NCBI RefSeq assembly: GCF_000019965.1
Contig: NC_010571.1
Coordinates: forward strand, 3,419,001 to 3,483,000
Source: Opitutus terrae PB90-1
Lineage (GTDB): Bacteria > Verrucomicrobiota > Verrucomicrobiia > Opitutales > Opitutaceae
Length of the DNA stretch: 64,000 bases
Reading direction: 5' to 3'
The position numbers were made by a program, and so were the translations under genes. Shown in pieces: positions 1 through 64,000 of this stretch. The notes under the pieces are model-generated. The model saw only the letters and a program-made list of their open reading frames with translations, did no database searches and was not told the origin of the DNA. Each line of letters begins with the position of its first letter. The stretch's first letter is position 1.

Positions 1-1536
1 CGCGTCCTGCAGCGCGAGTGGCAGCAGCGCGTCCGGGAAGCCCTGGTAGCAAACCGGCCGCGCGAACCGATAAATCGCCGCAGTGCCCACGGACGTAAAA
101 CGGACATCGGTGGTGGCGGGATACGGACCGCCGTGGTTCATCGCGGGCGAAACCTCGACGCCGGTGGGAAAGCTGTTGATGAGCAGCCGGCCGGCTTTTT
201 GTTCGAGCGTCGCGAGCAGAGGACGCGCGTGCTCGAGATCGGCGGGCGTGCCGTGGACTGTCGCCGTGAGCTGACCTTCGAGTGAGGCTGCGCACGCTTT
301 CAACTCGTCCTCGGTTTCGGCGATCACGATCAGGGTGAAGGGCCCGAACGCCTCGGTGGCGAGCTCGGGGTGTTCGAGAAACCGGCGGCCGCGGGAGACG
401 GCAAAGCTCGGCTGCGATTCCGTGTGCGATGGATCGGCCGTTTTGCTCGATTCGATGAGTGGCAGCACGCCGACGACCGACGTGACCTTGGTGCGGTTCT
501 TGAGAAACGCTTCGCGGATGCCGCTGGTGAGCATCACTCCGCACGGCGCTTCACGGACGAGTTCGCCGAACTTTTCGATGAAGGCATCGGTTTCCGGGCT
601 GCGCAGCGCGAAGACGAGTCCGGGCTTGGTGCAGAATTGACCGACGCCGAGCGTGAACGAGCTGAGCAGCCCCTGCGCGATTTCCGTGCCGCGCTCGTGC
701 ACGGCGCGCGGCAGCAGGAACACGGGATTCAGGCTGCTCATCTCGGCGAACACCGGAATCGGATGCGGCCGCGCCGCCGCGGCATCGAAGAGCGCGCGTC
801 CCGCCGTGCGCGAGCCGGTGAAGCCCACCGCCGCGGTCGCGGGATGTTTCACCATCGCGACGCCGGCCGTGGCGCCTTCGCCGTGGATCATCGAGAACAC
901 GCCGGGCGGCAGCCCACAGGCGACGGCGGCCTGCGTGATCGCGCCGCCGACGAGCTCGGCGGTGCCCGCGTGCGCGCGGTGCGCTTTCACGACGACGGTG
1001 CAGCCAGCCGCGAAGGCAGATGCCGTGTCACCACCGGCCACGGAGAACGCGAGTGGGAAGTTGCTCGAGCCGAAAACGACCACGGGGCCCAGCGGCGTAA
1101 GCATTCGCCGGAGATCCGGGCGGGGCAGCGGCTGACGCTGCGGCAGCGCCGGATCGATGCGCGCGTCGACCCAGGAGCCTTCGCGCACGAGGTTGGCGAA
1201 CAATCGCAGCTGGCCGCAGGTGCGTGCGCGTTCGCCGGTGATCCGCGCGAGCGGCAGGCCGGTTTCCTGATGCGCGCGCTGCAGCAATTCGTCGCCGACC
1301 GCCTCGATCGCGGTGGCGATCGCGTCGAGGAAGGCGGCGCGCTCGGCGGGCGGGCGCGTCGAGTAGTCGGCGAACGCGGCGGCGGATTCGTGCAGCGCGC
1401 GATCGACCTCGGCGGCCGAGGCCGAGTGAAAATCGGGCGTGAGTCGGTGGCCCGTGGCGGGATTGACGGTCCAGAAGATCGGGCCGCCGGCTTGGCCGGG
1501 CTGCCCGGCGATGAGGCTTTTTCCGTGGAGAATCAT
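1..1536 (-). CDS. Alpha-ketoglutaric semialdehyde dehydrogenase, 3' end outside the window
   Basis: This NAD(P)-dependent aldehyde dehydrogenase should oxidise 2,5-dioxopentanoate to 2-oxoglutarate, the last step of non-phosphorylating pentose or sugar-acid breakdown. The reverse strand reads MILHGKSLIAG from an ATG at 1536 and stays open to base 1, giving 512 residues. Families of this type have about 520-530, so only a short C-terminal tail is missing. Visible motifs are GSSNFPLAFSVAGGDT in the cofactor domain, FAEMSSLNPVFLLP with the general-base Glu, and GVGQFCTKPG with the catalytic Cys. The start lies 3 nt after the upstream hydrolase-family gene, so the two are co-transcribed. The substrate is inferred from the neighbours and from resemblance to the type III KGSADH group. 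Confidence 0.85.
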   Translation of the reverse strand, partial: MILHGKSLIAGQPGQAGGPIFWTVNPATGHRLTPDFHSASAAEVDRALHESAAAFADYSTRPPAERAAFLDAIATAIEAVGDELLQRAHQETGLPLARITGERARTCGQLRLFANLVREGSWVDARIDPALPQRQPLPRPDLRRMLTPLGPVVVFGSSNFPLAFSVAGGDTASAFAAGCTVVVKAHRAHAGTAELVGGAITQAAVACGLPPGVFSMIHGEGATAGVAMVKHPATAAVGFTGSRTAGRALFDAAAARPHPIPVFAEMSSLNPVFLLPRAVHERGTEIAQGLLSSFTLGVGQFCTKPGLVFALRSPETDAFIEKFGELVREAPCGVMLTSGIREAFLKNRTKVTSVVGVLPLIESSKTADPSHTESQPSFAVSRGRRFLEHPELATEAFGPFTLIVIAETEDELKACAASLEGQLTATVHGTPADLEHARPLLATLEQKAGRLLINSFPTGVEVSPAMNHGGPYPATTDVRFTSVGTAAIYRFARPVCYQGFPDALLPLALQDA

Positions 1537-1539
1537 GGA

Positions 1540-2373
1540 TCAGGCGATGGTGTTGAAGAGCGTACCGACGGGCGGAATTGCGATCCGCACCTCGTCGCCA
1601 CTGCGCAAGGTGAACGAATCGGGCGGGACGATGCCGGTGCCCGTCATCAAATAGCATCCGTGCGGGAAAGACTGCTCACGGAACAGCCAATCGGCAAGCG
1701 ATGGCAGCGGACGCATGATCCGGCCGATGGTGGTTTCGCCCGAAAAAACCGGCACGCCGCCGCGGCGGATTTCGAGCAGGATGGCCGTGTCGGGCGAGGG
1801 TAGTTCGGGCGAGACGACGAGGCACGGACCGATGGCGGCGCTGCCGAGGTAGACCTTGGCCTGCGGCAGGTAGAGCGGATTTTCGCCTTCGATGTCGCGC
1901 GAGCTCATGTCGTTGCCTGCGGTGTAGCCGAAGATCCGACCACGCGCGCTGATGGCGAGCGTGAGCTCGGGTTCGGGGACGTTCCATTTCGAATCGGAGC
2001 GGATGCGGACCTTGCCGCCGCTGCCGACGGTGCGATGCGGCGTGGCCTTGAAGAACAACTCGGGACGCTCGGCGGCGTAGACGCGGTCGTAGAACGTGCC
2101 GCCGCCAGCGTTCTTCGCTTCTTCCATGCGCGCGGTCATGCTGCGCAAGTAGGTCACGCCAGCCGCCCAGATCTCCTGGCTTTGCAGCGGCGGCCGCAGC
2201 GCTTCCAGCGCGGGCTCGGAGGCGGGTTGCGCCGAGCGGAGTGCTTCGGCGAGCAACGCATGGGGCTCGGGCGAAGCGAACAACGCGTCGAGATCGAAGG
2301 AATCGGGCAGCCGGACAAACCGGCCGCCGCTGTGCACGATGAAGCCGTGTTGGGTGGAATAGAGACGGTGCAT
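1540..2373 (-). CDS. Fumarylacetoacetate hydrolase-family 2-keto-3-deoxy sugar acid dehydratase
   Basis: A 277-residue protein of the FAH superfamily. The FAH core runs from about residue 70 to the end and includes WAAGVTYLRSM, the metal-binding region with VPEPELTL, and GYTAGNDMSSRDIEGENPLY. Proteins of this subtype next to ketoglutarate-semialdehyde dehydrogenase dehydrate 2-keto-3-deoxy-pentonates to 2,5-dioxopentanoate. That fits the dehydrogenase starting 3 nt downstream and the sugar-acid type transporter 13 nt upstream. The exact substrate (arabinonate, xylonate or a hexarate) cannot be told from the sequence. No dehydrogenase or sugar-acid dehydratase for the earlier steps is in the window. 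Confidence 0.8.
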   Translation of the reverse strand: MHRLYSTQHGFIVHSGGRFVRLPDSFDLDALFASPEPHALLAEALRSAQPASEPALEALRPPLQSQEIWAAGVTYLRSMTARMEEAKNAGGGTFYDRVYAAERPELFFKATPHRTVGSGGKVRIRSDSKWNVPEPELTLAISARGRIFGYTAGNDMSSRDIEGENPLYLPQAKVYLGSAAIGPCLVVSPELPSPDTAILLEIRRGGVPVFSGETTIGRIMRPLPSLADWLFREQSFPHGCYLMTGTGIVPPDSFTLRSGDEVRIAIPPVGTLFNTIA

Positions 2374-2386
2374 GAGTGGCGGGAAA

Positions 2387-3688
2387 TCAGGCTGCGGATT
2401 CTTCAGAGAGCTCGAGCGGAGTGACCGGGTCGATCAACCACCAGCACAGCGCGCCGAGCAAGTAAACGGCGGCGGTGACGTAGAAGGTGAGATTCCAGTC
2501 GCCCGTGCGGCCAACGATGTAGCCGAGCACGATGGGGGAAAGGAACCCGCCGATGTTTCCGACCATGTTCATCATCCCGGAGAGTGTGCCGACGTAGCGG
2601 CCACCGACATCCATGCACGTGGTCCAGGAGCACGGGATGCTGAGATCGTTGGAAAAGCTCGCGAGCGCGATGGCGGTGACGGCGAGCAGCGGTTGGCTGA
2701 AGAACGTCGCTGCGATCAGGCACAACGCCGCGCCGCCCTGGCCGACGACGCCGAAGAGCCGCCGGATCAATCCGCCGTGGCCGAAGCGGCGCGTGAACCG
2801 CGGCACGAGGGCGCCCGCGAGGAAGCAGCCGGCGCCACCCAGCAACAGCGGCAAACCGGCGAGGAGCGCGCTGCTCTTCAGATCGAACTTATGCACCTCC
2901 AGCAGGTAGGTGGGAAACCACGTGATGAAGAAGTACCACGCGTAGCTGCAGGCGAAATACTGGCCGCAGACGCACCACACGGAAGGCGCGGTGATGAGCT
3001 TCCGCCACGGCACCGCGAAGTGCGAACTCGCGGGCCGCTCGGGCAGCAGCGCCGCCTCGGCGGCATTGACCGAAGGATGTTCGCGCGGGTTGTCGCGGAA
3101 CCAGCGGGCAAACAGAATGGCCCAGACGACACCGAGCAGACCAAACACCAGGAACGCCAGCCGCCAGTTCATCACGCTCAGGACGAGAAAAACGAGATAG
3201 GGCGTGACCGCGCCGCCCCAGCGCGCGCTCATCCACATGATGCCTTGCGCGCGGATGCGTTCGCGCGTCGGGAGCCACGCTTCGAAGGCTTTCGTGAGAT
3301 TGGGAAAACAACCGGCTTCGCCGGCGCCGAAAAGGAAACGGGTCACCACGAGCGAGCTCCAATTCCACACCCAACCGGTGGCGGCGGTGAAGAACGACCA
3401 CCACAGCACGACGCGCAGCAGGACGCGGCGCGGGCCGTTGCGATCGCCCCAGTAGCCGGTGGGAATCTCGAACAGCGCGTAAGCGAGCGTGAAGGCGCTG
3501 AAGACCCAGCCCATTTGCTCCTTGCTCAGGTCGAGCGCGGACGAGACCGAGGGCGCCGCCTGGGAAATGCAGACGCGGTCGATGTATTGGATGACCGCCA
3601 GGGTGATCGCGAAAACGACGACCCAGTAGCGGGCGCGGGTGGGGGGAGTAGCCGCAGGGCTGCCGGCGGCGCCGGAAGGGGAAAACAT
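2387..3688 (-). CDS. MFS transporter, anion:cation symporter (sugar acid) type
   Basis: A 433-residue membrane protein with about 12 hydrophobic helices. The N-terminal half has the AQAAPSVSSALDLSKEQMG region and GYWGDRNGPRR in the loop between helices 2 and 3, typical of the ACS family that imports hexuronates, galactonate or glucarate. It is the first gene of the three-gene operon whose products complete oxidation of a 2-keto-3-deoxy sugar acid. It therefore probably imports the substrate with protons. The ATG at 3688 has no strong Shine-Dalgarno sequence. Substrate is inferred only from context. Confidence 0.82.
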   Translation of the reverse strand: MFSPSGAAGSPAATPPTRARYWVVVFAITLAVIQYIDRVCISQAAPSVSSALDLSKEQMGWVFSAFTLAYALFEIPTGYWGDRNGPRRVLLRVVLWWSFFTAATGWVWNWSSLVVTRFLFGAGEAGCFPNLTKAFEAWLPTRERIRAQGIMWMSARWGGAVTPYLVFLVLSVMNWRLAFLVFGLLGVVWAILFARWFRDNPREHPSVNAAEAALLPERPASSHFAVPWRKLITAPSVWCVCGQYFACSYAWYFFITWFPTYLLEVHKFDLKSSALLAGLPLLLGGAGCFLAGALVPRFTRRFGHGGLIRRLFGVVGQGGAALCLIAATFFSQPLLAVTAIALASFSNDLSIPCSWTTCMDVGGRYVGTLSGMMNMVGNIGGFLSPIVLGYIVGRTGDWNLTFYVTAAVYLLGALCWWLIDPVTPLELSEESAA

Positions 3689-3913
3689 GCGGGCGGGACC
3701 GTAGAGGCTCCGCCCGCGACAAATCCAGATGTTTTCCTGTCCGCGCTATAGACTGGGCGCGCCAGTGAAGCGCGGTGGCGGCAATGGAACTGCTGGTCGT
3801 CAGAGCATCTCGGCAACGGTCTCGCCGCCGCAGGCCTGGCCGCCGGCCGGGCTCGCGCTCACCGAGCGGGCCTTATGGCGCACGCGTCGGCGCCCAACCC
3901 TGTCCGGAACGCG

Positions 3914-5644
3914 CTACCTCCGCCCGGAAGCGACAGCGAGTGTGGGCAGAGTGCCGTCGGCGACCATTTCCTTGAGGACGCTCGTGAGATAAGGGATCAG
4001 CTGCTTCTTGCGGCTGACCACACCTGGCAGATCGAAAATCTCGTCCTGCTCGACGTGGGTATAGGAGATTCGCGCGATGAACTGCGAATCGCCTTTGACG
4101 AGCAGCAGTGAGTTTTGGGTGTTGATGTCGGTAACAAGCAGCGCGGCGAAGAGCAGATCCTCTTCGTTCCGCAGCTCCTGCAGCGCGGCGGCGAGAGGTT
4201 TCGCGTGCTGCCAGAAATTGCCGAACCCGAGTTCCTCCACCTGCGCGACGGCGAAACGCACCCCGGCCTCCTCGTAGATCTTGTGATCGGAGCGCACGAC
4301 GGTCTCCGGCGGATTCGCGAGGATCACCGAGCCAGAATTGAAGATCTGGTCGGCCAGTTCACCGGAGTTGACCCCGGAGATCTCCGCCAGCCAGGCGAGG
4401 ATATCCGCGTCCTTGGCGGTGGTGGTCGGGCCGTGGAGGTGAAGCGTGTCGGAAATCAGTCCTGACATCATGATGCCAGCGATGGCGGGCGAGGGACGGA
4501 GACCATCGCGGCGAAACAGATCGGCGATGATGGTGCACGTCGAGCCGACGGGCTCGTTCAGGAAGAGGATCGGCTGCGGCGTATTGAGCGCGCCGAGCCG
4601 GTGGTGATCGATGATTTCCGTGATAGTGACCTCGTCGGCGCCGGGCACGGCTTGCGACATCTCGTTGTGATCGACCAGCACGAGCCGAGTCTGTGTCGGA
4701 CGCAGCACGTCGGTCTTCGTGAGAATGCCCTCCAACTGGCCGCGATCCGTGGTGACGAGCAGCGCGTGCGGCGCGCCGGAGGCGAATTTTTTCCGCACGT
4801 CGGCGATCCGCATATCGGCGTCGATGGCGATGAAGTTCCGCTCGACCACGCGGTCGAGCATCGAGGCGGTGCGCACGACCCACGACGTCGTGGCGGAATC
4901 GTAAGGGCTGATAAGGATGCTGGTGCCGCGGGCGCGGGCGAGCGCGAGGGTCTCGTCATCGATGCCGAGCTTGCTGGTGATGACGATCGCGCGGACGCCA
5001 AGCTCGATCGAGCGGCGTTGCACGTCGCGGCGGTCGCCGACGATCACGATCGAGTTTTCGGCGGGGATGTTTTCCTGGATCGAAATGCTCCAGAAGGAGC
5101 TGATGTCCATCGTGCCCAGGCGCAGGTAAAACTCTTCGATTTTCTGCGGGGCGACGACATGCAGCGTCTCGGCGTCGAGCGTGCGCGCGATGTTGGCGAG
5201 CGAGGTGCGAACGAGCCGGAGTCGTTTCGGCTCAGTTAAGCGCGGGATGAACACGCTGCCGAGGGTCGACAACGAGATTGTGCCCACGATTTGCCGGCCG
5301 GCGCCCGTGACCGGCAGCACGCGAATGTCGTGGCGATCGAAGACCCCCAGCGCTTCGGCGCAGGTGGCGTGCTCGTCGAGCGCGAGCACGTCCTTGACCA
5401 TCAGATCGCGCACGCGCGGGCTGACATCGCTGAGGTAGAGCGGCAGCGGTTGTTGGAAACGGGACAGGATCGTGTCGATGCGCGCGTTCGAATTGCCGCA
5501 CCGGGCGGCGATGTAGCCGCGTTCACCGCGCATCTCCTTGAAGGCCGCGTAAGCGATCGCGGAGCAGATCGAGTCGGCATCGGGATTGCGATGGCCGACC
5601 ACGAAAATCGGGTTTTGGGCGGAAGAGGAAGAAGCGGACGTCAT
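3914..5644 (-). CDS. Manganese-dependent inorganic pyrophosphatase with CBS-DRTGG insert
   Basis: Hydrolyses pyrophosphate to phosphate in the cytoplasm, driving biosynthetic reactions. The N-terminal DHH domain begins IFVVGHRNPDADSICSA, a metal-binding motif. A regulatory insert follows with two CBS segments (VKDVLALDEHATCAEAL and IADVRKKFASG) around a DRTGG-like part. The DHH motif itself is EIIDHHRLG, and the DHHA2 domain ends with SRKKQLIPYL. I place the start at ATG 5644 (MTSASSSSAQ). The frame stays open upstream to 5722, but those residues look non-coding. CBS inserts in this family bind adenine nucleotides and control activity. At about 576 residues it fits CBS-PPases. Confidence 0.88.
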   Translation of the reverse strand: MTSASSSSAQNPIFVVGHRNPDADSICSAIAYAAFKEMRGERGYIAARCGNSNARIDTILSRFQQPLPLYLSDVSPRVRDLMVKDVLALDEHATCAEALGVFDRHDIRVLPVTGAGRQIVGTISLSTLGSVFIPRLTEPKRLRLVRTSLANIARTLDAETLHVVAPQKIEEFYLRLGTMDISSFWSISIQENIPAENSIVIVGDRRDVQRRSIELGVRAIVITSKLGIDDETLALARARGTSILISPYDSATTSWVVRTASMLDRVVERNFIAIDADMRIADVRKKFASGAPHALLVTTDRGQLEGILTKTDVLRPTQTRLVLVDHNEMSQAVPGADEVTITEIIDHHRLGALNTPQPILFLNEPVGSTCTIIADLFRRDGLRPSPAIAGIMMSGLISDTLHLHGPTTTAKDADILAWLAEISGVNSGELADQIFNSGSVILANPPETVVRSDHKIYEEAGVRFAVAQVEELGFGNFWQHAKPLAAALQELRNEEDLLFAALLVTDINTQNSLLLVKGDSQFIARISYTHVEQDEIFDLPGVVSRKKQLIPYLTSVLKEMVADGTLPTLAVASGRR

Positions 5645-5785
5645 GAAGGTGGCGAACACGGACAACACCGCGGGGGCGGCGTTGCAGCAGTCGCGTGGAA
5701 AAACACGGCTGAGGCGAGCCAAACCGCGCCCGCGGAGCGGGGCGGATCACGGGCGGGATGGTCGCGCCACGCTCGCCGCCAGGAA

Positions 5786-6526
5786 TCAGTTGTCGGCGAC
5801 CGCGGCGGTACCGTTCAGGGTGCCGATGGTCGGGCCGGCTGGGGTCGGCGTCGCGTAGATGCGGGCGTGGGCGGGAATGGCGTTGCGAATATCCGTCACC
5901 TTCCGGCCACTCGTGGGCGAAGTGAAGGCCTCGGCCGTCGAGGTATAGAACACCACGCTCCCGCCCAGATAAGCCACGAAGCCGCCGGTATCGCGATACA
6001 CGCCGCTGTTGATGTCCCATCGCCCCGACGGCTGCAGCCCGCGCGTGAAGGCGACCGGCGTGGTGGGCGGATCGCTCATGCGCAGCCCGCCGACGAATTC
6101 CCACGCGAGCGTCGCCGCCACGAAATCGGGATCGAGTTGGTTGCGGGCGGCGACGGTGGGCGTCAGGATCGCGGGCGGGTAGGTGCCGTTGAAGAGCGGG
6201 TCGTTTTTCGCGAGGTAGAAGCTCGGCTCACTCAGCACGTTGTTTTTTGCGAGTGCGCCGGGCCAGCGATGGACGGGACCGCCGCCGGAGAGCGTCGTGA
6301 GCGTGGCGGGATCGGGCAGCCGGTCGTTGTTGTCCCCGGCATAGATCATGGCGGCCTTGGTGATCTCGCGGAGATTGTTGCCATCGACCGCACGCTGCGC
6401 GCGTTCGCGCACGGAACCAACGGTCGGAATCAGAATCGCGGCGAGAATACCGATGATCGCGATGACCGTCAGGAGCTCGATCAACGTGAAGCCCGCGCAA
6501 GCCGGACGACGGGGTGGTGCACGCAT
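5786..6526 (-). CDS. Type II secretion/type IV pilus-like pseudopilin
   Basis: A 246-residue prepilin-like protein. After a short basic leader comes the class III signal GFTLIELLTVIAIIGILAA, with cleavage expected after the Gly by a prepilin peptidase and N-methylation of the Phe. The rest is a soluble domain with NNLREITKAAMIYAGDNNDRLP, the pattern of the abundant Verrucomicrobia/Planctomycetes pseudopilins. No other secretion gene is adjacent, so it is an orphan in this window. Its partners and cargo cannot be told. The downstream pyrophosphatase is unlikely to be functionally linked. Confidence 0.85.
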   Translation of the reverse strand: MRAPPRRPACAGFTLIELLTVIAIIGILAAILIPTVGSVRERAQRAVDGNNLREITKAAMIYAGDNNDRLPDPATLTTLSGGGPVHRWPGALAKNNVLSEPSFYLAKNDPLFNGTYPPAILTPTVAARNQLDPDFVAATLAWEFVGGLRMSDPPTTPVAFTRGLQPSGRWDINSGVYRDTGGFVAYLGGSVVFYTSTAEAFTSPTSGRKVTDIRNAIPAHARIYATPTPAGPTIGTLNGTAAVADN

Positions 6527-6632
6527 AAAGCCGGATGAGCGGCACAGTCAGCTCAAACAACTTGCAGGACAAGCTGAAAGTCGCTGGAGCTGCGTGGCGG
6601 GGCATGCTGGCCCGGGCGGCAAGTGGATCGAT

Positions 6633-6657
6633 GCACGGGAGGGACGCCCGTGCCACG
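6633..6657. repeat. Palindromic GC-rich repeat (GRDARAT type)
   Basis: Stem GCACGGG (6633-6639) pairs with CCCGTGC (6647-6653) and is followed by CACG. It lies between the pseudopilin and ilvE genes. The sequence resembles other copies in this window with core GGGCG-NNN-CGCCC followed by TGCCAC or GCTCCCA. Confidence 0.6.
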
Positions 6658-6716
6658 ACCGGAGGGCGCCAAGGCGAAGCTGGACAAGCGTTTTCACGCG
6701 CCCCTAGCGTGACCGG

Positions 6717-7583
6717 ATGAAGATTTACCTCGACGGCAAATTCGTGGACGAAGCCGATGCGAAGATCTCCGTGTTCGACCACGGTTTGCTGTATGGCGAC
6801 GGCGTTTTCGAGGGAATCCGGCTCTACGGCGGCAATGTCTTCCGGCTGGAGGAACATCTGGAGCGTTTGGAGTATTCAGCCAAGGCGATCCTCCTGAAGA
6901 TTCCGCTGAATCGGAAAGAACTGGCCGAGGCGACCTGCGAGACGTGCCGGCAGAACGGGCTCAAGGACGCGTATATCCGGCTCGTGGTCACCCGTGGCGT
7001 GGGCGATTTGGGACTCGCCCCGTGGCTCTGTCCGAAGCCGTCCCTCTTCATCATCGCGAGCAAGATCTCGCTTTATCCGCCGGAGCATTACGAGAAGGGG
7101 CTCAGCATCGTCACCGTGCCGACCCGCCGGATCAATCCGGCGGCGCTGCCCTCGACGGTGAAGTCGCTGAACTATCTCAACAACATCCTCGGCAAGATCG
7201 AGGCGCGGCAATTTGGCGCGCTCGAGGCGATCATGCTCAACGATCAGGGCTACATCGCCGAGTGCACCGCGGACAACATCTTCATCGTGCACCAGGGCGA
7301 GATCATCACGCCGGCGGCTTCGCAGGGCGCACTGCGCGGTATCACGCGCGGCGCGATCTTCGACGTGGCGAAGGAACTCGGCGTGCCGCTGCGCGAAGCG
7401 GATCTGACGCGCTACGACGTGTGGTGTGCCGACGAGTGCTTCCTGACCGGCACCGGCGCGGAGGTGGTGCCGGTGGTGAAGCTGGATGGTCGCGAGATCG
7501 GCACCGGTCACCCGGGGCCGATCACGCAGCAGGTGCTGGCGTCGTTCCGTCGACGCGTGCTGGTCGAGGGCGCGCGGATCTGA
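6717..7583 (+). CDS. ilvE: Branched-chain amino acid aminotransferase (class IV PLP)
   Basis: Transfers the amino group between glutamate and branched-chain 2-oxo acids, the last step of Val, Leu and Ile synthesis. The 288-residue fold-type IV protein shows YGDGVFEGIRLY near the N-terminus and the PLP lysine in STVKSLNYLNNILGK. It also has GYIAECTADNIF and the C-terminal FLTGTGAEVVPV. Length matches bacterial IlvE. A D-amino acid or 4-amino-4-deoxychorismate enzyme of the same fold is possible, but EGIRLY and TGTGAEVVPV favour IlvE. The start at 6717 gives MKIYLDGKFV, a normal N-terminus. Confidence 0.85.
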   Translation: MKIYLDGKFVDEADAKISVFDHGLLYGDGVFEGIRLYGGNVFRLEEHLERLEYSAKAILLKIPLNRKELAEATCETCRQNGLKDAYIRLVVTRGVGDLGLAPWLCPKPSLFIIASKISLYPPEHYEKGLSIVTVPTRRINPAALPSTVKSLNYLNNILGKIEARQFGALEAIMLNDQGYIAECTADNIFIVHQGEIITPAASQGALRGITRGAIFDVAKELGVPLREADLTRYDVWCADECFLTGTGAEVVPVVKLDGREIGTGHPGPITQQVLASFRRRVLVEGARI

Positions 7584-7595
7584 TGGGATGTAGCT

Positions 7596-7670
7596 GGGCT
7601 CGGTGAGCCCGGTGCCACCATCGGCGACGGTGGCCGAGCCGGTGGGGCCGACACGGCCGCGCTCCCACGC
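7596..7670. repeat. Composite palindromic repeat of three adjacent hairpins
   Basis: Three stem-loops follow each other between ilvE and mcsA. They are GGGCTC-ggt-GAGCCC (7596-7610), GCCACC/GGTGGC (7614-7634) and GGCCG-aca-CGGCC (7646-7658), followed by GCGCTCCCACGC. The last part matches the CGCTCCCA tail of copies at 42662 and 50819. Similar GGCTC-gtt-GAGCC sequence occurs in the prfC insertion. Confidence 0.6.
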
Positions 7671-7787
7671 ATGCGGCCTTCGGTCATCGTTCGCCACTGC
7701 GACAGAATTGCTCCCGCGCGTCGGGTCGGCGCGCAACTCCGGCTCAGGCGAAGAGAGTTCTCGCGGCACTTGCCAGCGGGCACCGGG

Positions 7788-7804
7788 CTGGCATGGTTGG
7801 TGCA
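7788..7804 (+). promoter_or_regulatory. Candidate sigma-54 (-24/-12) promoter of mcsA
   Basis: The sequence has GG at 7790-7791 and GC at 7802-7803, separated by exactly 10 nt, within CTGGCATGGTTGGTGCA. This departs from the RpoN consensus at only two positions. Transcription would start near 7815, about 10 nt before mcsA. This is one site in GC-rich DNA and no activator gene is nearby, so confidence is low. Confidence 0.3.
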
Positions 7805-7818
7805 GAAACATTTTCTGC
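7802..7818 (+). promoter_or_regulatory. Inverted repeat just upstream of mcsA
   Basis: A perfect 7-bp dyad, GCAGAAA-CAT-TTTCTGC, lies 6 nt before the mcsA ATG, covering the ribosome-binding region. It could be a repressor operator or a translational hairpin for the mcsA-mcsB-clpC operon. No ctsR gene precedes the operon here, and the sequence is not the heptad direct repeat known for CtsR. Confidence 0.4.
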
Positions 7819-7824
7819 TGAAAA

Positions 7825-8337
7825 ATGCCCACTCCGCTCAAATGCGACCTTTGCTCGAAGCCTGCGACCGTGCACCTGACGCAGATCGTGAACAACAAGG
7901 TTCACAAGATCGATCTGTGTGAGGAGTGCGCCCAGGCCAAGGGCGTCACCGACCCCAGTGGATTCTCGCTGGCGGACTTGTTGCTCAAGGCCTCGCTCAA
8001 TCCGGAGCCCGCGAGCCTCGGCACGGTGCGTTGCGAGCAGTGCGGATTCACGCCGAACGATTTTAAGAAGCTCGGCCGGTTCGGCTGCCCGGCGTGCTAC
8101 CAGACCTTTACGGCGCTGATCGAGCCGATGCTCGACAGCATGCACAAGGGCACGGCGCACACCGGCAAAGTGCCGCAAAAGGCGCTCGCCCGCCGCAGCC
8201 TCCACGAACGACTTTCCCAACTCGAGACCGACCTCACCGCTGCGATCAAATCGGAGCGCTACGAGGACGCCGCTCGCTGCCGTGATGAGATCAACCAGGT
8301 CAAACAACTCTTCTCGCAACAACCATCGGCGCGCTAA
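7825..8337 (+). CDS. mcsA: McsA-like zinc-finger protein, activator of the arginine kinase McsB
   Basis: A 170-residue protein with CxxC zinc-finger pairs: CDLCSKP, CEECAQ, CEQCGF and CPACYQ. A C-terminal UVR motif follows (LETDLTAAIKSERYEDAARCRDEI). In Firmicutes, McsA binds and activates McsB and assists ClpC in heat and heavy-metal stress. Here it starts the mcsA-mcsB-clpC order, 4 nt before mcsB, so the three are one transcription unit. Unlike the Bacillus operon there is no ctsR repressor gene in front. A hairpin precedes its start codon. Confidence 0.85.
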   Translation: MPTPLKCDLCSKPATVHLTQIVNNKVHKIDLCEECAQAKGVTDPSGFSLADLLLKASLNPEPASLGTVRCEQCGFTPNDFKKLGRFGCPACYQTFTALIEPMLDSMHKGTAHTGKVPQKALARRSLHERLSQLETDLTAAIKSERYEDAARCRDEINQVKQLFSQQPSAR

Positions 8338-8341
8338 GCCC

Positions 8342-9433
8342 ATGACGATTGCTTCGCTCCTCGATTCGCCTTCGGAGCTCACCGACACGGTGAGCAGCAA
8401 GACCGCGGTCGTGCTGATGACGCGGATCCGCTTGGCGCGGAACGTGGCGGGAAACCACTTCCCCGGCTGGGCCAAGCCGGCGCAGCGGGCGCAGACTTAC
8501 GGTTTGTGCCGCGACGCGGTGCTCGCGACGACGGCCATGAAGAAGAGCCTGGCGGTGGAGATCGGCGATCTCAGCGAGCTCGAGAAGCAGATTCTCGTCG
8601 AGCGGCACTTGATCAGTCGCGAACTGAGCGGCGGCAAGAACGGTTCAGGCGTGGTGATCAGCAAGGACCAGTGCTTTTCGGTGATGATCAACGAGGAGGA
8701 TCACCTGCGCATTCAGGTGCTGCGGGCGGGCTTCCAGCTGAAGAAAGCGTGGAGCGCGATCAACGAGCTCGATACGGCGATCGAGGATCGGCTGGACTAT
8801 GCATTTTCTCCGTCGCTGGGTTATCTGACCGCGTGCCCGACCAACATCGGCACCGGCTTGCGCGCCTCGGCGATGATGCACCTGCCGGCCTTGGTTATCG
8901 CGAACCAGATGGAGAAGGTGGTGCGCGCGGTCAACCAGCTGGGCATGGTGGTGCGCGGACTGTTCGGCGAAGGCTCGGACGCCAGCGGCAGCATTTTCCA
9001 GATCTCCAATCAGACGACACTCGGCGAGTCGGAGGATGAGATCATCAAGCGGCTCGGGAGCGTGCTGACGTCGATCGTCGAGCACGAGCTGAACGCGCGC
9101 CAGAAGCTGATCGAGGCGGACCGTGGCAAACTGTTCGACAAGATCGGCCGCGCCTACGGCATCCTGCAGAACAGCCACGTGCTGAGCTCGGGCGAGGCGA
9201 TGAACCTGCTCTCGCTGCTCCGGCTGGGTGTCGACCTGCACATTTTCCCGGAAGAGAACCGCGCGACGATCGACCGGCTGTTCATCGAGGCGCAGCCGGG
9301 GCATCTGCAGCACGCGCAGAAGGGCGAGTTCGAGCCCAACCAGCGCGATCTGCTGCGGGCGGGCCGACTCCGCACGGAGTTTGCCAATTTCCCGCAACCC
9401 AACTTTACTTTCACGACCGACGGGTCGAATTAA
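8342..9433 (+). CDS. mcsB: Protein arginine kinase McsB
   Basis: An ATP:guanido phosphotransferase-fold enzyme that phosphorylates arginines in proteins, marking them for ClpC. The 363-residue product has TRIRLARNVAG for nucleotide binding, NEEDHLRIQ, the catalytic-Cys segment CPTNIGTGLRAS and GSIFQISNQTTLG. I start it at ATG 8342 (MTIASLLDSP). An open frame extends upstream into mcsA but reads mcsA-overlapping sequence. It lies between mcsA and clpC, which strongly supports McsB over a metabolic guanidino kinase. Confidence 0.9.
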   Translation: MTIASLLDSPSELTDTVSSKTAVVLMTRIRLARNVAGNHFPGWAKPAQRAQTYGLCRDAVLATTAMKKSLAVEIGDLSELEKQILVERHLISRELSGGKNGSGVVISKDQCFSVMINEEDHLRIQVLRAGFQLKKAWSAINELDTAIEDRLDYAFSPSLGYLTACPTNIGTGLRASAMMHLPALVIANQMEKVVRAVNQLGMVVRGLFGEGSDASGSIFQISNQTTLGESEDEIIKRLGSVLTSIVEHELNARQKLIEADRGKLFDKIGRAYGILQNSHVLSSGEAMNLLSLLRLGVDLHIFPEENRATIDRLFIEAQPGHLQHAQKGEFEPNQRDLLRAGRLRTEFANFPQPNFTFTTDGSN

Positions 9434-9444
9434 TCTTTTCGCAC

Positions 9445-11967
9445 ATGTCCCAAGAACCCATGAACAATTTCACGCCCCGCGCGCAGCAGGTGTTGGCACT
9501 TGCCCGCAAAGAGGCGGACCGTTTCCACCACAATTACGTGGGGACGGAGCACATCCTGCTCGGGCTGATCAAGCTCGGCCAGGGCGTCGCGGTGAGCGTG
9601 CTCCAGAAGATGGGGCTCGACTTGGAGACCGTGCGCTCGGCGGTCGAAAAGCAGGTCGGCACCGGCCAGGAGAGCAAGACGCAAGGCAGCATCCCTTACA
9701 CGCCGCGCGTGAAGAAGGTGCTCGCGCTCGCCGGCAAGGAAGCGAAGACGCTGAATCATTCCTACGTGGGCACCGAGCACATCCTGCTCGGTCTGCTCCG
9801 TGAAGGCGAGGGCGTGGCCGCGCGCGTGCTCAAGTCGCTCGACATCGACATCGAGCGCACCCGCAACGAAATTCTCCGCGAGCTCGATCCGCAGTTCTCC
9901 AGCAGCCAAAGCGGTGACGTGCCCGGCGAGGAAGCCGCAGCCGGCACGCCGCAGCGCAGCGGCGGCACCGAGGACAAAAAGGAAGTCAAGACCCCCGCGC
10001 TGAAGGCATTTGGTCGCGACCTCACCGATCTCGCGCGCAAGGGCGAGATGGATCCGGTCGTCGGGCGGAAGAACGAGATCCGCCGCGTGATCCAGATTCT
10101 CTGCCGCCGCACCAAGAACAACCCGGTGCTGATCGGCGAAGCCGGCGTGGGCAAAACCGCCATCGTCGAGGGGCTTGCGCAGGAAATCGCCGCCGGCGCC
10201 GTGCCGGAGATTCTGCTCGAGAAGAAAGTCATCACCCTTGATCTCGCGCTAATGGTCGCCGGCACGAAATACCGCGGCCAGTTCGAAGAGCGGATCAAGG
10301 CAGTGATGGACGAAATCCGCCGCGCGAAGAACGTCATCCTCTTCATCGACGAGCTGCACACGATCGTCGGCGCGGGCGCCGCCGAGGGCGCGATGGATGC
10401 GTCGAACATCTTCAAGCCCGCGCTTTCGCGTGGTGAGCTGCAGTGTGTCGGCGCGACCACGCTCAACGAGTATCGGAAATACATCGAGAAGGACTCGGCG
10501 CTTGATCGCCGCTTCCAGTCCGTCAAGGTCGAGGCCCCGTCGGTCGACGACACGATCCTGATCCTGAAGGGCATCCGCTCGAAGTATGAGGATCACCACA
10601 AGGCGATCTTCACCGACAAGTCGATCGAGTCGGCCGCGAAGCTTTCGGACCGCTACATCACCGGACGTTTCCTGCCCGACAAGGCGATCGACGTCATGGA
10701 CGAAGCCGGCTCGCGCGCGCGCATCGGCGCGCTGACGCGTCCGCCGTCCGTCGAGAACCTGACGAAGGAGATCGAGCAGGTCTGCGCGTCGAAGGAAAAG
10801 GCCATCAGCGAACAGCATTTTGAAGAAGCCGCCCGCTACCGCGACCAGGAGAAGCAGCTCCGGCTCAAGCAGGAGCAGATCACCGAGGAGTGGAAGAAGG
10901 CGCGCGAAGAAAAGCGCGTGACGATCGACGAGGACCTGATGATGCAGGTGGTCGCCGACTGGACGGGCATTCCGCTCAGCCGGATGGAGAAGAAGGAGAG
11001 CGAGAAGCTGCTCGCGATGGAGACGGAGCTTCAAAAGACCGTCATCGGCCAGGAGCTGGCGGCGGTTGCCGTCGCGCGTGCGCTACGCCGCTCGCGAGCG
11101 GACCTGAAGGATCCGCGCCGGCCGATCGGCTCGTTCATGTTCGTCGGCCCGACGGGTGTCGGCAAGACGATGATGGCGAAGCAGCTCGCCTCGCAGATGT
11201 TCGGCAACCAGGACGCGCTCATCCAGATCGACATGTCGGAATACATGGAAAAATTCGCCGTGTCCCGACTGGTCGGCTCGCCTCCGGGCTATGTCGGCTA
11301 CGACGAAGGCGGCCAGCTCACCGAAGCGGTGCGCCGTCGGCCCTACGCGGTGATCCTGTTCGACGAAGTCGAGAAGGCGCATCCGGACGTGATCCAGATT
11401 CTCCTGCAGATTCTCGAAGACGGACGGCTGACCGATTCGCTGGGTCGCACGGTCGATTTCCGGAATACGATCATCATCATGACGAGCAACGTGGGTGCGC
11501 AGCTCCTGCAGCGGCAGACCTCGATGGGTTTCGCGGCGGCGGCGGCGGCGTTCAACGATGCCGAAAAGATGCGCGAGAAGGTGCTCGAGGAGGCGAAGCG
11601 GATCTTCAAGCCCGAGTTCCTCAACCGCATTTCGGACATCGTGTTCTTCCGCCCCTTGGCCAAGGAGGATCTCACCAAGATCGTCGAGCTCGAGACGGCG
11701 AATTTCGCCAAGCGGCTCGCCGAGCGGAAGATTGCACTCGAGTTCACGCCGGAGTCGAAGCTCCTGCTCATCGAGAAGGGCTACGACGAGAAATACGGTG
11801 CTCGTCCGCTGCGTCGCGCGGTCGAACACTATCTCGAAGACCCGCTCGCCGAGGCCTTGCTGCGCGGCGAGATCAAGGACGGCGAGCCGGTGATCGTCGA
11901 TCGCGAAGGCGACAAGCTGATCTTTAAGCAAAAGGCTCCCGCCGCTGACAGCGGCGTGGCGCCCTGA
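9445..11967 (+). CDS. clpC: ATP-dependent Clp protease ATPase subunit ClpC
   Basis: An AAA+ unfoldase that feeds substrates, including arginine-phosphorylated ones, to ClpP. The 840-residue protein has two Clp_N repeats (about residues 5-145) and ATPase 1 with Walker [10 protein letters not shown] and Walker B ILFIDE. A UVR-containing middle domain follows ([20 protein letters not shown]). ATPase 2 has Walker [13 protein letters not shown] and a loop with SMGF that fits the ClpP-contact tripeptide. The middle UVR motif distinguishes ClpC from ClpA and ClpB. It is the third gene of the mcsA-mcsB-clpC unit, 11 nt after mcsB, and ends at a terminator. clpP is not in the window. Confidence 0.93.
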
Positions 11968-11997
11968 ACAAAACGAGCGACTACCCGTCGCCCCGCG

Positions 11998-12042
11998 GAG
12001 CCCCGCCCCCTGAGATCAACGGGAGCGGGGTTTCCTGTTTTT
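11998..12042 (+). terminator. Rho-independent terminator after clpC
   Basis: AGCCCCGC (around 11999-12006) pairs with GCGGGGTT (12025-12032), with inner CCC/GGG pairing, followed by TTTCCTGTTTTT. It lies about 30 nt after the clpC stop and fits the end of the mcsA-mcsB-clpC transcript. Confidence 0.75.
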
Positions 12043-12073
12043 GAGCTGAGAGCGGAGAGGCTAGAGCGAAGAA
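12043..12073. repeat. Four-heptad array, GAGNNNA type
   Basis: Consecutive 7-nt units GAGCTGA, GAGCGGA, GAGGCTA and GAGCGAA begin right after the clpC terminator. They share unit length and number with arrays in prfC and uvrA. Confidence 0.6.
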
Positions 12074-12098
12074 CGGGAGAGATGAAGTGAGCGGTCTT

Positions 12099-12124
12099 GT
12101 GGCGCGGGCGTCTCGCCCGTGCCA
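12099..12124. repeat. Palindromic GC-rich repeat
   Basis: Core GGGCG-TCT-CGCCC within GTGGCGCGGGCG and CGCCCGTGCCA. It lies between the convergent clpC and LysR genes. It is nearly the same as the arms of the repeat inside uvrA at 47881-47953. Confidence 0.65.
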
Positions 12125-12132
12125 AGCCATCG

Positions 12133-13032
12133 CTACGCACGGGCGACCTTGAGGAAGGCAGCCAGTGCAGGATCGGGTTCCGGCGACGTGCGCCAGCCGA
12201 GGACGAGCCGGCTTTCCGGCGCGGGACCGCTCAGCGTGCGAAACGCCACGTCACCCGGCAGGTGGCGGGCTTCGGACGGAGTCATGAACGTGGCGCCCAG
12301 TCCGGCGCGGACCAACCCTATGCCGTTGGCCCGCGGCCATACTTCGTCGACGATTCGCGGGGTGATCCCGGCGGCGCGGCACGCTGCGAGGATCCGATCG
12401 TAGAATCCGGGATTATGGGAACGTGGGAAAAGCACGAAGGGCGTATCGGCGAGATCGCGCAGCTCGAGCTTTGCCTTTCTCGCCAGCCGGTGCGCCGGCG
12501 GGAGCAGGATACCATTGCGTTCACGTAGCAACTCGTGGGTGCGCAACCCGGGTGTCGGCGCGTCGGGATGGAAGAAACCGCAACTTAGCTCGCCGGCCTG
12601 CAGCGCGGCGAGTTGGGTGGAAGTGGGCGATTCGTTCAGCTCCACGCGGACGCCGGGAAATTGCTGGCTGAACTGGCGCAGGATGCCAGGCAGGACGGTC
12701 GCCATCGCGAGACCGGTGAAGGCGATGCTAATGTGCCCGACCTGGCCGGATGACAGCGCATGGAGTTCGGCGGGAATCGCGGCGAGTCCACGGAGGATCG
12801 GCTCGATCCGCTCGAGCAGGAGCTGGCCGGCCGGAGTGACTTCCACCCCGCGACGCGTGCGATTTAGCAGGTCTGCACGGAGCGCGGCCTCAAGTTGCGC
12901 AATGGCGCGACTCAGTGCTGGCTGCGCCACCGCGAGCGTCTCGGCGGCCTTGCGGAAATGCAGCTGCCGCGCGACCTCACGGAAGTAGATCAGGTGGCGC
13001 AGCTCAAAGGGGAAGTCGTAGTCGCGGGGCAT
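12133..13032 (-). CDS. LysR-family transcriptional regulator
   Basis: A 299-residue regulator. The N-terminal winged helix-turn-helix is typical (LRHLIYFREVARQLHFRKAA, then VAQPALSRAIAQLEAAL). The remainder is a LysR substrate-binding domain with VGHISIAFTGLA. I start it at ATG 13032 (MPRDYDFPFELRHL), because upstream residues encode a repeat-derived ETRNPNPKLQTE stretch. It is transcribed away from leuC. A dyad with T-N11-A form lies between them, so it may control itself and leuCD. The inducer is unknown. Confidence 0.88.
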   Translation of the reverse strand: MPRDYDFPFELRHLIYFREVARQLHFRKAAETLAVAQPALSRAIAQLEAALRADLLNRTRRGVEVTPAGQLLLERIEPILRGLAAIPAELHALSSGQVGHISIAFTGLAMATVLPGILRQFSQQFPGVRVELNESPTSTQLAALQAGELSCGFFHPDAPTPGLRTHELLRERNGILLPPAHRLARKAKLELRDLADTPFVLFPRSHNPGFYDRILAACRAAGITPRIVDEVWPRANGIGLVRAGLGATFMTPSEARHLPGDVAFRTLSGPAPESRLVLGWRTSPEPDPALAAFLKVARA

Positions 13033-13043
13033 GAAAGCGTCGC

Positions 13044-13083
13044 TTTCGGTTTGGAGTTTCGGGTTTGGATTCCGCGTTTCAGG
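13044..13083. repeat. Heptad-like array, TTTGGAG/TTTCGGG type
   Basis: Units TTTCGG, TTTGGAG, TTTCGGG, TTTGGAT, TCCGCG and TTTCAGG follow one another directly upstream of the LysR start codon. The unit length is the same as in the arms around the four-helix-bundle gene (24840-25287), with a different unit sequence. Confidence 0.5.
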
Positions 13084-13129
13084 GGAGGGGCGCGTGCCAG
13101 CCCTCGCTCGGGAGTCAGGTGAGGATAAT

Positions 13130-13148
13130 TGATGCCGTTTAGGCATCA
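13130..13148. promoter_or_regulatory. Candidate LysR operator between LysR gene and leuC
   Basis: The perfect dyad TGATGCC-GTTTA-GGCATCA contains a T-N11-A core (TGCC...GGCA), the form LysR-type regulators bind. It lies about 100 nt upstream of the LysR start and 80 nt upstream of leuC. TATAGT at 13191-13196 could be the leuC -10 box. No strong -35 is visible, as expected for an activated promoter. Confidence 0.45.
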
Positions 13149-13229
13149 CAGCTAGCGAAAGAAGTATTTCCGGTTATGGCAAGGTTCAGGTATAGTCGGC
13201 GCTCAATTTCCGAACCCCGCACCCTGCCC

Positions 13230-14648
13230 ATGGCGAAATCACTCTTCCAGAAAGTCTGGGACGCTCACACCGTCCGCAAACTGGCCAATGGCCAGACTCA
13301 GTTGCTCATCGGCACGCACCTCATCCACGAGGTCACGAGCCCGCAGGCGTTTGGAATGCTGCGGGACCTCGGACTGAAGGTCGCATTTCCGCAGCGCACC
13401 TTCGCCACGGTCGACCACATCGTTCCGACGGATCAGGTCGTGGAACCCTACCGCGATCCGCTCGCGCAAGCGATGATGGACGAGCTGCGGAAAAACTGTG
13501 CCGAATTCGGCATCACGTTCTTCGATCGCTCGACGGGCAAGCAGGGCATCGTCCACATCGTCGGGCCCGAACAGGGCATCACGCAGCCCGGCACGACGAT
13601 CGCGTGCGGCGACTCGCACACGAGTACGCATGGCGCGTTTGGGGCGATCGCCTTCGGCATCGGCACCAGCCAGGTGCGCGACGTGCTGGCGACGCAGACG
13701 ATGGCGCTGGGGCCGCTGAAGGTCCGCCGCATCGAGGTGAACGGGAAGCTGCGGCCCGGCGTCTACGCGAAGGACGTCATTCTCCACATCATCCGGACGC
13801 TCGGCGTGAATGGCGGCACCGGTTTCGCCTACGAGTATGCCGGCGAAGTGTTCGACCGGTTCTCAATGGAAGAGCGAATGACCGTCTGCAACATGTCGAT
13901 CGAAGGCGGCGCGCGCGTGGGCTATGTGAATCCGGACGACACGACGTTCACTTATCTGAAGGGCCGCCCCTACGCGCCCAAAGGCGCGGCGTGGGATGAA
14001 GCCGTGACACGATGGCGCGCCGTCGCGAGTGATTCCGGTTGCCGTTACGATGACGTGGTAAAGATCAACGCAGCCGACATCGCGCCCACCGTCACGTGGG
14101 GCATCAATCCGGGGCAGGGCATCTCGATCAACGAGCAGATTCCTGATCCGGCAAAAGCCACCGACGCCGACGAGAAGGCCAACATCGAAGAGGCGCTCGC
14201 CTACATGAAGCTGCAGCCCGGCGCGCCGATCAAGGGGACGAAGATCAACGTCGCGTTCCTGGGCTCGTGCACGAATGGCCGGCTGAGCGATTTCCAGGAG
14301 GTCGCGAAGTTCGTGAAGGGGAAGCGCGTGGCTGCCGGCGTGAAGGCGATCGCCGTCCCCGGCTCGCAGATCGTGGCCCTCCAGTGTGAAAAACTGGGGC
14401 TGGACAAGATTCTCAGCGAGGCGGGGTTCGAATGGCGCGCGGCGGGGTGCTCGATGTGTCTCGCGATGAATCCCGACAAGCTCATCGGCGACCAACTCTG
14501 CGCGAGTTCGTCGAACCGTAACTTCAAGGGCCGGCAGGGCAGCCCGACCGGCCGGACCATTCTGATGAGCCCGCTGATGGTCGCCGCCGCGGCGGTTACG
14601 GGACAAGTGGCCGATGCCCGCGAAGTGTTCGGCGTCAGCGCGAACTGA
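13230..14648 (+). CDS. leuC: 3-isopropylmalate dehydratase large subunit
   Basis: With LeuD it isomerises 2-isopropylmalate to 3-isopropylmalate in leucine synthesis. The 472-residue protein carries the aconitase-family 4Fe-4S cysteines in GSCTNGR and [10 protein letters not shown]. It also shows [20 protein letters not shown] and ends near [18 protein letters not shown]. The start is ATG 13230 ([11 protein letters not shown]). leuD follows 100 nt later, the gap being filled by an inverted repeat. LeuC is about 465-475 residues in most bacteria. Confidence 0.93.
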
Positions 14649-14665
14649 ACTCACCCAAACCTTGG

Positions 14666-14729
14666 CCCGCGAATCACGCGAATCGACACGAATGCTTCTG
14701 AATTCGCGCTCATTCGCGTGATTCGCGGG
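14666..14729. repeat. Inverted repeat of tandem ATTCGCG units between leuC and leuD
   Basis: CCCGCGAATCACGCGAAT (14666-14683) is perfectly inverted at 14712-14729. Weaker pairing continues inward, so each arm holds about three ATTCGCGNN(N) units of 9-10 nt. It occupies most of the 100-nt gap between leuC and leuD. It could form a large hairpin in the leuCD mRNA. Confidence 0.8.
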
Positions 14730-14748
14730 CAGCTTCCTCCTTCCAAAA

Positions 14749-15354
14749 ATGGCTCTCGAAAAAATCACCCAGATCGCCGGACGCGCGGTGCACGTGCCGG
14801 GCAACGACATCGACACGGACCGCATCATTCCCGCGCGCTTCATGAAGTGCGTGACCTTCGACGGTCTCGGCGAATTTCTGTTCTACGACGTCCGCAAAAA
14901 CGCGGACGGCACGGACAAGCCGCACCCGCTCAACGAGCCGCGGTTCAAGGGCGCCTCGATTCTGCTGTCGGGTTCGAATTTCGGCTGCGGCTCGTCACGC
15001 GAGCATGCGCCGCAGGCGATCCAGAAATACGGACTCAAGGCCGTGATCGCGGAAAACTTTGCCGAGATCTTTTTTGGCAACAGCACGGGGCTCGGAATTC
15101 CATGCGTGTCCGCGAGCCGCGAAGACATCACGAAGATCGCGGCGGCCGTGGAGAAGGATCCGCAGACGCAGGTCGTGATCGATCTTGTGAAGCTGGAGGT
15201 TCGTTTCGCCGGCCAGAGTGTGAAGATCACGCAACGCGAATCGGCGCGGGATGCGCTGGTAAACGGACGCTGGGATCCGATTGGCGAATTGTTGGAAGGC
15301 CTGCCGACGGTGAAGCAGACCGCGGCAGCGCTACCGTATTTCGCGAACGCGTAA
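14749..15354 (+). CDS. leuD: 3-isopropylmalate dehydratase small subunit
   Basis: The swivel-domain partner of LeuC. The 201-residue protein has GNDIDTDRIIPARFMK near the N-terminus and the substrate-loop motif SGSNFGCGSSREHAPQA. It also has AEIFFGNSTGLGIPCV. Length is normal for LeuD. It is downstream of leuC in the same orientation, with an inverted repeat between them that may affect the ratio of the two subunits. Confidence 0.92.
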   Translation: MALEKITQIAGRAVHVPGNDIDTDRIIPARFMKCVTFDGLGEFLFYDVRKNADGTDKPHPLNEPRFKGASILLSGSNFGCGSSREHAPQAIQKYGLKAVIAENFAEIFFGNSTGLGIPCVSASREDITKIAAAVEKDPQTQVVIDLVKLEVRFAGQSVKITQRESARDALVNGRWDPIGELLEGLPTVKQTAAALPYFANA

Positions 15355-15371
15355 GCGAGTTGTCGGGTGGG

Positions 15372-16235
15372 CTACGGCACCGGACACATGATCCGGAGGC
15401 TGGCGGGACGGATCGCGAACTCGACGGTCCGGCCCGCCTCGTGAATTTCGCCGTCGGTGTGAAGGGGTCCGGGCGCTGGGCGTTCGACCACGAACCGGGT
15501 TCCGCGGCGATGCACGACGCCGCTGGCCCGATCGATCGTCCCCGAGAACAGCCGGAGCGTCAGCGGGAGAACGTTGAACCAAGTGGCAGCTGGTAGCGCG
15601 CAAAGGTCGAGTTGGCCGTCGTCCACGCGGGCGTGCGGCGCGATCAGGGCGTTGTTGCCGTATTGCGCGCTGTTCGCCACGGCGAGGGTGAACGCGTCGA
15701 CGTTTACCTGCGCATCGTCAGCGGTGATGGTGCACCGCTGCGAGTGGCATGCGTGCAATGTGCGCGCGCCGGTGCTCAGGTAGCGCAGAAAACCGCGGCG
15801 TTCGAGGCGGTTGAAGCGTGCGCCGAGTTCGGCTTCGAAGCCAAGTCCGGCGAGGTTGATAAACGGGTGGCCGTCCGCGACGCCCGTGTCGATCGGTCGC
15901 GGCCGCCCCGAGCAAAGGATTTCGAGCGAATGTGAGAGCGAGCCATGCAGCCCGAGGAAACGTCCCAGCCCATCGCCGGAGCCGCAGGGAATCAGCCCGA
16001 GCGTGGCTGGGGTGCCGATCAAGGCGGAGCCGACCTCGTTCATCGTGCCATCGCCACCCACCGCGACGATGAGCTCGCAGCCATCGTCGAGTGCGGTGGT
16101 AGCGAGGTCACGCGCGTGCCGTGGTCGCTCCGTCAGCACCACGGCGGCTCCCAGCTGCGCGGCGAACGCGCGCACGCCGGCGAGCACGCGATTCGCGCGA
16201 CCTGAACGGCGATTGACGATGAACCGGGTTCTCAC
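15372..16235 (-). CDS. Diacylglycerol kinase-family lipid kinase
   Basis: A 287-residue protein with a DAGK catalytic domain: FIVNRRSGRANR at the N-terminus, VAVGGDGTMNEV and CGSGDGLGRFLGL. The C-terminal domain is YegS/DgkB-like (INLAGLGFEAELG). It should phosphorylate a membrane lipid or sphingoid-like substrate with ATP. Its start is a GTG (16235) 45 nt after tyrS, so it may be co-transcribed with tyrS. It converges on leuD with only 17 nt between. The natural substrate cannot be read from the sequence. Confidence 0.82.
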   Translation of the reverse strand: MRTRFIVNRRSGRANRVLAGVRAFAAQLGAAVVLTERPRHARDLATTALDDGCELIVAVGGDGTMNEVGSALIGTPATLGLIPCGSGDGLGRFLGLHGSLSHSLEILCSGRPRPIDTGVADGHPFINLAGLGFEAELGARFNRLERRGFLRYLSTGARTLHACHSQRCTITADDAQVNVDAFTLAVANSAQYGNNALIAPHARVDDGQLDLCALPAATWFNVLPLTLRLFSGTIDRASGVVHRRGTRFVVERPAPGPLHTDGEIHEAGRTVEFAIRPASLRIMCPVP

Positions 16236-16280
16236 GGGCGAAGAATCACCGGGGCTCGCTCTTCGGGCACGGCGCCGAGC

Positions 16281-17558
16281 CTAGACGATCTTGACCACCG
16301 TGTAGGTGCGTTTGCCTTTGCGGAGCAGAAGATATTTGCCGAACAGCAACTCGCCGGTGGTGACCGCACGCGACGCTTCGCCGACGCGGGCATTGTTCAC
16401 GTAGATGCCACCACCGTCAATGTCCTTGCGGGCCTGGCCCTTCGAAGGCGCGAGCCCGGCGTGGACGAGCAGTTCGACGAGCGGTGCACCCGCGCCCGAG
16501 AGTTTGGCGGCTTCAAGTTCCTTGGTCGGGATCTCTCCGACGACGTCCTGAAACAGCGACTCGCTGATGCCGTCGAGCCCGCCGCCGAACATGATCTCGC
16601 TCGCACGGATCGCGTTGGCGCATTCCGTGTCGCCGTGCACCAACGTCGTTACGGCGCGGGCAAGCGCCTTTTGCGCGGCGCGGGCACCGGGGTTGGCTTT
16701 GAGGTCGGTATCAAGCGCGGTGATCTCCTCGGCCGAGAGGAAGGTCAGCACCTTGAGCAGCTTGATGACGTCGGCGTCCTCCGCCTGCACAAAGAACTGA
16801 TAGAACCGGTAGGGCGTCGTGCGTTTCGGATCGAGGTAGACCGCGCCGCTGGTCGATTTGCCGTATTTCGTGCCGTCGGATTTGGTGAGCAGCGGGAAGG
16901 TGAGGCCCCAGGCGGGCGCCCCGAGCTTTTTGCGGATCAGGTCGGTGCCCGCGGTGATGTTGCCCCACTGGTCCGTCGCGCCGACCTGGAGCTCGCAGTT
17001 CATCGTTTCGCGGAGGTGCAGAAAATCGTGCGCCTGCAGCAGCATGTAGCTGAACTCCGTGTAGCTGATGCCCGATTCGCTCTCGAGTCGCGCCCGCACG
17101 CTCTCTTTCGCGAGCATCGCGTTAACCGAAAAATGTTTTCCGACGTCGCGGAGGAACTCGAGGAAGCTGATGGGGGCCGTCCATGTGGAGTTGTCGACCA
17201 TCCGCGCTGGATTGGTCGTTGCGTCGAAATCAAGAAACCGGCCGAGCTGCTGCTTGATCGAGGCAATGTTGTGCGCGACTTGGTCGGGCGTGAGCAGGTT
17301 GCGCTCGGCGGAGCGGCCCGAGGGGTCGCCGACCATGCCCGTGGCGCCGCCGGCCAGCGCGATCGGGTGATGACCGTGCAACTGGAAGCGGCGCAGCGCG
17401 AGCAGCGGGACGAGGTTGCCCACGTGCAGCGAGTCGGCGGTAGGATCGAACCCGCAATACAGCGTCACCGGGCCTTGGCCGAGGCGCTGGGTGAGCGCCG
17501 CGAGGTCGGTGCAGTCGGCATACAAGCCGCGCCATTGCAGATCGTCGAGGATGGTCAT
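16281..17558 (-). CDS. tyrS: Tyrosyl-tRNA synthetase
   Basis: Charges tRNA-Tyr. The 425-residue class I synthetase shows YCGFDPTADSLHVGN (HIGH-type motif), the tRNA/substrate segment QLQVGATDQWGN-like (LQVGATDQWGN), and the KMSKS-type LLTKSDGTKYGKS. A C-terminal S4 RNA-binding domain ends the protein (LLRKGKRTYTVVKIV). I take ATG 17558 (MTILDDLQWRGL) as the start, although the frame stays open upstream to 17777 over poor coding sequence. It is divergent from the peroxiredoxin gene. Confidence 0.93.
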   Translation of the reverse strand: MTILDDLQWRGLYADCTDLAALTQRLGQGPVTLYCGFDPTADSLHVGNLVPLLALRRFQLHGHHPIALAGGATGMVGDPSGRSAERNLLTPDQVAHNIASIKQQLGRFLDFDATTNPARMVDNSTWTAPISFLEFLRDVGKHFSVNAMLAKESVRARLESESGISYTEFSYMLLQAHDFLHLRETMNCELQVGATDQWGNITAGTDLIRKKLGAPAWGLTFPLLTKSDGTKYGKSTSGAVYLDPKRTTPYRFYQFFVQAEDADVIKLLKVLTFLSAEEITALDTDLKANPGARAAQKALARAVTTLVHGDTECANAIRASEIMFGGGLDGISESLFQDVVGEIPTKELEAAKLSGAGAPLVELLVHAGLAPSKGQARKDIDGGGIYVNNARVGEASRAVTTGELLFGKYLLLRKGKRTYTVVKIV

Positions 17559-17753
17559 GGAGGGCGGAAGAGTAACGGTTCGGGGGCCGGACGGCGCAAA
17601 ACAAAACTTATCCGGAATTTGGCAAATACAGAAAGGAGGCTTCTTTCCGGAAAAACGGTTTGCGCGGGCGCCCGGCGCGCGTTCTACCTTTCGTTCGCGC
17701 GGCGCGTGACTTTCGTCACTGCGCGGGTTCTCCACACTCAACCTCCCAGATCC

Positions 17754-18227
17754 ATGCCTCTCGCCATCGGTTCCCAAGCCCCGGATTTCACGCTCAAGAG
17801 CAAGACCGCCGACGGTCTCAAGGATGTCCGGCTCAGCGAAAACTTCGGCCAGCGCCAGACGGTGCTGCTGTTCTTCCCCCTCGCGTTCACCGGCGTGTGC
17901 ACGCAGGAGATGTGCGACACGAGCGCGGGGTTGTCCGACTACGAGAAGCTCGGCGCGAACGTGATCGCGATCAGCGTGGACAGCCCGTTTGCGCAGGAAG
18001 CATGGGCCAAGGCGAACCGGATCGGGGTCACGCTCGCGAGCGACCTGAACAAGCAGGTGATCAAGGCCTACGACGTCGTGTTTCCGAACCTGGCGGGGGT
18101 CGGCGACACGGCGGCCCGCGCCGCGTTCGTAGTCGGCAAGGATGGCGTGATCAAATACGCCGAGCAGACGCCGACGCCGAAGGACCTGCCGAATTTTGAC
18201 GCGATCAAGGCGGCGTTGAACCGCTAA
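17754..18227 (+). CDS. Peroxiredoxin (AhpC/TSA family)
   Basis: Reduces peroxides using a thiol donor. The 157-residue thioredoxin-fold protein has the PxxxTxxC active site as [14 protein letters not shown], with the peroxidatic Cys in GVC and a second Cys five residues later. The start is ATG 17754 ([12 protein letters not shown]). It resembles the short BCP/AhpE group rather than the longer two-Cys AhpC. There is no thioredoxin gene adjacent, so its reductant is unknown. Confidence 0.88.
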
Positions 18228-18306
18228 GGTCCGGCTCGACCGGCGCGCGCCGCGGCTGCGAGTCAGGGCTGGCGGCGATCGTCCGGCTCTACGTTTTCAC
18301 ACCATC

Positions 18307-21150
18307 ATGAATCTTCCGAATCCGTTCCACACCCTGCAGACGTTCTCCGCCAACGGAGCGTCGCATCCGTTTTATTCGATTCCCGCGCTCGAGCAGGCGG
18401 GATTCACCGTGGCGAAGCTGCCGGTGTCGATCCGGCTGGTGCTCGAGTCGCTTCTGCGGAACGCGGACGGCAAGCGCGTGAGCGAAACCGCGATTCGCGA
18501 TCTGGCGAGCTGGCGCGCGAAGGCGGAGCGGACGGAGGAGATCCCGTTCGTGGTGGCGCGGATCGTCCTGCAGGACTTCACGGGCGTGCCGCTGCTGGTC
18601 GATCTCGCGGCGATGCGGGCGGCGGTCGCGCGGATGGGCCGGGATCCGAAAATCATCGAGCCGTTGGTGCCGGTCGACCTGGTGGTGGATCACTCGGTGC
18701 AGGTGGATTTTGCCGGGAGCGCCGAAGCGCTGGCGAAAAACCTTGAGCTCGAGTTCACGCGGAACCGGGAGCGTTATCAGTTTCTGAAGTGGGGCATGCA
18801 GGCGTTCGACACCTTCAAGGTGGTTCCGCCCGGCATCGGCATCGTGCACCAGGTGAACCTGGAATACCTCGCCAAGGGCGTACTGCGCGATGACAACGGC
18901 GTTTATTATCCGGATACGCTGGTCGGCACCGACTCGCACACCACGATGATCAACGGGCTCGGCATCATCGGCTGGGGCGTCGGCGGCATCGAGGCCGAAG
19001 CGGGCATGCTGGGGCAGCCGGTGTATTTCCTGACGCCGGACGTCGTCGGCGTGCACCTGACCGGTGCGTTGCGCGAGGGCGTCACCGCCACGGATCTGGC
19101 GCTCACGATCACGCAGATGCTGCGCAAGGCGAAGGTGGTCGGCAAATTTGTCGAGTTCTACGGGCCGGGTGCGGCGGCGCTGCCGGTGGTCGATCGCGCG
19201 ACGATCGGAAACATGGCGCCGGAATATGGTGCGACCATGGGCTTTTTCCCGGTCGATGAGGAATGCACGCGCTACCTGCGCGCCACGGGACGGTCGGAGG
19301 AGCACATTCGGATTTACGAGGCCTACTACCGGGCGCAAGGGCTCTGGGGTATGCCGGAGAAGGGACAAATCGAGTACTCGACCGACCTCGAGCTCGATCT
19401 CGCGACCGTGGTGCCGAGCGTGGCGGGCCCGAAGCGGCCGCAGGATCGGATTGAACTGCCGAAGTTGAAAGACGAGTTCCGCGCGGCCTTCACCCGGCCG
19501 GTCAAAGAGAACGGCTTCGGCAAACTCGCCGCCGAGTTCGAGAAGAGCGTGCACGTTGCCGGCGCGGGCTGGACCCATCCGCTGAGCGCTGGTGGCAGCC
19601 AGGAGCGGGCGCCGCAGTCCGATCGCGATGTGAAGAACACGAGCGTCATCACGGAGCGGGAAATGGTGAACAATCGGCCGACGCCGACCCCGGTGGCGGT
19701 GAAAGCGGAGCCGATCGCGGGCGAGCTGCGGCACGGCAGCGTGCTGATCGCCGCGATCACGAGCTGCACGAACACCTCGAATCCGAGCGTGATGCTCGCA
19801 GCCGGGTTGCTCGCGAAGAAGGCGGTGGAACGCGGACTGCAGGTGAACCCGCTCGTGAAATCCTCGCTCGCGCCGGGCAGCCGGGTGGTGACGGACTACC
19901 TCACGAAGACGGGGCTGCAGGCGTATCTTGACGAGCTGGGATTCCAGACCGTGGGCTACGGCTGCACGACCTGCATCGGCAACTCGGGCCCATTGCATCC
20001 GGCGATCGAGGACGCCGTGTTGAAGGGCGACGTGGTGGCGGCTTCCGTGCTGTCGGGCAACCGCAACTTCGAGGCGCGCGTCCATCAGAACATCAAGTCG
20101 AACTTCCTCATGTCGCCGCCGTTGGTGGTCGCGTTCGCGCTGGCCGGCCGGATCGATATCGACATGGCGCACGAGCCGATCGGCCGCGACCGCGCCGGCA
20201 AGGAGGTCTACCTGCGGGATCTGTGGCCCACGCTGCAGGAGGTGCGCGACCAGATGGCCGCGGCCCTGAAACCCGAGGTGTTCCGCAAGCTCTACAGCGA
20301 TTTCGCGGAGCAGAATCCGAAGTGGAACGAGATTCCGTCGACCACCGGCAACGTCTATGGGTTCGATCCGAAATCGACCTACATTCAGGAGCCGCCGTTT
20401 TTCGCGAAGTTCGGCATGCAGCCGGGCAAGATCGAGGAAATCAGCGGGGCGCGGGCCCTCGGCATCTTTGGCGATTCGGTCACGACCGACCATATCTCAC
20501 CGGCCGGTGCGATCAAGAAGACCTCGCCGGCAGGTCAATTCCTGCTCGAGAATGGCGTCACGTTCGAGAATTTCAACTCCTACGGCTCGCGGCGCGGCAA
20601 CGATCGCGTGATGACTCGCGGCACGTTTGCGAACGTCCGCATCAAGAACCTCATGCTCGGCGGCGAGGAAGGCGGCAACACGATCTACCAGGCGTCGGGC
20701 GAGAAGATGTCGATTTTCGACGCGGCCATGAAGCACCGCGCGAACAACACGCCGCTCGTGATCGTCGCCGGGCAGGAATACGGCACCGGTTCGTCGCGCG
20801 ACTGGGCGGCGAAGGGGACGAATCTTCTCGGCGTGAAGGCGGTCGTGGCGCAGAGCTTCGAACGCATTCACCGCTCGAATTTGGTCGGCATGGGCGTGTT
20901 GCCGCTGCAGTTCAAGGAAGGCACGACCGCGCAGACGCTCGGGCTCGACGGATCCGAGGTGTTCGACGTGCTCGGGCTGACCGCGGGGTTGAAGCCGCAG
21001 CAGGATCTCACGCTGCGCGTCACGCGCGCGGACAAGAGCGTGGCGATGGTGCCCGTCCGCTGCCGCATCGATACGCCCATCGAAATCGACTACTACCAGC
21101 ATGGCGGCATCCTCCCCTATGTGCTGCGTCAGATTCTGGCGCGGCGCTGA
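18307..21150 (+). CDS. acnA: Aconitate hydratase A
   Basis: Interconverts citrate and isocitrate in the TCA cycle. The 947-residue protein has the AcnA/IRP layout. DHSVQVDF and [13 protein letters not shown] are in the N-terminal domains, the 4Fe-4S cysteines are in [10 protein letters not shown] and [10 protein letters not shown], and the C-terminal swivel domain has [16 protein letters not shown]. It is somewhat longer than the E. coli enzyme (about 890), with extra residues around 390-460. It appears to be transcribed alone. Confidence 0.93.
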
Positions 21151-21280
21151 GCGGACGCTCCGGCAAATGTTCGCTGGCAATCATCAAACTCGTGTAAGAC
21201 AGTTCCGGCGAACCTTGCGGTAGGGCGGTTTTGGGACGATCTTGGATCGGACCCAACCGGGCCACACAACGTCCCTTTCG

Positions 21281-21793
21281 ATGCCAGATACAGCGGTGCA
21301 GCCTGTCTATCTCGTCGACGCGTATTCCGACCCCGCGGTCGTGCGCGTCAACGGACGGGCGTGTTTCCAAAACAGCGCCTGTCTGCGGGAGTTCGTGACG
21401 GAGATGTTGCGCCAGCAAAAAACCCGGTTCGTGTTCGATTTTCAAAACTGCTCGAGCATGGACAGCACGTTTCTCGGGGTGCTGGCGGGCATCGCGCTGG
21501 AGCTCAAGAAAGTGCCGGGTGGCGGCAGTCTGGTGCTCGCGCGGATGGGCCCGCGAAATCTCGAGCTGGTGCGCAACCTCGGGCTGCACCGACTCCTCAC
21601 GGTGGAGACGGGGGATTTCCCGATGACATTCGACGCGCAGGCCACGCCCATTCCGTGCCGGGATCAGACGGAGTTGGACCACGCGCGGCTGGTGCTCGAG
21701 GCCCACGAGAACCTGGTCACGGCCGACGAGAGCAATCGCGCGAAGTTCCAGGACGTGCTGGCCTTCCTGAAAAACCGCGTGCAGCAGGGCTGA
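21281..21793 (+). CDS. STAS-domain protein, anti-sigma factor antagonist type
   Basis: A 170-residue protein whose N-terminal about 110 residues form a STAS domain (VDAYSDPAVVRVNGRACF, then FDFQNCSSMDSTFLGVLAGIA). The Ser in SSMDSTFLG corresponds to the residue phosphorylated in SpoIIAA/RsbV-type antagonists. The start is ATG 21281 (MPDTAVQPVYLV). The next gene is a membrane-anchored PP2C phosphatase, a pairing expected for a partner-switching signalling system. No anti-sigma kinase or sigma factor is nearby. Confidence 0.8.
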   Translation: MPDTAVQPVYLVDAYSDPAVVRVNGRACFQNSACLREFVTEMLRQQKTRFVFDFQNCSSMDSTFLGVLAGIALELKKVPGGGSLVLARMGPRNLELVRNLGLHRLLTVETGDFPMTFDAQATPIPCRDQTELDHARLVLEAHENLVTADESNRAKFQDVLAFLKNRVQQG

Positions 21794-22012
21794 GCGGGCG
21801 CGAGCCGCAAGGTGGTCAAAGGTGAGAACCCGCCGTCGCGGGCGCGTTCGGGCAACTCACGCACTACCGCTAATCGACAGCCCGCCGGGACGGCGGCTCC
21901 ACCACAAAGCGCGCCAGCGGCATCGCGGACGTTTCCTGAACAGAGCCGAGGTCGGCTTGCCGCGCGCACTTGCGGTTGCAGGGGGCGGCGGGTTGAAGCA
22001 GATTGGCGGTGC

Positions 22013-23455
22013 ATGATCTTCGCTCTCGTCCTCGGCACGCTGCTGGGTGGGTCCGCGATGCTCCTGCCTTTTTATCGCGCGCGGCGCGCCGCGGCGGCGG
22101 CGGAGCAGGGCCGCCAACAGGTGGCACAAGAGCGGCAGCTCGTCGTGGATTTCATGCATCACATGGTCGCCGCGCTGGGCGAGGAAGCGACGCGCGAGGA
22201 GCTGCCGCAGCGGATCGTGCATGCCGCGATCCTGTGCTCGGGCGCACTGAGCGCATGCCTGTTCGAGCGCACGGGCGGCGGACAGATGCGCAGCGTGGCG
22301 GTGGAAGGATTGTTTCCGCCGCACCGGCCGCTGCCACCCTCGTTGCGGGAGAAACTCGCCACGCGGGCGCGGTTCATCGAGCAGGTGCTGAAAACGGAGA
22401 CGTTCCCCGACAACGAGGGCATCGTGGGCGCCGTGGTCCAGTCCGGCCAGGGACAACTCGTGCCGGACGCGGCCGCGGATCCGCGGATCGTACGGCACGA
22501 CGATCCAGCGCTGAAGGTGCGCTCGGTGATCGCGGTGCCGTTGCGGTTTCGCGACCGGTTCTTCGGCGTGCTGGCGGCCGCCAACTCCGCGGATGGGGAG
22601 CCGTTCACCGCGAACGATTTTTCCTTGATGCAGTCGCTGGCCGAGCAAGCCGCGCTCGCGCTGCACAACGCCGAGTTCCTGAACCTGCAGATCGAAAAGC
22701 AGCAGCTCGATCTGGATCTCTCGCTCGCCAGCGGGATCCAGCAGATGCTGCTGCCGCACGATCTGCCGCTGTTTCGCGGGCTCGACGTGGACGCGCGCTA
22801 TCAGGCGGCGCAGAAGATCAGCGGCGATTTCTACGATCTGTTGCGCCTGGACGAGCAGCGCATGGGCATCGCGGTGGCGGACGTTTCGGGCAAAGGGATC
22901 CCCGCCTCGCTGCTCATGGCGATTTGCCGGACGAGTCTGCGGCAGATCGCGCCCCGATTCCAGTCGCCCGCCGCGACGCTGGCGGAGCTGAATCGCGCGC
23001 TGACGGGCGACATGCGACCGGGCACGTTCATCACGCTGTTGTATGCGATCGTGGACACCGCGCGCGGTGAGGTGACGGTGGCGCGGGCCGGCCACGAGCT
23101 GCCGTTGGTCGCGCGGCGCGATCCAGCGACGGGCGTGGCGGGGGGCGAGTTTATCGGTTCGGAAGGCATGCCGCTGGGATTGGTGCCGGACGAAGTGTTC
23201 GCGAGCGTGATCGTGGATCGCACCGTGCCCTTCCGGAACGGCGACGTGCTGGTGCTGTACACCGACGGTGTCACCGAGGCGCCAAACGAGGAGGGGCGGG
23301 AATTCTCCGGCGCTCGGCTGGTCGACGCGGTGCGTGCGCTGCACGGCCGCAGCGCGCAGGAGTTGAACGATGGAATTCTTGAACGCGTGCAGCGGTTCGC
23401 CGGGGCGGCGGCACAGCGCGATGATTTGACCCTGGTTACAGTGAAGCGCGCGTGA
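22013..23455 (+). CDS. GAF-domain PP2C (RsbU/SpoIIE-type) serine phosphatase
   Basis: A 480-residue protein. The N-terminal membrane segment (MIFALVLGTLLGGSAMLLPFY) is followed by a GAF sensor domain (about residues 50-210, with VIAVPLRFRDRFFGVLAAAN). The phosphatase domain (about 240-480) has SGDFYDLLRL, VADVSGKGIPASLLMA and LYTDGVTEAPN with metal-binding aspartates. Such enzymes dephosphorylate STAS proteins, and one is encoded just upstream. The start is ATG 22013. The open frame continues upstream without coding character. Confidence 0.87.
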   Translation: MIFALVLGTLLGGSAMLLPFYRARRAAAAAEQGRQQVAQERQLVVDFMHHMVAALGEEATREELPQRIVHAAILCSGALSACLFERTGGGQMRSVAVEGLFPPHRPLPPSLREKLATRARFIEQVLKTETFPDNEGIVGAVVQSGQGQLVPDAAADPRIVRHDDPALKVRSVIAVPLRFRDRFFGVLAAANSADGEPFTANDFSLMQSLAEQAALALHNAEFLNLQIEKQQLDLDLSLASGIQQMLLPHDLPLFRGLDVDARYQAAQKISGDFYDLLRLDEQRMGIAVADVSGKGIPASLLMAICRTSLRQIAPRFQSPAATLAELNRALTGDMRPGTFITLLYAIVDTARGEVTVARAGHELPLVARRDPATGVAGGEFIGSEGMPLGLVPDEVFASVIVDRTVPFRNGDVLVLYTDGVTEAPNEEGREFSGARLVDAVRALHGRSAQELNDGILERVQRFAGAAAQRDDLTLVTVKRA

Positions 23456-23500
23456 GCCCACGTCGTGCAACTGGCCAGGGCGCCTCCCAGTCTCGGGCCA

Positions 23501-23526
23501 CCGCCCGGGCGAGACGCCCAGGTCAG
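23501..23526. repeat. Palindromic GC-rich repeat
   Basis: Core GGGCG-AGA-CGCCC (23507-23519), preceded by CCGCCC and followed by AGGTCAG, in the gap before trpB. It is the same core as copies at 12099 and 47928. Confidence 0.55.
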
Positions 23527-23608
23527 AATCTGAGATGCGCCTGCTGAGGGCGCAAGGGTGTGCGCGGGGCTTGCCTCTGCCGGCGAGCGCTACTCACTTG
23601 GCGGACGC

Positions 23609-24835
<1,227 letters not shown>

Positions 24836-24839
24836 CGCG

Positions 24840-24871
24840 AAATCCCAAACGCCAAAGGTTCAAACGCCAAA
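24840..24871. repeat. Left inverted arm of four-helix-bundle cassette
   Basis: Read on the minus strand the arm is TTTGGCG, TTTGAACC, TTTGGCG, TTTGGGA, TTT, that is units of 7, 8, 7 and 7 nt. It starts 5 nt after the trpB stop and ends 9 nt before the start of the small gene. It mirrors the right arm at 25256-25287 in unit sequence and unit length. Confidence 0.88.
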
Positions 24872-24880
24872 GAAAGCTCA

Positions 24881-25234
24881 ATGGCAGAAAAACCGATGGA
24901 CTTGGAGGAGCGCTCGGCGGTCTTTGCGATCGACGTACGATCGTTTGTCCGGAAGCTTCCGCGGACAATTTCGAACATCGAGGACGTCAAGCAGCTCGTT
25001 CGCGCTTCGGGATCCGTGGCAGCCAATTGTATCGAGGCCGACGAGGCTCTGGGCGAAAAGGATCGCGTGATGAAGTTCCGTACCTGCCGCAAAGAAGCGA
25101 AGGAGTCGCAGCTCTGGTTGCGTTTGGTCTACACCGCGGGGAACACAGGAATTGAGGAGACACAGCGACAGCTTCGACAAGAGGCTCACGAGCTGAAACT
25201 CATCTTTTCCTCCATCGTGAAAAAGCTGGAATGA
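24881..25234 (+). CDS. Four-helix-bundle protein (23S rRNA intervening-sequence/S23 family)
   Basis: A 117-residue mostly helical protein. DLEERSAVFAIDVRSFVRKL, then QLVRASGSVAANCIEADEAL and KFRTCRKEAKESQLWLRLV, follow the pattern of the IVS-encoded S23/four-helix family (TIGR02436 type), related to the bAvd accessory fold. Members occur inside 23S rRNA intervening sequences in some bacteria and as isolated genes in many others, and their function is not established. This copy is between trpB and yicC. It is bounded on both sides by inverted arms made of four heptad-like units, so gene plus arms look like one mobile cassette of about 450 bp. There is no reverse transcriptase nearby, so no diversity-generating retroelement. 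Confidence 0.85.
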   Translation: MAEKPMDLEERSAVFAIDVRSFVRKLPRTISNIEDVKQLVRASGSVAANCIEADEALGEKDRVMKFRTCRKEAKESQLWLRLVYTAGNTGIEETQRQLRQEAHELKLIFSSIVKKLE

Positions 25235-25255
25235 GCAGCTTCGGATTCGGATTTG

Positions 25256-25287
25256 TTTGGCGTTTGGGCGTTTGGCGTTTGTGATTT
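25256..25287. repeat. Right inverted arm of four-helix-bundle cassette
   Basis: Units TTTGGCG (25256-25262), TTTGGGCG (25263-25270), TTTGGCG (25271-25277), TTTGTGA (25278-25284) and TTT. Unit lengths 7-8-7-7 match the left arm exactly. It ends 5 nt before the yicC ATG, so it fills the yicC leader. Confidence 0.88.
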
Positions 25288-25292
25288 GCTCC

Positions 25293-26165
25293 ATGCGCAG
25301 CATGACAGGCTACGGGCGGGCGACCTCCGCGGTCGCGGGGTATTCGCTCACCGTGCAGGTGAGTGCGGTGAATCGGAAGACGCTGGATCTCGCGATCAGC
25401 CTGCCCTCGGATTGGGAGGCGCTGGAGACGTCCGTCGCGGAACAGGTGCGCCAGGTCGCCACACGCGGCCGCGTGAATGTTGCGATCGAGCTGACGGGGG
25501 CGCGCGGCGCGCCCGAGATCGCGTGGGACAGCGCCGAGGTGGATGCGACGCTCGACAAGCTTGCGGCGCTCGCGGCTGCGCGCGGGGTGCCGTTCGAACC
25601 CACGCCGGAGCTACTGTGGTCGGTCGCCAACGCGCAGCGGATCACACCCGAGCTGCCCGATGCGGAGGAAGCGGCGGCTACCGTGACGGAAAGTGTGGCG
25701 GAAGCGCTGCGTGGCTTTGTGGCGATGCGCGCGCAGGAGGGCGAGGCGCTGCTGGTGGATTTTCTCGCGCGCTTGCGCACCGTGCGCGGCCACGTGGAGG
25801 CCATCGCTACGCGCGCCCCTCAGGTTGCGCCCGGCTATCGGGAGGTGCTGATGCAGCGGTTGCGGCAGGCGGGACTTGAACTCGACGTGAATGACGAACG
25901 CGTGCTCCGAGAGGTGGCGCTGTTTGCGGATCGTTGCGACATCACCGAGGAGCTCACGCGGCTGCGCAGCCACCTCGATCAGTTCACCGCCTTGCTCAAA
26001 TCGGACGGCGAGATCGGTCGGAAAGCGGAGTTCATCCTGCAGGAGATGGGACGCGAGGTGAACACCATCGGCAGCAAGGCCAACGATCTTGCGATCTCCA
26101 AAGCCGTCATCGAGCTGAAGAACGAACTCGAGCGCGTGCGCGAGCAGATCGCGAACGTCGAGTAA
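25293..26165 (+). CDS. yicC: YicC-family endoribonuclease
   Basis: A 290-residue protein with the diagnostic N-terminus MRSMTGYGRA and the C-terminal block EIGRKAEFILQEMGREVNTIGSKANDL of the YicC/YloC family. E. coli YicC has been shown to be an RNase that acts on small RNA. The start is ATG 25293. A longer open frame begins inside the right cassette arm but encodes repeat sequence. The cassette has replaced whatever leader this gene had, so its promoter may lie upstream of trpB or inside the cassette. Confidence 0.9.
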   Translation: MRSMTGYGRATSAVAGYSLTVQVSAVNRKTLDLAISLPSDWEALETSVAEQVRQVATRGRVNVAIELTGARGAPEIAWDSAEVDATLDKLAALAAARGVPFEPTPELLWSVANAQRITPELPDAEEAAATVTESVAEALRGFVAMRAQEGEALLVDFLARLRTVRGHVEAIATRAPQVAPGYREVLMQRLRQAGLELDVNDERVLREVALFADRCDITEELTRLRSHLDQFTALLKSDGEIGRKAEFILQEMGREVNTIGSKANDLAISKAVIELKNELERVREQIANVE

Positions 26166-26170
26166 GCGCG

Positions 26171-26734
26171 CTACTTTGCCCGCCCCGGCTCGCGGAACGA
26201 GTGCCAGAGGTAGAGGATCACGCCGGCGCAAATGCCCGAGTCGGCAACATTGAACGTCGGGTAGACGTAGGTGCCGAAGTGCAGGTCGATGAAGTCGACG
26301 ACGTGTCCATGCACCAATCGGTCGACCAGATTGCCGGCGATCCCACCGGTCAACAGTCCGAACGAGATTTGCGCCATGCGATCCCGGAGCCCGAGGGCTC
26401 GGCGCCAGAGGAAGATTGCGATGAGAGTGGCCGCGGCGAGCAGCGCGAGCAGCATACCCTGGCCCGAGAACATGCTCCACGCCGCGCCCGTGTTGCCCAC
26501 GTGGACGATGTAGAAGAAGTCGGGCACCACCGTGATCGCCGCCGGTTCGCCATAGGTGGGAAACGGCAGGCGAGCGGCGACGATGGACTTGCTGATCTGA
26601 TCGCTGATCAGAACGGCGAACCCGATCGCGAGCAGACGGCGGTAATCAAGCAGCCGCTGGAATCTCGATCGGGGATTCTCGATTTTCGATCCGCCCTCCG
26701 GGGCATCGGCAGGGCGGGGTGCAACGTCCGTCAT
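26171..26734 (-). CDS. lspA: Lipoprotein signal peptidase
   Basis: Membrane aspartyl protease that removes signal peptides from prolipoproteins. The 187-residue protein has four hydrophobic helices. The catalytic aspartates lie in GNLVDRLVHGHVVDFIDLHF and NVADSGICAGVIL. An N-terminal extension of about 30 residues (MTDVAPRPADAPEGG) precedes the first helix. It is the third gene of the ileS-dksA-lspA run, 43 nt after the dksA-like gene. It converges with yicC, with 5 nt between stops. Confidence 0.92.
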   Translation of the reverse strand: MTDVAPRPADAPEGGSKIENPRSRFQRLLDYRRLLAIGFAVLISDQISKSIVAARLPFPTYGEPAAITVVPDFFYIVHVGNTGAAWSMFSGQGMLLALLAAATLIAIFLWRRALGLRDRMAQISFGLLTGGIAGNLVDRLVHGHVVDFIDLHFGTYVYPTFNVADSGICAGVILYLWHSFREPGRAK

Positions 26735-26777
26735 GAATGTAGTTCAGCAGCTCGAAAGATCTACCACCGAACGCGCC

Positions 26778-27671
26778 TCACTCCTCGGCGGCTTCCTCGT
26801 CCATGATCTTGCCGCCTTCCTCGCCCATTTCGCCGAAGAGGCCGCCGGCCGTGCGCGCGCGATAGCGGTTCTTCTCCAGATCCTTCTGGGCTTCCGCCGA
26901 GTAGCGCGTGAACGGGACGGCGAGCAGCCGCTCCTTCGCGATCGGCTTCTGCGTGATTTCGCAGATGCCGTAGGTGCCATCGTGGATCCGCTTGATGGCG
27001 GCGTCGATCTCGGTCAGCGCCTCCTGTTCGCTCGATACCAGGCTGAGCGCGAAGTCGCGGTCGAACGTGTCGGTACCGGCATCGGCCATGTGCTGACCGT
27101 AGCTCGAGAGATCGCCTGAGTCTTCCTTGCTCGAGCGCTTGAGCGTCTCTTCAGAGTGCAACTCGATGCCTTCGGTGAGTTGTTTGCGCAGGTCGAGCAG
27201 CAGCTTGTAGTAACGCCGGTATTTCTCCGGCACCTTCTCGACATCGTCGGGCGCGGTGACGCGGGAGCGTTTCGGATTGAATCCGAGAATATCGCTCAGG
27301 GAGGCCGCCTTGATATGATTCGGCTTCGCGGGCTTCTCGATGGCCACGGCGGTTTTCGCGGCGGCGGTCGGCTTGGCGGGCCTGCCCGTCGACTTCTCGT
27401 CGTCGCCCGACTTGCTGCCCACGGTCTTCGCGATGGCGCGGACTTCGTCCAAGCTGAAGGCGATGGGTTTGGTGGAGGTCTTGCGCTTCAGGATGCTGTC
27501 GCGCAGAGCGGTTTTCTTAGAGGGTTTTTCCATGGTGGGAGAGGGATGTGCGGGTTTCCCGCGCGGCGCCGGCTTCGCGGCCTTCGCCTTGATCGGCGCC
27601 GACCGCGGCTTTTTCAGCACGGGTTTTTTCGCGGCTCTGGACGGGGGGGATTTCTTCTTGGACTTGACCAT
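26778..27671 (-). CDS. TraR/DksA-family protein with Lys/Ala/Pro-rich N-terminal extension
   Basis: A 297-residue protein. Residues 1-130 are rich in Lys, Ala and Pro and probably disordered. The C-terminal part (about 150-297) is DksA-like: a coiled coil (YYKLLLDLRKQLTEGIELHSE) and then the zinc-finger position YGICEITQKPIAKERLLAVP. Only one of the four finger cysteines remains, and PFTRYSAEAQ takes the place of the second pair. DksA proteins act at the RNA polymerase secondary channel with ppGpp. The gene lies between ileS and lspA. A second ATG at 27532 (MEKPSKKTALR) could give a shorter form. Confidence 0.8.
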   Translation of the reverse strand: MVKSKKKSPPSRAAKKPVLKKPRSAPIKAKAAKPAPRGKPAHPSPTMEKPSKKTALRDSILKRKTSTKPIAFSLDEVRAIAKTVGSKSGDDEKSTGRPAKPTAAAKTAVAIEKPAKPNHIKAASLSDILGFNPKRSRVTAPDDVEKVPEKYRRYYKLLLDLRKQLTEGIELHSEETLKRSSKEDSGDLSSYGQHMADAGTDTFDRDFALSLVSSEQEALTEIDAAIKRIHDGTYGICEITQKPIAKERLLAVPFTRYSAEAQKDLEKNRYRARTAGGLFGEMGEEGGKIMDEEAAEE

Positions 27672-27694
27672 GGGAGTTTTGGGGGGACAGCAGA

Positions 27695-30535
27695 TTATTT
27701 ACTCAGCGCCTCGGTGCAACGTGGACAAAGGTCACCGTGCGAGTGGGGTTGCAGGGCCGGCACCCAGCGCCAGCAGCGCGGACACCGCGCAAAACCAATC
27801 TCGCTACAGGGACGAATGCTCACGGTGAGCTCGGATCCCATGGCAGGGGCGAGAGTGACATGGGAAACGATGAAGAGTTCGGGGAGAAAATCACGGTGCC
27901 TTTCCAGCACCGTGAACGCCGGATCGGCGGGCGCGCCCGTCAAGGAGACGGCCGCGTCGAGTGACTTGCCGAGCTTGCCGGCGGCACGCTGCGGCTCGAT
28001 GGCCTCGTTGACCTGAGCGCGGACCTTCAACAGCGCAGCCACTTCGCTGTCGAGCGTCGCGTCGGTCCAGGCGGCGGGCGCCACCGGCCATTCCTGCAGG
28101 TGTACCGAATCGTCGCTGTATTCACGGCGCGCCGTGGCGTAGGACCAGGCTTCGTCGCTGGTGAAGGTCAGGATCGGCGCCAACAGCTTGGCGAGGGTCT
28201 GGAAAATATGGTGCAGCGCGGTCTGCGAGGAGCGGCGCAGCGCCGCATGCGTGCCGAGCGTATACAGCCGGTCCTTGAGGATGTCGTGATAGGTGGCCGA
28301 GAGCGTGACCGAACAGAACTGGTTGCAGAGCTGATAGACGCGATGGAGCTCGAAGCTCTCGTAGGCGACCGTGCAATCGCGGATCAGCTCGGCTGTTTGG
28401 TGCAGCGCCCAGCGATCGAGCGTGTCCATCTGCTCGACCGGTACCGCGTCGCGGGCCGGATCGAAATCGAACAGGTTCGAGAGCTGATACCGGAAGGTGT
28501 TTCGGATGAGTCGGTAGGTTTCGCCGACGTGGGACAGGATCTCCTTCGAGATCGGGATGTCGTTGCGGAAATCCTGCGACGAGATCCAGAGCCGGATGAC
28601 ATCGGCGCCGTACTCGCCGACGTACGCGTCGCTGGTCTGGGGCTTCTCGTAGGTCGAACTCTTGGAAATCTTGTTACGCTCCTGGTCGACGATGAACCCG
28701 TGCGTCAGCACAGCGCGGTAAGGCGCGGCGCCGAACGCGATCACGCTCGTCCACAGCGACGATTGAAACCATCCGCGGTGCTGGTCGCTGCCCTCGAGAT
28801 AAAGATCCGCCGGCCAGTGCGTGTGGCCCTGCTCGCGCCGAAGCACCGCGGCGTGCGACGAACCAGAGTCAATCCAGACATCGAGCGTGTCGCGGCCGCA
28901 CGTGAGTTCCGCGGCACCCGGCCAGCTGGCGGGCAGCGTCACGCCGGCGAGAATTTCGGTCACCGGAGCGTCGTACCAAAAATTGGTGCCCTGGGTCTCG
29001 ATCTTGGCGGCGACGGCGCGCGCGACGCCGGCATCAAGATAGGCGTTCTTCTTGGCATCGTAGAAGGCGGGAATCGGCACGCCCCAGGCGCGCTGCCGGC
29101 TGATGCACCAATCGGGCCGCGACTCGATAGCGCCGCGGATCCGCGCCTCGCCCCAGCCGGGAATGAACTGAACCTGTTGGATGAGTTCGAGTGCCTTGGC
29201 GCGATGGCCGGCGCGATCGAGTGAGACGAACCATTGGTCGACGGCACGGAAGATGATCGGCGTCTTCGACCGCCAGCAGTGCGGATAGCTGTGCGTGAGC
29301 TTAGCTTTCGCGAGCAGCGCATGCGCCGCGTCCAGCTTCTTGAGCACGGCGATGTTCGCCGGCGAGGTCCGTTTCGCCTTCAGATCCTCGACGGTCTCGA
29401 GCGTGCTGAGTCCCACAAGGTCCGCGGGGACGCGTCCATCGTCAAGATAGCGGCCGTCGTCACCGACCGGACAGTAGATCTCGAGGCCGTATTTCAGCCC
29501 GGTGAGATAGTCTTCCGCGCCGTGGCCAGGTGCGGTGTGGACGCAGCCCGTGCCGCTGTCCGTCGTGACGTAGTCCGCAAGCACGATCGGTGAGGCGCGA
29601 TCGATGATCGGATGCCGCGGTTGGAGATGCTCGAGCGCCTTGCCGGCGACGGTGTGAACGACCGCGGGCGTTGACGCGAGATGCGCCGCGGTCGCCACCT
29701 GAGCGAGCAAAGGCTGGGCGACGATCAGCCGTTCGGCACCGGTGTCGGCGACGACGTACTCGACATCGGGGTGAACCGCGATCGCGAGATTCGCCGGGAT
29801 CGTCCACGGCGTCGTGGTCCAGATGACGACGAAGAGAGGCTTGTCCGCCGGCAGGTTGAACTTTTTCGCCTCGTCGGCCGGCACCGGAAATTTCACCCAG
29901 ATCGAAGGACTGACGTGGTCCTTGTATTCGATCTCGGCCTCGGCCAGCGCGGTTTCGAACGGAATCGACCAATAAACCGGCTTCTTGCTGCGGTAGACGA
30001 GCCCTTGCTCCACGAACGAGGCAAACGTCCGGAGAATGTCAGCCTCGTACGCCGGCGCCTTGGTCTTGTAGGGATGCTCCCAATCGCCGAGCACGCCGAG
30101 CCGCTTGAACTGCGCGGTCTGCTTCGCGATCCACGATTCGGCAAAAGCGTCGCAGCGCGCGCGGAGCTCGGCCGTCGTGACGGTGAGCTTCTTCTCCTGA
30201 ATCTCGCGCGAGACCTTCTGCTCGATCGGCAGGCCGTGACAGTCCCAGCCGGGCACGTAGGGCGTGCGGAATCCGCGCATGGACTTGTAGCGCAGGATCG
30301 CGTCCTTGAGCGTCTTGTTCAGCGCCGTGCCGATGTGGACGTCGCCGTTGGTGAACGGCGGTCCGTCGTGCAGCACGAACGTTTTTCCCGTGGCGGAATT
30401 CTTGCGTTGGATCGCTTCGTACAGCCCGATCTTCTCCCAGTGCGCGACGCGACCTGGCTCGCGTTGCGCGAGTCCGGCGCGCATCGGGAAGTCCGTTTTC
30501 GGAAGCTGCAACGTGTCTTTCAAATCGTGGGCCAT
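27695..30535 (-). CDS. ileS: Isoleucyl-tRNA synthetase
   Basis: Charges tRNA-Ile. The 946-residue class I enzyme has the HIGH-type GDVHIGTALNK near residue 65 and an editing domain with TTTPWTIPANLAIAVHPD. The KMSKS-type motif is NKISKSSTYEKP, followed by the anticodon-binding region. The C-terminal zinc site is CPRCWRWVP then CPRCTEAL. It starts at ATG 30535 and heads the ileS-dksA-lspA run, with 23 nt to the dksA-like gene. Length is normal for bacterial IleS. Confidence 0.95.
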   Translation of the reverse strand: MAHDLKDTLQLPKTDFPMRAGLAQREPGRVAHWEKIGLYEAIQRKNSATGKTFVLHDGPPFTNGDVHIGTALNKTLKDAILRYKSMRGFRTPYVPGWDCHGLPIEQKVSREIQEKKLTVTTAELRARCDAFAESWIAKQTAQFKRLGVLGDWEHPYKTKAPAYEADILRTFASFVEQGLVYRSKKPVYWSIPFETALAEAEIEYKDHVSPSIWVKFPVPADEAKKFNLPADKPLFVVIWTTTPWTIPANLAIAVHPDVEYVVADTGAERLIVAQPLLAQVATAAHLASTPAVVHTVAGKALEHLQPRHPIIDRASPIVLADYVTTDSGTGCVHTAPGHGAEDYLTGLKYGLEIYCPVGDDGRYLDDGRVPADLVGLSTLETVEDLKAKRTSPANIAVLKKLDAAHALLAKAKLTHSYPHCWRSKTPIIFRAVDQWFVSLDRAGHRAKALELIQQVQFIPGWGEARIRGAIESRPDWCISRQRAWGVPIPAFYDAKKNAYLDAGVARAVAAKIETQGTNFWYDAPVTEILAGVTLPASWPGAAELTCGRDTLDVWIDSGSSHAAVLRREQGHTHWPADLYLEGSDQHRGWFQSSLWTSVIAFGAAPYRAVLTHGFIVDQERNKISKSSTYEKPQTSDAYVGEYGADVIRLWISSQDFRNDIPISKEILSHVGETYRLIRNTFRYQLSNLFDFDPARDAVPVEQMDTLDRWALHQTAELIRDCTVAYESFELHRVYQLCNQFCSVTLSATYHDILKDRLYTLGTHAALRRSSQTALHHIFQTLAKLLAPILTFTSDEAWSYATARREYSDDSVHLQEWPVAPAAWTDATLDSEVAALLKVRAQVNEAIEPQRAAGKLGKSLDAAVSLTGAPADPAFTVLERHRDFLPELFIVSHVTLAPAMGSELTVSIRPCSEIGFARCPRCWRWVPALQPHSHGDLCPRCTEALSK

Positions 30536-30633
30536 GCCAAAGAAAAGTGCGCGAGGCTAGGCCGGGTGTCGGGCGAGTCAAGGCCGCCGGCACGGAGGCG
30601 GCGGCGGGGGCGCATCCCGCTATCCTGCAAACT

Positions 30634-30658
30634 CCACGGGCGAAGCGCCCGGGCCACG
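30634..30658. repeat. Palindromic GC-rich repeat
   Basis: Stem CGGGCG (30637-30642), loop AAG, then CGCCCG, within CCACGGGCG...GGGCCACG, between hemY and ileS. Same core class as the copy at 12099. Confidence 0.5.
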
Positions 30659-30677
30659 CAAAACCGGCGTCGGGCGC

Positions 30678-32081
30678 CTATTGCCCGGCGCGTTCCGCCA
30701 GTTTTTCGCCGGCCGCGATGCAGGCCGGGACGGCGATCCCGTCGCGGGCCTGTCCCCCCATGAACAGTCCCGGATGGAAGCGTTCGCCGGCGGCAAGAGC
30801 GGCGATGAAGTGCTCGTGACCGAGGTTGTACTGCGGGATGGCGCGAGGCCAGAAGTTGTGCCGGACAAAAACCGGGTCGCCGCTGACGCCGAGCAACTGC
30901 GTGAGATCGGGCCGCACGGCGGCAAGCAGCTGATCGGCGGGCAGGCTGGCGAGTTGCGGCTGGCGTGTTCCGCCCACCATCACCGTCAGCGCCACGTGTC
31001 CCAGCGGCGCGCGGCCCGGGAACAGCGAGGACGAGAACAGCACGCCAAGGACCGAGCGCTTCTCGACGGCCGGCACGAGCACGCCGAACCCGTCGAGCGG
31101 ATGCGCGACCTGCTCGCGGCGGAAGCCGAGGAAGAGCGACGAGACCGGCGGGTGTTCGATCAGCGCCAGCGCGGCGAGCGGCTTTTCGCCGAGCGTGCCG
31201 ATCTGGAGTCGCGCGAGGGCGGGCGCGGGCAGCGCGACCACGACGCTGTCGAAGCTTTGCGTGTGCGTCGCCACGTCGTCGTGCCAAACCACGTTCCACT
31301 TGTCGCCGGGCACGATGGCGTCGAGCGAAGCGCCGAGTGTGATGGCGCCGGCGGGGAGACGCGCGGCGAGCGCCTCCGGCAGCACGTGCAGGCCGTGTTT
31401 GAAGGAAAAGATGCCGGGGCGCGGCTCACCGCGGGCCTTCCGGGCTTTGGCCGCGGCGATCTGGCCGCGGATCAGCGAGCCGTGGGTTTGTTCGATTTCC
31501 CAGAGCTTGGGGAACGACTGCCGCGCGGAGAGCTTTTCGGGATCGCCGGCATACACGCCGCCCACGAACGGATTGAGCGCGTAGTCGACGAACTCGCGCC
31601 CGAAGTGCGACTCGACGAATTCGGCGAGGCTGACGTCGGTCGTGCGGACGCGCCGCCGGGCGAACAGCTCGGCGAGGAGCTTGAACTTGGCGACGGGCGA
31701 AAACAGTGAGGAGGCGAAGAACGACGGTGGGGACATCGGCGCGGCCAGCGCGCGGCCGCGGCGAACGATGTAGCGGTTTTTCGCGGCGGGATCCGCGGCG
31801 ATGCGTTCGCCGTTCAGCCCGAGTTCGTCGATGAGCTTGTCGACGGCGAGTTCGCCGGAGAGCAGCGTGTTGGGTCCGCCTTCGATCAGCCAGCCGTCGA
31901 CTTCCTCCGTCTTGATCGAGCCGCCGACGCGGTCGGATTGCTCGAACACGCGCACCTTGTGGCCGAGCTGGGTGAGCCGGTGGGCGGCGGTGAGCCCGGT
32001 GATGCCGGCGCCAAGCACGGCGAACGTTTTGGGCGGCCGGCCTGAGGCGGTGGCGGAAGGATTAAAAGGCGAGGTGCTCAT
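30678..32081 (-). CDS. hemY: Protoporphyrinogen oxidase (HemG/HemY FAD type)
   Basis: Oxidises protoporphyrinogen IX (or coproporphyrinogen III in some relatives) with FAD in late haem synthesis. The 467-residue protein has the FAD-binding VLGAGITGLTAAHRLTQLGH near the N-terminus, EVDGWLIEGGPNTLL, and the C-terminal NLGHEHFIAALAAGERF and GLFMGGQARDGIAVP. It is the last gene of the hemF-hemE-hemY series. The neighbouring oxygen-dependent HemF, which makes protoporphyrinogen, favours the protoporphyrinogen reaction. Confidence 0.88.
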   Translation of the reverse strand: MSTSPFNPSATASGRPPKTFAVLGAGITGLTAAHRLTQLGHKVRVFEQSDRVGGSIKTEEVDGWLIEGGPNTLLSGELAVDKLIDELGLNGERIAADPAAKNRYIVRRGRALAAPMSPPSFFASSLFSPVAKFKLLAELFARRRVRTTDVSLAEFVESHFGREFVDYALNPFVGGVYAGDPEKLSARQSFPKLWEIEQTHGSLIRGQIAAAKARKARGEPRPGIFSFKHGLHVLPEALAARLPAGAITLGASLDAIVPGDKWNVVWHDDVATHTQSFDSVVVALPAPALARLQIGTLGEKPLAALALIEHPPVSSLFLGFRREQVAHPLDGFGVLVPAVEKRSVLGVLFSSSLFPGRAPLGHVALTVMVGGTRQPQLASLPADQLLAAVRPDLTQLLGVSGDPVFVRHNFWPRAIPQYNLGHEHFIAALAAGERFHPGLFMGGQARDGIAVPACIAAGEKLAERAGQ

Positions 32082-32248
32082 GGGAGCGGTCGATTAGGCG
32101 AGCGAAACAGGACGGCGGAAAGTCGATCGTGGCGTAAGGCCCACGGCACGAGCGCAGCATCGTGTCGATTGTGATGACCGGGAGCAAGGCGGGAGGCGGC
32201 CCGCGCGGGCACGGACGTTGTCGTCTTGGGACCGGCGAGCCGCACGCA

Positions 32249-33277
32249 TCATTTCCAAGTGGTGACGGTGGTCACGAGCGCTTCCACGCACTCGAGGCGA
32301 GCCTGCGGCAGAATGCCGTGGCCGAGGTTGAAAATGTGTCCGGCGGTGCCGCGCATCGACTCGAGCAGCCGTGCGGTTTCGCGCTGCACGATAGCGGGCG
32401 TGGTGTTGAGCAGCACCGGATCGAGATTGCCCTGCACCGCGACGTTGCCGGGGAGCGTGCGACGAACGATCGCGAGGTCGTTCGTCCAGTCGACGCTGAG
32501 CACGCGCGCGCCGCAGAACGCCTGGTCCATGAGCTGTGGCGCCGTGCCTTTCGCGTAGAGGATGATCGGGAAGTCCCGCGGGAGCGCCGTCACGATCCGG
32601 CGGATCCACTGCAGGGAAGCGGCTTCGTAATCGGGGCCGGCGATGATCCCGCCCCAGGAATCGAAAATCTGAATCGCGTCGACCCCGGCGGCGATCTGCA
32701 TCCGGAAATACGCGATCAGCGCCGCCGTGAGCTTTTCGAGCAGCTGGTCGAACGTGGGCCGGTCGGTGTAGAAAAGCTGCTTGATGCGCTCGAACTCCTC
32801 GGAACTGCCGCCCTCGACCATGTAGGTGGCGAGCGTCCACGGCGAGCCGCCGAAGCCGAGCAGCGCCTTGTTGCCGGCGAGTTCCTTTTTCAATAGCGCG
32901 AGCGTGTCGGCCACGTAGCGCAGCCGCTCCGGCACGGCGTTGGCCGGAGCCAGAGCGTCGATTTGCGCGGTGTTCTCCAGGCGGAACTCCATCGCGATGC
33001 CGCCTTCGTCGCGAAACCGGTAGCCCTGACCGAGGGCTTCGGGAATGACGAGGATGTCGGAAAACAGAATCGCAGCATCGAGCGCGAAGCGGTGGAGCGG
33101 CTGGAGCGTGACCTCTGCGGCGAGGGACGGCGTGCGCACCATCTCGAGGAAGGAGGAGCGGGCCTTGAGCGCGCGATACTCCGGGAGGTAGCGGCCGGCC
33201 TGGCGCATGATCCACAGCGGCGGGCGGTCGAGCGGCTGGCAGGCGCAGGCGGCGAGGAAACGTTCGCGGCTATTCAT
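32249..33277 (-). CDS. hemE: Uroporphyrinogen decarboxylase
   Basis: Removes four carboxyl groups from uroporphyrinogen III to give coproporphyrinogen III. The 342-residue protein has the N-terminal signature LWIMRQAGRYLPEYR, then ILFSDILVIPEALG and GFGGSPWTLATYMVEGG, and ends with FNLGHGILPQA. The start is ATG 33277 (MNSRERFLAACA), since the open frame upstream lies outside family homology. It is flanked by hemF upstream and hemY downstream in the same direction. Confidence 0.94.
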   Translation of the reverse strand: MNSRERFLAACACQPLDRPPLWIMRQAGRYLPEYRALKARSSFLEMVRTPSLAAEVTLQPLHRFALDAAILFSDILVIPEALGQGYRFRDEGGIAMEFRLENTAQIDALAPANAVPERLRYVADTLALLKKELAGNKALLGFGGSPWTLATYMVEGGSSEEFERIKQLFYTDRPTFDQLLEKLTAALIAYFRMQIAAGVDAIQIFDSWGGIIAGPDYEAASLQWIRRIVTALPRDFPIILYAKGTAPQLMDQAFCGARVLSVDWTNDLAIVRRTLPGNVAVQGNLDPVLLNTTPAIVQRETARLLESMRGTAGHIFNLGHGILPQARLECVEALVTTVTTWK

Positions 33278-33357
33278 GAACAGAAGATGGCCGCAAAGAG
33301 ATGCGAAAGGCGCAAAGAAGAAATGCAGGAATCTGCGACCCTGGCGCGTTTTTGCGC

Positions 33358-34452
<1,095 letters not shown>

Positions 34453-34506
34453 TCACGTTGGACAGCGACACCCCGGCGCTGGCTTTATCCATCTCCCACT
34501 CACTGC

Positions 34507-35226
34507 ATGAATTCCGCTGCGCTCATGACCATCGCCGCCACCGGCTTCACCGTGGCGTTTTTTCATGCGGTTCTCCCGACCCACTGGCTCCCCTTTGTGC
34601 TGGTGGCGCGCGCGCGGGGCTGGTCCCGCGCGAAGACGCTGATGGTGACCCTCGCGGCCGGCATGGGACACGTGGCGCTCACCACGTTGCTCGGACTGCT
34701 GATCGCATGGTTCGGGTTTCAACTCGATGAACGGCTGGGGCACGCGTTCCCGTGGATCGTCGGCGGGCTGCTGGTGGGCATCGGTCTCTACTACTTTTTG
34801 CGCCAGCTGCGCGGTCGGGGGGTCTGCCACCATCCCGTGCCCGGCAGCCACCATCATGCGACTGAAGCGTGCGGCCGGGACGAGGACCACAGCCACTGGG
34901 AGCACGAACTCGAAGAAAGCGAATTGGTGTCTTCCCGACGCGGCGACTGGACGGCGATCAGCGGATTGTTCCTGCTGCTGACGCTGTCGCCCTGCGAGGG
35001 CTTCCTGCCCGTCTACTTATCCGGCGTGCGGTTCGGCTGGCACGGCTTCGTGGTGCTGAGCGTGATCCTCGCGGTCGCGACGCTCGCGGGCATGACGCTC
35101 GTCACCTGGCTGGCGCTGTTCGGACTGGATCGGTTTCGCGTGCAGCGTTTCGAACGTTGGGAGGCCGCCACCATCGGCGCGCTGTTCTGCGTGCTCGGCG
35201 TGCTGATCGTGCTGCTCGAGCACTGA
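34507..35226 (+). CDS. Membrane protein with His-rich loop, NicO/TauE-like
   Basis: A 239-residue integral membrane protein with about six helices. Helix 1 ends in FFHAVLPTHWLPF, and the segment GHVALTTLLGLL follows. A cytoplasmic or periplasmic loop around residues 103-135 is rich in His, Asp, Glu and Cys (CHHPVPGSHHHATEACG, DEDHSHWEHELEE). A later helix has LLTLSPCEGFLPVYL. The arrangement resembles nickel/cobalt exporters (NicO) and related TauE/SafE-like proteins, so metal efflux or binding is a reasonable guess. No metal regulator gene is adjacent. A strong terminator follows. Confidence 0.65.
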   Translation: MNSAALMTIAATGFTVAFFHAVLPTHWLPFVLVARARGWSRAKTLMVTLAAGMGHVALTTLLGLLIAWFGFQLDERLGHAFPWIVGGLLVGIGLYYFLRQLRGRGVCHHPVPGSHHHATEACGRDEDHSHWEHELEESELVSSRRGDWTAISGLFLLLTLSPCEGFLPVYLSGVRFGWHGFVVLSVILAVATLAGMTLVTWLALFGLDRFRVQRFERWEAATIGALFCVLGVLIVLLEH

Positions 35227-35228
35227 GT

Positions 35229-35265
35229 GCCGCTGCGCCCGAATCGGCGCAGGCGGCTATTTTTT
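35229..35265 (+). terminator. Rho-independent terminator after the His-rich membrane protein gene
   Basis: GCCGC-TGCGCC pairs with GGCGCAGGCGGC (one bulged C) across loop CGAATC, followed by TATTTTTT. The T-run overlaps the stop codon of the convergent dacA. Confidence 0.85.
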
Positions 35266-36282
35266 CGCCGGCGGAATCGAGAACTTGATCACCGGCTCGC
35301 CGGTTTCCTCATCCGTTTCCTGTTCGTCGGCGCTCATGGGCGCGTGCGAGATCGGTGAAGGTGGGGGTGCGGCCGGACCGGTGAACGCGGGGCTGTTTGC
35401 GGGCAACGCCGCGAACCCGCGCTCGAGCAGTTCGATCGTCTTGCGGTCGCGGCTGCGGCCGAGGTCCTTCTGGCCGTTCGGACCGAACGCACCCATGATC
35501 ACGACGATCACGCGGCGATCATTGCGCAGCGCGGTCGCGCTAAGGCAGTACCCGGCGCCCTCGGTGTAGCCGGTCTTCAATCCGTCCACGCCGGCGACCT
35601 TACCGAGGAGGTTGTTGTGATTCTTCATCTGCTGCGGCGTGGCGCGCTGCGGACCAAACACGCGGTGTTTCACCGAGGAATACTTCAGCACGTCGGTGTT
35701 CAACAGCAGGTGCCGGCAGAGGCGGGAGAAGTCGCGCGGCGTGGTGAGATCGCCTTCGCTGACGCGGCGGCTTTTCGGCGGCAATCCGTGCGGGGAGCGA
35801 AACGTGGTCTGCGTCATCCCTAGTTCGCGGGCCTTCGCGTTCATGAGTTCGACAAAGGCCGGCACCGAGCCGGCGCTCACGCGCGCGAGTGCATACGAGG
35901 CATCGTTGGCCGATTGGATCATCATCGCGTAGATCAGCTCCTCGACCGTGAAGGATTCCCGCGGATCAAGGAACACCTGCGTGCCACCCATGCGGGCATC
36001 CTCGGGTTCGATCTGCACCACTGTGCCGAGCGTGAGCGCGCCGCTCTTCAGCTTGTCGCTCAGCACGGCAAAGGTCATCAGCTTGGTCATGCTCGCGGGC
36101 GGAGTGACCACGTCGGCATTCTGCTCGAGCAGCACGTTGCCGGTGGCCGCATCGGTGACGATGGCGCCCTTGAAGGTCGGCTCGGCCTTGGGAGCTTTCT
36201 TGGGCGCGGCGAGCGCGAGCATGGGGGTGAGCATGACCGCGCAAACCAGCGCGGCGCACGAGAGGCGACGGGCGAAAATCAT
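35257..36282 (-). CDS. dacA: D-alanyl-D-alanine carboxypeptidase (PBP5/DacA family)
   Basis: Trims the terminal D-Ala from peptidoglycan stem peptides in the periplasm. The 341-residue protein starts at ATG 36282 with a signal peptide (MIFARRLSCAALVCAVMLTP...ALA). The serine-peptidase motifs are SxxK in PPASMTKLMTF, SxN in QSANDASYA, and KTG in DGLKTGYTEGAG. The C-terminal membrane-anchor helix of E. coli PBP5 is not evident; instead the tail is Pro/Glu-rich. The longer upstream frame to 36447 lacks a signal sequence and is rejected. Confidence 0.88.
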   Translation of the reverse strand: MIFARRLSCAALVCAVMLTPMLALAAPKKAPKAEPTFKGAIVTDAATGNVLLEQNADVVTPPASMTKLMTFAVLSDKLKSGALTLGTVVQIEPEDARMGGTQVFLDPRESFTVEELIYAMMIQSANDASYALARVSAGSVPAFVELMNAKARELGMTQTTFRSPHGLPPKSRRVSEGDLTTPRDFSRLCRHLLLNTDVLKYSSVKHRVFGPQRATPQQMKNHNNLLGKVAGVDGLKTGYTEGAGYCLSATALRNDRRVIVVIMGAFGPNGQKDLGRSRDRKTIELLERGFAALPANSPAFTGPAAPPPSPISHAPMSADEQETDEETGEPVIKFSIPPAKK

Positions 36283-36382
36283 CCGCGGAACAAGAGGTTT
36301 TTTTGCGAGGCGGGCGAGTCGAAACCGTGCGCGGCACGCGGCCGGGCGCTTCTCACTTTTCTTACACGCGCGGTAGGCCGCG

Positions 36383-36952
36383 TCATTTCTGGCCCAAGCG
36401 GCGTTGCGTGGAGGAGAGCGTGATGAGTTCGGCCAGCCGGCGCTCACGGGTCGCTGGCTGTTTCGCGCTGATCACCCACCAGACCGCAAGCCGATGATAG
36501 CTCGGCGGGCACGTCTGCCAGAACGCCCACGCCTTCCGGTCGGCGCGAAAACGCTTCTCCAGGGCGGCCGGAAATTTCCTCGGTCGTTGCTCGAACGAGT
36601 AGACCTCGACCTTTCGCGGGTCGCGGCTCTCGTAGGCTTTCACGCCCGCGGCATGCATCCGACCGGCTTTGGTGAGCCGCTCGATGTGGCGGAGGTTCAC
36701 CCGGCTCCAGTTGCTGCCGGCCCGCCGTGCAGTGAATCGCTGCATGTAGCGCTTGCCATCGATCGACTTCACGAGCCCGTCGATCCAGCCGAAGCACAAC
36801 GCCTCGTCCAGCGCTTCGCGGTAAACCATGCCGGATTTTCCGGATGCTTTCTTGTAGTAACCGATCCAGAGTTCGGGCGCGGTGGCGTGATGCTTTTCCA
36901 GCCACGCACGAAACGCTGCGGCGTCCGCGAAGAAAACCGGTTTCGGGGTCAC
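36383..36952 (-). CDS. YdeI/OmpD-associated family protein
   Basis: A 189-residue soluble protein with AFRAWLEKHHATAPELWIGYYKKASG, EALDEALCFGWIDGLVKSID and RFTARRAGSNWSRVNLRHIERL, the conserved blocks of the YdeI/OmpD-associated family. Its molecular role is not established; some members have been linked to resistance to antimicrobial peptides or bacteriocins. It starts with GTG at 36952 and lies between dacA and prfC in the same orientation, about 100 nt from each. Confidence 0.75.
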   Translation of the reverse strand: MTPKPVFFADAAAFRAWLEKHHATAPELWIGYYKKASGKSGMVYREALDEALCFGWIDGLVKSIDGKRYMQRFTARRAGSNWSRVNLRHIERLTKAGRMHAAGVKAYESRDPRKVEVYSFEQRPRKFPAALEKRFRADRKAWAFWQTCPPSYHRLAVWWVISAKQPATRERRLAELITLSSTQRRLGQK

Positions 36953-37059
36953 CGTGGCAGGAAGAAGCGGCGGCCACTCCTGGTCAACGCTGCGGCAACG
37001 ACGACGGCGAAGGCATCGCGAGCGACGCCCCTACGAATCGGTGAGCAGCACGTGAGACG

Positions 37060-38811
<1,752 letters not shown>

Positions 38812-39083
38812 GAAAGGATCGAGCGGGCGAAAAAAGATAAAGGGTCAGCAAAGCGGGGAACGTCGCAGGGAGAAAGGCTAATTTTGCCGGGGGGCCCGTG
38901 CGGAGGCGTGGCGCCGAATCCGCCGCGGAGTGCAAGACCTTGCGGCGCAGAGATGCGGCTGAGGGAGGGCGGTGCACCGGCTGGCGGGCGGCCTGGCTGC
39001 GACCGTTTGTAAGAAACGGGTCAAGTCGCATTTTCTATGGAAAACGACGCTGGCGTTTTGGGAATACCCATTACTGTGTCTTC
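38812..39083. other. Non-coding gap upstream of prfC
   Basis: About 270 nt between the prfC start and a possible small ORF. It becomes AT-richer from about 39005 (AAACGGGTCAAGT... TTTTCTATGG). It probably holds the prfC promoter and a promoter for the small ORFs. I see no convincing -35/-10 pair, hairpin or gene. Confidence 0.4.
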
Positions 39084-39242
39084 ATGCTTTCCCTGATGCC
39101 CCTCGCCCCGTTCTTCGCCTGTGCCGCCTACGTCCTGTGCATGGCAAAGCTGGTCACCGCCGCCTATGACGCGCCGATTGGTTACGAAGACGCGGAAGGC
39201 TTTCATTATGGGATTCCGGTCCGAGCGGGCGTTCGTTCGTGA
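39084..39242 (+). CDS. Possible small membrane protein (52 residues)
   Basis: ATG 39084 opens MLSLMPLAPFFACAAYVLCM, a single hydrophobic segment, followed by YDAPIGYEDAEGFHYG. It stops at 39242. It is not recognised. It is listed because it has a membrane helix plus a polar tail and lies in an otherwise empty region. Coding status is uncertain. Confidence 0.35.
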   Translation: MLSLMPLAPFFACAAYVLCMAKLVTAAYDAPIGYEDAEGFHYGIPVRAGVRS

Positions 39243-39342
39243 CGGTTTTGCAGGCCTTTGGCCCGGCGTAAGAAAGCTGTTAAGGTTTTGACCTGCCGGC
39301 CTGCGATTCAAGCGTGGGTGGAAAGTGGCCGATAAAAGGGCC

Positions 39343-39459
39343 ATGAAAGCTTTCCTGGCTATCGCTGCGTTCCTCAGCTTCGCCATGATGTGGGGCATTG
39401 CCTTCGTCGCGACGGAGTGGCGCCAGCGGTATGAGGTCGAAGTCGAGGACGACGAATAG
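39343..39459 (+). CDS. Possible small membrane protein (38 residues)
   Basis: ATG 39343 gives MKAFLAIAAFLSFAMMWGIA followed by FVATEWRQRYEVEVEDDE: one transmembrane helix and an acidic cytoplasmic tail. AAAAGGG just before the ATG is a fair ribosome-binding site. It resembles the tiny single-helix proteins often missed in annotation. Function unknown. Confidence 0.45.
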   Translation: MKAFLAIAAFLSFAMMWGIAFVATEWRQRYEVEVEDDE

Positions 39460-39580
39460 CGACTGAAAATCGCTAAGGTTCCGTAGCCGCGTGCTCTGGG
39501 TGGGGCAACGCGGCTCGACTGTTTTCTAGCGGGGCGCGCGGTGACGAGGCGAATTTTGTCATGGTCGTGCGGCGGGATCG

Positions 39581-40807
39581 ATGAAGACTGCGGACGTGAC
39601 CGCCGCTACCAGTCCCGCTCCCCACAGCCTCAAACTGAAACCCAACGCGAAGCCGCGCGTGCTCGCCGGGCATCCGTGGGTGTTCGCCAATGAGGTGGAA
39701 AACCTTCTTCCTCCGGAGCACGACGGCAGTGTGGTGGAATGCCGCGATCGGCAGGGGCGTTTTCTGGGCACCGGCATCTACAACTCAAAATCGCAGATTG
39801 TCTGGCGACGGCTGAGCCGGGAACGCATCGAACTCGACGCCGCTTACCTCCGAGCCGCGATCGAGCGCGCAATCGCGCGGCGGGCCAGCGTTGGCAAGCG
39901 TCCCGATGTACGGGCCGAAACGCCGTGCCGGCGATTGGTCTGGTCGGAATCCGATGACCTCCCGGGCGTCGTGGTCGATCAGTTTGGCGGTACCCTGGTG
40001 CTACAGGTGCAAACGCTCGCGATGGAACAGCGGAGCACGTTGATCAGCGATTCGCTCGATGCCCTGCTGTCGCCGGACGAGATCATTTTCCGCAACGACG
40101 CACCGATCAGGCGGCTCGAAGGTCTACCGCTGGAGGTGCGCACTCGGTCCGGACGCCCGTGGGAGCCACGATGGGTGAAGGTCGACGGGCTCGACTACTG
40201 GCTCGATCTGCAGGGCGGACAAAAGACCGGCTTTTATCTCGACCAGCGTGCGCAACACGGGCGGGTGGCGGCGTACTGCGCGGGGAAGCGCGTGCTGGAT
40301 GCGTTCTGCAACCAAGGCGCTTTCGCCCTCCACGCCGCGCGGGCCGGAGCGAGCAAGGTGCTCGGGCTCGACAGCGCGGAGGACGCCGTGGCGGCGGCCC
40401 GGCGCAATGCGACGCAGAACCGGCTCAATGCGGAATTCGGTGTCGCGAACGTCTTCGACTGGTTCAACGCGCCCGGTCGCGCGGCGGAGCCGCTCTGGGA
40501 CGTGATCATTCTCGACCCGCCGCCGTTCGCGAAGTCGAAGAGCGCGCTCGAGGGAGCGCTGCGGGGCTACAAGGAAATCAACCTGCGCGCAATGCAGCGG
40601 CTTGCGCCGGGCGGCGTGCTGGCCACCTACACGTGTTCGCATCACATGCATGATGCGGAGCTCCGCGGCGTGCTCGCGGAAGCGGCCACGGACGCGAAGC
40701 GAAAGGTGCGGGTGCTCGAGCACTGCCACCAGCCGGCAGATCATCCGGTGCTGGTGACCATGCCGGAAAGCGAATACCTGCGCGGGTATATTCTGAGCGT
40801 GGAGTAG
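39581..40807 (+). CDS. RlmI-type class I SAM-dependent rRNA (cytosine-C5) methyltransferase
   Basis: A 408-residue protein. An N-terminal PUA domain (LKPNAKPRVLAGHPWVFANEV) precedes a central RlmI-type segment (VDGLDYWLDLQGGQKTGFYLDQR). The SAM-binding core has VLDAFCNQGAFALHAARAGA, and the catalytic motif region is IILDPPPFAKSKS, with TCSHHM near the end. E. coli RlmI methylates C1962 of 23S rRNA. The target here is inferred. A hairpin repeat lies 8 nt after its stop. Confidence 0.85.
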   Translation: MKTADVTAATSPAPHSLKLKPNAKPRVLAGHPWVFANEVENLLPPEHDGSVVECRDRQGRFLGTGIYNSKSQIVWRRLSRERIELDAAYLRAAIERAIARRASVGKRPDVRAETPCRRLVWSESDDLPGVVVDQFGGTLVLQVQTLAMEQRSTLISDSLDALLSPDEIIFRNDAPIRRLEGLPLEVRTRSGRPWEPRWVKVDGLDYWLDLQGGQKTGFYLDQRAQHGRVAAYCAGKRVLDAFCNQGAFALHAARAGASKVLGLDSAEDAVAAARRNATQNRLNAEFGVANVFDWFNAPGRAAEPLWDVIILDPPPFAKSKSALEGALRGYKEINLRAMQRLAPGGVLATYTCSHHMHDAELRGVLAEAATDAKRKVRVLEHCHQPADHPVLVTMPESEYLRGYILSVE

Positions 40808-40814
40808 CGATCGG

Positions 40815-40832
40815 CGCGACGAGAGCGTCGCG
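40815..40832. repeat. Hairpin repeat CGCGACG-AGAG-CGTCGCG
   Basis: A 7-bp stem with a 4-nt loop directly after the methyltransferase gene. It matches each arm of the larger inverted repeat at 46672-46734 except in the loop. Confidence 0.55.
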
Positions 40833-40840
40833 GCCGAGCG

Positions 40841-41458
40841 TCAGCCGGCGGTCTCGACTGGCTGCAGATGAACGCGGAAATGGCATGTCTGCCCGCCGCG
40901 CCGAATGGACTGGAGTACGTCGACCTTGAACGGTCGGCCCAACGCGGTTTCGAAAATCGTCTGGTGGGTGGTCCGCGTGCACTCGCAGTGAATGTCGTTC
41001 GGCTTTGCCGGCCGGTTTCGGGCCGCCGGGCAGTAGCAGCCGGGAGACTTCTCGCCGTAACGGATGTGGACGAAGTCGCCCTCGCGCCAAATCTCGAAAT
41101 TCCGTTTGTAGGCGGCGATCAGCTTGTCGAGGTCGCCACTGCCGTCGCGGGCGATGGCGCGCTTGAATTCGTGCCGGTTGAAGCAGCCACGGCCACAAGC
41201 CTCCAGGAGCTTCGTCTGAGCGGGCTTGTCGAGCGTGCTGTCGATCGCATCGAAGAGGTCCGCGAGCCAGTTGTTCACGAACTGGTTCGTGCCTTCCGCC
41301 TGCGCGAGCTGCTTGCGGAGGGCTTCGTCAGCAACGGGCACACTCGGTGTTTCAGCGGGCGCGTCGGCGGCGCGCCCGGTGACCTTCGCGAGGCACACGC
41401 CGGTGGCGGCGGCGCCGATCCATTTGCAGGAGTTCCGGACGAATTCGGAGCGATTCAT
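40841..41458 (-). CDS. Exported Cys-rich protein of unknown function
   Basis: A 205-residue protein starting at ATG 41458 (MNRSEFVRNSCKWIG). The N-terminus has a hydrophobic stretch ending near GRAADA, like a Sec or atypical Tat signal. The mature part has paired cysteines in LLEACGRGCFNRHEF, SPGCYCPAAR, DIHCECTRTTHQTIF and GGQTCHFRVHL. The last segments resemble V4R/L-2-amino-thiazoline-4-carboxylate hydrolase-like ligand-binding domains, so it may bind a metal or small molecule. It is divergent from the GH105 gene, with 117 nt between. I do not recognise a specific function. Confidence 0.6.
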   Translation of the reverse strand: MNRSEFVRNSCKWIGAAATGVCLAKVTGRAADAPAETPSVPVADEALRKQLAQAEGTNQFVNNWLADLFDAIDSTLDKPAQTKLLEACGRGCFNRHEFKRAIARDGSGDLDKLIAAYKRNFEIWREGDFVHIRYGEKSPGCYCPAARNRPAKPNDIHCECTRTTHQTIFETALGRPFKVDVLQSIRRGGQTCHFRVHLQPVETAG

Positions 41459-41575
41459 AGGGGTGGGCCAACCTCTAGGGCTGGTGTAGCACCGGCTCAA
41501 CACCAGACGAGGCTTAACCCCTTCATGCCGGGGGATTGGCGTGACGTTGGCGGTCTCGCTCGCATACTCGTTCGC

Positions 41576-42652
41576 ATGAAAACCGCGCTCGCTATGCTGC
41601 TCGTGGCCGGAGTCGTCGGGAGCGATTGTTGCGCGGGCGAGTGGCCGGCGGGGCGGTCGCCGGAAGAGATCGGCCGGCGCGTGGCGGAAAATTTTCTCGC
41701 GCGCGACAACATGCTGATGCCGCCGGATCAGGTGATCCACTACGCGCAGGTGTGCACGTGGCAGGGCGCGCTCACGTTCGCCGATCTCAGCCGAGACGCT
41801 GCGCTGCGCGAGCGGCTGATCGCACGCTACCGGGCGCTGATGGTGCCGGCGAATGACGCTCTCATTCCGAAACGCGAGCACGTCGACTGGTCGGTGTTCG
41901 GGGTGCTCCCGCTCGAGATTTTCCTGCAAACGGGGGACAAGCAGGCGCGCAGTGAGGGGATGTGGCGCGCGGACCTGCAATGGTCGCTGCCGCGTGAAGA
42001 CGGATTGAGCCGGCAGACGCGGTTCTGGATCGATGACATGTATATGATCGGAGCGCTGCAGACGCAGGCGTACCGCGCGACCGAAGATCCAGTTTACCTG
42101 GAGCGTGCGGCGCGCGGAATGGTCGTGTCATTGGAACGATTGCAGCAACCGAACGGATTGTTTTTTCACGGCGACGAGGGCCGGTTTCATTGGGGACGGG
42201 GTAACGGCTGGATGGCCGCCGGCATGACCGAGCTCCTGCGCGTGCTGCCGAAGGAGAGCCGTTATCACGAAGCGATCATGAGCGGCTATCGGAAGATGAT
42301 GGCGGCGTTGCTCGCGACACAGGACGGCGAGGGAATGTGGCACCAGTTGGTGGATGATCCGAACGCCTGGCCGGAGAGCTCATGCACGGGGATGTTCACG
42401 TTTGCGATGATCACCGGCGTAAAGAACGGCTGGCTGGACGAATCGACCTATGGTCCCGCGGCGCGCAAAGGTTGGCTGGCGCTCACCGGCACTCTCGACG
42501 CCGAGGCGAACGTGGGCGAAGTTTGCCTCGGGATGGGGCAGAAGCCGACGGCGCAAGGTTATCTCGATGCGCGGCGCGGGGCCGGCGATTTCCACGGGCA
42601 GGCGCCGGTGCTGTGGTGCGCCTCGGCGTGGTTGCGACCGGCGGGAGAATGA
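41576..42652 (+). CDS. Glycoside hydrolase family 105 (unsaturated rhamnogalacturonyl hydrolase-like)
   Basis: A 358-residue secreted protein with signal peptide MKTALAMLLVAGVVGSDCCAG. It has an alpha/alpha-barrel sequence including FWIDDMYMIGALQTQAY and FHWGRGNGWMAAGMTELL. The Asp residues in WIDDMY and the aromatic-rich RGNGW segment match the active site of YteR-type enzymes. These remove 4,5-unsaturated uronic acids from pectin fragments made by lyases. Start ATG 41576. No pectate lyase or transporter is adjacent. GH88-like activity on other polysaccharides is possible. Confidence 0.78.
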   Translation: MKTALAMLLVAGVVGSDCCAGEWPAGRSPEEIGRRVAENFLARDNMLMPPDQVIHYAQVCTWQGALTFADLSRDAALRERLIARYRALMVPANDALIPKREHVDWSVFGVLPLEIFLQTGDKQARSEGMWRADLQWSLPREDGLSRQTRFWIDDMYMIGALQTQAYRATEDPVYLERAARGMVVSLERLQQPNGLFFHGDEGRFHWGRGNGWMAAGMTELLRVLPKESRYHEAIMSGYRKMMAALLATQDGEGMWHQLVDDPNAWPESSCTGMFTFAMITGVKNGWLDESTYGPAARKGWLALTGTLDAEANVGEVCLGMGQKPTAQGYLDARRGAGDFHGQAPVLWCASAWLRPAGE

Positions 42653-42661
42653 AACGTGACG

Positions 42662-42686
42662 AGCGGCCGAGGGCGGCCGCGCTCCC
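42662..42686. repeat. Palindromic GC-rich repeat between convergent genes
   Basis: CGGCC (42664-42668) and GGCCG (42675-42679) pair, followed by CGCTCCCA. It occupies most of the 42-nt gap between the GH105 gene and the convergent gene. The tail matches the copies at 7658 and 50835. Confidence 0.5.
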
Positions 42687-42694
42687 ACAGACGC

Positions 42695-43342
42695 TTAGCG
42701 CACTGACTGCTCGAGCTCGCGGCGCATCGCGCGCATCGAATCGAGCGTTTTCTGGAGCTCTTCCTTTTCCTCTTTCGTCTGCGCCTGCGCGATGGCCTCG
42801 ATGAGGTCCTTTTCCTCTTCCATCATCGCGACGCGCTCCTGGGCGATCGAGGCACGGTCGTCGCTCGATTGACCGCCGAAAATCGAGAGGGCCTTGGAGA
42901 TGCCGGGACCATTCAGCGTCTCGTCGAGTTTGGTCGGCTTGGTGGCTTGTTTTTCGCGCGCGATCTCGCGGTTCTGCTTGTCCAGTTGGCGGTCGAGTTC
43001 GGTGATCCGCGGGCGCTGGACTTCCATCTTCGGCAAGACCGTCGGCGTTTCCTCCTTGGCCGATTTTGCTGCGGCCGTCTGATCCGGCGCCTTGCCGGGC
43101 TGGGCGGGAGCCACGGGAGCGCCGATGGCGGCTTCAGCAGGTTTGGTCTCGTTGCGCTTCTCTGCCGCCGCATTGGCCTGCGCCGCTTCGGCTTTCTTCT
43201 TCGCGTGCTCGGCCAGGCGAGCTTGGATTTCCTCCTTGGTGGCCTGCTTCGGCGGCGGTTCGCTGCGTTTTTCCTCGGCGAGCGCCGTGCTCAATGCAAG
43301 GCCTGCGGCCACGGTGCAGAAGGTGAAGAAAGAGGATTTCAT
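42695..43342 (-). CDS. Exported coiled-coil protein of unknown function
   Basis: A 215-residue protein starting at ATG 43342 with signal peptide MKSSFFTFCTVAAGLALSTALA. The mature part is rich in Ala, Lys, Glu and Gln. It has heptad-like stretches (ITELDRQLDKQNREIAREKQ, and near the end VAMMEEEKDLIEAIAQAQ) with a Pro-rich middle, so an extended periplasmic coiled coil is likely. No family was recognised. It lies downstream of eno in the same direction, beyond a terminator. Confidence 0.6.
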   Translation of the reverse strand: MKSSFFTFCTVAAGLALSTALAEEKRSEPPPKQATKEEIQARLAEHAKKKAEAAQANAAAEKRNETKPAEAAIGAPVAPAQPGKAPDQTAAAKSAKEETPTVLPKMEVQRPRITELDRQLDKQNREIAREKQATKPTKLDETLNGPGISKALSIFGGQSSDDRASIAQERVAMMEEEKDLIEAIAQAQTKEEKEELQKTLDSMRAMRRELEQSVR

Positions 43343-43526
43343 GCAGTCGGCGCCTGACGATTGGAGGGAGTTTGGGGGCGGAGTCGAGGCGATTGCTCGC
43401 AGCCGATCGCCTGCTCGTGAAGGGGAACCCACCGCCAGACACGCTCTTCGATGAGAGGGTTCGCCGCCAGGGGCAAATCCGGTCGATTTGGTCGCAAACG
43501 GCTAGGAATGCTTCGGCAGGAAGGAA

Positions 43527-43578
43527 GAAGGGCCGGTGGAAACCGGCCCTTCGTGCGGATCGCACCGGCGGTGCGATC
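43527..43578 (-). terminator. Terminator of eno, with a second palindrome
   Basis: Stem GAAGGGCCGGT (43527-43537) pairs with ACCGGCCCTTC (43542-43552) across a 4-nt loop. On the minus strand the stem is followed by TTCCTTCC. Just upstream on the minus strand lies a second palindrome, GATCGCACCG-G-CGGTGCGATC (43558-43578). Both sit 26-77 nt after the eno stop. Confidence 0.75.
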
Positions 43579-43603
43579 AAGGAGTGAATCGGAACGCGCC
43601 GGC

Positions 43604-44896
<1,293 letters not shown>

Positions 44897-45035
44897 TTAA
44901 AAACGCTCACATGTGGCGATTTGCGTCCGGCGGCGCAAGCCCGCGTTCCGGTTCGGCAGAAAACGCGCGGGGAAGCGCAAGAAATGCCAGTCTGGGCGAG
45001 GAAGGATGAAGCCGACTGGGGCGAGCCGTCGGCCC

Positions 45036-46061
45036 TCAGAATGGCGGGCGGAGCAGGCCGTTGCGTTCCAGAAAGCGGCGCAACGGTCCTGGTGTCTTCG
45101 GCCGCAGCGCCACGGGAATCTGTTCGGCGAAGCCACGGGTGATCGCCGTGCGGCCGACGCTCACGCCGTCGTAGTTACGCGCGTTGAGATTTTCCGCCGT
45201 CAGGAGCGCGAGCGGCACCTGGTCGAGGTGGCCCTCGTAGGCGGCGGCGTGGAGCGGGGTGTCGCCATTGTCGTTGCGTGTGAGCAGCAGATCGGCGGTG
45301 AGATAGGCCCGGGGAATCTTCGCGAGCTGACCGGATTCGGCGGCGGCGTGAATCGCCGTAAATCCGCTTTTGCTCGCGATGACGAGATGGTCGGGTGTGA
45401 GCAGCGACGCGGGAATCTGCTCGAGATGGCCGGCGATGGCGGCGGCGTGGATGACCGTATCGCCTGCGGTGGTTTTTTCGAGCAAGAGGCCCGCCGTGAG
45501 CAGCGACGGCGGCAGCTGGTTGAGATGACCATTGAGCGCCGCAACGTGCAGCACGGTTTCGCCGCCGAGGTTGCGGTGACGACAGTGGTCGCCCGTGACG
45601 AACTCGGCCGGCACCCGATCCAGCGTGCCGTTCTCCGCCGCTTCGTGGAGCAGTGTGTTGCCAAGGTGATTTTTCGCTAGAATCACCTCCGCGGTGATCA
45701 GCTCGGCGGGAATCTGGTCGAGGTGTCCGTTGGCAGCGGCGACGTGGAAAACCGTGTAGCCGGAGTTGCTGGCGGATACGAGCAGGTCTGCGCGCAGGAG
45801 CTCGCCCGGCACGTCGCCGAGGTGACCGGATTCGGCGGCATGATGGAGCGGCGTGTAGCCGGCGTCGTTGCGGACCGTCAGGTGGGCTTCGGTGAGCAGC
45901 GCGGGAGGAAGCACTTTGAGTCCGCCGTGCCGCGCAATCAGGTGCAGCGCCGTCGTGCCGGAAGCATTGCGCGCCAGCAGGCGTTCAGCGGTGAACGCTC
46001 CGGATGGGAGGTCTGGCAACGTCCCCAGACGCGCGGCCTGCGGCAGATCGATGGTTTCCAT
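45036..46061 (-). CDS. Ankyrin-repeat protein with a variant repeat
   Basis: A 341-residue protein built of about nine repeats of about 33-35 residues. Each has the ankyrin core GxTxLHxAAxxGHL but continues with DQIPAELLTAENLLARN instead of the usual helix and GADVN turn. Examples are GYTPLHHAAESGHLGDVP, GNTLLHEAAENGTLDRVP and GDTPLHAAAYEGHLDQVP. There is no signal peptide or other domain. Ankyrin stacks bind proteins; the partner is unknown. It is divergent from a single-domain response regulator gene, with 114 nt between. Confidence 0.85.
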   Translation of the reverse strand: METIDLPQAARLGTLPDLPSGAFTAERLLARNASGTTALHLIARHGGLKVLPPALLTEAHLTVRNDAGYTPLHHAAESGHLGDVPGELLRADLLVSASNSGYTVFHVAAANGHLDQIPAELITAEVILAKNHLGNTLLHEAAENGTLDRVPAEFVTGDHCRHRNLGGETVLHVAALNGHLNQLPPSLLTAGLLLEKTTAGDTVIHAAAIAGHLEQIPASLLTPDHLVIASKSGFTAIHAAAESGQLAKIPRAYLTADLLLTRNDNGDTPLHAAAYEGHLDQVPLALLTAENLNARNYDGVSVGRTAITRGFAEQIPVALRPKTPGPLRRFLERNGLLRPPF

Positions 46062-46175
46062 GAGGCAGACGAGGGCGACCTAAGGTTCAACCTCCGGAAC
46101 TGGCAAACCAAAAGCCCAGCGGACGGCGGCCGGTTTCGATTTGCCAAGAAAGCAGCGGCCCGCACGATCACGGCG

Positions 46176-46601
46176 ATGAAGCCAGCGCAACCCGCACCTG
46201 CCGCCGAAACGCAGAAGAGTGCCGTGTTGCTGATCGATGACGAGAAACCGTTACTCGATGTCTTCACCACGGCGCTTGAGCCGTTCTACGAAGTGACGAC
46301 GGCGACCTCGGCGCGCGAGGCGGAGTTCATTTTGCACAAGAAAGCGTTCAAGGTGGTGGTCGCCGATCACCTGATGCCCGGCGGCAACGGCATGAATTTT
46401 TTGGTGCGTGCGCGCGAAGAGTATCCGCACATGCAGCGGATCCTCGTCACCGGCTACATGAAGCCGGAAATGCTGATGCGCAGCGTGAACGAGGCCGCGT
46501 TGTTCCGGTATCTGTTAAAACCGGTGTCGCTCCCGGAGTTGTTAAAGGTGATTCAGGAAGCCGTGAAGGTGCACGACACCGCCGCGGCGGCCACGCGCTG
46601 A
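46176..46601 (+). CDS. Single-domain response regulator
   Basis: A 141-residue receiver domain with little else. The acidic pocket is LLIDDEKPLLD, the phospho-acceptor Asp is at about residue 64 in VVVADHLMPGGNG, and the conserved Thr and Lys are in LVTGYMK and LLKPVSLPELL. There is no DNA-binding output domain, so it should act by protein contact, as a relay or CheY-like protein. No histidine kinase is adjacent. Start ATG 46176. Confidence 0.88.
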   Translation: MKPAQPAPAAETQKSAVLLIDDEKPLLDVFTTALEPFYEVTTATSAREAEFILHKKAFKVVVADHLMPGGNGMNFLVRAREEYPHMQRILVTGYMKPEMLMRSVNEAALFRYLLKPVSLPELLKVIQEAVKVHDTAAAATR

Positions 46602-46671
46602 GGTTGGCTACGGGAACCCAATAGGGTGCGATCATGGTAGGCCCGGGGCACCCACCCCGGCTACATGGAGC

Positions 46672-46734
46672 CGCGACGCCCTCGTCGCGGCGGTTGGGCT
46701 GGCGAATGCGGAACGACGCGACGAGGGCGTCGCG
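46672..46734. repeat. Perfect 18-bp inverted repeat downstream of uvrA
   Basis: CGCGACGCCCTCGTCGCG (46672-46689) is exactly inverted at 46717-46734, with 27 nt between. Each arm is itself a small hairpin, CGCGACG-NNNN-CGTCGCG, like the single copy at 40815. A further GC-rich palindrome (GCCCGGGGCACCCACCCCGG) lies just to the left. Confidence 0.75.
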
Positions 46735-46763
46735 TCCCCAAGACCGTCGTGTCGGCCGGGCCG

Positions 46764-49700
46764 CTACGGTTGGGCGCGGCGGTGGCCGTTGAGTTTCGCG
46801 CGGAGATAGGGGGCGGTGGGACTGCCGCGCACCTTCAACAAGCCGGCAAGTTCGCCTTGGTAGAGTAGCTCGCCGCCATCCGGACCGCCGACCGGACCAA
46901 GCTCGACGATGTAGTCGGCTTCGGCGAGCAGATCGAGGTGATGTTCGATCACGATGACTGTGTGCCCCTGATCGACGAGCGAGTGCAGCACGCGGATCAG
47001 TTTCTCGCAGTCGCTGAGGTGGAGCCCGATGGTCGGCTCCTCAAGTAGGTAAAGATTGCGCGGACGCTCGCCGCGACTGCGCTCGCGGTAGCTGGCGAGC
47101 CCGGCGGAAAGCTCGGTCACGAGCTTGAGCCGCTGTGCTTCGCCGCCGGAGAGCGTGGGTGACGACTGGCCGAGCGTGAGGTAGCCGAGGCCGCAATCGA
47201 CCATGAGCTGGCAGACCTGCGCGAGCTGCGAGTGGAAGTCGAAAAACTGCGCGGCTTCCTCGAACGTGAGCTGCAGCACCTCGCCGATGCTTTTGCCTTT
47301 CCAGGTGATGTCCGCGAGCTCCGGGCCGTAGCGCAGACCGTGGCAGTCGTCGCACGGCAGGTAAGTGTCCGGCATGAACGCCATCTCGAGCTTGATCCGA
47401 CCCGCGCCCTCGCAGGTGGGGCAGCGTCCGCCGGTGGTGTTGAAGGAAAATCGCGACGCCGTGTAGCCGCGGATCTTCGCTTCGGGCAGCGACGCGAAGA
47501 ACTGCCGGATGAGATCGAAGATGCCGAGGTAGGTCGCCGGCGTGGAGCGCGGCGTTTTGCCGATAGGGGATTGGTCGACCTCGATGACCCGTTTGAAGCC
47601 GTTTGCTCCGCGGAGCTCCGCAAACGGCAGTTGAGTGCTGAGAGTTGAGAGATGAGAGTCGGCAACGACAAAGCCGGTGGCCTTCACGAACTCGCGGCCG
47701 GTGAGCGACGCCTTCTGTTCCTTGATCGCGAACGAGACGGCGGGATCGAGCACGTCGCGGAAGAGCGTCGATTTGCCGGCGCCGGAAGGACCGGCGACCA
47801 TGATCAACCGTCCGAGTGGGAGTCGTAGGTCAAAGCCCTTGAGATTGCGGAACAAGGCGCCGCGAAGCTCGAGCCACTGCTGTGGCACGGGCGTCCCGCC
47901 CGTGAGTTTGGCCTTCGCGCGTGTCGCCACACGGGCGAGACGCCCATGCCACATTGCCGGCCGATACTCGCCGCGGAGCGGATGCGCGATGCCTTTCTTG
48001 AGGAAGAGTCCGGTGAGCGATTTCGCGCTGCGCTTGATCTCCGCGGGCGTGCCGTTGGCCAACAGCTCACCGCCGTGAACGCCTGCTGCGGGGCCCAGGT
48101 CGATGATGCGGTCGGCGCGCTCCATGAGCTCGTCGTCGTGTTCGACGACCAGGAGCGTGTTGCCCTTTTCCCGCAGCGATTGGAGCGTTTCGATCAGCCG
48201 GTCGTTGTCGCGCGCGTGCAGGCCGATCGACGGCTCGTCGAGCACGTAGAGCACGCCGGAGAGATTCGAGCCGAGCTGGGCCGCGAGTCGGATGCGCTGC
48301 GCTTCGCCGCCGGAGAGCGTTTCGGTCGGGCGTTCGAGCGACAGATAGCCGAGACCCACGTGGTCCAGAAACCGGAGACGCTCCTCAATCTGCGGGATGA
48401 TGTCTTGCGTGATAAGCCGGCCGCGCGCGTCGAGATCCAGCTCGCGCAGATGTGCCAGCAGGTGGGCCGGGGTCGACGTCAACAGTTCGGGCAGCGAAAG
48501 CGCGTAGGTGGGTTGAGAGTTGAGCGCTGAGGGTTGAGAGGCTCGAGCAGGAGCCCGGCGGCCGCGGCGCCCCGGAGCTTTGAAGTGAAGCTTCACGGCG
48601 CGAGCGATCCGGTTGAGCCGGGCACCGTGGCATTCGGGACAGGGCTGGCCGGCGTCGGACACGTCGTCCGCGGAGTCGATGCCGAACTCGCGGAGCCGGG
48701 CAGCCGGATCGTCCTCGGCGTCTTCATCTGGCTCGAGCATCCACGGGAACACGCGGCCGTGTCCACGACAGGTGGGACACCAGCCGCGGGGCGAGTTGAA
48801 CGAGAAATGTTTTGGGTCGAGTTCCGGAAAAGACTCGCCCGTGTGGATGTCGGTGCGCGTGGTGGAGAACCAGGACAGGATCTCGCCGCGTTCGGTGAGC
48901 AGGAAGCACGAGCCCTTGCCGAGGCGAAGCGCCTCGGACAGCCGAGAGCTGGGAGCGGAGAGCTGAGAGCCAGAACTTTTGCTCTTGGCTCTGGACGCTG
49001 GGCTCCCGGTTTTCAGATCCGCGACGACCACCTCGATGTCGTGTTCGCGATAACGGTCGAGTTTCTGGAACGCGTCGACGCGCGTGAGCTGTCCATCCGC
49101 GCGCATTAGCTCGTAGCCTTGGTTCGCGATCCACGTGGCGATGGGCTGGTGGTGGCCCTTGCGCCCGCGGATGAGCGGCGCGCAGAGATAGAGATGGCGC
49201 GCTTTTCTGGCCTTTGGGTTTTCGGAGAGAACGCGGCTGAGCAGCGATTTCAGCTGTGCCGGCGAAAGCGGTTCGACCGGCTGATCGGTTTCTGGGTGGT
49301 GCTGGATCCCGAGCCGCGCGTAGAGCAGCCGAAGATATTGGGCCACCTCGGTGATCGTCGCGACCGTCGACTTGCGCGAGCCGCGCGTGACGCGCTGTTC
49401 GATCGCGACGGTCGGCGGAATGCCGGTCAGCCGGTCGACGGCGGGGCGGGGCAGCTGTTCGACGAACTGCCGCGCGTAGGGCGACATCGACTCCATGAAC
49501 CGCCGCTGGCCCTCCGCGAACACGATGTCGAAGGCGAGTGTCGACTTGCCGGAGCCGGAAACGCCGGTGACCACGGACAGCTGGCGGTGCGGAATCGCGA
49601 CGGAGAGGTTCTTGAGGTTGTTCTCGCGGGCGCCCTCGATCTCCAGCGAGCTTGAGATCGAGTTGAGGTTTGAAGTTGAGGGTTGAAGTGCAGACGCCCC

Positions 49701-52700
49701 GTTGCGGGCGGCCGACTCGGCTGCTTTCAGCTCTGGAGTCCTGCCGCCAGACTCTGCCTCCAGCGCTGCGCGCAGGAAGGGCGACGTGGCGGTGTTCGCC
49801 GCGGCCACGTCTTCCGGCGTGCCCTCGGCGACGATACGTCCGCCGTTTGCGCCGGCGTCGGGGCCGATCTCAATCAGCCAGTCGGCGGATTTCAGCACGT
49901 CGAGATTGTGCTCAATCACGACGACGCTGTGGCCGCGGTCGACGAGCGCGTGCAAGACGGATAGCAATCGCTTGACGTCATGACGGTGCAGACCGGTCGT
50001 CGGCTCGTCGAGGAGCAGCAGGGCGCCGGCGGAATTCGGATAGGGCGAACCGACCTCCTGAGCTGTGTAGTCGCCTAAATAGCGGACCAGCTTCAGCCGC
50101 TGCGATTCACCGCCGCTGAGCGTATTGAGCGGCTGGCCGAGCGTCAGGTAGCCGAGACCCACCGTCTCGAGCGCGGCGAGCCGTCGATGGATCTCCGGGT
50201 GTTCCGTGAACAGCGGCAGCGCGTCATTGATGCTCGTCGCGAGCAGGTCGGCGACGGAGCGGCCGTTCCACTGGATCGCGAGCACCTCGGGCTTGAAGCG
50301 CCGGCCGTCGCAGATCGGGCAGGGCACGAACACGTCGGAGAGAAACTGCATCTCCACGCGCTCGTAGCCGAGTCCCTGACAGTGCTCGCAGCGACCCTCA
50401 CCGCTGTTGAACGAGAAGCTCGAACTGTTGAAGCCCGCTTCCTGCGCGGCCGGCGTGCGAGCGTAGAGTTCGCGGATCAGCTCCCATGCCTCCGAGTAGA
50501 GCGCGGGATTCGAGCGCGGCGTTTTCGACAGCGGCGACTGATCGACAAGGACGAGCTCGCCAAACGGCGCGGTGTCGGGCGCGGGCGTGATCGCTTTGAT
50601 CTCGGCGGGATCTTCCGCCAGCTGCAGCCGTTGCGTGAGCAGGCCTTGGTAGATGACGTTGTCGAGCAGCGTCGATTTGCCGGAGCCGGAGACGCCGCTG
50701 AGGCAGACGAAACGGCCCAGCGGCAGCCGGAACGTGAGATGAGCGAGGTTGTGCTTCGAGACGTCGGTGAACGTGAGCCACTGCGGGGAGCTGGACGGCG
50801 CAGCAGCGTTCGCTGATTGCGGGCGGGACGCCCGCGCTCCCAGGGAAACAGGGCGGCGGCGCGCAGGTGTTTCGATCGTCTCCCGACCGGAGAAATAGGC
50901 GCCGGTCACGCTTTCGCGCGAGCGGAGCATCTCGGACACGGTGCCCTCGAACACAATGTGTCCGCCGCGGCCGCCGGGCTCGGGACCGACCTCGATCACG
51001 TGATCGGCGGCACGGATCATGGCCTCATCGTGCTCCACAACGACCACCGTGTTGCCGGCGTTCGTCAGCGTGCGGATGATCGCGATCAGCCGATCGATGT
51101 CGCGCGGATGCAGCCCGACGCTCGGTTCATCGAGCACGAACAACGTATCGACGAGCGAGGTGCCGAGGCAGCTGGTCAAATTCACGCGTTCGACCTCGCC
51201 ACCCGACAGCGTGCGCGATTGGCGATCCAACGTGAGGTAACCGAGTCCCACCTGTTCGAGGTAACGCAGCCGCGTGACGATCGAGTCGTAGGCGAGTGTT
51301 TCGCTGCGTGAATCCGATTTCCTCGCGGTGTCGTGCCCGTGCCGGGCCGCTTTGGAGGCGAGCTGCGCGAGCAGATCGGAGACCGGCAGCTGGTAGAGAT
51401 CAGGGAGCGTGCGCCCCTGCCATTTCCAGCACAGCGCTTCGGGCTGCAGCCGCTGGCCGCCGCACGCGGGGCACGGGTTGTAGGCCCGATAGCGCGCCAG
51501 GAACACGCGCACGTGCATCTTGTACGTGTTCTTCTCGAGCCAGCGGAAGAAACCCTTCACGCCATACCAGTACTGCGGCCACGTCTTGCCGTTCTCCTCG
51601 CCGTAGCCGGGTTCGCCGTTGATCACGTAGTCGCGCTGCTCTGGCGTGAGCGAAGCGAACGGGACGTTCGTCGGAATCCGCTTCTTCTTCGTGAAGACGT
51701 AGAGGTCCTTTTTCGATTCGCCGTAGATTTCGCTCTCCCAGCACTTGATGACGCCCTGGTCGATCGAGAGCGACTGGTCCGGCACCGCGAGCCGGTAGTC
51801 GATTTCGATCACCCGGCCAAACCCGCGGCAGTGCGGACACGCGCCGAGCGGCGAGTTGAACGAGAACAGCGCCGGCGTCGCGGCGCGGAAGGTGCGGCCG
51901 GTTTTGGGCGAGTGCAGTCCACGCGAGAAGTGACCAAGCTCGGCGAAACCATCCGCGGCGAACAGGTGCACCTGGCCCTGGCCGAAGTGGAGCGCGGTTT
52001 CGACGGCTTCGAGGAACCGGGGCTTTTCGGCCGCGGCGATCGTGATCCGATCCTGCACGACGAAAAGTTCCGACGCGCCGGAGAGCTGAGGGTGGATCGT
52101 CGCCGGATCGGAGCTGGCGCTGAGCAAATCCTCCAGCCGGTGCAGCTGCGGTGGGTTGCGGGTAGCGGCTGCGGCGGCGGCGAGCAGGACCCGAACGTAG
52201 GACTGAGCCTTGAGGTTTTGGAGAATCTCCGGCCAGGTGAGGTTCGCGGGCTTGGTGACCTTGAAGGCTACGATCACGGCTCGGTTGGGATGCGCCGCAG
52301 AGGTCTTGGCCCAGATGCTCTGCGGATTGTCGTCCTCGACCTTCTCGCCGGTCTCGGGGTCGAAGCACTCGGCCACGTGACTGAACCAGACTTTAAAAAA
52401 ATCCGTCAGCTCGGTCATCGTGCCGACCGTCGAGCGCGAGGTTTTGACCGTGTTGGTCTGCTCGATGGCGATCGATGGTCGGATGTTCTCGATCGAGTCG
52501 ACCTTGGGCTTGTTGAGAAGATCGAGGAACTGCCGGGTGTAGGCGCTGAACGTCTCGACGTAGCGGCGCTGGCCTTCGGCGTGGAGCGTGTCGAAAACGA
52601 GGGAGGACTTGCCCGCGCCGCTGAGCCCGGTGACCGCGATGTAACGGCCGAGCGGAACGTCCAGATCGAACCCTTTCAGGTTATTCTGGCGGACGCCGCG

Positions 52701-52778
52701 CAGGCGGATGCATTCGGGAGCAGGGCGGGAGGACTTGACCACAGCGTGCACGGATGGGCATCGAGCCGGCGAAGGCAA
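46764..52778 (-). CDS. uvrA: Double-length excinuclease ABC subunit A with repeat-derived insertions
   Basis: The DNA-damage recognition ATPase of nucleotide excision repair, here about 2,000 residues where most UvrA proteins have about 950. It holds two complete UvrA units in tandem. Walker A motifs lie near residues 50 ([10 protein letters not shown]), 693 ([10 protein letters not shown]), 1070 ([12 protein letters not shown]) and 1663 ([11 protein letters not shown]). Each ABC domain has its LSGGE signature, and four zinc-finger sites are seen, such as CPHCRGFG with CPACGGQ and CEHCQGLG with CPICDGR. Chlamydia UvrA has the same doubled form. At least six low-complexity insertions coincide with DNA repeats (near residues 645, 1030, 1260, 1415, 1610 and 1710). 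The first codon is TTG (52778); GTG at 52751 is an alternative start. Confidence 0.92.
47598..47658. repeat. Hairpin plus four-heptad array inside uvrA (residues about 1706-1727)
   Basis: GCCGTTTGC (47598-47606) pairs with GCAAACGGC (47620-47628). It is followed without gap by heptads CAGTTGA, GTGCTGA, GAGTTGA and GAGATGA then GAG. Read in uvrA the block gives [20 protein letters not shown], just before the conserved [11 protein letters not shown]. Confidence 0.8.
47881..47953. repeat. Complete palindromic element inserted in frame in uvrA (residues about 1608-1632)
   Basis: A 26-nt arm starting TGTGGCACGGGCGTCCCGCC (47881-47906) is inverted at about 47928-47953 with 23 of 26 bases matching, leaving about 21 nt between. 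Each arm contains the GGGCG-NNN-CGCCC core of the intergenic repeats. In uvrA it reads [20 protein letters not shown]. Confidence 0.85.
48510..48540. repeat. Four-heptad array inside uvrA (residues about 1412-1422)
   Basis: Heptads GGGTTGA, GAGTTGA, GCGCTGA and GGGTTGA then GAG, encoding [10 protein letters not shown] in uvrA. Three of four units match the prfC array exactly. Confidence 0.8.
48944..49009. repeat. Inverted pair of four-heptad arrays inside uvrA (residues about 1256-1278)
   Basis: Left array: GAGAGCT, GGGAGCG, GAGAGCT, GAGAGCC (48944-48971). After about 10 nt the right array reads, on the minus strand, GGGAGCC, CAGCGTC, CAGAGCC, AAGAGC. The paired layout is that of the four-helix-bundle cassette arms with no gene between. 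In uvrA it encodes an [20 protein letters not shown] stretch. Confidence 0.75.
49653..49690. repeat. Heptad array in the linker between the two UvrA units
   Basis: Units GAGTTGA, GGTTTGA, AGTTGA and GGGTTGA (49660-49686), with a related GAGATC before them. It encodes [14 protein letters not shown] near residues 1030-1042, just before the second UvrA unit begins. Confidence 0.7.
50813..50842. repeat. Palindromic GC-rich repeat in uvrA (residues about 645-655)
   Basis: GCGGGCG-GGA-CGCCCGC (50819-50835) followed by GCTCCCA. In uvrA this gives [12 protein letters not shown], a translation typical of this intergenic repeat class. It lies just before the second ATPase domain. Confidence 0.75.
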
Positions 52779-52860
52779 CTCCGCTGATCACGAGCGGGGC
52801 GTCTCCTGACATAACGCTGTCAGGAGCGGCCAAAAGCGCGCGCAGCGCCGACGCGACGCG

Positions 52861-53964
52861 TCAGCCGCGCAACCGGCTGAACAGCTCGAGATAAGCCGCG
52901 ACCTGGCGGGCCGGATCGAAGGTGTTGCGTGCGAAATCCCGGGCGGCGGCGGCACGGGCGGCGCGTGCTGGCGGCGTGGCGCGCGCGAGTTGCTCGAGCG
53001 CATCGCGAAACGCATCGCGTTCGCCGCGCGGAATCACCCAACCGGTTTGCCCAGGAACGAAACACTCTGCGATGCCTTGCGCGGCGTAGGCGACGGCCGG
53101 CAGTCCGTGGGCCTGCGCCTCGATCAGGAAATTCGACAGCGACTCGCTCGCGGACGCGTGCACCGCCACGTCGGCCGCTGCATAAAGTGCGGACGGATCG
53201 CGCAGGAAGCCGGGAAACCGGACGCGATCGAGGCAGTTTTTCGCGCGGGCGAGCTGTTCACAGTCGGCGCGCGCGGGCCCATCGCCGGCCAGCCACAGCT
53301 GCCAGTCGAACTCCGCCGGCAGTCCTGCGGCGATCTCGATCAGCTCGCGCTGGTTTTTCTCCGGACGAAACATCGCTACGCATAGCAGGACGAACGTCGC
53401 CGGCCGGGCGCCGAACTGTTCGCGCAGCGCCGCGCGCGACGCGGGGAGTGCGTCTCCAGCGCCGGCCGCGTGCGCGGGAAAAACCAGCGAGTTGTGGATG
53501 ACTGTGATTCCTGCCGGGTCGACGGTGTAGCGTTGGACGAGAACGTCGCACGCGTCGCGGCTGTTGGCCACGACGGCGCGCACCTGACGCAGCGAGCGGC
53601 GGAACAGCCACGGCAGCGATTTGCCGGTGCGCATCGTGGCAATCACCGCGGTGCGCGGGCCGAGCCGGCGCTGCAGCGCGCCGGCGTAGCAGTTCGCCAT
53701 CCGGCCGAGACAGAGTACGATGTCGGGCGCGAGTCGTGCTGCGGTGCCGAGCAGCCGCGGCGCGAACCAGTCGAGCGTGGTGTCGAAAGGCTGCAGCGTG
53801 CGGTGCGTCACCCGCGCGGAAATCGTCGCGGCGAGCGGTCCGGCCGGCCGAAACGTGAGCAGGGTGACCGCGTGTCCGGCCTCGGCAAATGCGTTGGCGA
53901 GGAGCACGGACTGCCGCTCGGTGCCGCCGCTGCGGAGGAAATCCTGGACGAGGAGGATTTTCAT
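52861..53964 (-). CDS. Glycosyltransferase family 4
   Basis: A 367-residue GT-B fold protein. The N-terminal GGTERQSVLLANAFAEAGH matches the acceptor-side domain. The C-terminal HASASESLSNFLIEAQAHGL carries the E-x7-E motif that binds the nucleotide sugar. It should add a sugar to a surface polysaccharide or lipid precursor. No other glycan genes are adjacent. It lies 82 nt upstream of uvrA in the same direction and could share a transcript with it. It is divergent from the small membrane protein gene. Confidence 0.85.
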   Translation of the reverse strand: MKILLVQDFLRSGGTERQSVLLANAFAEAGHAVTLLTFRPAGPLAATISARVTHRTLQPFDTTLDWFAPRLLGTAARLAPDIVLCLGRMANCYAGALQRRLGPRTAVIATMRTGKSLPWLFRRSLRQVRAVVANSRDACDVLVQRYTVDPAGITVIHNSLVFPAHAAGAGDALPASRAALREQFGARPATFVLLCVAMFRPEKNQRELIEIAAGLPAEFDWQLWLAGDGPARADCEQLARAKNCLDRVRFPGFLRDPSALYAAADVAVHASASESLSNFLIEAQAHGLPAVAYAAQGIAECFVPGQTGWVIPRGERDAFRDALEQLARATPPARAARAAAARDFARNTFDPARQVAAYLELFSRLRG

Positions 53965-54013
53965 TGCCCGAGGGCGGAACAGGCGGACAGTGCGGTCATT
54001 GTCGATGAGTTCA

Positions 54014-54442
54014 ATGACTCAACTTCTGCTCCGCTGGGCCGTGCTGGCGGTGGGCGTGGCGCTGGCGACCAAACTGGTGCCGGGCATTCGCTGCGACGAT
54101 GCGGTGACGCTGGTGGTGGTCGTCGTGCTCCTGAGCTTGTTCAACGCGGTGCTCAAGCCGGTGCTGCTGCTGTTCACGCTGCCGTTCATTGTGCTGACGA
54201 TGGGGCTGGGGATCATCGTGATCAATGCCTTGTTGTTCCTGCTGGTGGGGCGGCTCGTGGATGGGTTTCACGTGGCGAGCTTCTGGTCGGCAATCGGCGG
54301 GGCGCTGATCGTGAGCGTGACAAACTTGCTCCTCGGCGGGCTGACGCGCTCGCAGCCAAGGCGCCGCGATGAACCGCCACCTCCGCCGACGAATCGCGGT
54401 GGTCGCGAACGCGGCAAGTCGGACGACGTGATCGATATCTGA
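54014..54442 (+). CDS. Phage-holin-family (4-TMS) small membrane protein
   Basis: A 142-residue integral membrane protein with four helices (LLLRWAVLAVGVALATKLVP, then LVVVVVLLSLFNAVLKPVLL, FIVLTMGLGIIVINALLFLL and FWSAIGGALIVSVTNLLL). A charged tail follows, with PPPPP and many Arg. The pattern is that of the widespread family annotated as mycobacterial 4-TMS holin-like or YvlD-like, whose function is unclear and not truly phage lysis. ATG 54005 is an alternative start that adds three residues. Confidence 0.7.
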   Translation: MTQLLLRWAVLAVGVALATKLVPGIRCDDAVTLVVVVVLLSLFNAVLKPVLLLFTLPFIVLTMGLGIIVINALLFLLVGRLVDGFHVASFWSAIGGALIVSVTNLLLGGLTRSQPRRRDEPPPPPTNRGGRERGKSDDVIDI

Positions 54443-54599
54443 GCGGCGGAGCGGTGGAGACGGCCCACATTTGAGCCGCGGGGAGATTCAGCCTGGCGGG
54501 ACGGCGGGCTCCACCTCCCGCAGTTGGACACGGCGCGTTTCAATTTGACGGTGCTTCGGTCGCGGGCGACGGTGAGGCCAAAGTCCACACCTTCCCATT

Positions 54600-55997
54600 A
54601 TGGCTGAAACTGTTGAATACGATCTCGTCGTCGTCGGTGGCGGTCCCGCGGGTTACGCGGGTGCAATTCGCGCCGGCCAACTCGGCAAACGCGTGGCGTG
54701 CGTCGAAATGGAGCGAGCGGGTGGCACCTGCCTGAATTGGGGCTGCATTCCGACGAAGGCGCTTCTGAAGAGCGCGGAGCTCTACCAGAAGATGAAGAAG
54801 CCCGAGACGTTCGGACTGTCGGTGAAGGAGGTCGGTTTCGATTTCGCCAAAGTGATGGAGCGCTCCCGCGGCGTGGCCGGTCAGATGGCGAAGGGGGTCG
54901 AGTTCCTGTTCCGCAAGAACAAGGTCGACTACATCGTGGGCCGGGCGACCGTGCCGGCGGCGGGGATGGTGGAGATCACCGAAGGCGAGCAGAAGGGGAA
55001 GTTTCTCAAGGCGAAAAATGTTTTGATCGCGACCGGCTGCAAGATGCGCCGATTGCCTGATCTGCCGGTCGACGGCGCCCGGGTGATGACCTCGCGCGAG
55101 GCGCTGGCGAGCAAGACGCTGCCGAAGTCGATCGCGATCGTCGGCGCCGGTGCGATCGGCGTGGAGTTTGCGTATTTCTACAATGCGTTCGGCACGCAGG
55201 TGACGCTCGTCGAGATGCTACCGCAGATCCTGCCGGTGGAGGACGAGGAGGTGGCGAAATTGCTGCACCGTGCGTTCGAGAAGCAGGGCATCAAGATCCA
55301 CGTCGGCACCAAGTGTGAGAATTTCCGCGTGGGGAAGGATTCGGTGAAGCTGAACCTCGTGAAGGGCGACAAGACCGAGGAGATCGAGGTCGAGACGGTG
55401 TTGTCCGCGATCGGCGTCGTAGCGAACATCGAGGGCGTGTTGGGCAAGAACCTGAAGGTGGAACTCGACCGCAACTACGTGAAGGTCGGCGACGACTACC
55501 AGACGAACGTGAAAGGAATCTACGCGGCCGGCGACATCGTTGGGCCGCCCTGGCTGGCGCACGTCGCGACGTTCGAGGCGGTCAGCGCGGTCAATGGCAT
55601 GTTTGGACATGGCAAGCCGGAGCGGGTGAAGAATTTTCCCGGCTGCACGTATTGCCAGCCGCAGGTCGCGAGCACGGGCCTGACGGAGAAGGCGGCGAAG
55701 GAGAAGGGGCTGGCCTACAAGGTCGGCAAGTTTCCGTTCACCGCGTCCGGCAAGGCGGTGGCGTCAGCCGAGAGCGAAGGCTTCGTCAAGGTGATCAGCG
55801 ATGCGAAGACCGGCGAGATCTACGGCGCGCACATCATCGGCGCCGAGGCGACCGAGCTGATTGCCGAATACGGACTGGCCGTGCACCTCGAGGCGACGGT
55901 CGAGGAGATTCATCAGACGATCCACGCGCATCCGACGCTCAGTGAAGCCGTGATGGAAGCCGCCGCCGCGACGAGCGGCGAGGCAATCCATATCTGA
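54600..55997 (+). CDS. lpd: Dihydrolipoyl dehydrogenase
   Basis: The E3 flavoprotein of 2-oxoacid dehydrogenase complexes and the glycine cleavage system. The 465-residue protein has the FAD motif VVVGGGPAGYAGAIRA and the redox-active disulfide in GGTCLNWGCIPTKALL. The NAD motif is AIVGAGAIGVEFAYFY, and the C-terminal His-Glu pair lies in HAHPTLSEAVMEA. No E1 or E2 genes are adjacent, so one E3 may serve several complexes. Confidence 0.94.
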   Translation: MAETVEYDLVVVGGGPAGYAGAIRAGQLGKRVACVEMERAGGTCLNWGCIPTKALLKSAELYQKMKKPETFGLSVKEVGFDFAKVMERSRGVAGQMAKGVEFLFRKNKVDYIVGRATVPAAGMVEITEGEQKGKFLKAKNVLIATGCKMRRLPDLPVDGARVMTSREALASKTLPKSIAIVGAGAIGVEFAYFYNAFGTQVTLVEMLPQILPVEDEEVAKLLHRAFEKQGIKIHVGTKCENFRVGKDSVKLNLVKGDKTEEIEVETVLSAIGVVANIEGVLGKNLKVELDRNYVKVGDDYQTNVKGIYAAGDIVGPPWLAHVATFEAVSAVNGMFGHGKPERVKNFPGCTYCQPQVASTGLTEKAAKEKGLAYKVGKFPFTASGKAVASAESEGFVKVISDAKTGEIYGAHIIGAEATELIAEYGLAVHLEATVEEIHQTIHAHPTLSEAVMEAAAATSGEAIHI

Positions 55998-56066
55998 TCC
56001 GGAACGGACGCATCGGGAACCGAGGGGCGGTCGTCGCTACTCGAGCCGGGCGATAACGCCGGGGAC

Positions 56067-56903
56067 TCAGCCGATCATTCGGCTGAGCTGTTCGAACGCG
56101 AGCGCCGCACGATCCACCGCGCGCTGGCACTGCTCTGCATCAACACCGCAGCGCTGAAATGCCGCGGCGGATTCCATCCAGTAGCGTTGTTCGCCCGGCA
56201 ATCCGTGACCGAGCTGCTCGGTGCAGCTGGCGGCGAGGTTGAGTAAATCAGCCAGCGGTTCGCCCGAGTCCGTCGGCCAGAAGTGCCGGGCGATTGCCTG
56301 GCAGATGCCGGCCGGAAACCGCCATTGGTGAAGGATGGCGGCGGTCGCCTCGTTGGCGGAAATGCCAAACGTGTGTTTTTCCCATGCGACCAGATCGGCG
56401 CCAGGCGTGGGCTGAAACGGCCGGGCGGAAGGATCCGCCAGTTTCTCGAGCGCGAGCTTTCCCACGGAGCGCAGGAGTCCCGTCGTGTAGGCGGCGTGAG
56501 GATCCCGTCGGGTGGTGAGCGCGAGCTCCTCCATGATGAGGGCGACGAACAGGGCGTTGGCGCGTAACCGTGCGCCCGGAACTCCATACAATGGGTAGGT
56601 GGCGAGCGAAAACTGATCGATCGCGACGGCGCCCACCAACCGATGGATCTCCCGAAAACCGATCAGCGCGGCAGCCTCTTCGATCGCGGCGACATGTTCG
56701 ACCGCGCCGATGGCCGCGCTGTTGGCAACCCGGAGGATCCGCGCGACAAGGGCGCTGTCGCTTTTCAGCAGCTTCACGACGTCCTTGAGATCCGCGCCCG
56801 GGTCACGGAGCAGCCGGCCGAGGTCCGCCATGATCCGCGGCGTAGCCGGAAAGGCTTGGGCGACGCGCAGCAGCGGTTCGATGGAATACTGCACAACATT
56901 CAT
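56067..56903 (-). CDS. HDOD-domain protein
   Basis: A 278-residue protein. The HDOD domain spans about residues 15-210, with LKSDSALVARILRVANSAAIG, AIEEAAALIGFREIHRLVG and GLLRSVGKLALEKL. HDOD proteins resemble HD phosphohydrolases but usually lack the metal ligands; they act in signalling and stress control. There is no GGDEF, EAL or receiver domain attached. It converges with lpd. Confidence 0.82.
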   Translation of the reverse strand: MNVVQYSIEPLLRVAQAFPATPRIMADLGRLLRDPGADLKDVVKLLKSDSALVARILRVANSAAIGAVEHVAAIEEAAALIGFREIHRLVGAVAIDQFSLATYPLYGVPGARLRANALFVALIMEELALTTRRDPHAAYTTGLLRSVGKLALEKLADPSARPFQPTPGADLVAWEKHTFGISANEATAAILHQWRFPAGICQAIARHFWPTDSGEPLADLLNLAASCTEQLGHGLPGEQRYWMESAAAFQRCGVDAEQCQRAVDRAALAFEQLSRMIG

Positions 56904-57354
56904 GGTTCTAATGATCGGTAGCGCGGTGCCCGTACTGAAGCACGGGGGAATGGTTCAGTTATAGGCCGCTGTCAGAATAAACATTACGTAGAATTCCGCA
57001 TCCGATGCTGCAATGAAGGCGGAAAACATGTTGCGGGGGAGCTGTTGTTCAACCATAAGCCGTTTTGATGGTCGATTCGTTGGGCAGCACCTTTGCTGAC
57101 GACGCGGCAGCTGGCGCCAGCCACGCAGGCGGTGCGTTGAACGTGAAGCGGACTGCGGCGAATCGTATCCGTTATCCCCAATCGGTGAACCCAAAGCGGA
57201 TCGCCGCGGGCTTGGAAGATCACAGGCGGCCGGAAGGTGCCGGCGCACCGCACAACCCCAAGTGGGGGCGGCGCGACCGGCGCGAGTCGTCCTAGAACTG
57301 CGGCGGCTTGTGACTGGAAGAACTCGTGATGCGGCGATCAAAAACCCCAAAATC
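56904..57354. other. 451-nt stretch without a recognisable gene
   Basis: Between the HDOD gene and a small ORF, of somewhat lower GC at its left end (AATAAACATTACGTAG). Short open frames on both strands (for example 57065-57295 and 57253-56984) have no recognisable domain and no good start signals. I see no tRNA, strong hairpin or insertion-sequence end. It may be a decayed gene. Confidence 0.4.
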
Positions 57355-57561
57355 ATGGACAAGAAAATCGAGCCAGTGGAAGTCTACATCCACGAAAGCG
57401 GCGACCACATTTGTCTGAAGCAAGATGACTTCGGCGAGGAGGCCGTGCTTACGATCAGTCCCGATCAGGTGGACGAACTCATCGCGTGGCTGCAGGAGGC
57501 GCGTGACGAGATGCAGCGCGGCGAGCTGAAGCTGCAGCACGGCGAGTTCCCGCGGGTGTAG
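57355..57561 (+). CDS. Small acidic protein of unknown function
   Basis: A 68-residue protein starting at ATG 57355 (MDKKIEPVEVYIHESGDH). It continues with VLTISPDQVDELIAWLQEAR, a likely beta-beta-alpha layout, and has an excess of Asp and Glu. Codon use looks like that of real genes. I do not recognise a family. It is followed 92 nt later by a tRNA on the other strand. Confidence 0.55.
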   Translation: MDKKIEPVEVYIHESGDHICLKQDDFGEEAVLTISPDQVDELIAWLQEARDEMQRGELKLQHGEFPRV

Positions 57562-57653
57562 TTGCGGGAGGAAGATCCGCCAGGACGCCCGGCGCGCCGG
57601 AGCGTGCGCCGCGGAATCGTCGTTTGGGGCGAGCCAAGCTCAACCCTGGAGGC

Positions 57654-57728
57654 TGGTGCGAGCGCCGGGAGTCGAACCCGGATCGACGGCTTCGGAGACC
57701 GCTACACTATCCATTGTGCTACGCCCGC
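57654..57728 (-). tRNA. tRNA-Arg (anticodon CCG)
   Basis: On the minus strand a 75-nt cloverleaf begins GCGGGCG and ends CGCTCGC-ACCA, with CCA encoded. The acceptor stem has seven pairs with one G-U. The T arm contains GGTTCGA, and the anticodon loop CTCCGAA gives anticodon CCG, reading CGG. Confidence 0.92.
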
Positions 57729-57795
57729 AAATAACCGAGAGCCGGGAAACTCATGCGCGATTCGCCGCCTGTCGAGCGGAAACAACCGCATTGGT

Positions 57796-58461
57796 TTAGG
57801 CTACGCCGCCGCGGCGACTCTCGCGCCAGCTGCGAATCAGCTCCACCGCCATGGGGATCACCGACAGGATGATGATGGCGACGATCACGAGCTTGAAGTT
57901 CCTCTGCACGAAAGGCTGATTGCCGAACAGGAAGCCGGCGTAGGTGAAAAAGTAGATCCAGACGAGGCCGCCGACGACATTGAATGCCAGAAAGCGCGGG
58001 TAGGTCATCTGTCCAATGCCCGCCACGAACGGCACGAACGTGCGCACGATCGGGACGAACCGCGCCAGGATAATCGCCCGGCCGCCGTATTTTTCGAAAA
58101 ACGCATGGGCCCGATCGAGGTGCTTGCGGCGCAGGAACACGGAGTCTTCACGATGAAAGACCGCGGGGCCGAGTTTGGCGCCGATCCAGTAGTTGACCGT
58201 GTCCCCCAGAACGGCGGCGACGAACAGGCAGAGCGCCATGAGGTGCACGTCCAAGCCGGTCTCCGGCCTGGCGCAGAACGCTCCGGCGGCAAACAAGAGC
58301 GAATCGCCGGGCAGAAAGGGCGTAACCACCAGACCGGTCTCGGCGAAGATGATCAGGAACAGGATCGCATACGTCCACGCGCCGTAGCTCGCGATGATCT
58401 CCGCGAGATGCCGATCGATGTGGAGGATGAAATCCGCGAGATTCCGAATCAGGTCGACCAT
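57796..58461 (-). CDS. DedA-family membrane protein
   Basis: A 221-residue inner-membrane protein. [22 protein letters not shown] and [20 protein letters not shown] are the conserved re-entrant segments of the DedA/VTT family. These proteins support membrane lipid scrambling, proton-motive force and cell envelope integrity; specific substrates include undecaprenyl phosphate in some members. It starts 12 nt after a terminator that ends the upstream small-protein gene, so it needs its own promoter, which must lie within or before that hairpin. Confidence 0.88.
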
Positions 58462-58472
58462 TTCGTAAGGGC

Positions 58473-58502
58473 AAAAAAAAGCAGGCAGTGGGAACTGCCT
58501 GC
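58473..58502 (-). terminator. Rho-independent terminator after the small basic protein gene
   Basis: GCAGGCAG-TGGGAA-CTGCCTGC (58481-58502) is a perfect 8-bp stem. On the minus strand it is followed by eight T (58480-58473). It lies 20 nt after the stop of the small gene and 12 nt before dedA. Confidence 0.92.
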
Positions 58503-58522
58503 CGGGAAAATAAAAGAAAGGC

Positions 58523-58678
58523 TCAGACGTCGGGCTTGGTCTTGCGGAGGCCCTGGACGCGGTCGCCCGCTTTCCACTGACCGCGCTTTTTGAGGATATC
58601 GACGCGCTCGAAACGCTTCAGGACGTTGCGTTTGATCACGATACCGGAGGAGCCTTGGAGACTTTTGTGCTGTGACAT
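58523..58678 (-). CDS. PVC-superphylum signature small basic protein
   Basis: A 51-residue protein beginning [12 protein letters not shown] and continuing [16 protein letters not shown]. It ends [20 protein letters not shown]. It matches the small basic protein family (TIGR04137) described as a signature of Planctomycetes, Verrucomicrobia and Chlamydiae and suspected to act with the ribosome. It is strongly positively charged. It is too short for many gene finders, but the strong terminator behind it and the family match make it convincing. It supports the taxonomic placement of this window. Confidence 0.88.
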
Positions 58679-58705
58679 GGCGATGAAAGGGTGGTTGGCG
58701 AGTTG

Positions 58706-59026
58706 CTAAAGGGGCGGAGTGGTAGAGCTGGCGTTGGCCCATGACAAGTATTTTTCGCCCACACGCTCCACCGGCACCGCGAGCCACTCGGGTGTATCGT
58801 AAGGATGTTCGGAAAGCACGTAGGCCTCCAGCTGGCTCAGCCGGCTGGCCGGGCACTTGAACATCAGCCGCAGTTCCTGAGCCTGCTCGAGCTGGCCCTG
58901 CCAGCGGTAGTGGGAAACCACCGGGCCGTCGATTTGCACGCACGCGGCGAGTCCACGGGCCACCGCACCGGTGGCTAGACGGTCGGCATCAGCCCGCTCG
59001 GCAACCGTGGTCCACGCGATGAACAT
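58706..59026 (-). CDS. cutA: Divalent-cation tolerance protein CutA
   Basis: A 106-residue protein of the trimeric CutA1 fold. It starts MFIAWTTVAERADADRLATG, then RGLAACVQIDGPVVSHYRWQG, and ends with SEHPYDTPEWLAVPVERVGEKYLSW. CutA1 was named for copper tolerance in E. coli, but its true role is uncertain; it is structurally like PII proteins. Start ATG 59026, because the frame upstream to 59245 is not family-like. It lies just upstream of the small basic protein gene. Confidence 0.88.
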   Translation of the reverse strand: MFIAWTTVAERADADRLATGAVARGLAACVQIDGPVVSHYRWQGQLEQAQELRLMFKCPASRLSQLEAYVLSEHPYDTPEWLAVPVERVGEKYLSWANASSTTPPL

Positions 59027-59319
59027 GGTCCGAGGGTCGCGGGCCGTGACGCGGGCGCAAGCCGGGAGTGGACGTGGGCGGCCACGCTGGCAGGGCAGCG
59101 GCATCGGCGAACTCGCGCCCCAGCCGCCTGGTTGAAGCGCGGGGTGCGCATCGCGCTTTCCGCCAACCTTTGGGCACGACGTCTGTGCCACGTGGCCTGA
59201 GGCCCGGCCCAGGGCGCAAGCGGGAGACGCGCAACGCGGGCTCACGCCGGAAATTGCCCTTGACGCTCCGCCAGTCCGCCGTAGTGCTCAACGGTTTTCA
59301 CCGCCGAGTAACGCCTACC

Positions 59320-59520
59320 ATGCGAGACGACTACATCAAAGATGCGCTCAAGGTCATTCCCGATCCGAACCTGCTGATCAACGTGGTTTCACGCCGGGTC
59401 AAGCAGCTGCGCCGGGGCAACCGCCCGCTGGTGGAGTCGCTGGAAAAGCTCTCGTCGGAAGACGTGGCGCTGCGCGAAATCATCGAAGGCAAGATCAGCT
59501 TCGAGGTCGGCGAGAACTGA
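59320..59520 (+). CDS. rpoZ: RNA polymerase omega subunit
   Basis: A 66-residue protein, MRDDYIKDALKVIPDPNLLI, then VSRRVKQLRRGNRPLVESLE and ALREIIEGKISFEV. The NVVSRRVKQLRRGNRPL segment and the closing EGKI are the omega signature. It helps assembly of the beta-prime subunit. Start ATG 59320; the frame is open further upstream over cutA antisense and is rejected. A terminator follows directly. Confidence 0.85.
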   Translation: MRDDYIKDALKVIPDPNLLINVVSRRVKQLRRGNRPLVESLEKLSSEDVALREIIEGKISFEVGEN

Positions 59521-59538
59521 GCTGTCCTTTTTTCCACC

Positions 59539-59571
59539 AGGCGGCACGGCGATTGCCGGGGCCGCCTTTTT
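59539..59571 (+). terminator. Rho-independent terminator after rpoZ
   Basis: AGGCGGC (59539-59545) pairs with GCCGCCT (59561-59567), with an inner CGGC-GATT-GCCG stem, followed by TTTTT. It separates rpoZ from smpB, which starts 25 nt later. Confidence 0.88.
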
Positions 59572-59595
59572 CGTGCATAGATTGTTCGGATCACC

Positions 59596-60072
59596 ATGGC
59601 CGCCGCCAACAAAGACGCCCGTCGCTACACCGAGATCCGCAACGCTAAGGCGCTGCGCGACTATTTCGTGGACGAACGTTTCGAGGCCGGAATCCAGTTG
59701 CACGGCACCGAGGTGAAGTCGATCCGAGCCGGGCGCGCGCAGATCAGCGACGCCTTTGGCCGCGTGGAGAAAGGCGAGCTGTGGCTCCACAACGCCCATA
59801 TCGAGCAGTACGCGTTCGGCAACATCTACAATCACGACGCCAAGCGCGTGCGGAAGCTCCTGCTGCACCGTCATCAGGTCCGCAAGATCCAGCAGGCGCT
59901 CGATTCCGGCGGCCGCGCGCTGATTCCGCTGCGGATGTATCTCAAGGAAGCGCTCGTGAAGGTGGAGGTCGCCCTCTGCACGGGCAAGAAGCTCTTCGAC
60001 AAGCGCGAGACCCTGAAGAAAAAGGCCGAGCTGCGCGACGTCGATAAGGCGATGAAACAGTTCCGACGCTGA
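59596..60072 (+). CDS. smpB: SsrA-binding protein SmpB
   Basis: Carries tmRNA to stalled ribosomes for trans-translation. The 158-residue protein shows KALRDYFVDERFEAGIQLHG, TEVKSIRAGRAQISDAFG, NIYNHDAKRVRKLLLHR and the basic tail with KKLFDKRETLKKKAELRDVD. Its TGA overlaps the ATG of thrB by one base (TGATG), so the two are translationally coupled. No tmRNA gene was found in the window. Confidence 0.93.
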   Translation: MAAANKDARRYTEIRNAKALRDYFVDERFEAGIQLHGTEVKSIRAGRAQISDAFGRVEKGELWLHNAHIEQYAFGNIYNHDAKRVRKLLLHRHQVRKIQQALDSGGRALIPLRMYLKEALVKVEVALCTGKKLFDKRETLKKKAELRDVDKAMKQFRR

Positions 60073-60986
60073 TGAACCGAGCGCGGCATACCGTGAGCGT
60101 GCGTGTGCCGGCGAGCACGTCGAACTGCGGAGCCGGGTTCGATTCGCAGGGGCTGGCGTTGAGCCTCTACAACCGCGTGACCCTGACCCGGACGCAGGGC
60201 CTCGTCCCGCTCCCGGAGCAGCCGGTGGACGAATCTACGCACGCGCTGGTGGTGCAAAGCGCGGAGCGGTTCTGGCGTGTGGCGGGAACAGTGCCGGTGG
60301 GATTTTATTACCGGATCGAGGGCGAGGTGCCGGCGGCCCGAGGCTTGGGCTCGAGCGCCACGATCATTGCGGGCGTACTGGTCGGGCTCGACTCGCTGCA
60401 CGAAACGCGGCTGCCGCGCCCGGCGATGGTGAAGATTGCAACCGCGGTCGAAGGCAATCCGGAGAACGTCAGCGCCAGCCTGCTCGGTGGCTTCACGGTC
60501 TCGCGCACGGACCCGGCGACCGGCGAATACGTGGATGCCGTGCGCGTGACGGTGCCGCGTGAGATCGCGTTCGTCGTCGCGTCGCCGAGCATGGAGTTGC
60601 GCACCGTGGAATCGCGCGGTGCGCTGCCGCCGACCCTGCCGTTTGCCGATGCCGTGAAGAGCCTCAACAGTGCCTCGTTTTTCGCGGCGGCGTTCGTGGC
60701 GGGCGACTACGAAAAGCTGCGTCAGGCGGTCGGGGATTTCGTGCATGAGCCTTACCGATTGCCAAAAATTCCGGGAGCGGGGGCGGCGATCGATGCGGGG
60801 ATCGAGGCCGGTGCGTTGACGGGCTGGCTCAGCGGAAGTGGTTCGAGCGTGCTTTGCGTCTGCTATCGGGCGAATGCGGAGCCGATCGCGGCGTCGATGT
60901 GCGCGGCTTTTTGGCGCGAATCGATGCCCTGTGAAGCCCGCGTGCTGAGCGCGGACAACGACGGCGCCCGGGTCGAGCGGGCCTGA
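60072..60986 (+). CDS. thrB: Homoserine kinase (GHMP family)
   Basis: Phosphorylates homoserine in threonine synthesis. The 304-residue GHMP kinase has the N-terminal VSVRVPASTSNCGAGFDSQG, the ATP loop ARGLGSSATIIAGVL, and a C-terminal GALTGWLSGSGSSVLCVCY. Length matches ThrB; other GHMP kinases are less likely given ASTSNCGAGFD. It overlaps smpB by one base. No other thr gene is adjacent. Confidence 0.87.
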   Translation: MNRARHTVSVRVPASTSNCGAGFDSQGLALSLYNRVTLTRTQGLVPLPEQPVDESTHALVVQSAERFWRVAGTVPVGFYYRIEGEVPAARGLGSSATIIAGVLVGLDSLHETRLPRPAMVKIATAVEGNPENVSASLLGGFTVSRTDPATGEYVDAVRVTVPREIAFVVASPSMELRTVESRGALPPTLPFADAVKSLNSASFFAAAFVAGDYEKLRQAVGDFVHEPYRLPKIPGAGAAIDAGIEAGALTGWLSGSGSSVLCVCYRANAEPIAASMCAAFWRESMPCEARVLSADNDGARVERA

Positions 60987-61033
60987 GCCGCGACCTGCCA
61001 GCGGCGGCTTGATTTGGGCGAGGGCGGCGGCCG

Positions 61034-61528
61034 ATGATGTCGCGAATGATTCACGTGGTGCTGTTCCAGCCGGAGATCGCCCCGAACACGGGCAACGTTG
61101 GGCGAATGTGCGCGCTCACGCGCTCGCGGCTGCACCTCATTCATCCGCTGGGTTTCGTGATCAACGACCGCAATCTCCGGCGCGCGGGGATGGATTACTG
61201 GCGGGCGCTCGACGTGCACGAGCACCGCGATTGGGCGAGTTTCCGGGCGAGCGCGGTTGCGCCGCGGCGGCTGTGGCTGTTCACCACGAAGAGCACGCGG
61301 TGCTTTTGGGACGCGCGTTTCGAAGACGGCGACGGACTGGTGTTCGGCAACGAAGGCTCGGGGGCGCCGGAGTGGCTGCACGCGGAGATCGGCGATGAGC
61401 AGCGCGTCACCATTCCGCACGCGAATCCGGAGCTGCGTTCGCTCAACCTCAGCACGGCAGCCGGAATCGCGACGTATGAAGCGCTGCGGCAGGTCGGGCT
61501 GCCCACGCAGTCCAGAGCGGAGAGCTGA
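61034..61528 (+). CDS. trmL: tRNA (cytidine(34)-2'-O)-methyltransferase
   Basis: Methylates the wobble nucleotide of leucine tRNAs. The 164-residue SPOUT protein has FQPEIAPNTGNVGRMCALT, FGNEGSGAPEWL and IPHANPELRSLNLSTAAGIA, which form the knotted SAM site. The second Met (61046) is an alternative start. The C-terminal residues SRAES and the stop codon lie inside a GAGAGCT-type heptad array, so the end of this gene appears to have been set by a repeat. Confidence 0.9.
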   Translation: MMSRMIHVVLFQPEIAPNTGNVGRMCALTRSRLHLIHPLGFVINDRNLRRAGMDYWRALDVHEHRDWASFRASAVAPRRLWLFTTKSTRCFWDARFEDGDGLVFGNEGSGAPEWLHAEIGDEQRVTIPHANPELRSLNLSTAAGIATYEALRQVGLPTQSRAES

Positions 61529-61543
61529 GCCAAGAGCTGAGTG
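61513..61543. repeat. Heptad array at the 3' end of trmL
   Basis: Units CAGAGCG, GAGAGCT, GAGCCAA and GAGCTGA (61513-61540). The trmL stop TGA (61526-61528) is in the array. Units match those of the inverted pair in uvrA at 48944. Confidence 0.6.
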
Positions 61544-61685
61544 TCCGGTTACGGGGTGAAAACGACCGCAGGTCGGGCGGGACCGCTGGGCCGGCCGAGA
61601 TTTCACTGAACGCACACTCGCCCTTCCGGCGCGCCCGGCGGCCGTGCCCTACCGTTTCAACAGTCCGCTCGAACGGAGAACCGCC

Positions 61686-62669
61686 TCAGATCTCGTCGAG
61701 CCGGATGCACGCAGCCTGTTGGTCGGGACCCGCTGGAAGCAGCGGCGGGACGGCGAGGAGACATTTGTCCTGAGCAAACGGACAGCGCGGGTGGAATGGG
61801 CAGCCCGCAGGAGGATTGATCGGTGACGGTGGATCGCCGGCGAGCACGATGCGCTGCCGCGCGCGCTCGGCGTCGGGATTGGGCACCGGAATGGCACTGA
61901 TCAGCGCGCGGGTGTAAGGATGCCGCGGACGCTCGATCACGGCAATCGCCGGCCCGAGTTCGACGATCTTGCCGAGATACATCACCGCGATGCGATCGGA
62001 GATGTGCTTCACGACCGACAGGTCGTGCGCGATAAAGATCATCGACAGGTTCATCTTCCGCCCGAGTTCGGAAAGAAGATTCAAGATCTGCGCCTGAATC
62101 GACACGTCGAGCGCGGAGACCGGCTCGTCCGCGATGATGAGCTTGGGCTCGAGCGCGAGGGCGCGCGCGATCGCGATGCGCTGGCGTTGTCCACCGGAGA
62201 ATTCGTGCGGATACTTGCGCACGAAGCGCGGCGCGAGTCCGACCAGTGACATGAGCTCGGCGACGCGGGCCGGCACTTCGGACGGCGGGCAGCGCCGATG
62301 CACCAGCAGCGGTTCGGCGAGTGTCGCATAGACGGTCATTCGCGGATTAAGCGACGCGTAGGGATCCTGAAAAACCATCTGCAAGTCGCGACGGATCTCG
62401 CGCACTTCCGCGGCGGAGGCGTGGGTGAGATTGCGCCCCTCGAGCACCACGGTGCCCGACGTGGTGGGCACGAGTTGCAGGATCGTGCGGGCGAGAGTGG
62501 ACTTGCCGCAGCCGGACTCGCCGACCAGCCCGAGCACCTCACCGCGCGCGATCGACAGCGACACGCCGTCAACGGCTTTCACCGTGCCGATCTCGCGTTT
62601 GAACACGAAACCCTGGCGCACCGGGAAGTGCGTTTTCACGTCGTGGAGTTCGAGGATCGGGGAAGGCAT
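61686..62669 (-). CDS. Oligo/dipeptide ABC transporter ATP-binding protein (DppF/OppF type)
   Basis: A 327-residue ATPase with Walker [17 protein letters not shown], signature [18 protein letters not shown] and Walker [14 protein letters not shown]. The C-terminal oligopeptide-transporter domain has cysteines ([15 protein letters not shown]) that in relatives bind an Fe-S cluster. It pairs with the DppD-like gene just upstream to energise peptide (or other solute) uptake. No permease or binding protein gene is in the window; they may lie beyond 64000. An inverted repeat fills the gap to its partner. Confidence 0.88.
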
Positions 62670-62680
62670 TCGGTGGGGAA

Positions 62681-62755
62681 CGCTGATCTACGCTCATCCG
62701 CGCTGATGAAGGGCGGAGGCGATGAATGGAATGAGCGAAGATGAGCGATGATAAG
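62681..62755. repeat. Inverted repeat of 10-nt units between the two ABC ATPase genes
   Basis: Units CGCTGATCTA, CGCTCATCCG and CGCTGATGAA (62681-62710) are followed, in inverse orientation at 62731-62755, by CGCTCATCTT and CGCTCATTCC type units. About 18 of 25 bases pair between arms. It fills most of the 90-nt gap. Confidence 0.7.
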
Positions 62756-62759
62756 TGTT

Positions 62760-63734
62760 CTATATTTCCCCTTGTTGTGCGCGGAGGCAGGCGTGCGCGT
62801 GCCCGGGTGCGACTTCGAGCAACGGCGGCACATTGGCCACGCACTTGTCGCGAACGAATTCGCAGCGCGGCGCGAACGGGCAACCGGGCAGCGGTTTGGA
62901 GAGATCGGGCGGCAGCCCGGGAATCGTGTAGAGCGCCGCGCCCTTCGGCTGCAGCGCCGGAATCGAGCGCTGCAGCGCGCGCGTGTACGGATGACGTGGG
63001 GAGTAGAAGAGCGTGCGCGTGTCAGCCGCCTCGACGATACGACCGGCATACATCACCTGCACGCGGTCGCAGAGCCCGGAGACGACGGCGAGGTCGTGGG
63101 TGACGAAAATCACCGCCATGCCCAGCTCGCGCTGCATTGACTTGATCAGCTCCAGAATCTGCGCCTGCACCGTGACGTCGAGCGCGGTCGTCGGCTCGTC
63201 CGCGATCAGCAACTCCGGCTTGGTGATGAGCGCCATCGCGATCATTACCCGCTGACGCATGCCGCCGGAAAACTCGTGCGGATAACCGTGCAGGCGGCGT
63301 GCGGCATCGTGGATGCCGACGGATTCGAGCGTGGCCTGCGCGCGCGACAGGGCGGCGCGGCGGGAGATTCGTTCGTGAATCAACAGCGGCTCGATGAGCT
63401 GCTCGGAGATCCGGAGATACGGATTCAACGAGGTCATCGGGTCCTGAAAGATCATCGCGATGCGCTTGCCGCGAATCGCGCGTACTTGGGCCGTCGGGCT
63501 GTGCAGCAGGTCGATGCCGTCGAAGACCGCCGTGCCACTTTCGATGCGGCCGGGCGGCTGCGGCACCAGCCCCAGTAGCGAGTAGCAGGTGACGGATTTA
63601 CCCGAACCGGATTCGCCGACGATACCGAGTGTTTCTCCGCGCTCGACGGAGAAGCTCACTCCGTCCACCGCCCGATAAACGCCTGTGCGGGTATGGAAGG
63701 TGGTGCGGAGATCGGTGACCGTCAGCAGAGGCAT
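62760..63734 (-). CDS. Oligo/dipeptide ABC transporter ATP-binding protein (DppD/OppD type)
   Basis: A 324-residue ATPase with Walker [20 protein letters not shown], signature [15 protein letters not shown] and Walker [14 protein letters not shown]. The C-terminal domain has [15 protein letters not shown]. It is the usual first ATPase of a Dpp/Opp pair, with the DppF type following about 90 nt later. The signature [12 protein letters not shown] is typical of DppD/OppD. Substrate cannot be told from the ATPases alone. Confidence 0.88.
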
Positions 63735-63808
63735 TGGCGATGACGACAGACGCTGGAGTGGAGGGCGCGAGCCGCAACGCAGAACTGCCGATCCGCTCCA
63801 CCCCTGGC

Positions 63809-64000
63809 TCAGCGCGCGGGCAATGTGCGCCAGGCAGCCACCACGGTTTCGGGCGTGATGGAACCTAGTCCCGGATTGGGCGCGGCCTCAGCGGGCTGGA
63901 GGATCTGCACCGCGGCCGTCGTGGGCACCGGTGCATAGAGGTCCGCCGCACGATGGGCGTGACGCGTAAACATCACGAGCAGCGGGCAACCCATCGCGGC
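63809..64000 (-). CDS. C-terminal part of an unidentified gene
   Basis: The frame is open from the edge of the window to a stop at 63809-63811. It includes MGCPLLVMFTRHAHRAADLY and ends TPETVVAAWRTLPAR. An ATG lies at 63994, but the frame continues beyond it, so the true start is probably outside. The product is not recognised. Confidence 0.4.
   Translation of the reverse strand, partial: AAMGCPLLVMFTRHAHRAADLYAPVPTTAAVQILQPAEAAPNPGLGSITPETVVAAWRTLPAR

Follow-up and report, generated by a model that had tools for sequence, protein, structure and literature searches.

A four-helix-bundle gene between inverted arrays of seven-nucleotide units: a probable small mobile cassette in Opitutus terrae and other bacteria

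In a window of 64,000 nt analysed from the genome of Opitutus terrae PB90-1 (NC_010571.1, positions 3,419,001 to 3,483,000), a gene for a four-helix-bundle protein lies between two arms in inverse orientation, each composed of short units of mostly 7 nt. We consider it probable (roughly 0.6) that this gene and its two arms constitute a small mobile cassette, a free-standing, non-ribosomal form of the intervening-sequence (IVS) elements of 23S rRNA. The original prediction, that gene plus arms make up one transposable unit of about 450 bp with no recognizable transposase, is supported by cassettes at several plasmid sites, by cassette-free counterparts of those sites, and by joint exchange of gene and arms; movement to new sites is seen for plasmid copies of cassettes of the same gene family rather than for the window copy. 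A widespread gene family of "unknown function" thereby gains a genomic setting and a testable job, and the findings point to a mobile element, about 450 bp long, whose movement involves no recognizable enzyme of its own. They may also connect rRNA intervening sequences with bacterial heptanucleotide repeats, both of them unsolved problems.

The cassette between trpB and yicC

The window genome consists of one contig of 5,957,605 bp. The relevant features, in window coordinates, are as follows.

23612..24835, plus strand: trpB (TIGR00263), upstream host gene, outside the cassette
24840..24875, plus strand: left arm, reading inward AAATCCC AAACGCC AAAGGTTC AAACGCC AAAG
24881..25234, plus strand: four-helix-bundle gene (S23 / 23S rRNA IVP), 117 aa (PF05635, TIGR02436)
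25252..25287, minus strand: right arm, reading inward on the minus strand AAATCAC AAACGCC AAACGCCC AAACGCC AAAC
25293..26165, plus strand: yicC, downstream host gene, outside the cassette

Both window arms are 36 nt long with unit lengths of 7-7-8-7 read inward, and they are mirror images unit by unit, the 8-nt unit occupying the identical place in each. Over 43 nt, the stretches 24840-24882 and 25245-25287 show 81% complementarity and include a perfect 13-nt pairing of 24844-24856 with 25256-25268, confirming the inverse arms originally described around the S23/IVS-type gene. The spacing of 5 nt claimed for both sides holds toward yicC, where the outer end of the right arm stands 5 nt ahead of the ATG (25293); on the trpB side it is 4 nt, the outer end of the left arm beginning 4 nt after the stop codon (24833-24835). 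The gene product scores 40.8 bits against PF05635 (cut-off 33.8) and 72.3 bits against TIGR02436, "four helix bundle protein" (cut-off 24). No ORF between trpB and yicC other than the four-helix gene belongs to a recognized family, and comparison of these ORFs with family profiles finds no recombinase, nuclease, or transposase encoded in the cassette, which measures about 450 bp.

Inverted arrays across the gene family

The survey comprised 170 loci: eight from the window genome, 69 from family genomes, 80 from named genomes (the best 80 of 522, from many phyla), and 13 from viral contigs. The 69 family-genome loci are a non-random draw, of which 29 are the best match of their genome and 40 come from further matches. 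Usable flanks were available at 168 of the 170 loci, and a locus was taken to pass when its left flank scored at least 30 against the reverse complement of its right flank.

Inverted arrays pass at 118 of the 168 loci, in many phyla (window genome 5/8, family genomes 50/69, named genomes 52/78, viral contigs 11/13), and the remaining 50 stay below the arm score; because many of these loci are homologous, the counts represent non-independent events. Left and right flanks taken from different loci pass in 2.7% of 2000 pairs. Direct-orientation scores of at least 30 occur at 0/8, 3/69, 13/78, and 0/13 loci of the same four sources, respectively, and partly reflect tandem copies. With 200-nt flanks, 114 of 166 loci pass at the gene itself, and positions shifted by 600-1200 bp pass in 0/116, 0/117, 2/120, 0/121, 1/121, and 1/120 cases. 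A replication set of 30 fetched loci contained 15 repeats; of the 15 loci new to the analysis 12 pass, with 0 of 12-14 passing at shifted positions. The expectation that other family members carry inverted short-unit arrays is thus borne out, both in the survey and among the new loci. Eight cyanobacterial plasmid loci, picked among ten listed of 24, give scores of 30 or more in seven cases and 29 in one. As to phage carriage, 50,697 phage records contain no match to the member at locus L100, and the window protein has none in IMG/VR, where 13 contigs carry relatives of A2.

The window genome contains eight PF05635-type genes. Besides the five with inverted flanks scoring at least 30, two members (L008 and L013) have arrays that are visible by eye and score below 30, and one (L012, at 4499628) is without arms of its own. 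The array unit differs from member to member, the units named by eye being GTTGAGA, CGGTGAAN, TCGTTC, TTTTCGA, and TAGGCNN. L008 belongs to a 3.1-kb alignment with two loci in records named Opitutia and Opitutaceae. A small inverted CCAATAA/TTATTGG pair is located directly alongside L012.

Anatomy of the arms

In the 118 passing pairs the identity is 0.65 at a lag of 7 and 0.61 at a lag of 14, and the remaining lags up to 20 give 0.22-0.29 (about 0.30 after shuffling). A period of 7 nt fits best in 104 of the 118 arm pairs, 8 in 11, and 6 in 3, and an arm contains four to five units at 79 of 102 loci on the left and 73 of 102 on the right. Conserved and free positions can be distinguished inside the unit, with 60% of 94 loci lying beyond z 1.64. 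The outer end of the arm is separated from the upstream ORF by a median of 5 nt (n = 113; 80% at 30 nt or less) and from the downstream ORF by a median of 10 nt (n = 109; 72% at 30 nt or less). Since the outer ends adjoin neighbouring ORFs, the arms themselves, rather than DNA outside them, look like ends. Records named Nitrospirota, Acidobacteriaceae, and Hydrocoleum are among those with units of the form TCAGCNN; inspection by eye shows a deviant outermost unit in several TCAGC arrays. At one locus (L338, genome G265, contig C174) the end of the four-helix gene and its right arm are directly duplicated.

Mirroring of the unit order between the two arms exceeds that under permutation (mean z 1.29, se 0.10, n = 96). 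Such mirroring, like the matching position of the 8-nt unit in the two window arms, would also suit an explanation in which the arms form an RNA stem that encloses the gene and is cleaved by RNase III, like the stem of the 23S rRNA IVS; the inverse orientation would then be maintained by selection on the RNA stem instead of on DNA ends. The window RNA is predicted to fold arm on arm (z -2.84), and the accessible text of PMC4990558 describes RNase III excision of the Coxiella IVS, which shares the gene family and also has heptamers. However, arm mismatches are G-U compatible in 95 cases in the sense RNA versus 154 in the antisense (p 2e-4), or by locus in 28 versus 55 of 115, and pairing alone would not demand conserved and free positions within a unit. 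The antisense excess is itself unexplained, strand-biased base composition being the sole explanation offered. We regard the RNA stem, which is compatible with mobility, as unlikely to be the main role of the arms.

The type of unit is related to the protein. Heptamer-profile similarity rises with protein identity (Mantel r 0.46, 99 loci, p ≤ 0.001, permutation maximum 0.12), and the correlation is r 0.50 within the named genomes alone (n = 46); it is present for arms in the same orientation to the gene and absent for the reverse complement. The correlation of arm and protein subfamilies that had been anticipated is therefore found, the unit tracking the protein over the 99 loci. Shared descent of the cassette would equally give this correlation, so it is evidence for one unit and no proof of binding.

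Plasmid sites with and without the cassette

Insertion was followed in a set of 24 plasmid records containing a relative of L100. One cassette is present at three plasmid sites, in Aulosira laxa, in Trichormus variabilis/Scytonema, and in Nostoc sp. C052, with homology of 78-82% over 416-419 nt (positions 736/739-1154) that extends from arm to arm; the flanks of the three sites are unrelated, and the homology stops at the arms. Cassette-free counterparts exist for all seven of the plasmid sites, namely Trichormus, Nostoc C052, Aulosira, nrdB-nrdA, cas10-cmr3, cas6-cas4, and the Calothrix secretion genes. At cas10-cmr3, for example, the cassette is present in Picosynechococcus PCC 7003 and absent from the laboratory strain PCC 7002. 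At the Trichormus site six plasmids without the cassette, two of them read as sequence, match the flanks at 97.5-98%. The empty junction reads AAAAA-GTAATTA-ACAAAT and the filled junction AAAAA-GTAATAA-cassette-GTAATTA-ACAAAT, indicating a target duplication of 7-8 bp (8 bp with one mismatch). The empty sites looked for on the strength of the original prediction are thus present, and the target duplications looked for with them are clean at this one of seven sites only. The Nostoc site is ambiguous, with 10 bp including mismatches relative to one empty site and none relative to another, and the other five sites have no duplication, 13-162 bp of the cassette-free site remaining unaligned.

Reduced copies are also found. 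At the Trichormus site, the surviving left side of a shortened cassette (L351) reads GTAATTA, like the empty site, and another copy (L360) has kept both arms and lost the gene; an internally deleted cassette (L364) occupies a fourth Nostoc place. Taken together, these alignments show cassettes of the family to be situated, as far as sequence comparison can tell, between genes at different sites, and to have apparent deletion derivatives, some of which retain both ends. They likewise show the arms to be the apparent ends of inserted DNA: in the plasmid relatives, rather than base by base for the window copy, these ends are terminal inverted repeats in the usual sense. Inverted ends, empty sites, deleted copies (L364, L351), and, at a single site, a target duplication recall MITEs and insertion sequences. 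The cassettes differ from these in having no transposase and in having ends made of short-unit arrays that vary by subfamily, and the cores of gene-less arrays have no kinship with one another.

Three of the cassettes on cyanobacterial plasmids (L342, L343, and L346) lie between related genes, these being cas6/cas4, cas10/cmr3, and nrdB/nrdA. In Pseudanabaena ABRG5-3 the spacer of the gene-less counterpart at cas6-cas4 (L362) contains AATTACG-like 7-nt units in a short row.

The trpB-yicC junction in relatives

yicC was detected in 91 of 100 family genomes, and the junction was examined in 70 of the 91; trpB lies upstream in 63. These 63 junctions comprise 21 with a four-helix gene, 20 with abutting genes, and 22 with other spacers. 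Where the genes abut, the yicC ATG overlaps the trpB stop as ATGA in 12 of the 13 junctions read. Arm remnants are recognizable by eye in the gene-less spacers of seven genomes (G001, G028, G006, G037, G040, G029, and G035), and in G068 both arms, with another unit, flank about 110 bp without a gene (by eye). The comparison of relatives suggested by the original prediction thus yields filled, empty, and remnant junctions, and arms that change along with the gene.

The filled sites fall into three main arm clans (CCAAACG; CAAGTNN, which is clan B; and AAATCCC) and one single (G016). Mapped on the tree of the four-helix protein, arm type changes three times, which is the minimum. The TrpB tree was built quickly and its deep branches are weak; on it the 10 rows of clan B require 10 changes and the 7 rows of clan A require 7, with well-supported branches alone demanding at least six for each. 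Differing arms occur at this junction within single genera (G055 with clan A and G010 with clan B; G016 versus G059 with clan B; G020 with clan C versus G063 and G089 with clan B), and TrpB identity is weakly correlated with four-helix identity (r 0.16, p 0.03). A left arm and the right arm of another genome score at least 30 in 57 of 138 pairs of the same clan and in 0 of 282 pairs across clans, where the highest score is 29; the genomes' own left-right pairs reach 30 in 11 of 21 cases, several right flanks being incomplete. Arm type agrees exactly with the gene tree and has a scattered distribution across the TrpB tree, and arms match within a clan; gene and both arms have hence been replaced together. 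These trees and alignments show the arms to be exchanged between hosts in company with their gene. Homologous recombination at trpB/yicC, without transposition, could account for the joint replacement, and many of the closest relatives of the window copy adjoin yicC, so homologous exchange at the window site is possible.

In some clan-B genomes (L195 and L201) the arm provides the stop codon of trpB. Insertion of the cassette may be tolerated because short intergenic gaps are chosen and a stop codon can come from the arm. The gene-less trpB-yicC spacers L196, L197, L200, and L208 (genomes G084, G015, G043, and G028) contain inverted repeats of other kinds, whose units, judged by eye, measure about 8-9 nt (CACGAAGGG, CACAGATTN, CAAAGACG); the junction therefore seems to gather several kinds of insert.

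The four-helix protein and candidate movers

The AlphaFold2 model of the window protein has four helices with a mean pLDDT of 94. Its fold matches 2rld (TM 0.80) and 2gsc (TM 0.78), solved family members deposited with five chains each, and a profile built from the window clan and six other members matches both with E ~1e-20. The gene is under purifying selection (median pN/pS 0.25, 45 pairs). A less close fold match is to Avd (8ub7 chain E, TM 0.69; 4dwl, 0.67), which serves the reverse transcriptase of diversity-generating retroelements (DGRs).

The resemblance to Avd would be accommodated if a reverse transcriptase or a Y1 (REP/IS200-type) transposase acting in trans moved the cassette, with the four-helix protein as an accessory, and Y1 genes are indeed present in 53 of 61 family genomes. 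We consider this highly improbable. Reverse transcriptase occurs in only 21 of the 61 genomes, and there is no PF00078 match in the window genome (eight copies), G030 (13 copies), or G017 (five copies); for Y1, matches are lacking in G017 and G023, each with five copies of the cassette gene. G017, G023, and G030 are drafts of 95-98% completeness, and present absence may hide past presence. Whereas Avd is linked to a reverse transcriptase, the genome of the window gene is without a PF00078 match, and whereas REP/RAYT systems have Y1 in or beside the element, the window cassette has no adjacent Y1: of four Y1 matches in the window genome, the three with a listed place are all more than 250 kb away. 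As separate candidates, reverse transcriptase as an obligate partner is not supported, given its count of 21 of 61 genomes and its missing matches in G000 (the window genome), G030, and G017, and it does not seem to be required at present; Y1 transposase as the mover is not supported either, given its missing matches in two genomes with five copies each.

Under the mobile-cassette reading, the cassette probably has its ends read by the ring-forming protein that it encodes. The ring, as suggested by the five chains of a solved relative, would bind arrays of four to five units; recognition would be specific to the subfamily and directed at the core of each 7-nt unit; the protein would bring the two cassette ends together; and cutting and joining would be left to some other enzyme of the cell. 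Cassette and arm pairs would make a ready panel of cognate and non-cognate protein-DNA combinations in binding assays.

Relation to 23S rRNA intervening sequences

IVS with an S23 ORF are described for the 23S rRNA of Leptospira, Coxiella, and others, the Coxiella IVS being 428 nt long, with heptamers GACAGAT directly upstream of the S23 ORF and a history of reductive evolution; a role of the S23 ORF in mobility was proposed long ago (Ralph and McClelland 1993, cited in PMC4990558; all as given in the accessible text of that paper). Within the literature covered, most subscription papers and bioRxiv being outside this scope, the same Coxiella paper is the only source whose accessible text speaks of both the gene and the arrays. 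As far as that text describes them, IVS share with the window cassette the gene family, a similar size (428 versus about 450), pairing ends, and a scattered distribution. Unlike an IVS, the window cassette is located between two protein genes, outside 23S rRNA, and has arrays on both sides with a subfamily-specific unit; for the cassettes studied here, again unlike IVS, empty sites and exchange are documented and the gene is under the purifying selection noted above. Because it lies outside rRNA, the window cassette is called a relative of the 23S rRNA IVS.

Gene-less arrays and heptanucleotide repeats

Arrays also occur without the gene. The three-unit pattern GCTGANNGCTGANNGCTGA is found 3 to 1469 times in 16 named genomes, with 0 to 32 occurrences of the reversed-pattern control; the top count of 1469 is from one cyanobacterium, where the reversed pattern occurs 32 times, and in G255 the control (8) exceeds the pattern (3). 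In G265, with 59 pattern places, there are ten inverted pairs 50-101 bp apart, all in the polarity of cassette ends, and no inverted pair in the opposite polarity. Seventeen gene-less array pairs from four genomes enclose cores of 29-312 bp; these are unrelated to one another apart from a nested repeat, and tblastn detects nothing of the four-helix gene in them. A view of the gene-less arrays as one MITE family is not supported, the cores being unrelated, with the exception of the internally deleted Nostoc cassette L364. Gene-less arrays with unrelated cores are the observation least well covered by the mobile-cassette explanation, since a simple autonomous/MITE pair predicts otherwise. In two gene-less TCAGC arrays of G261 (L335, L337), further CGCAAAGGA-like repeats are contained as nested inserts.

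The abundance of gene-less arrays, the 1469 occurrences against 32 in particular, and their unrelated cores are what would be expected if arrays were by-products of polymerase slippage and template switching at intergenic sites, the gene just happening to lie between them, with spread at trpB-yicC by homologous recombination; earlier work, as reported in the accessible text of PMC4679880, holds a length of 7 nt to favour slippage. This explanation seems improbable to us, because the arms are at the gene and absent 600-1200 bp away, the unit type follows the protein, and the same cassette recurs at unrelated sites, homologous as far as the arms and no further. A few insertions with ends exactly at the arms are seen at plasmid sites.

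In the window genome TTTGGCGTTTG occurs 13 times, four of them within the window arms. At 966338 both arms of the TTTGGCGTTTG type enclose a short core, and at 4886174 and 5597591 a lone arm of this type lies immediately 5' of a start codon; some occurrences inside genes look like chance matches.

Comparable repeats have been described elsewhere. According to the accessible text of MacGregor (PMC4679880), TAACTGA repeats are present in Beggiatoaceae, cyanobacteria, and Bacteroidetes, often just 5' of start codons, with no mechanism of spread found; Xanthomonas has heptamers GGGAATC in 70-75 inverted pairs per genome, as given in the accessible text of PMC4692102. The reverse complement of TAACTGA is TCAGTTA, the arm unit of L140, and both kinds of repeat resemble cassette arms, so far as these texts describe them, in having 7-nt units and an intergenic location, and in Xanthomonas also inverted pairs. 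The terms "four helix", "S23", and "intervening" are absent from the accessible text of PMC4679880, as is "helix bundle" from that of PMC4692102. That TAACTGA and GGGAATC repeats derive from such cassettes is offered as a lead.

More broadly, and tentatively, the cassettes may represent a separate class of mobile element, in which a non-enzymatic ring reads about five 7-nt units, one per subunit, in a code that drifts with the protein. The duplicated target is about as long as the 7-nt unit, so its repeated duplication at the ends might build the arrays; gene-less offspring would be a source of scattered heptanucleotide repeats in cyanobacteria, Beggiatoaceae, and others, and rRNA IVS would be copies that landed in rRNA. 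We rate this extension as possible, and clearly less likely than the mobile cassette itself.

In the cyanobacterium Tildeniella (G251), the four-unit GCTGANN pattern has 958 matches, as compared with 14 for the control (for example C4:102449-102572), and some of the arrays are long and pure. These pure arrays resemble the short tandem repeats (STRR) familiar from cyanobacteria.
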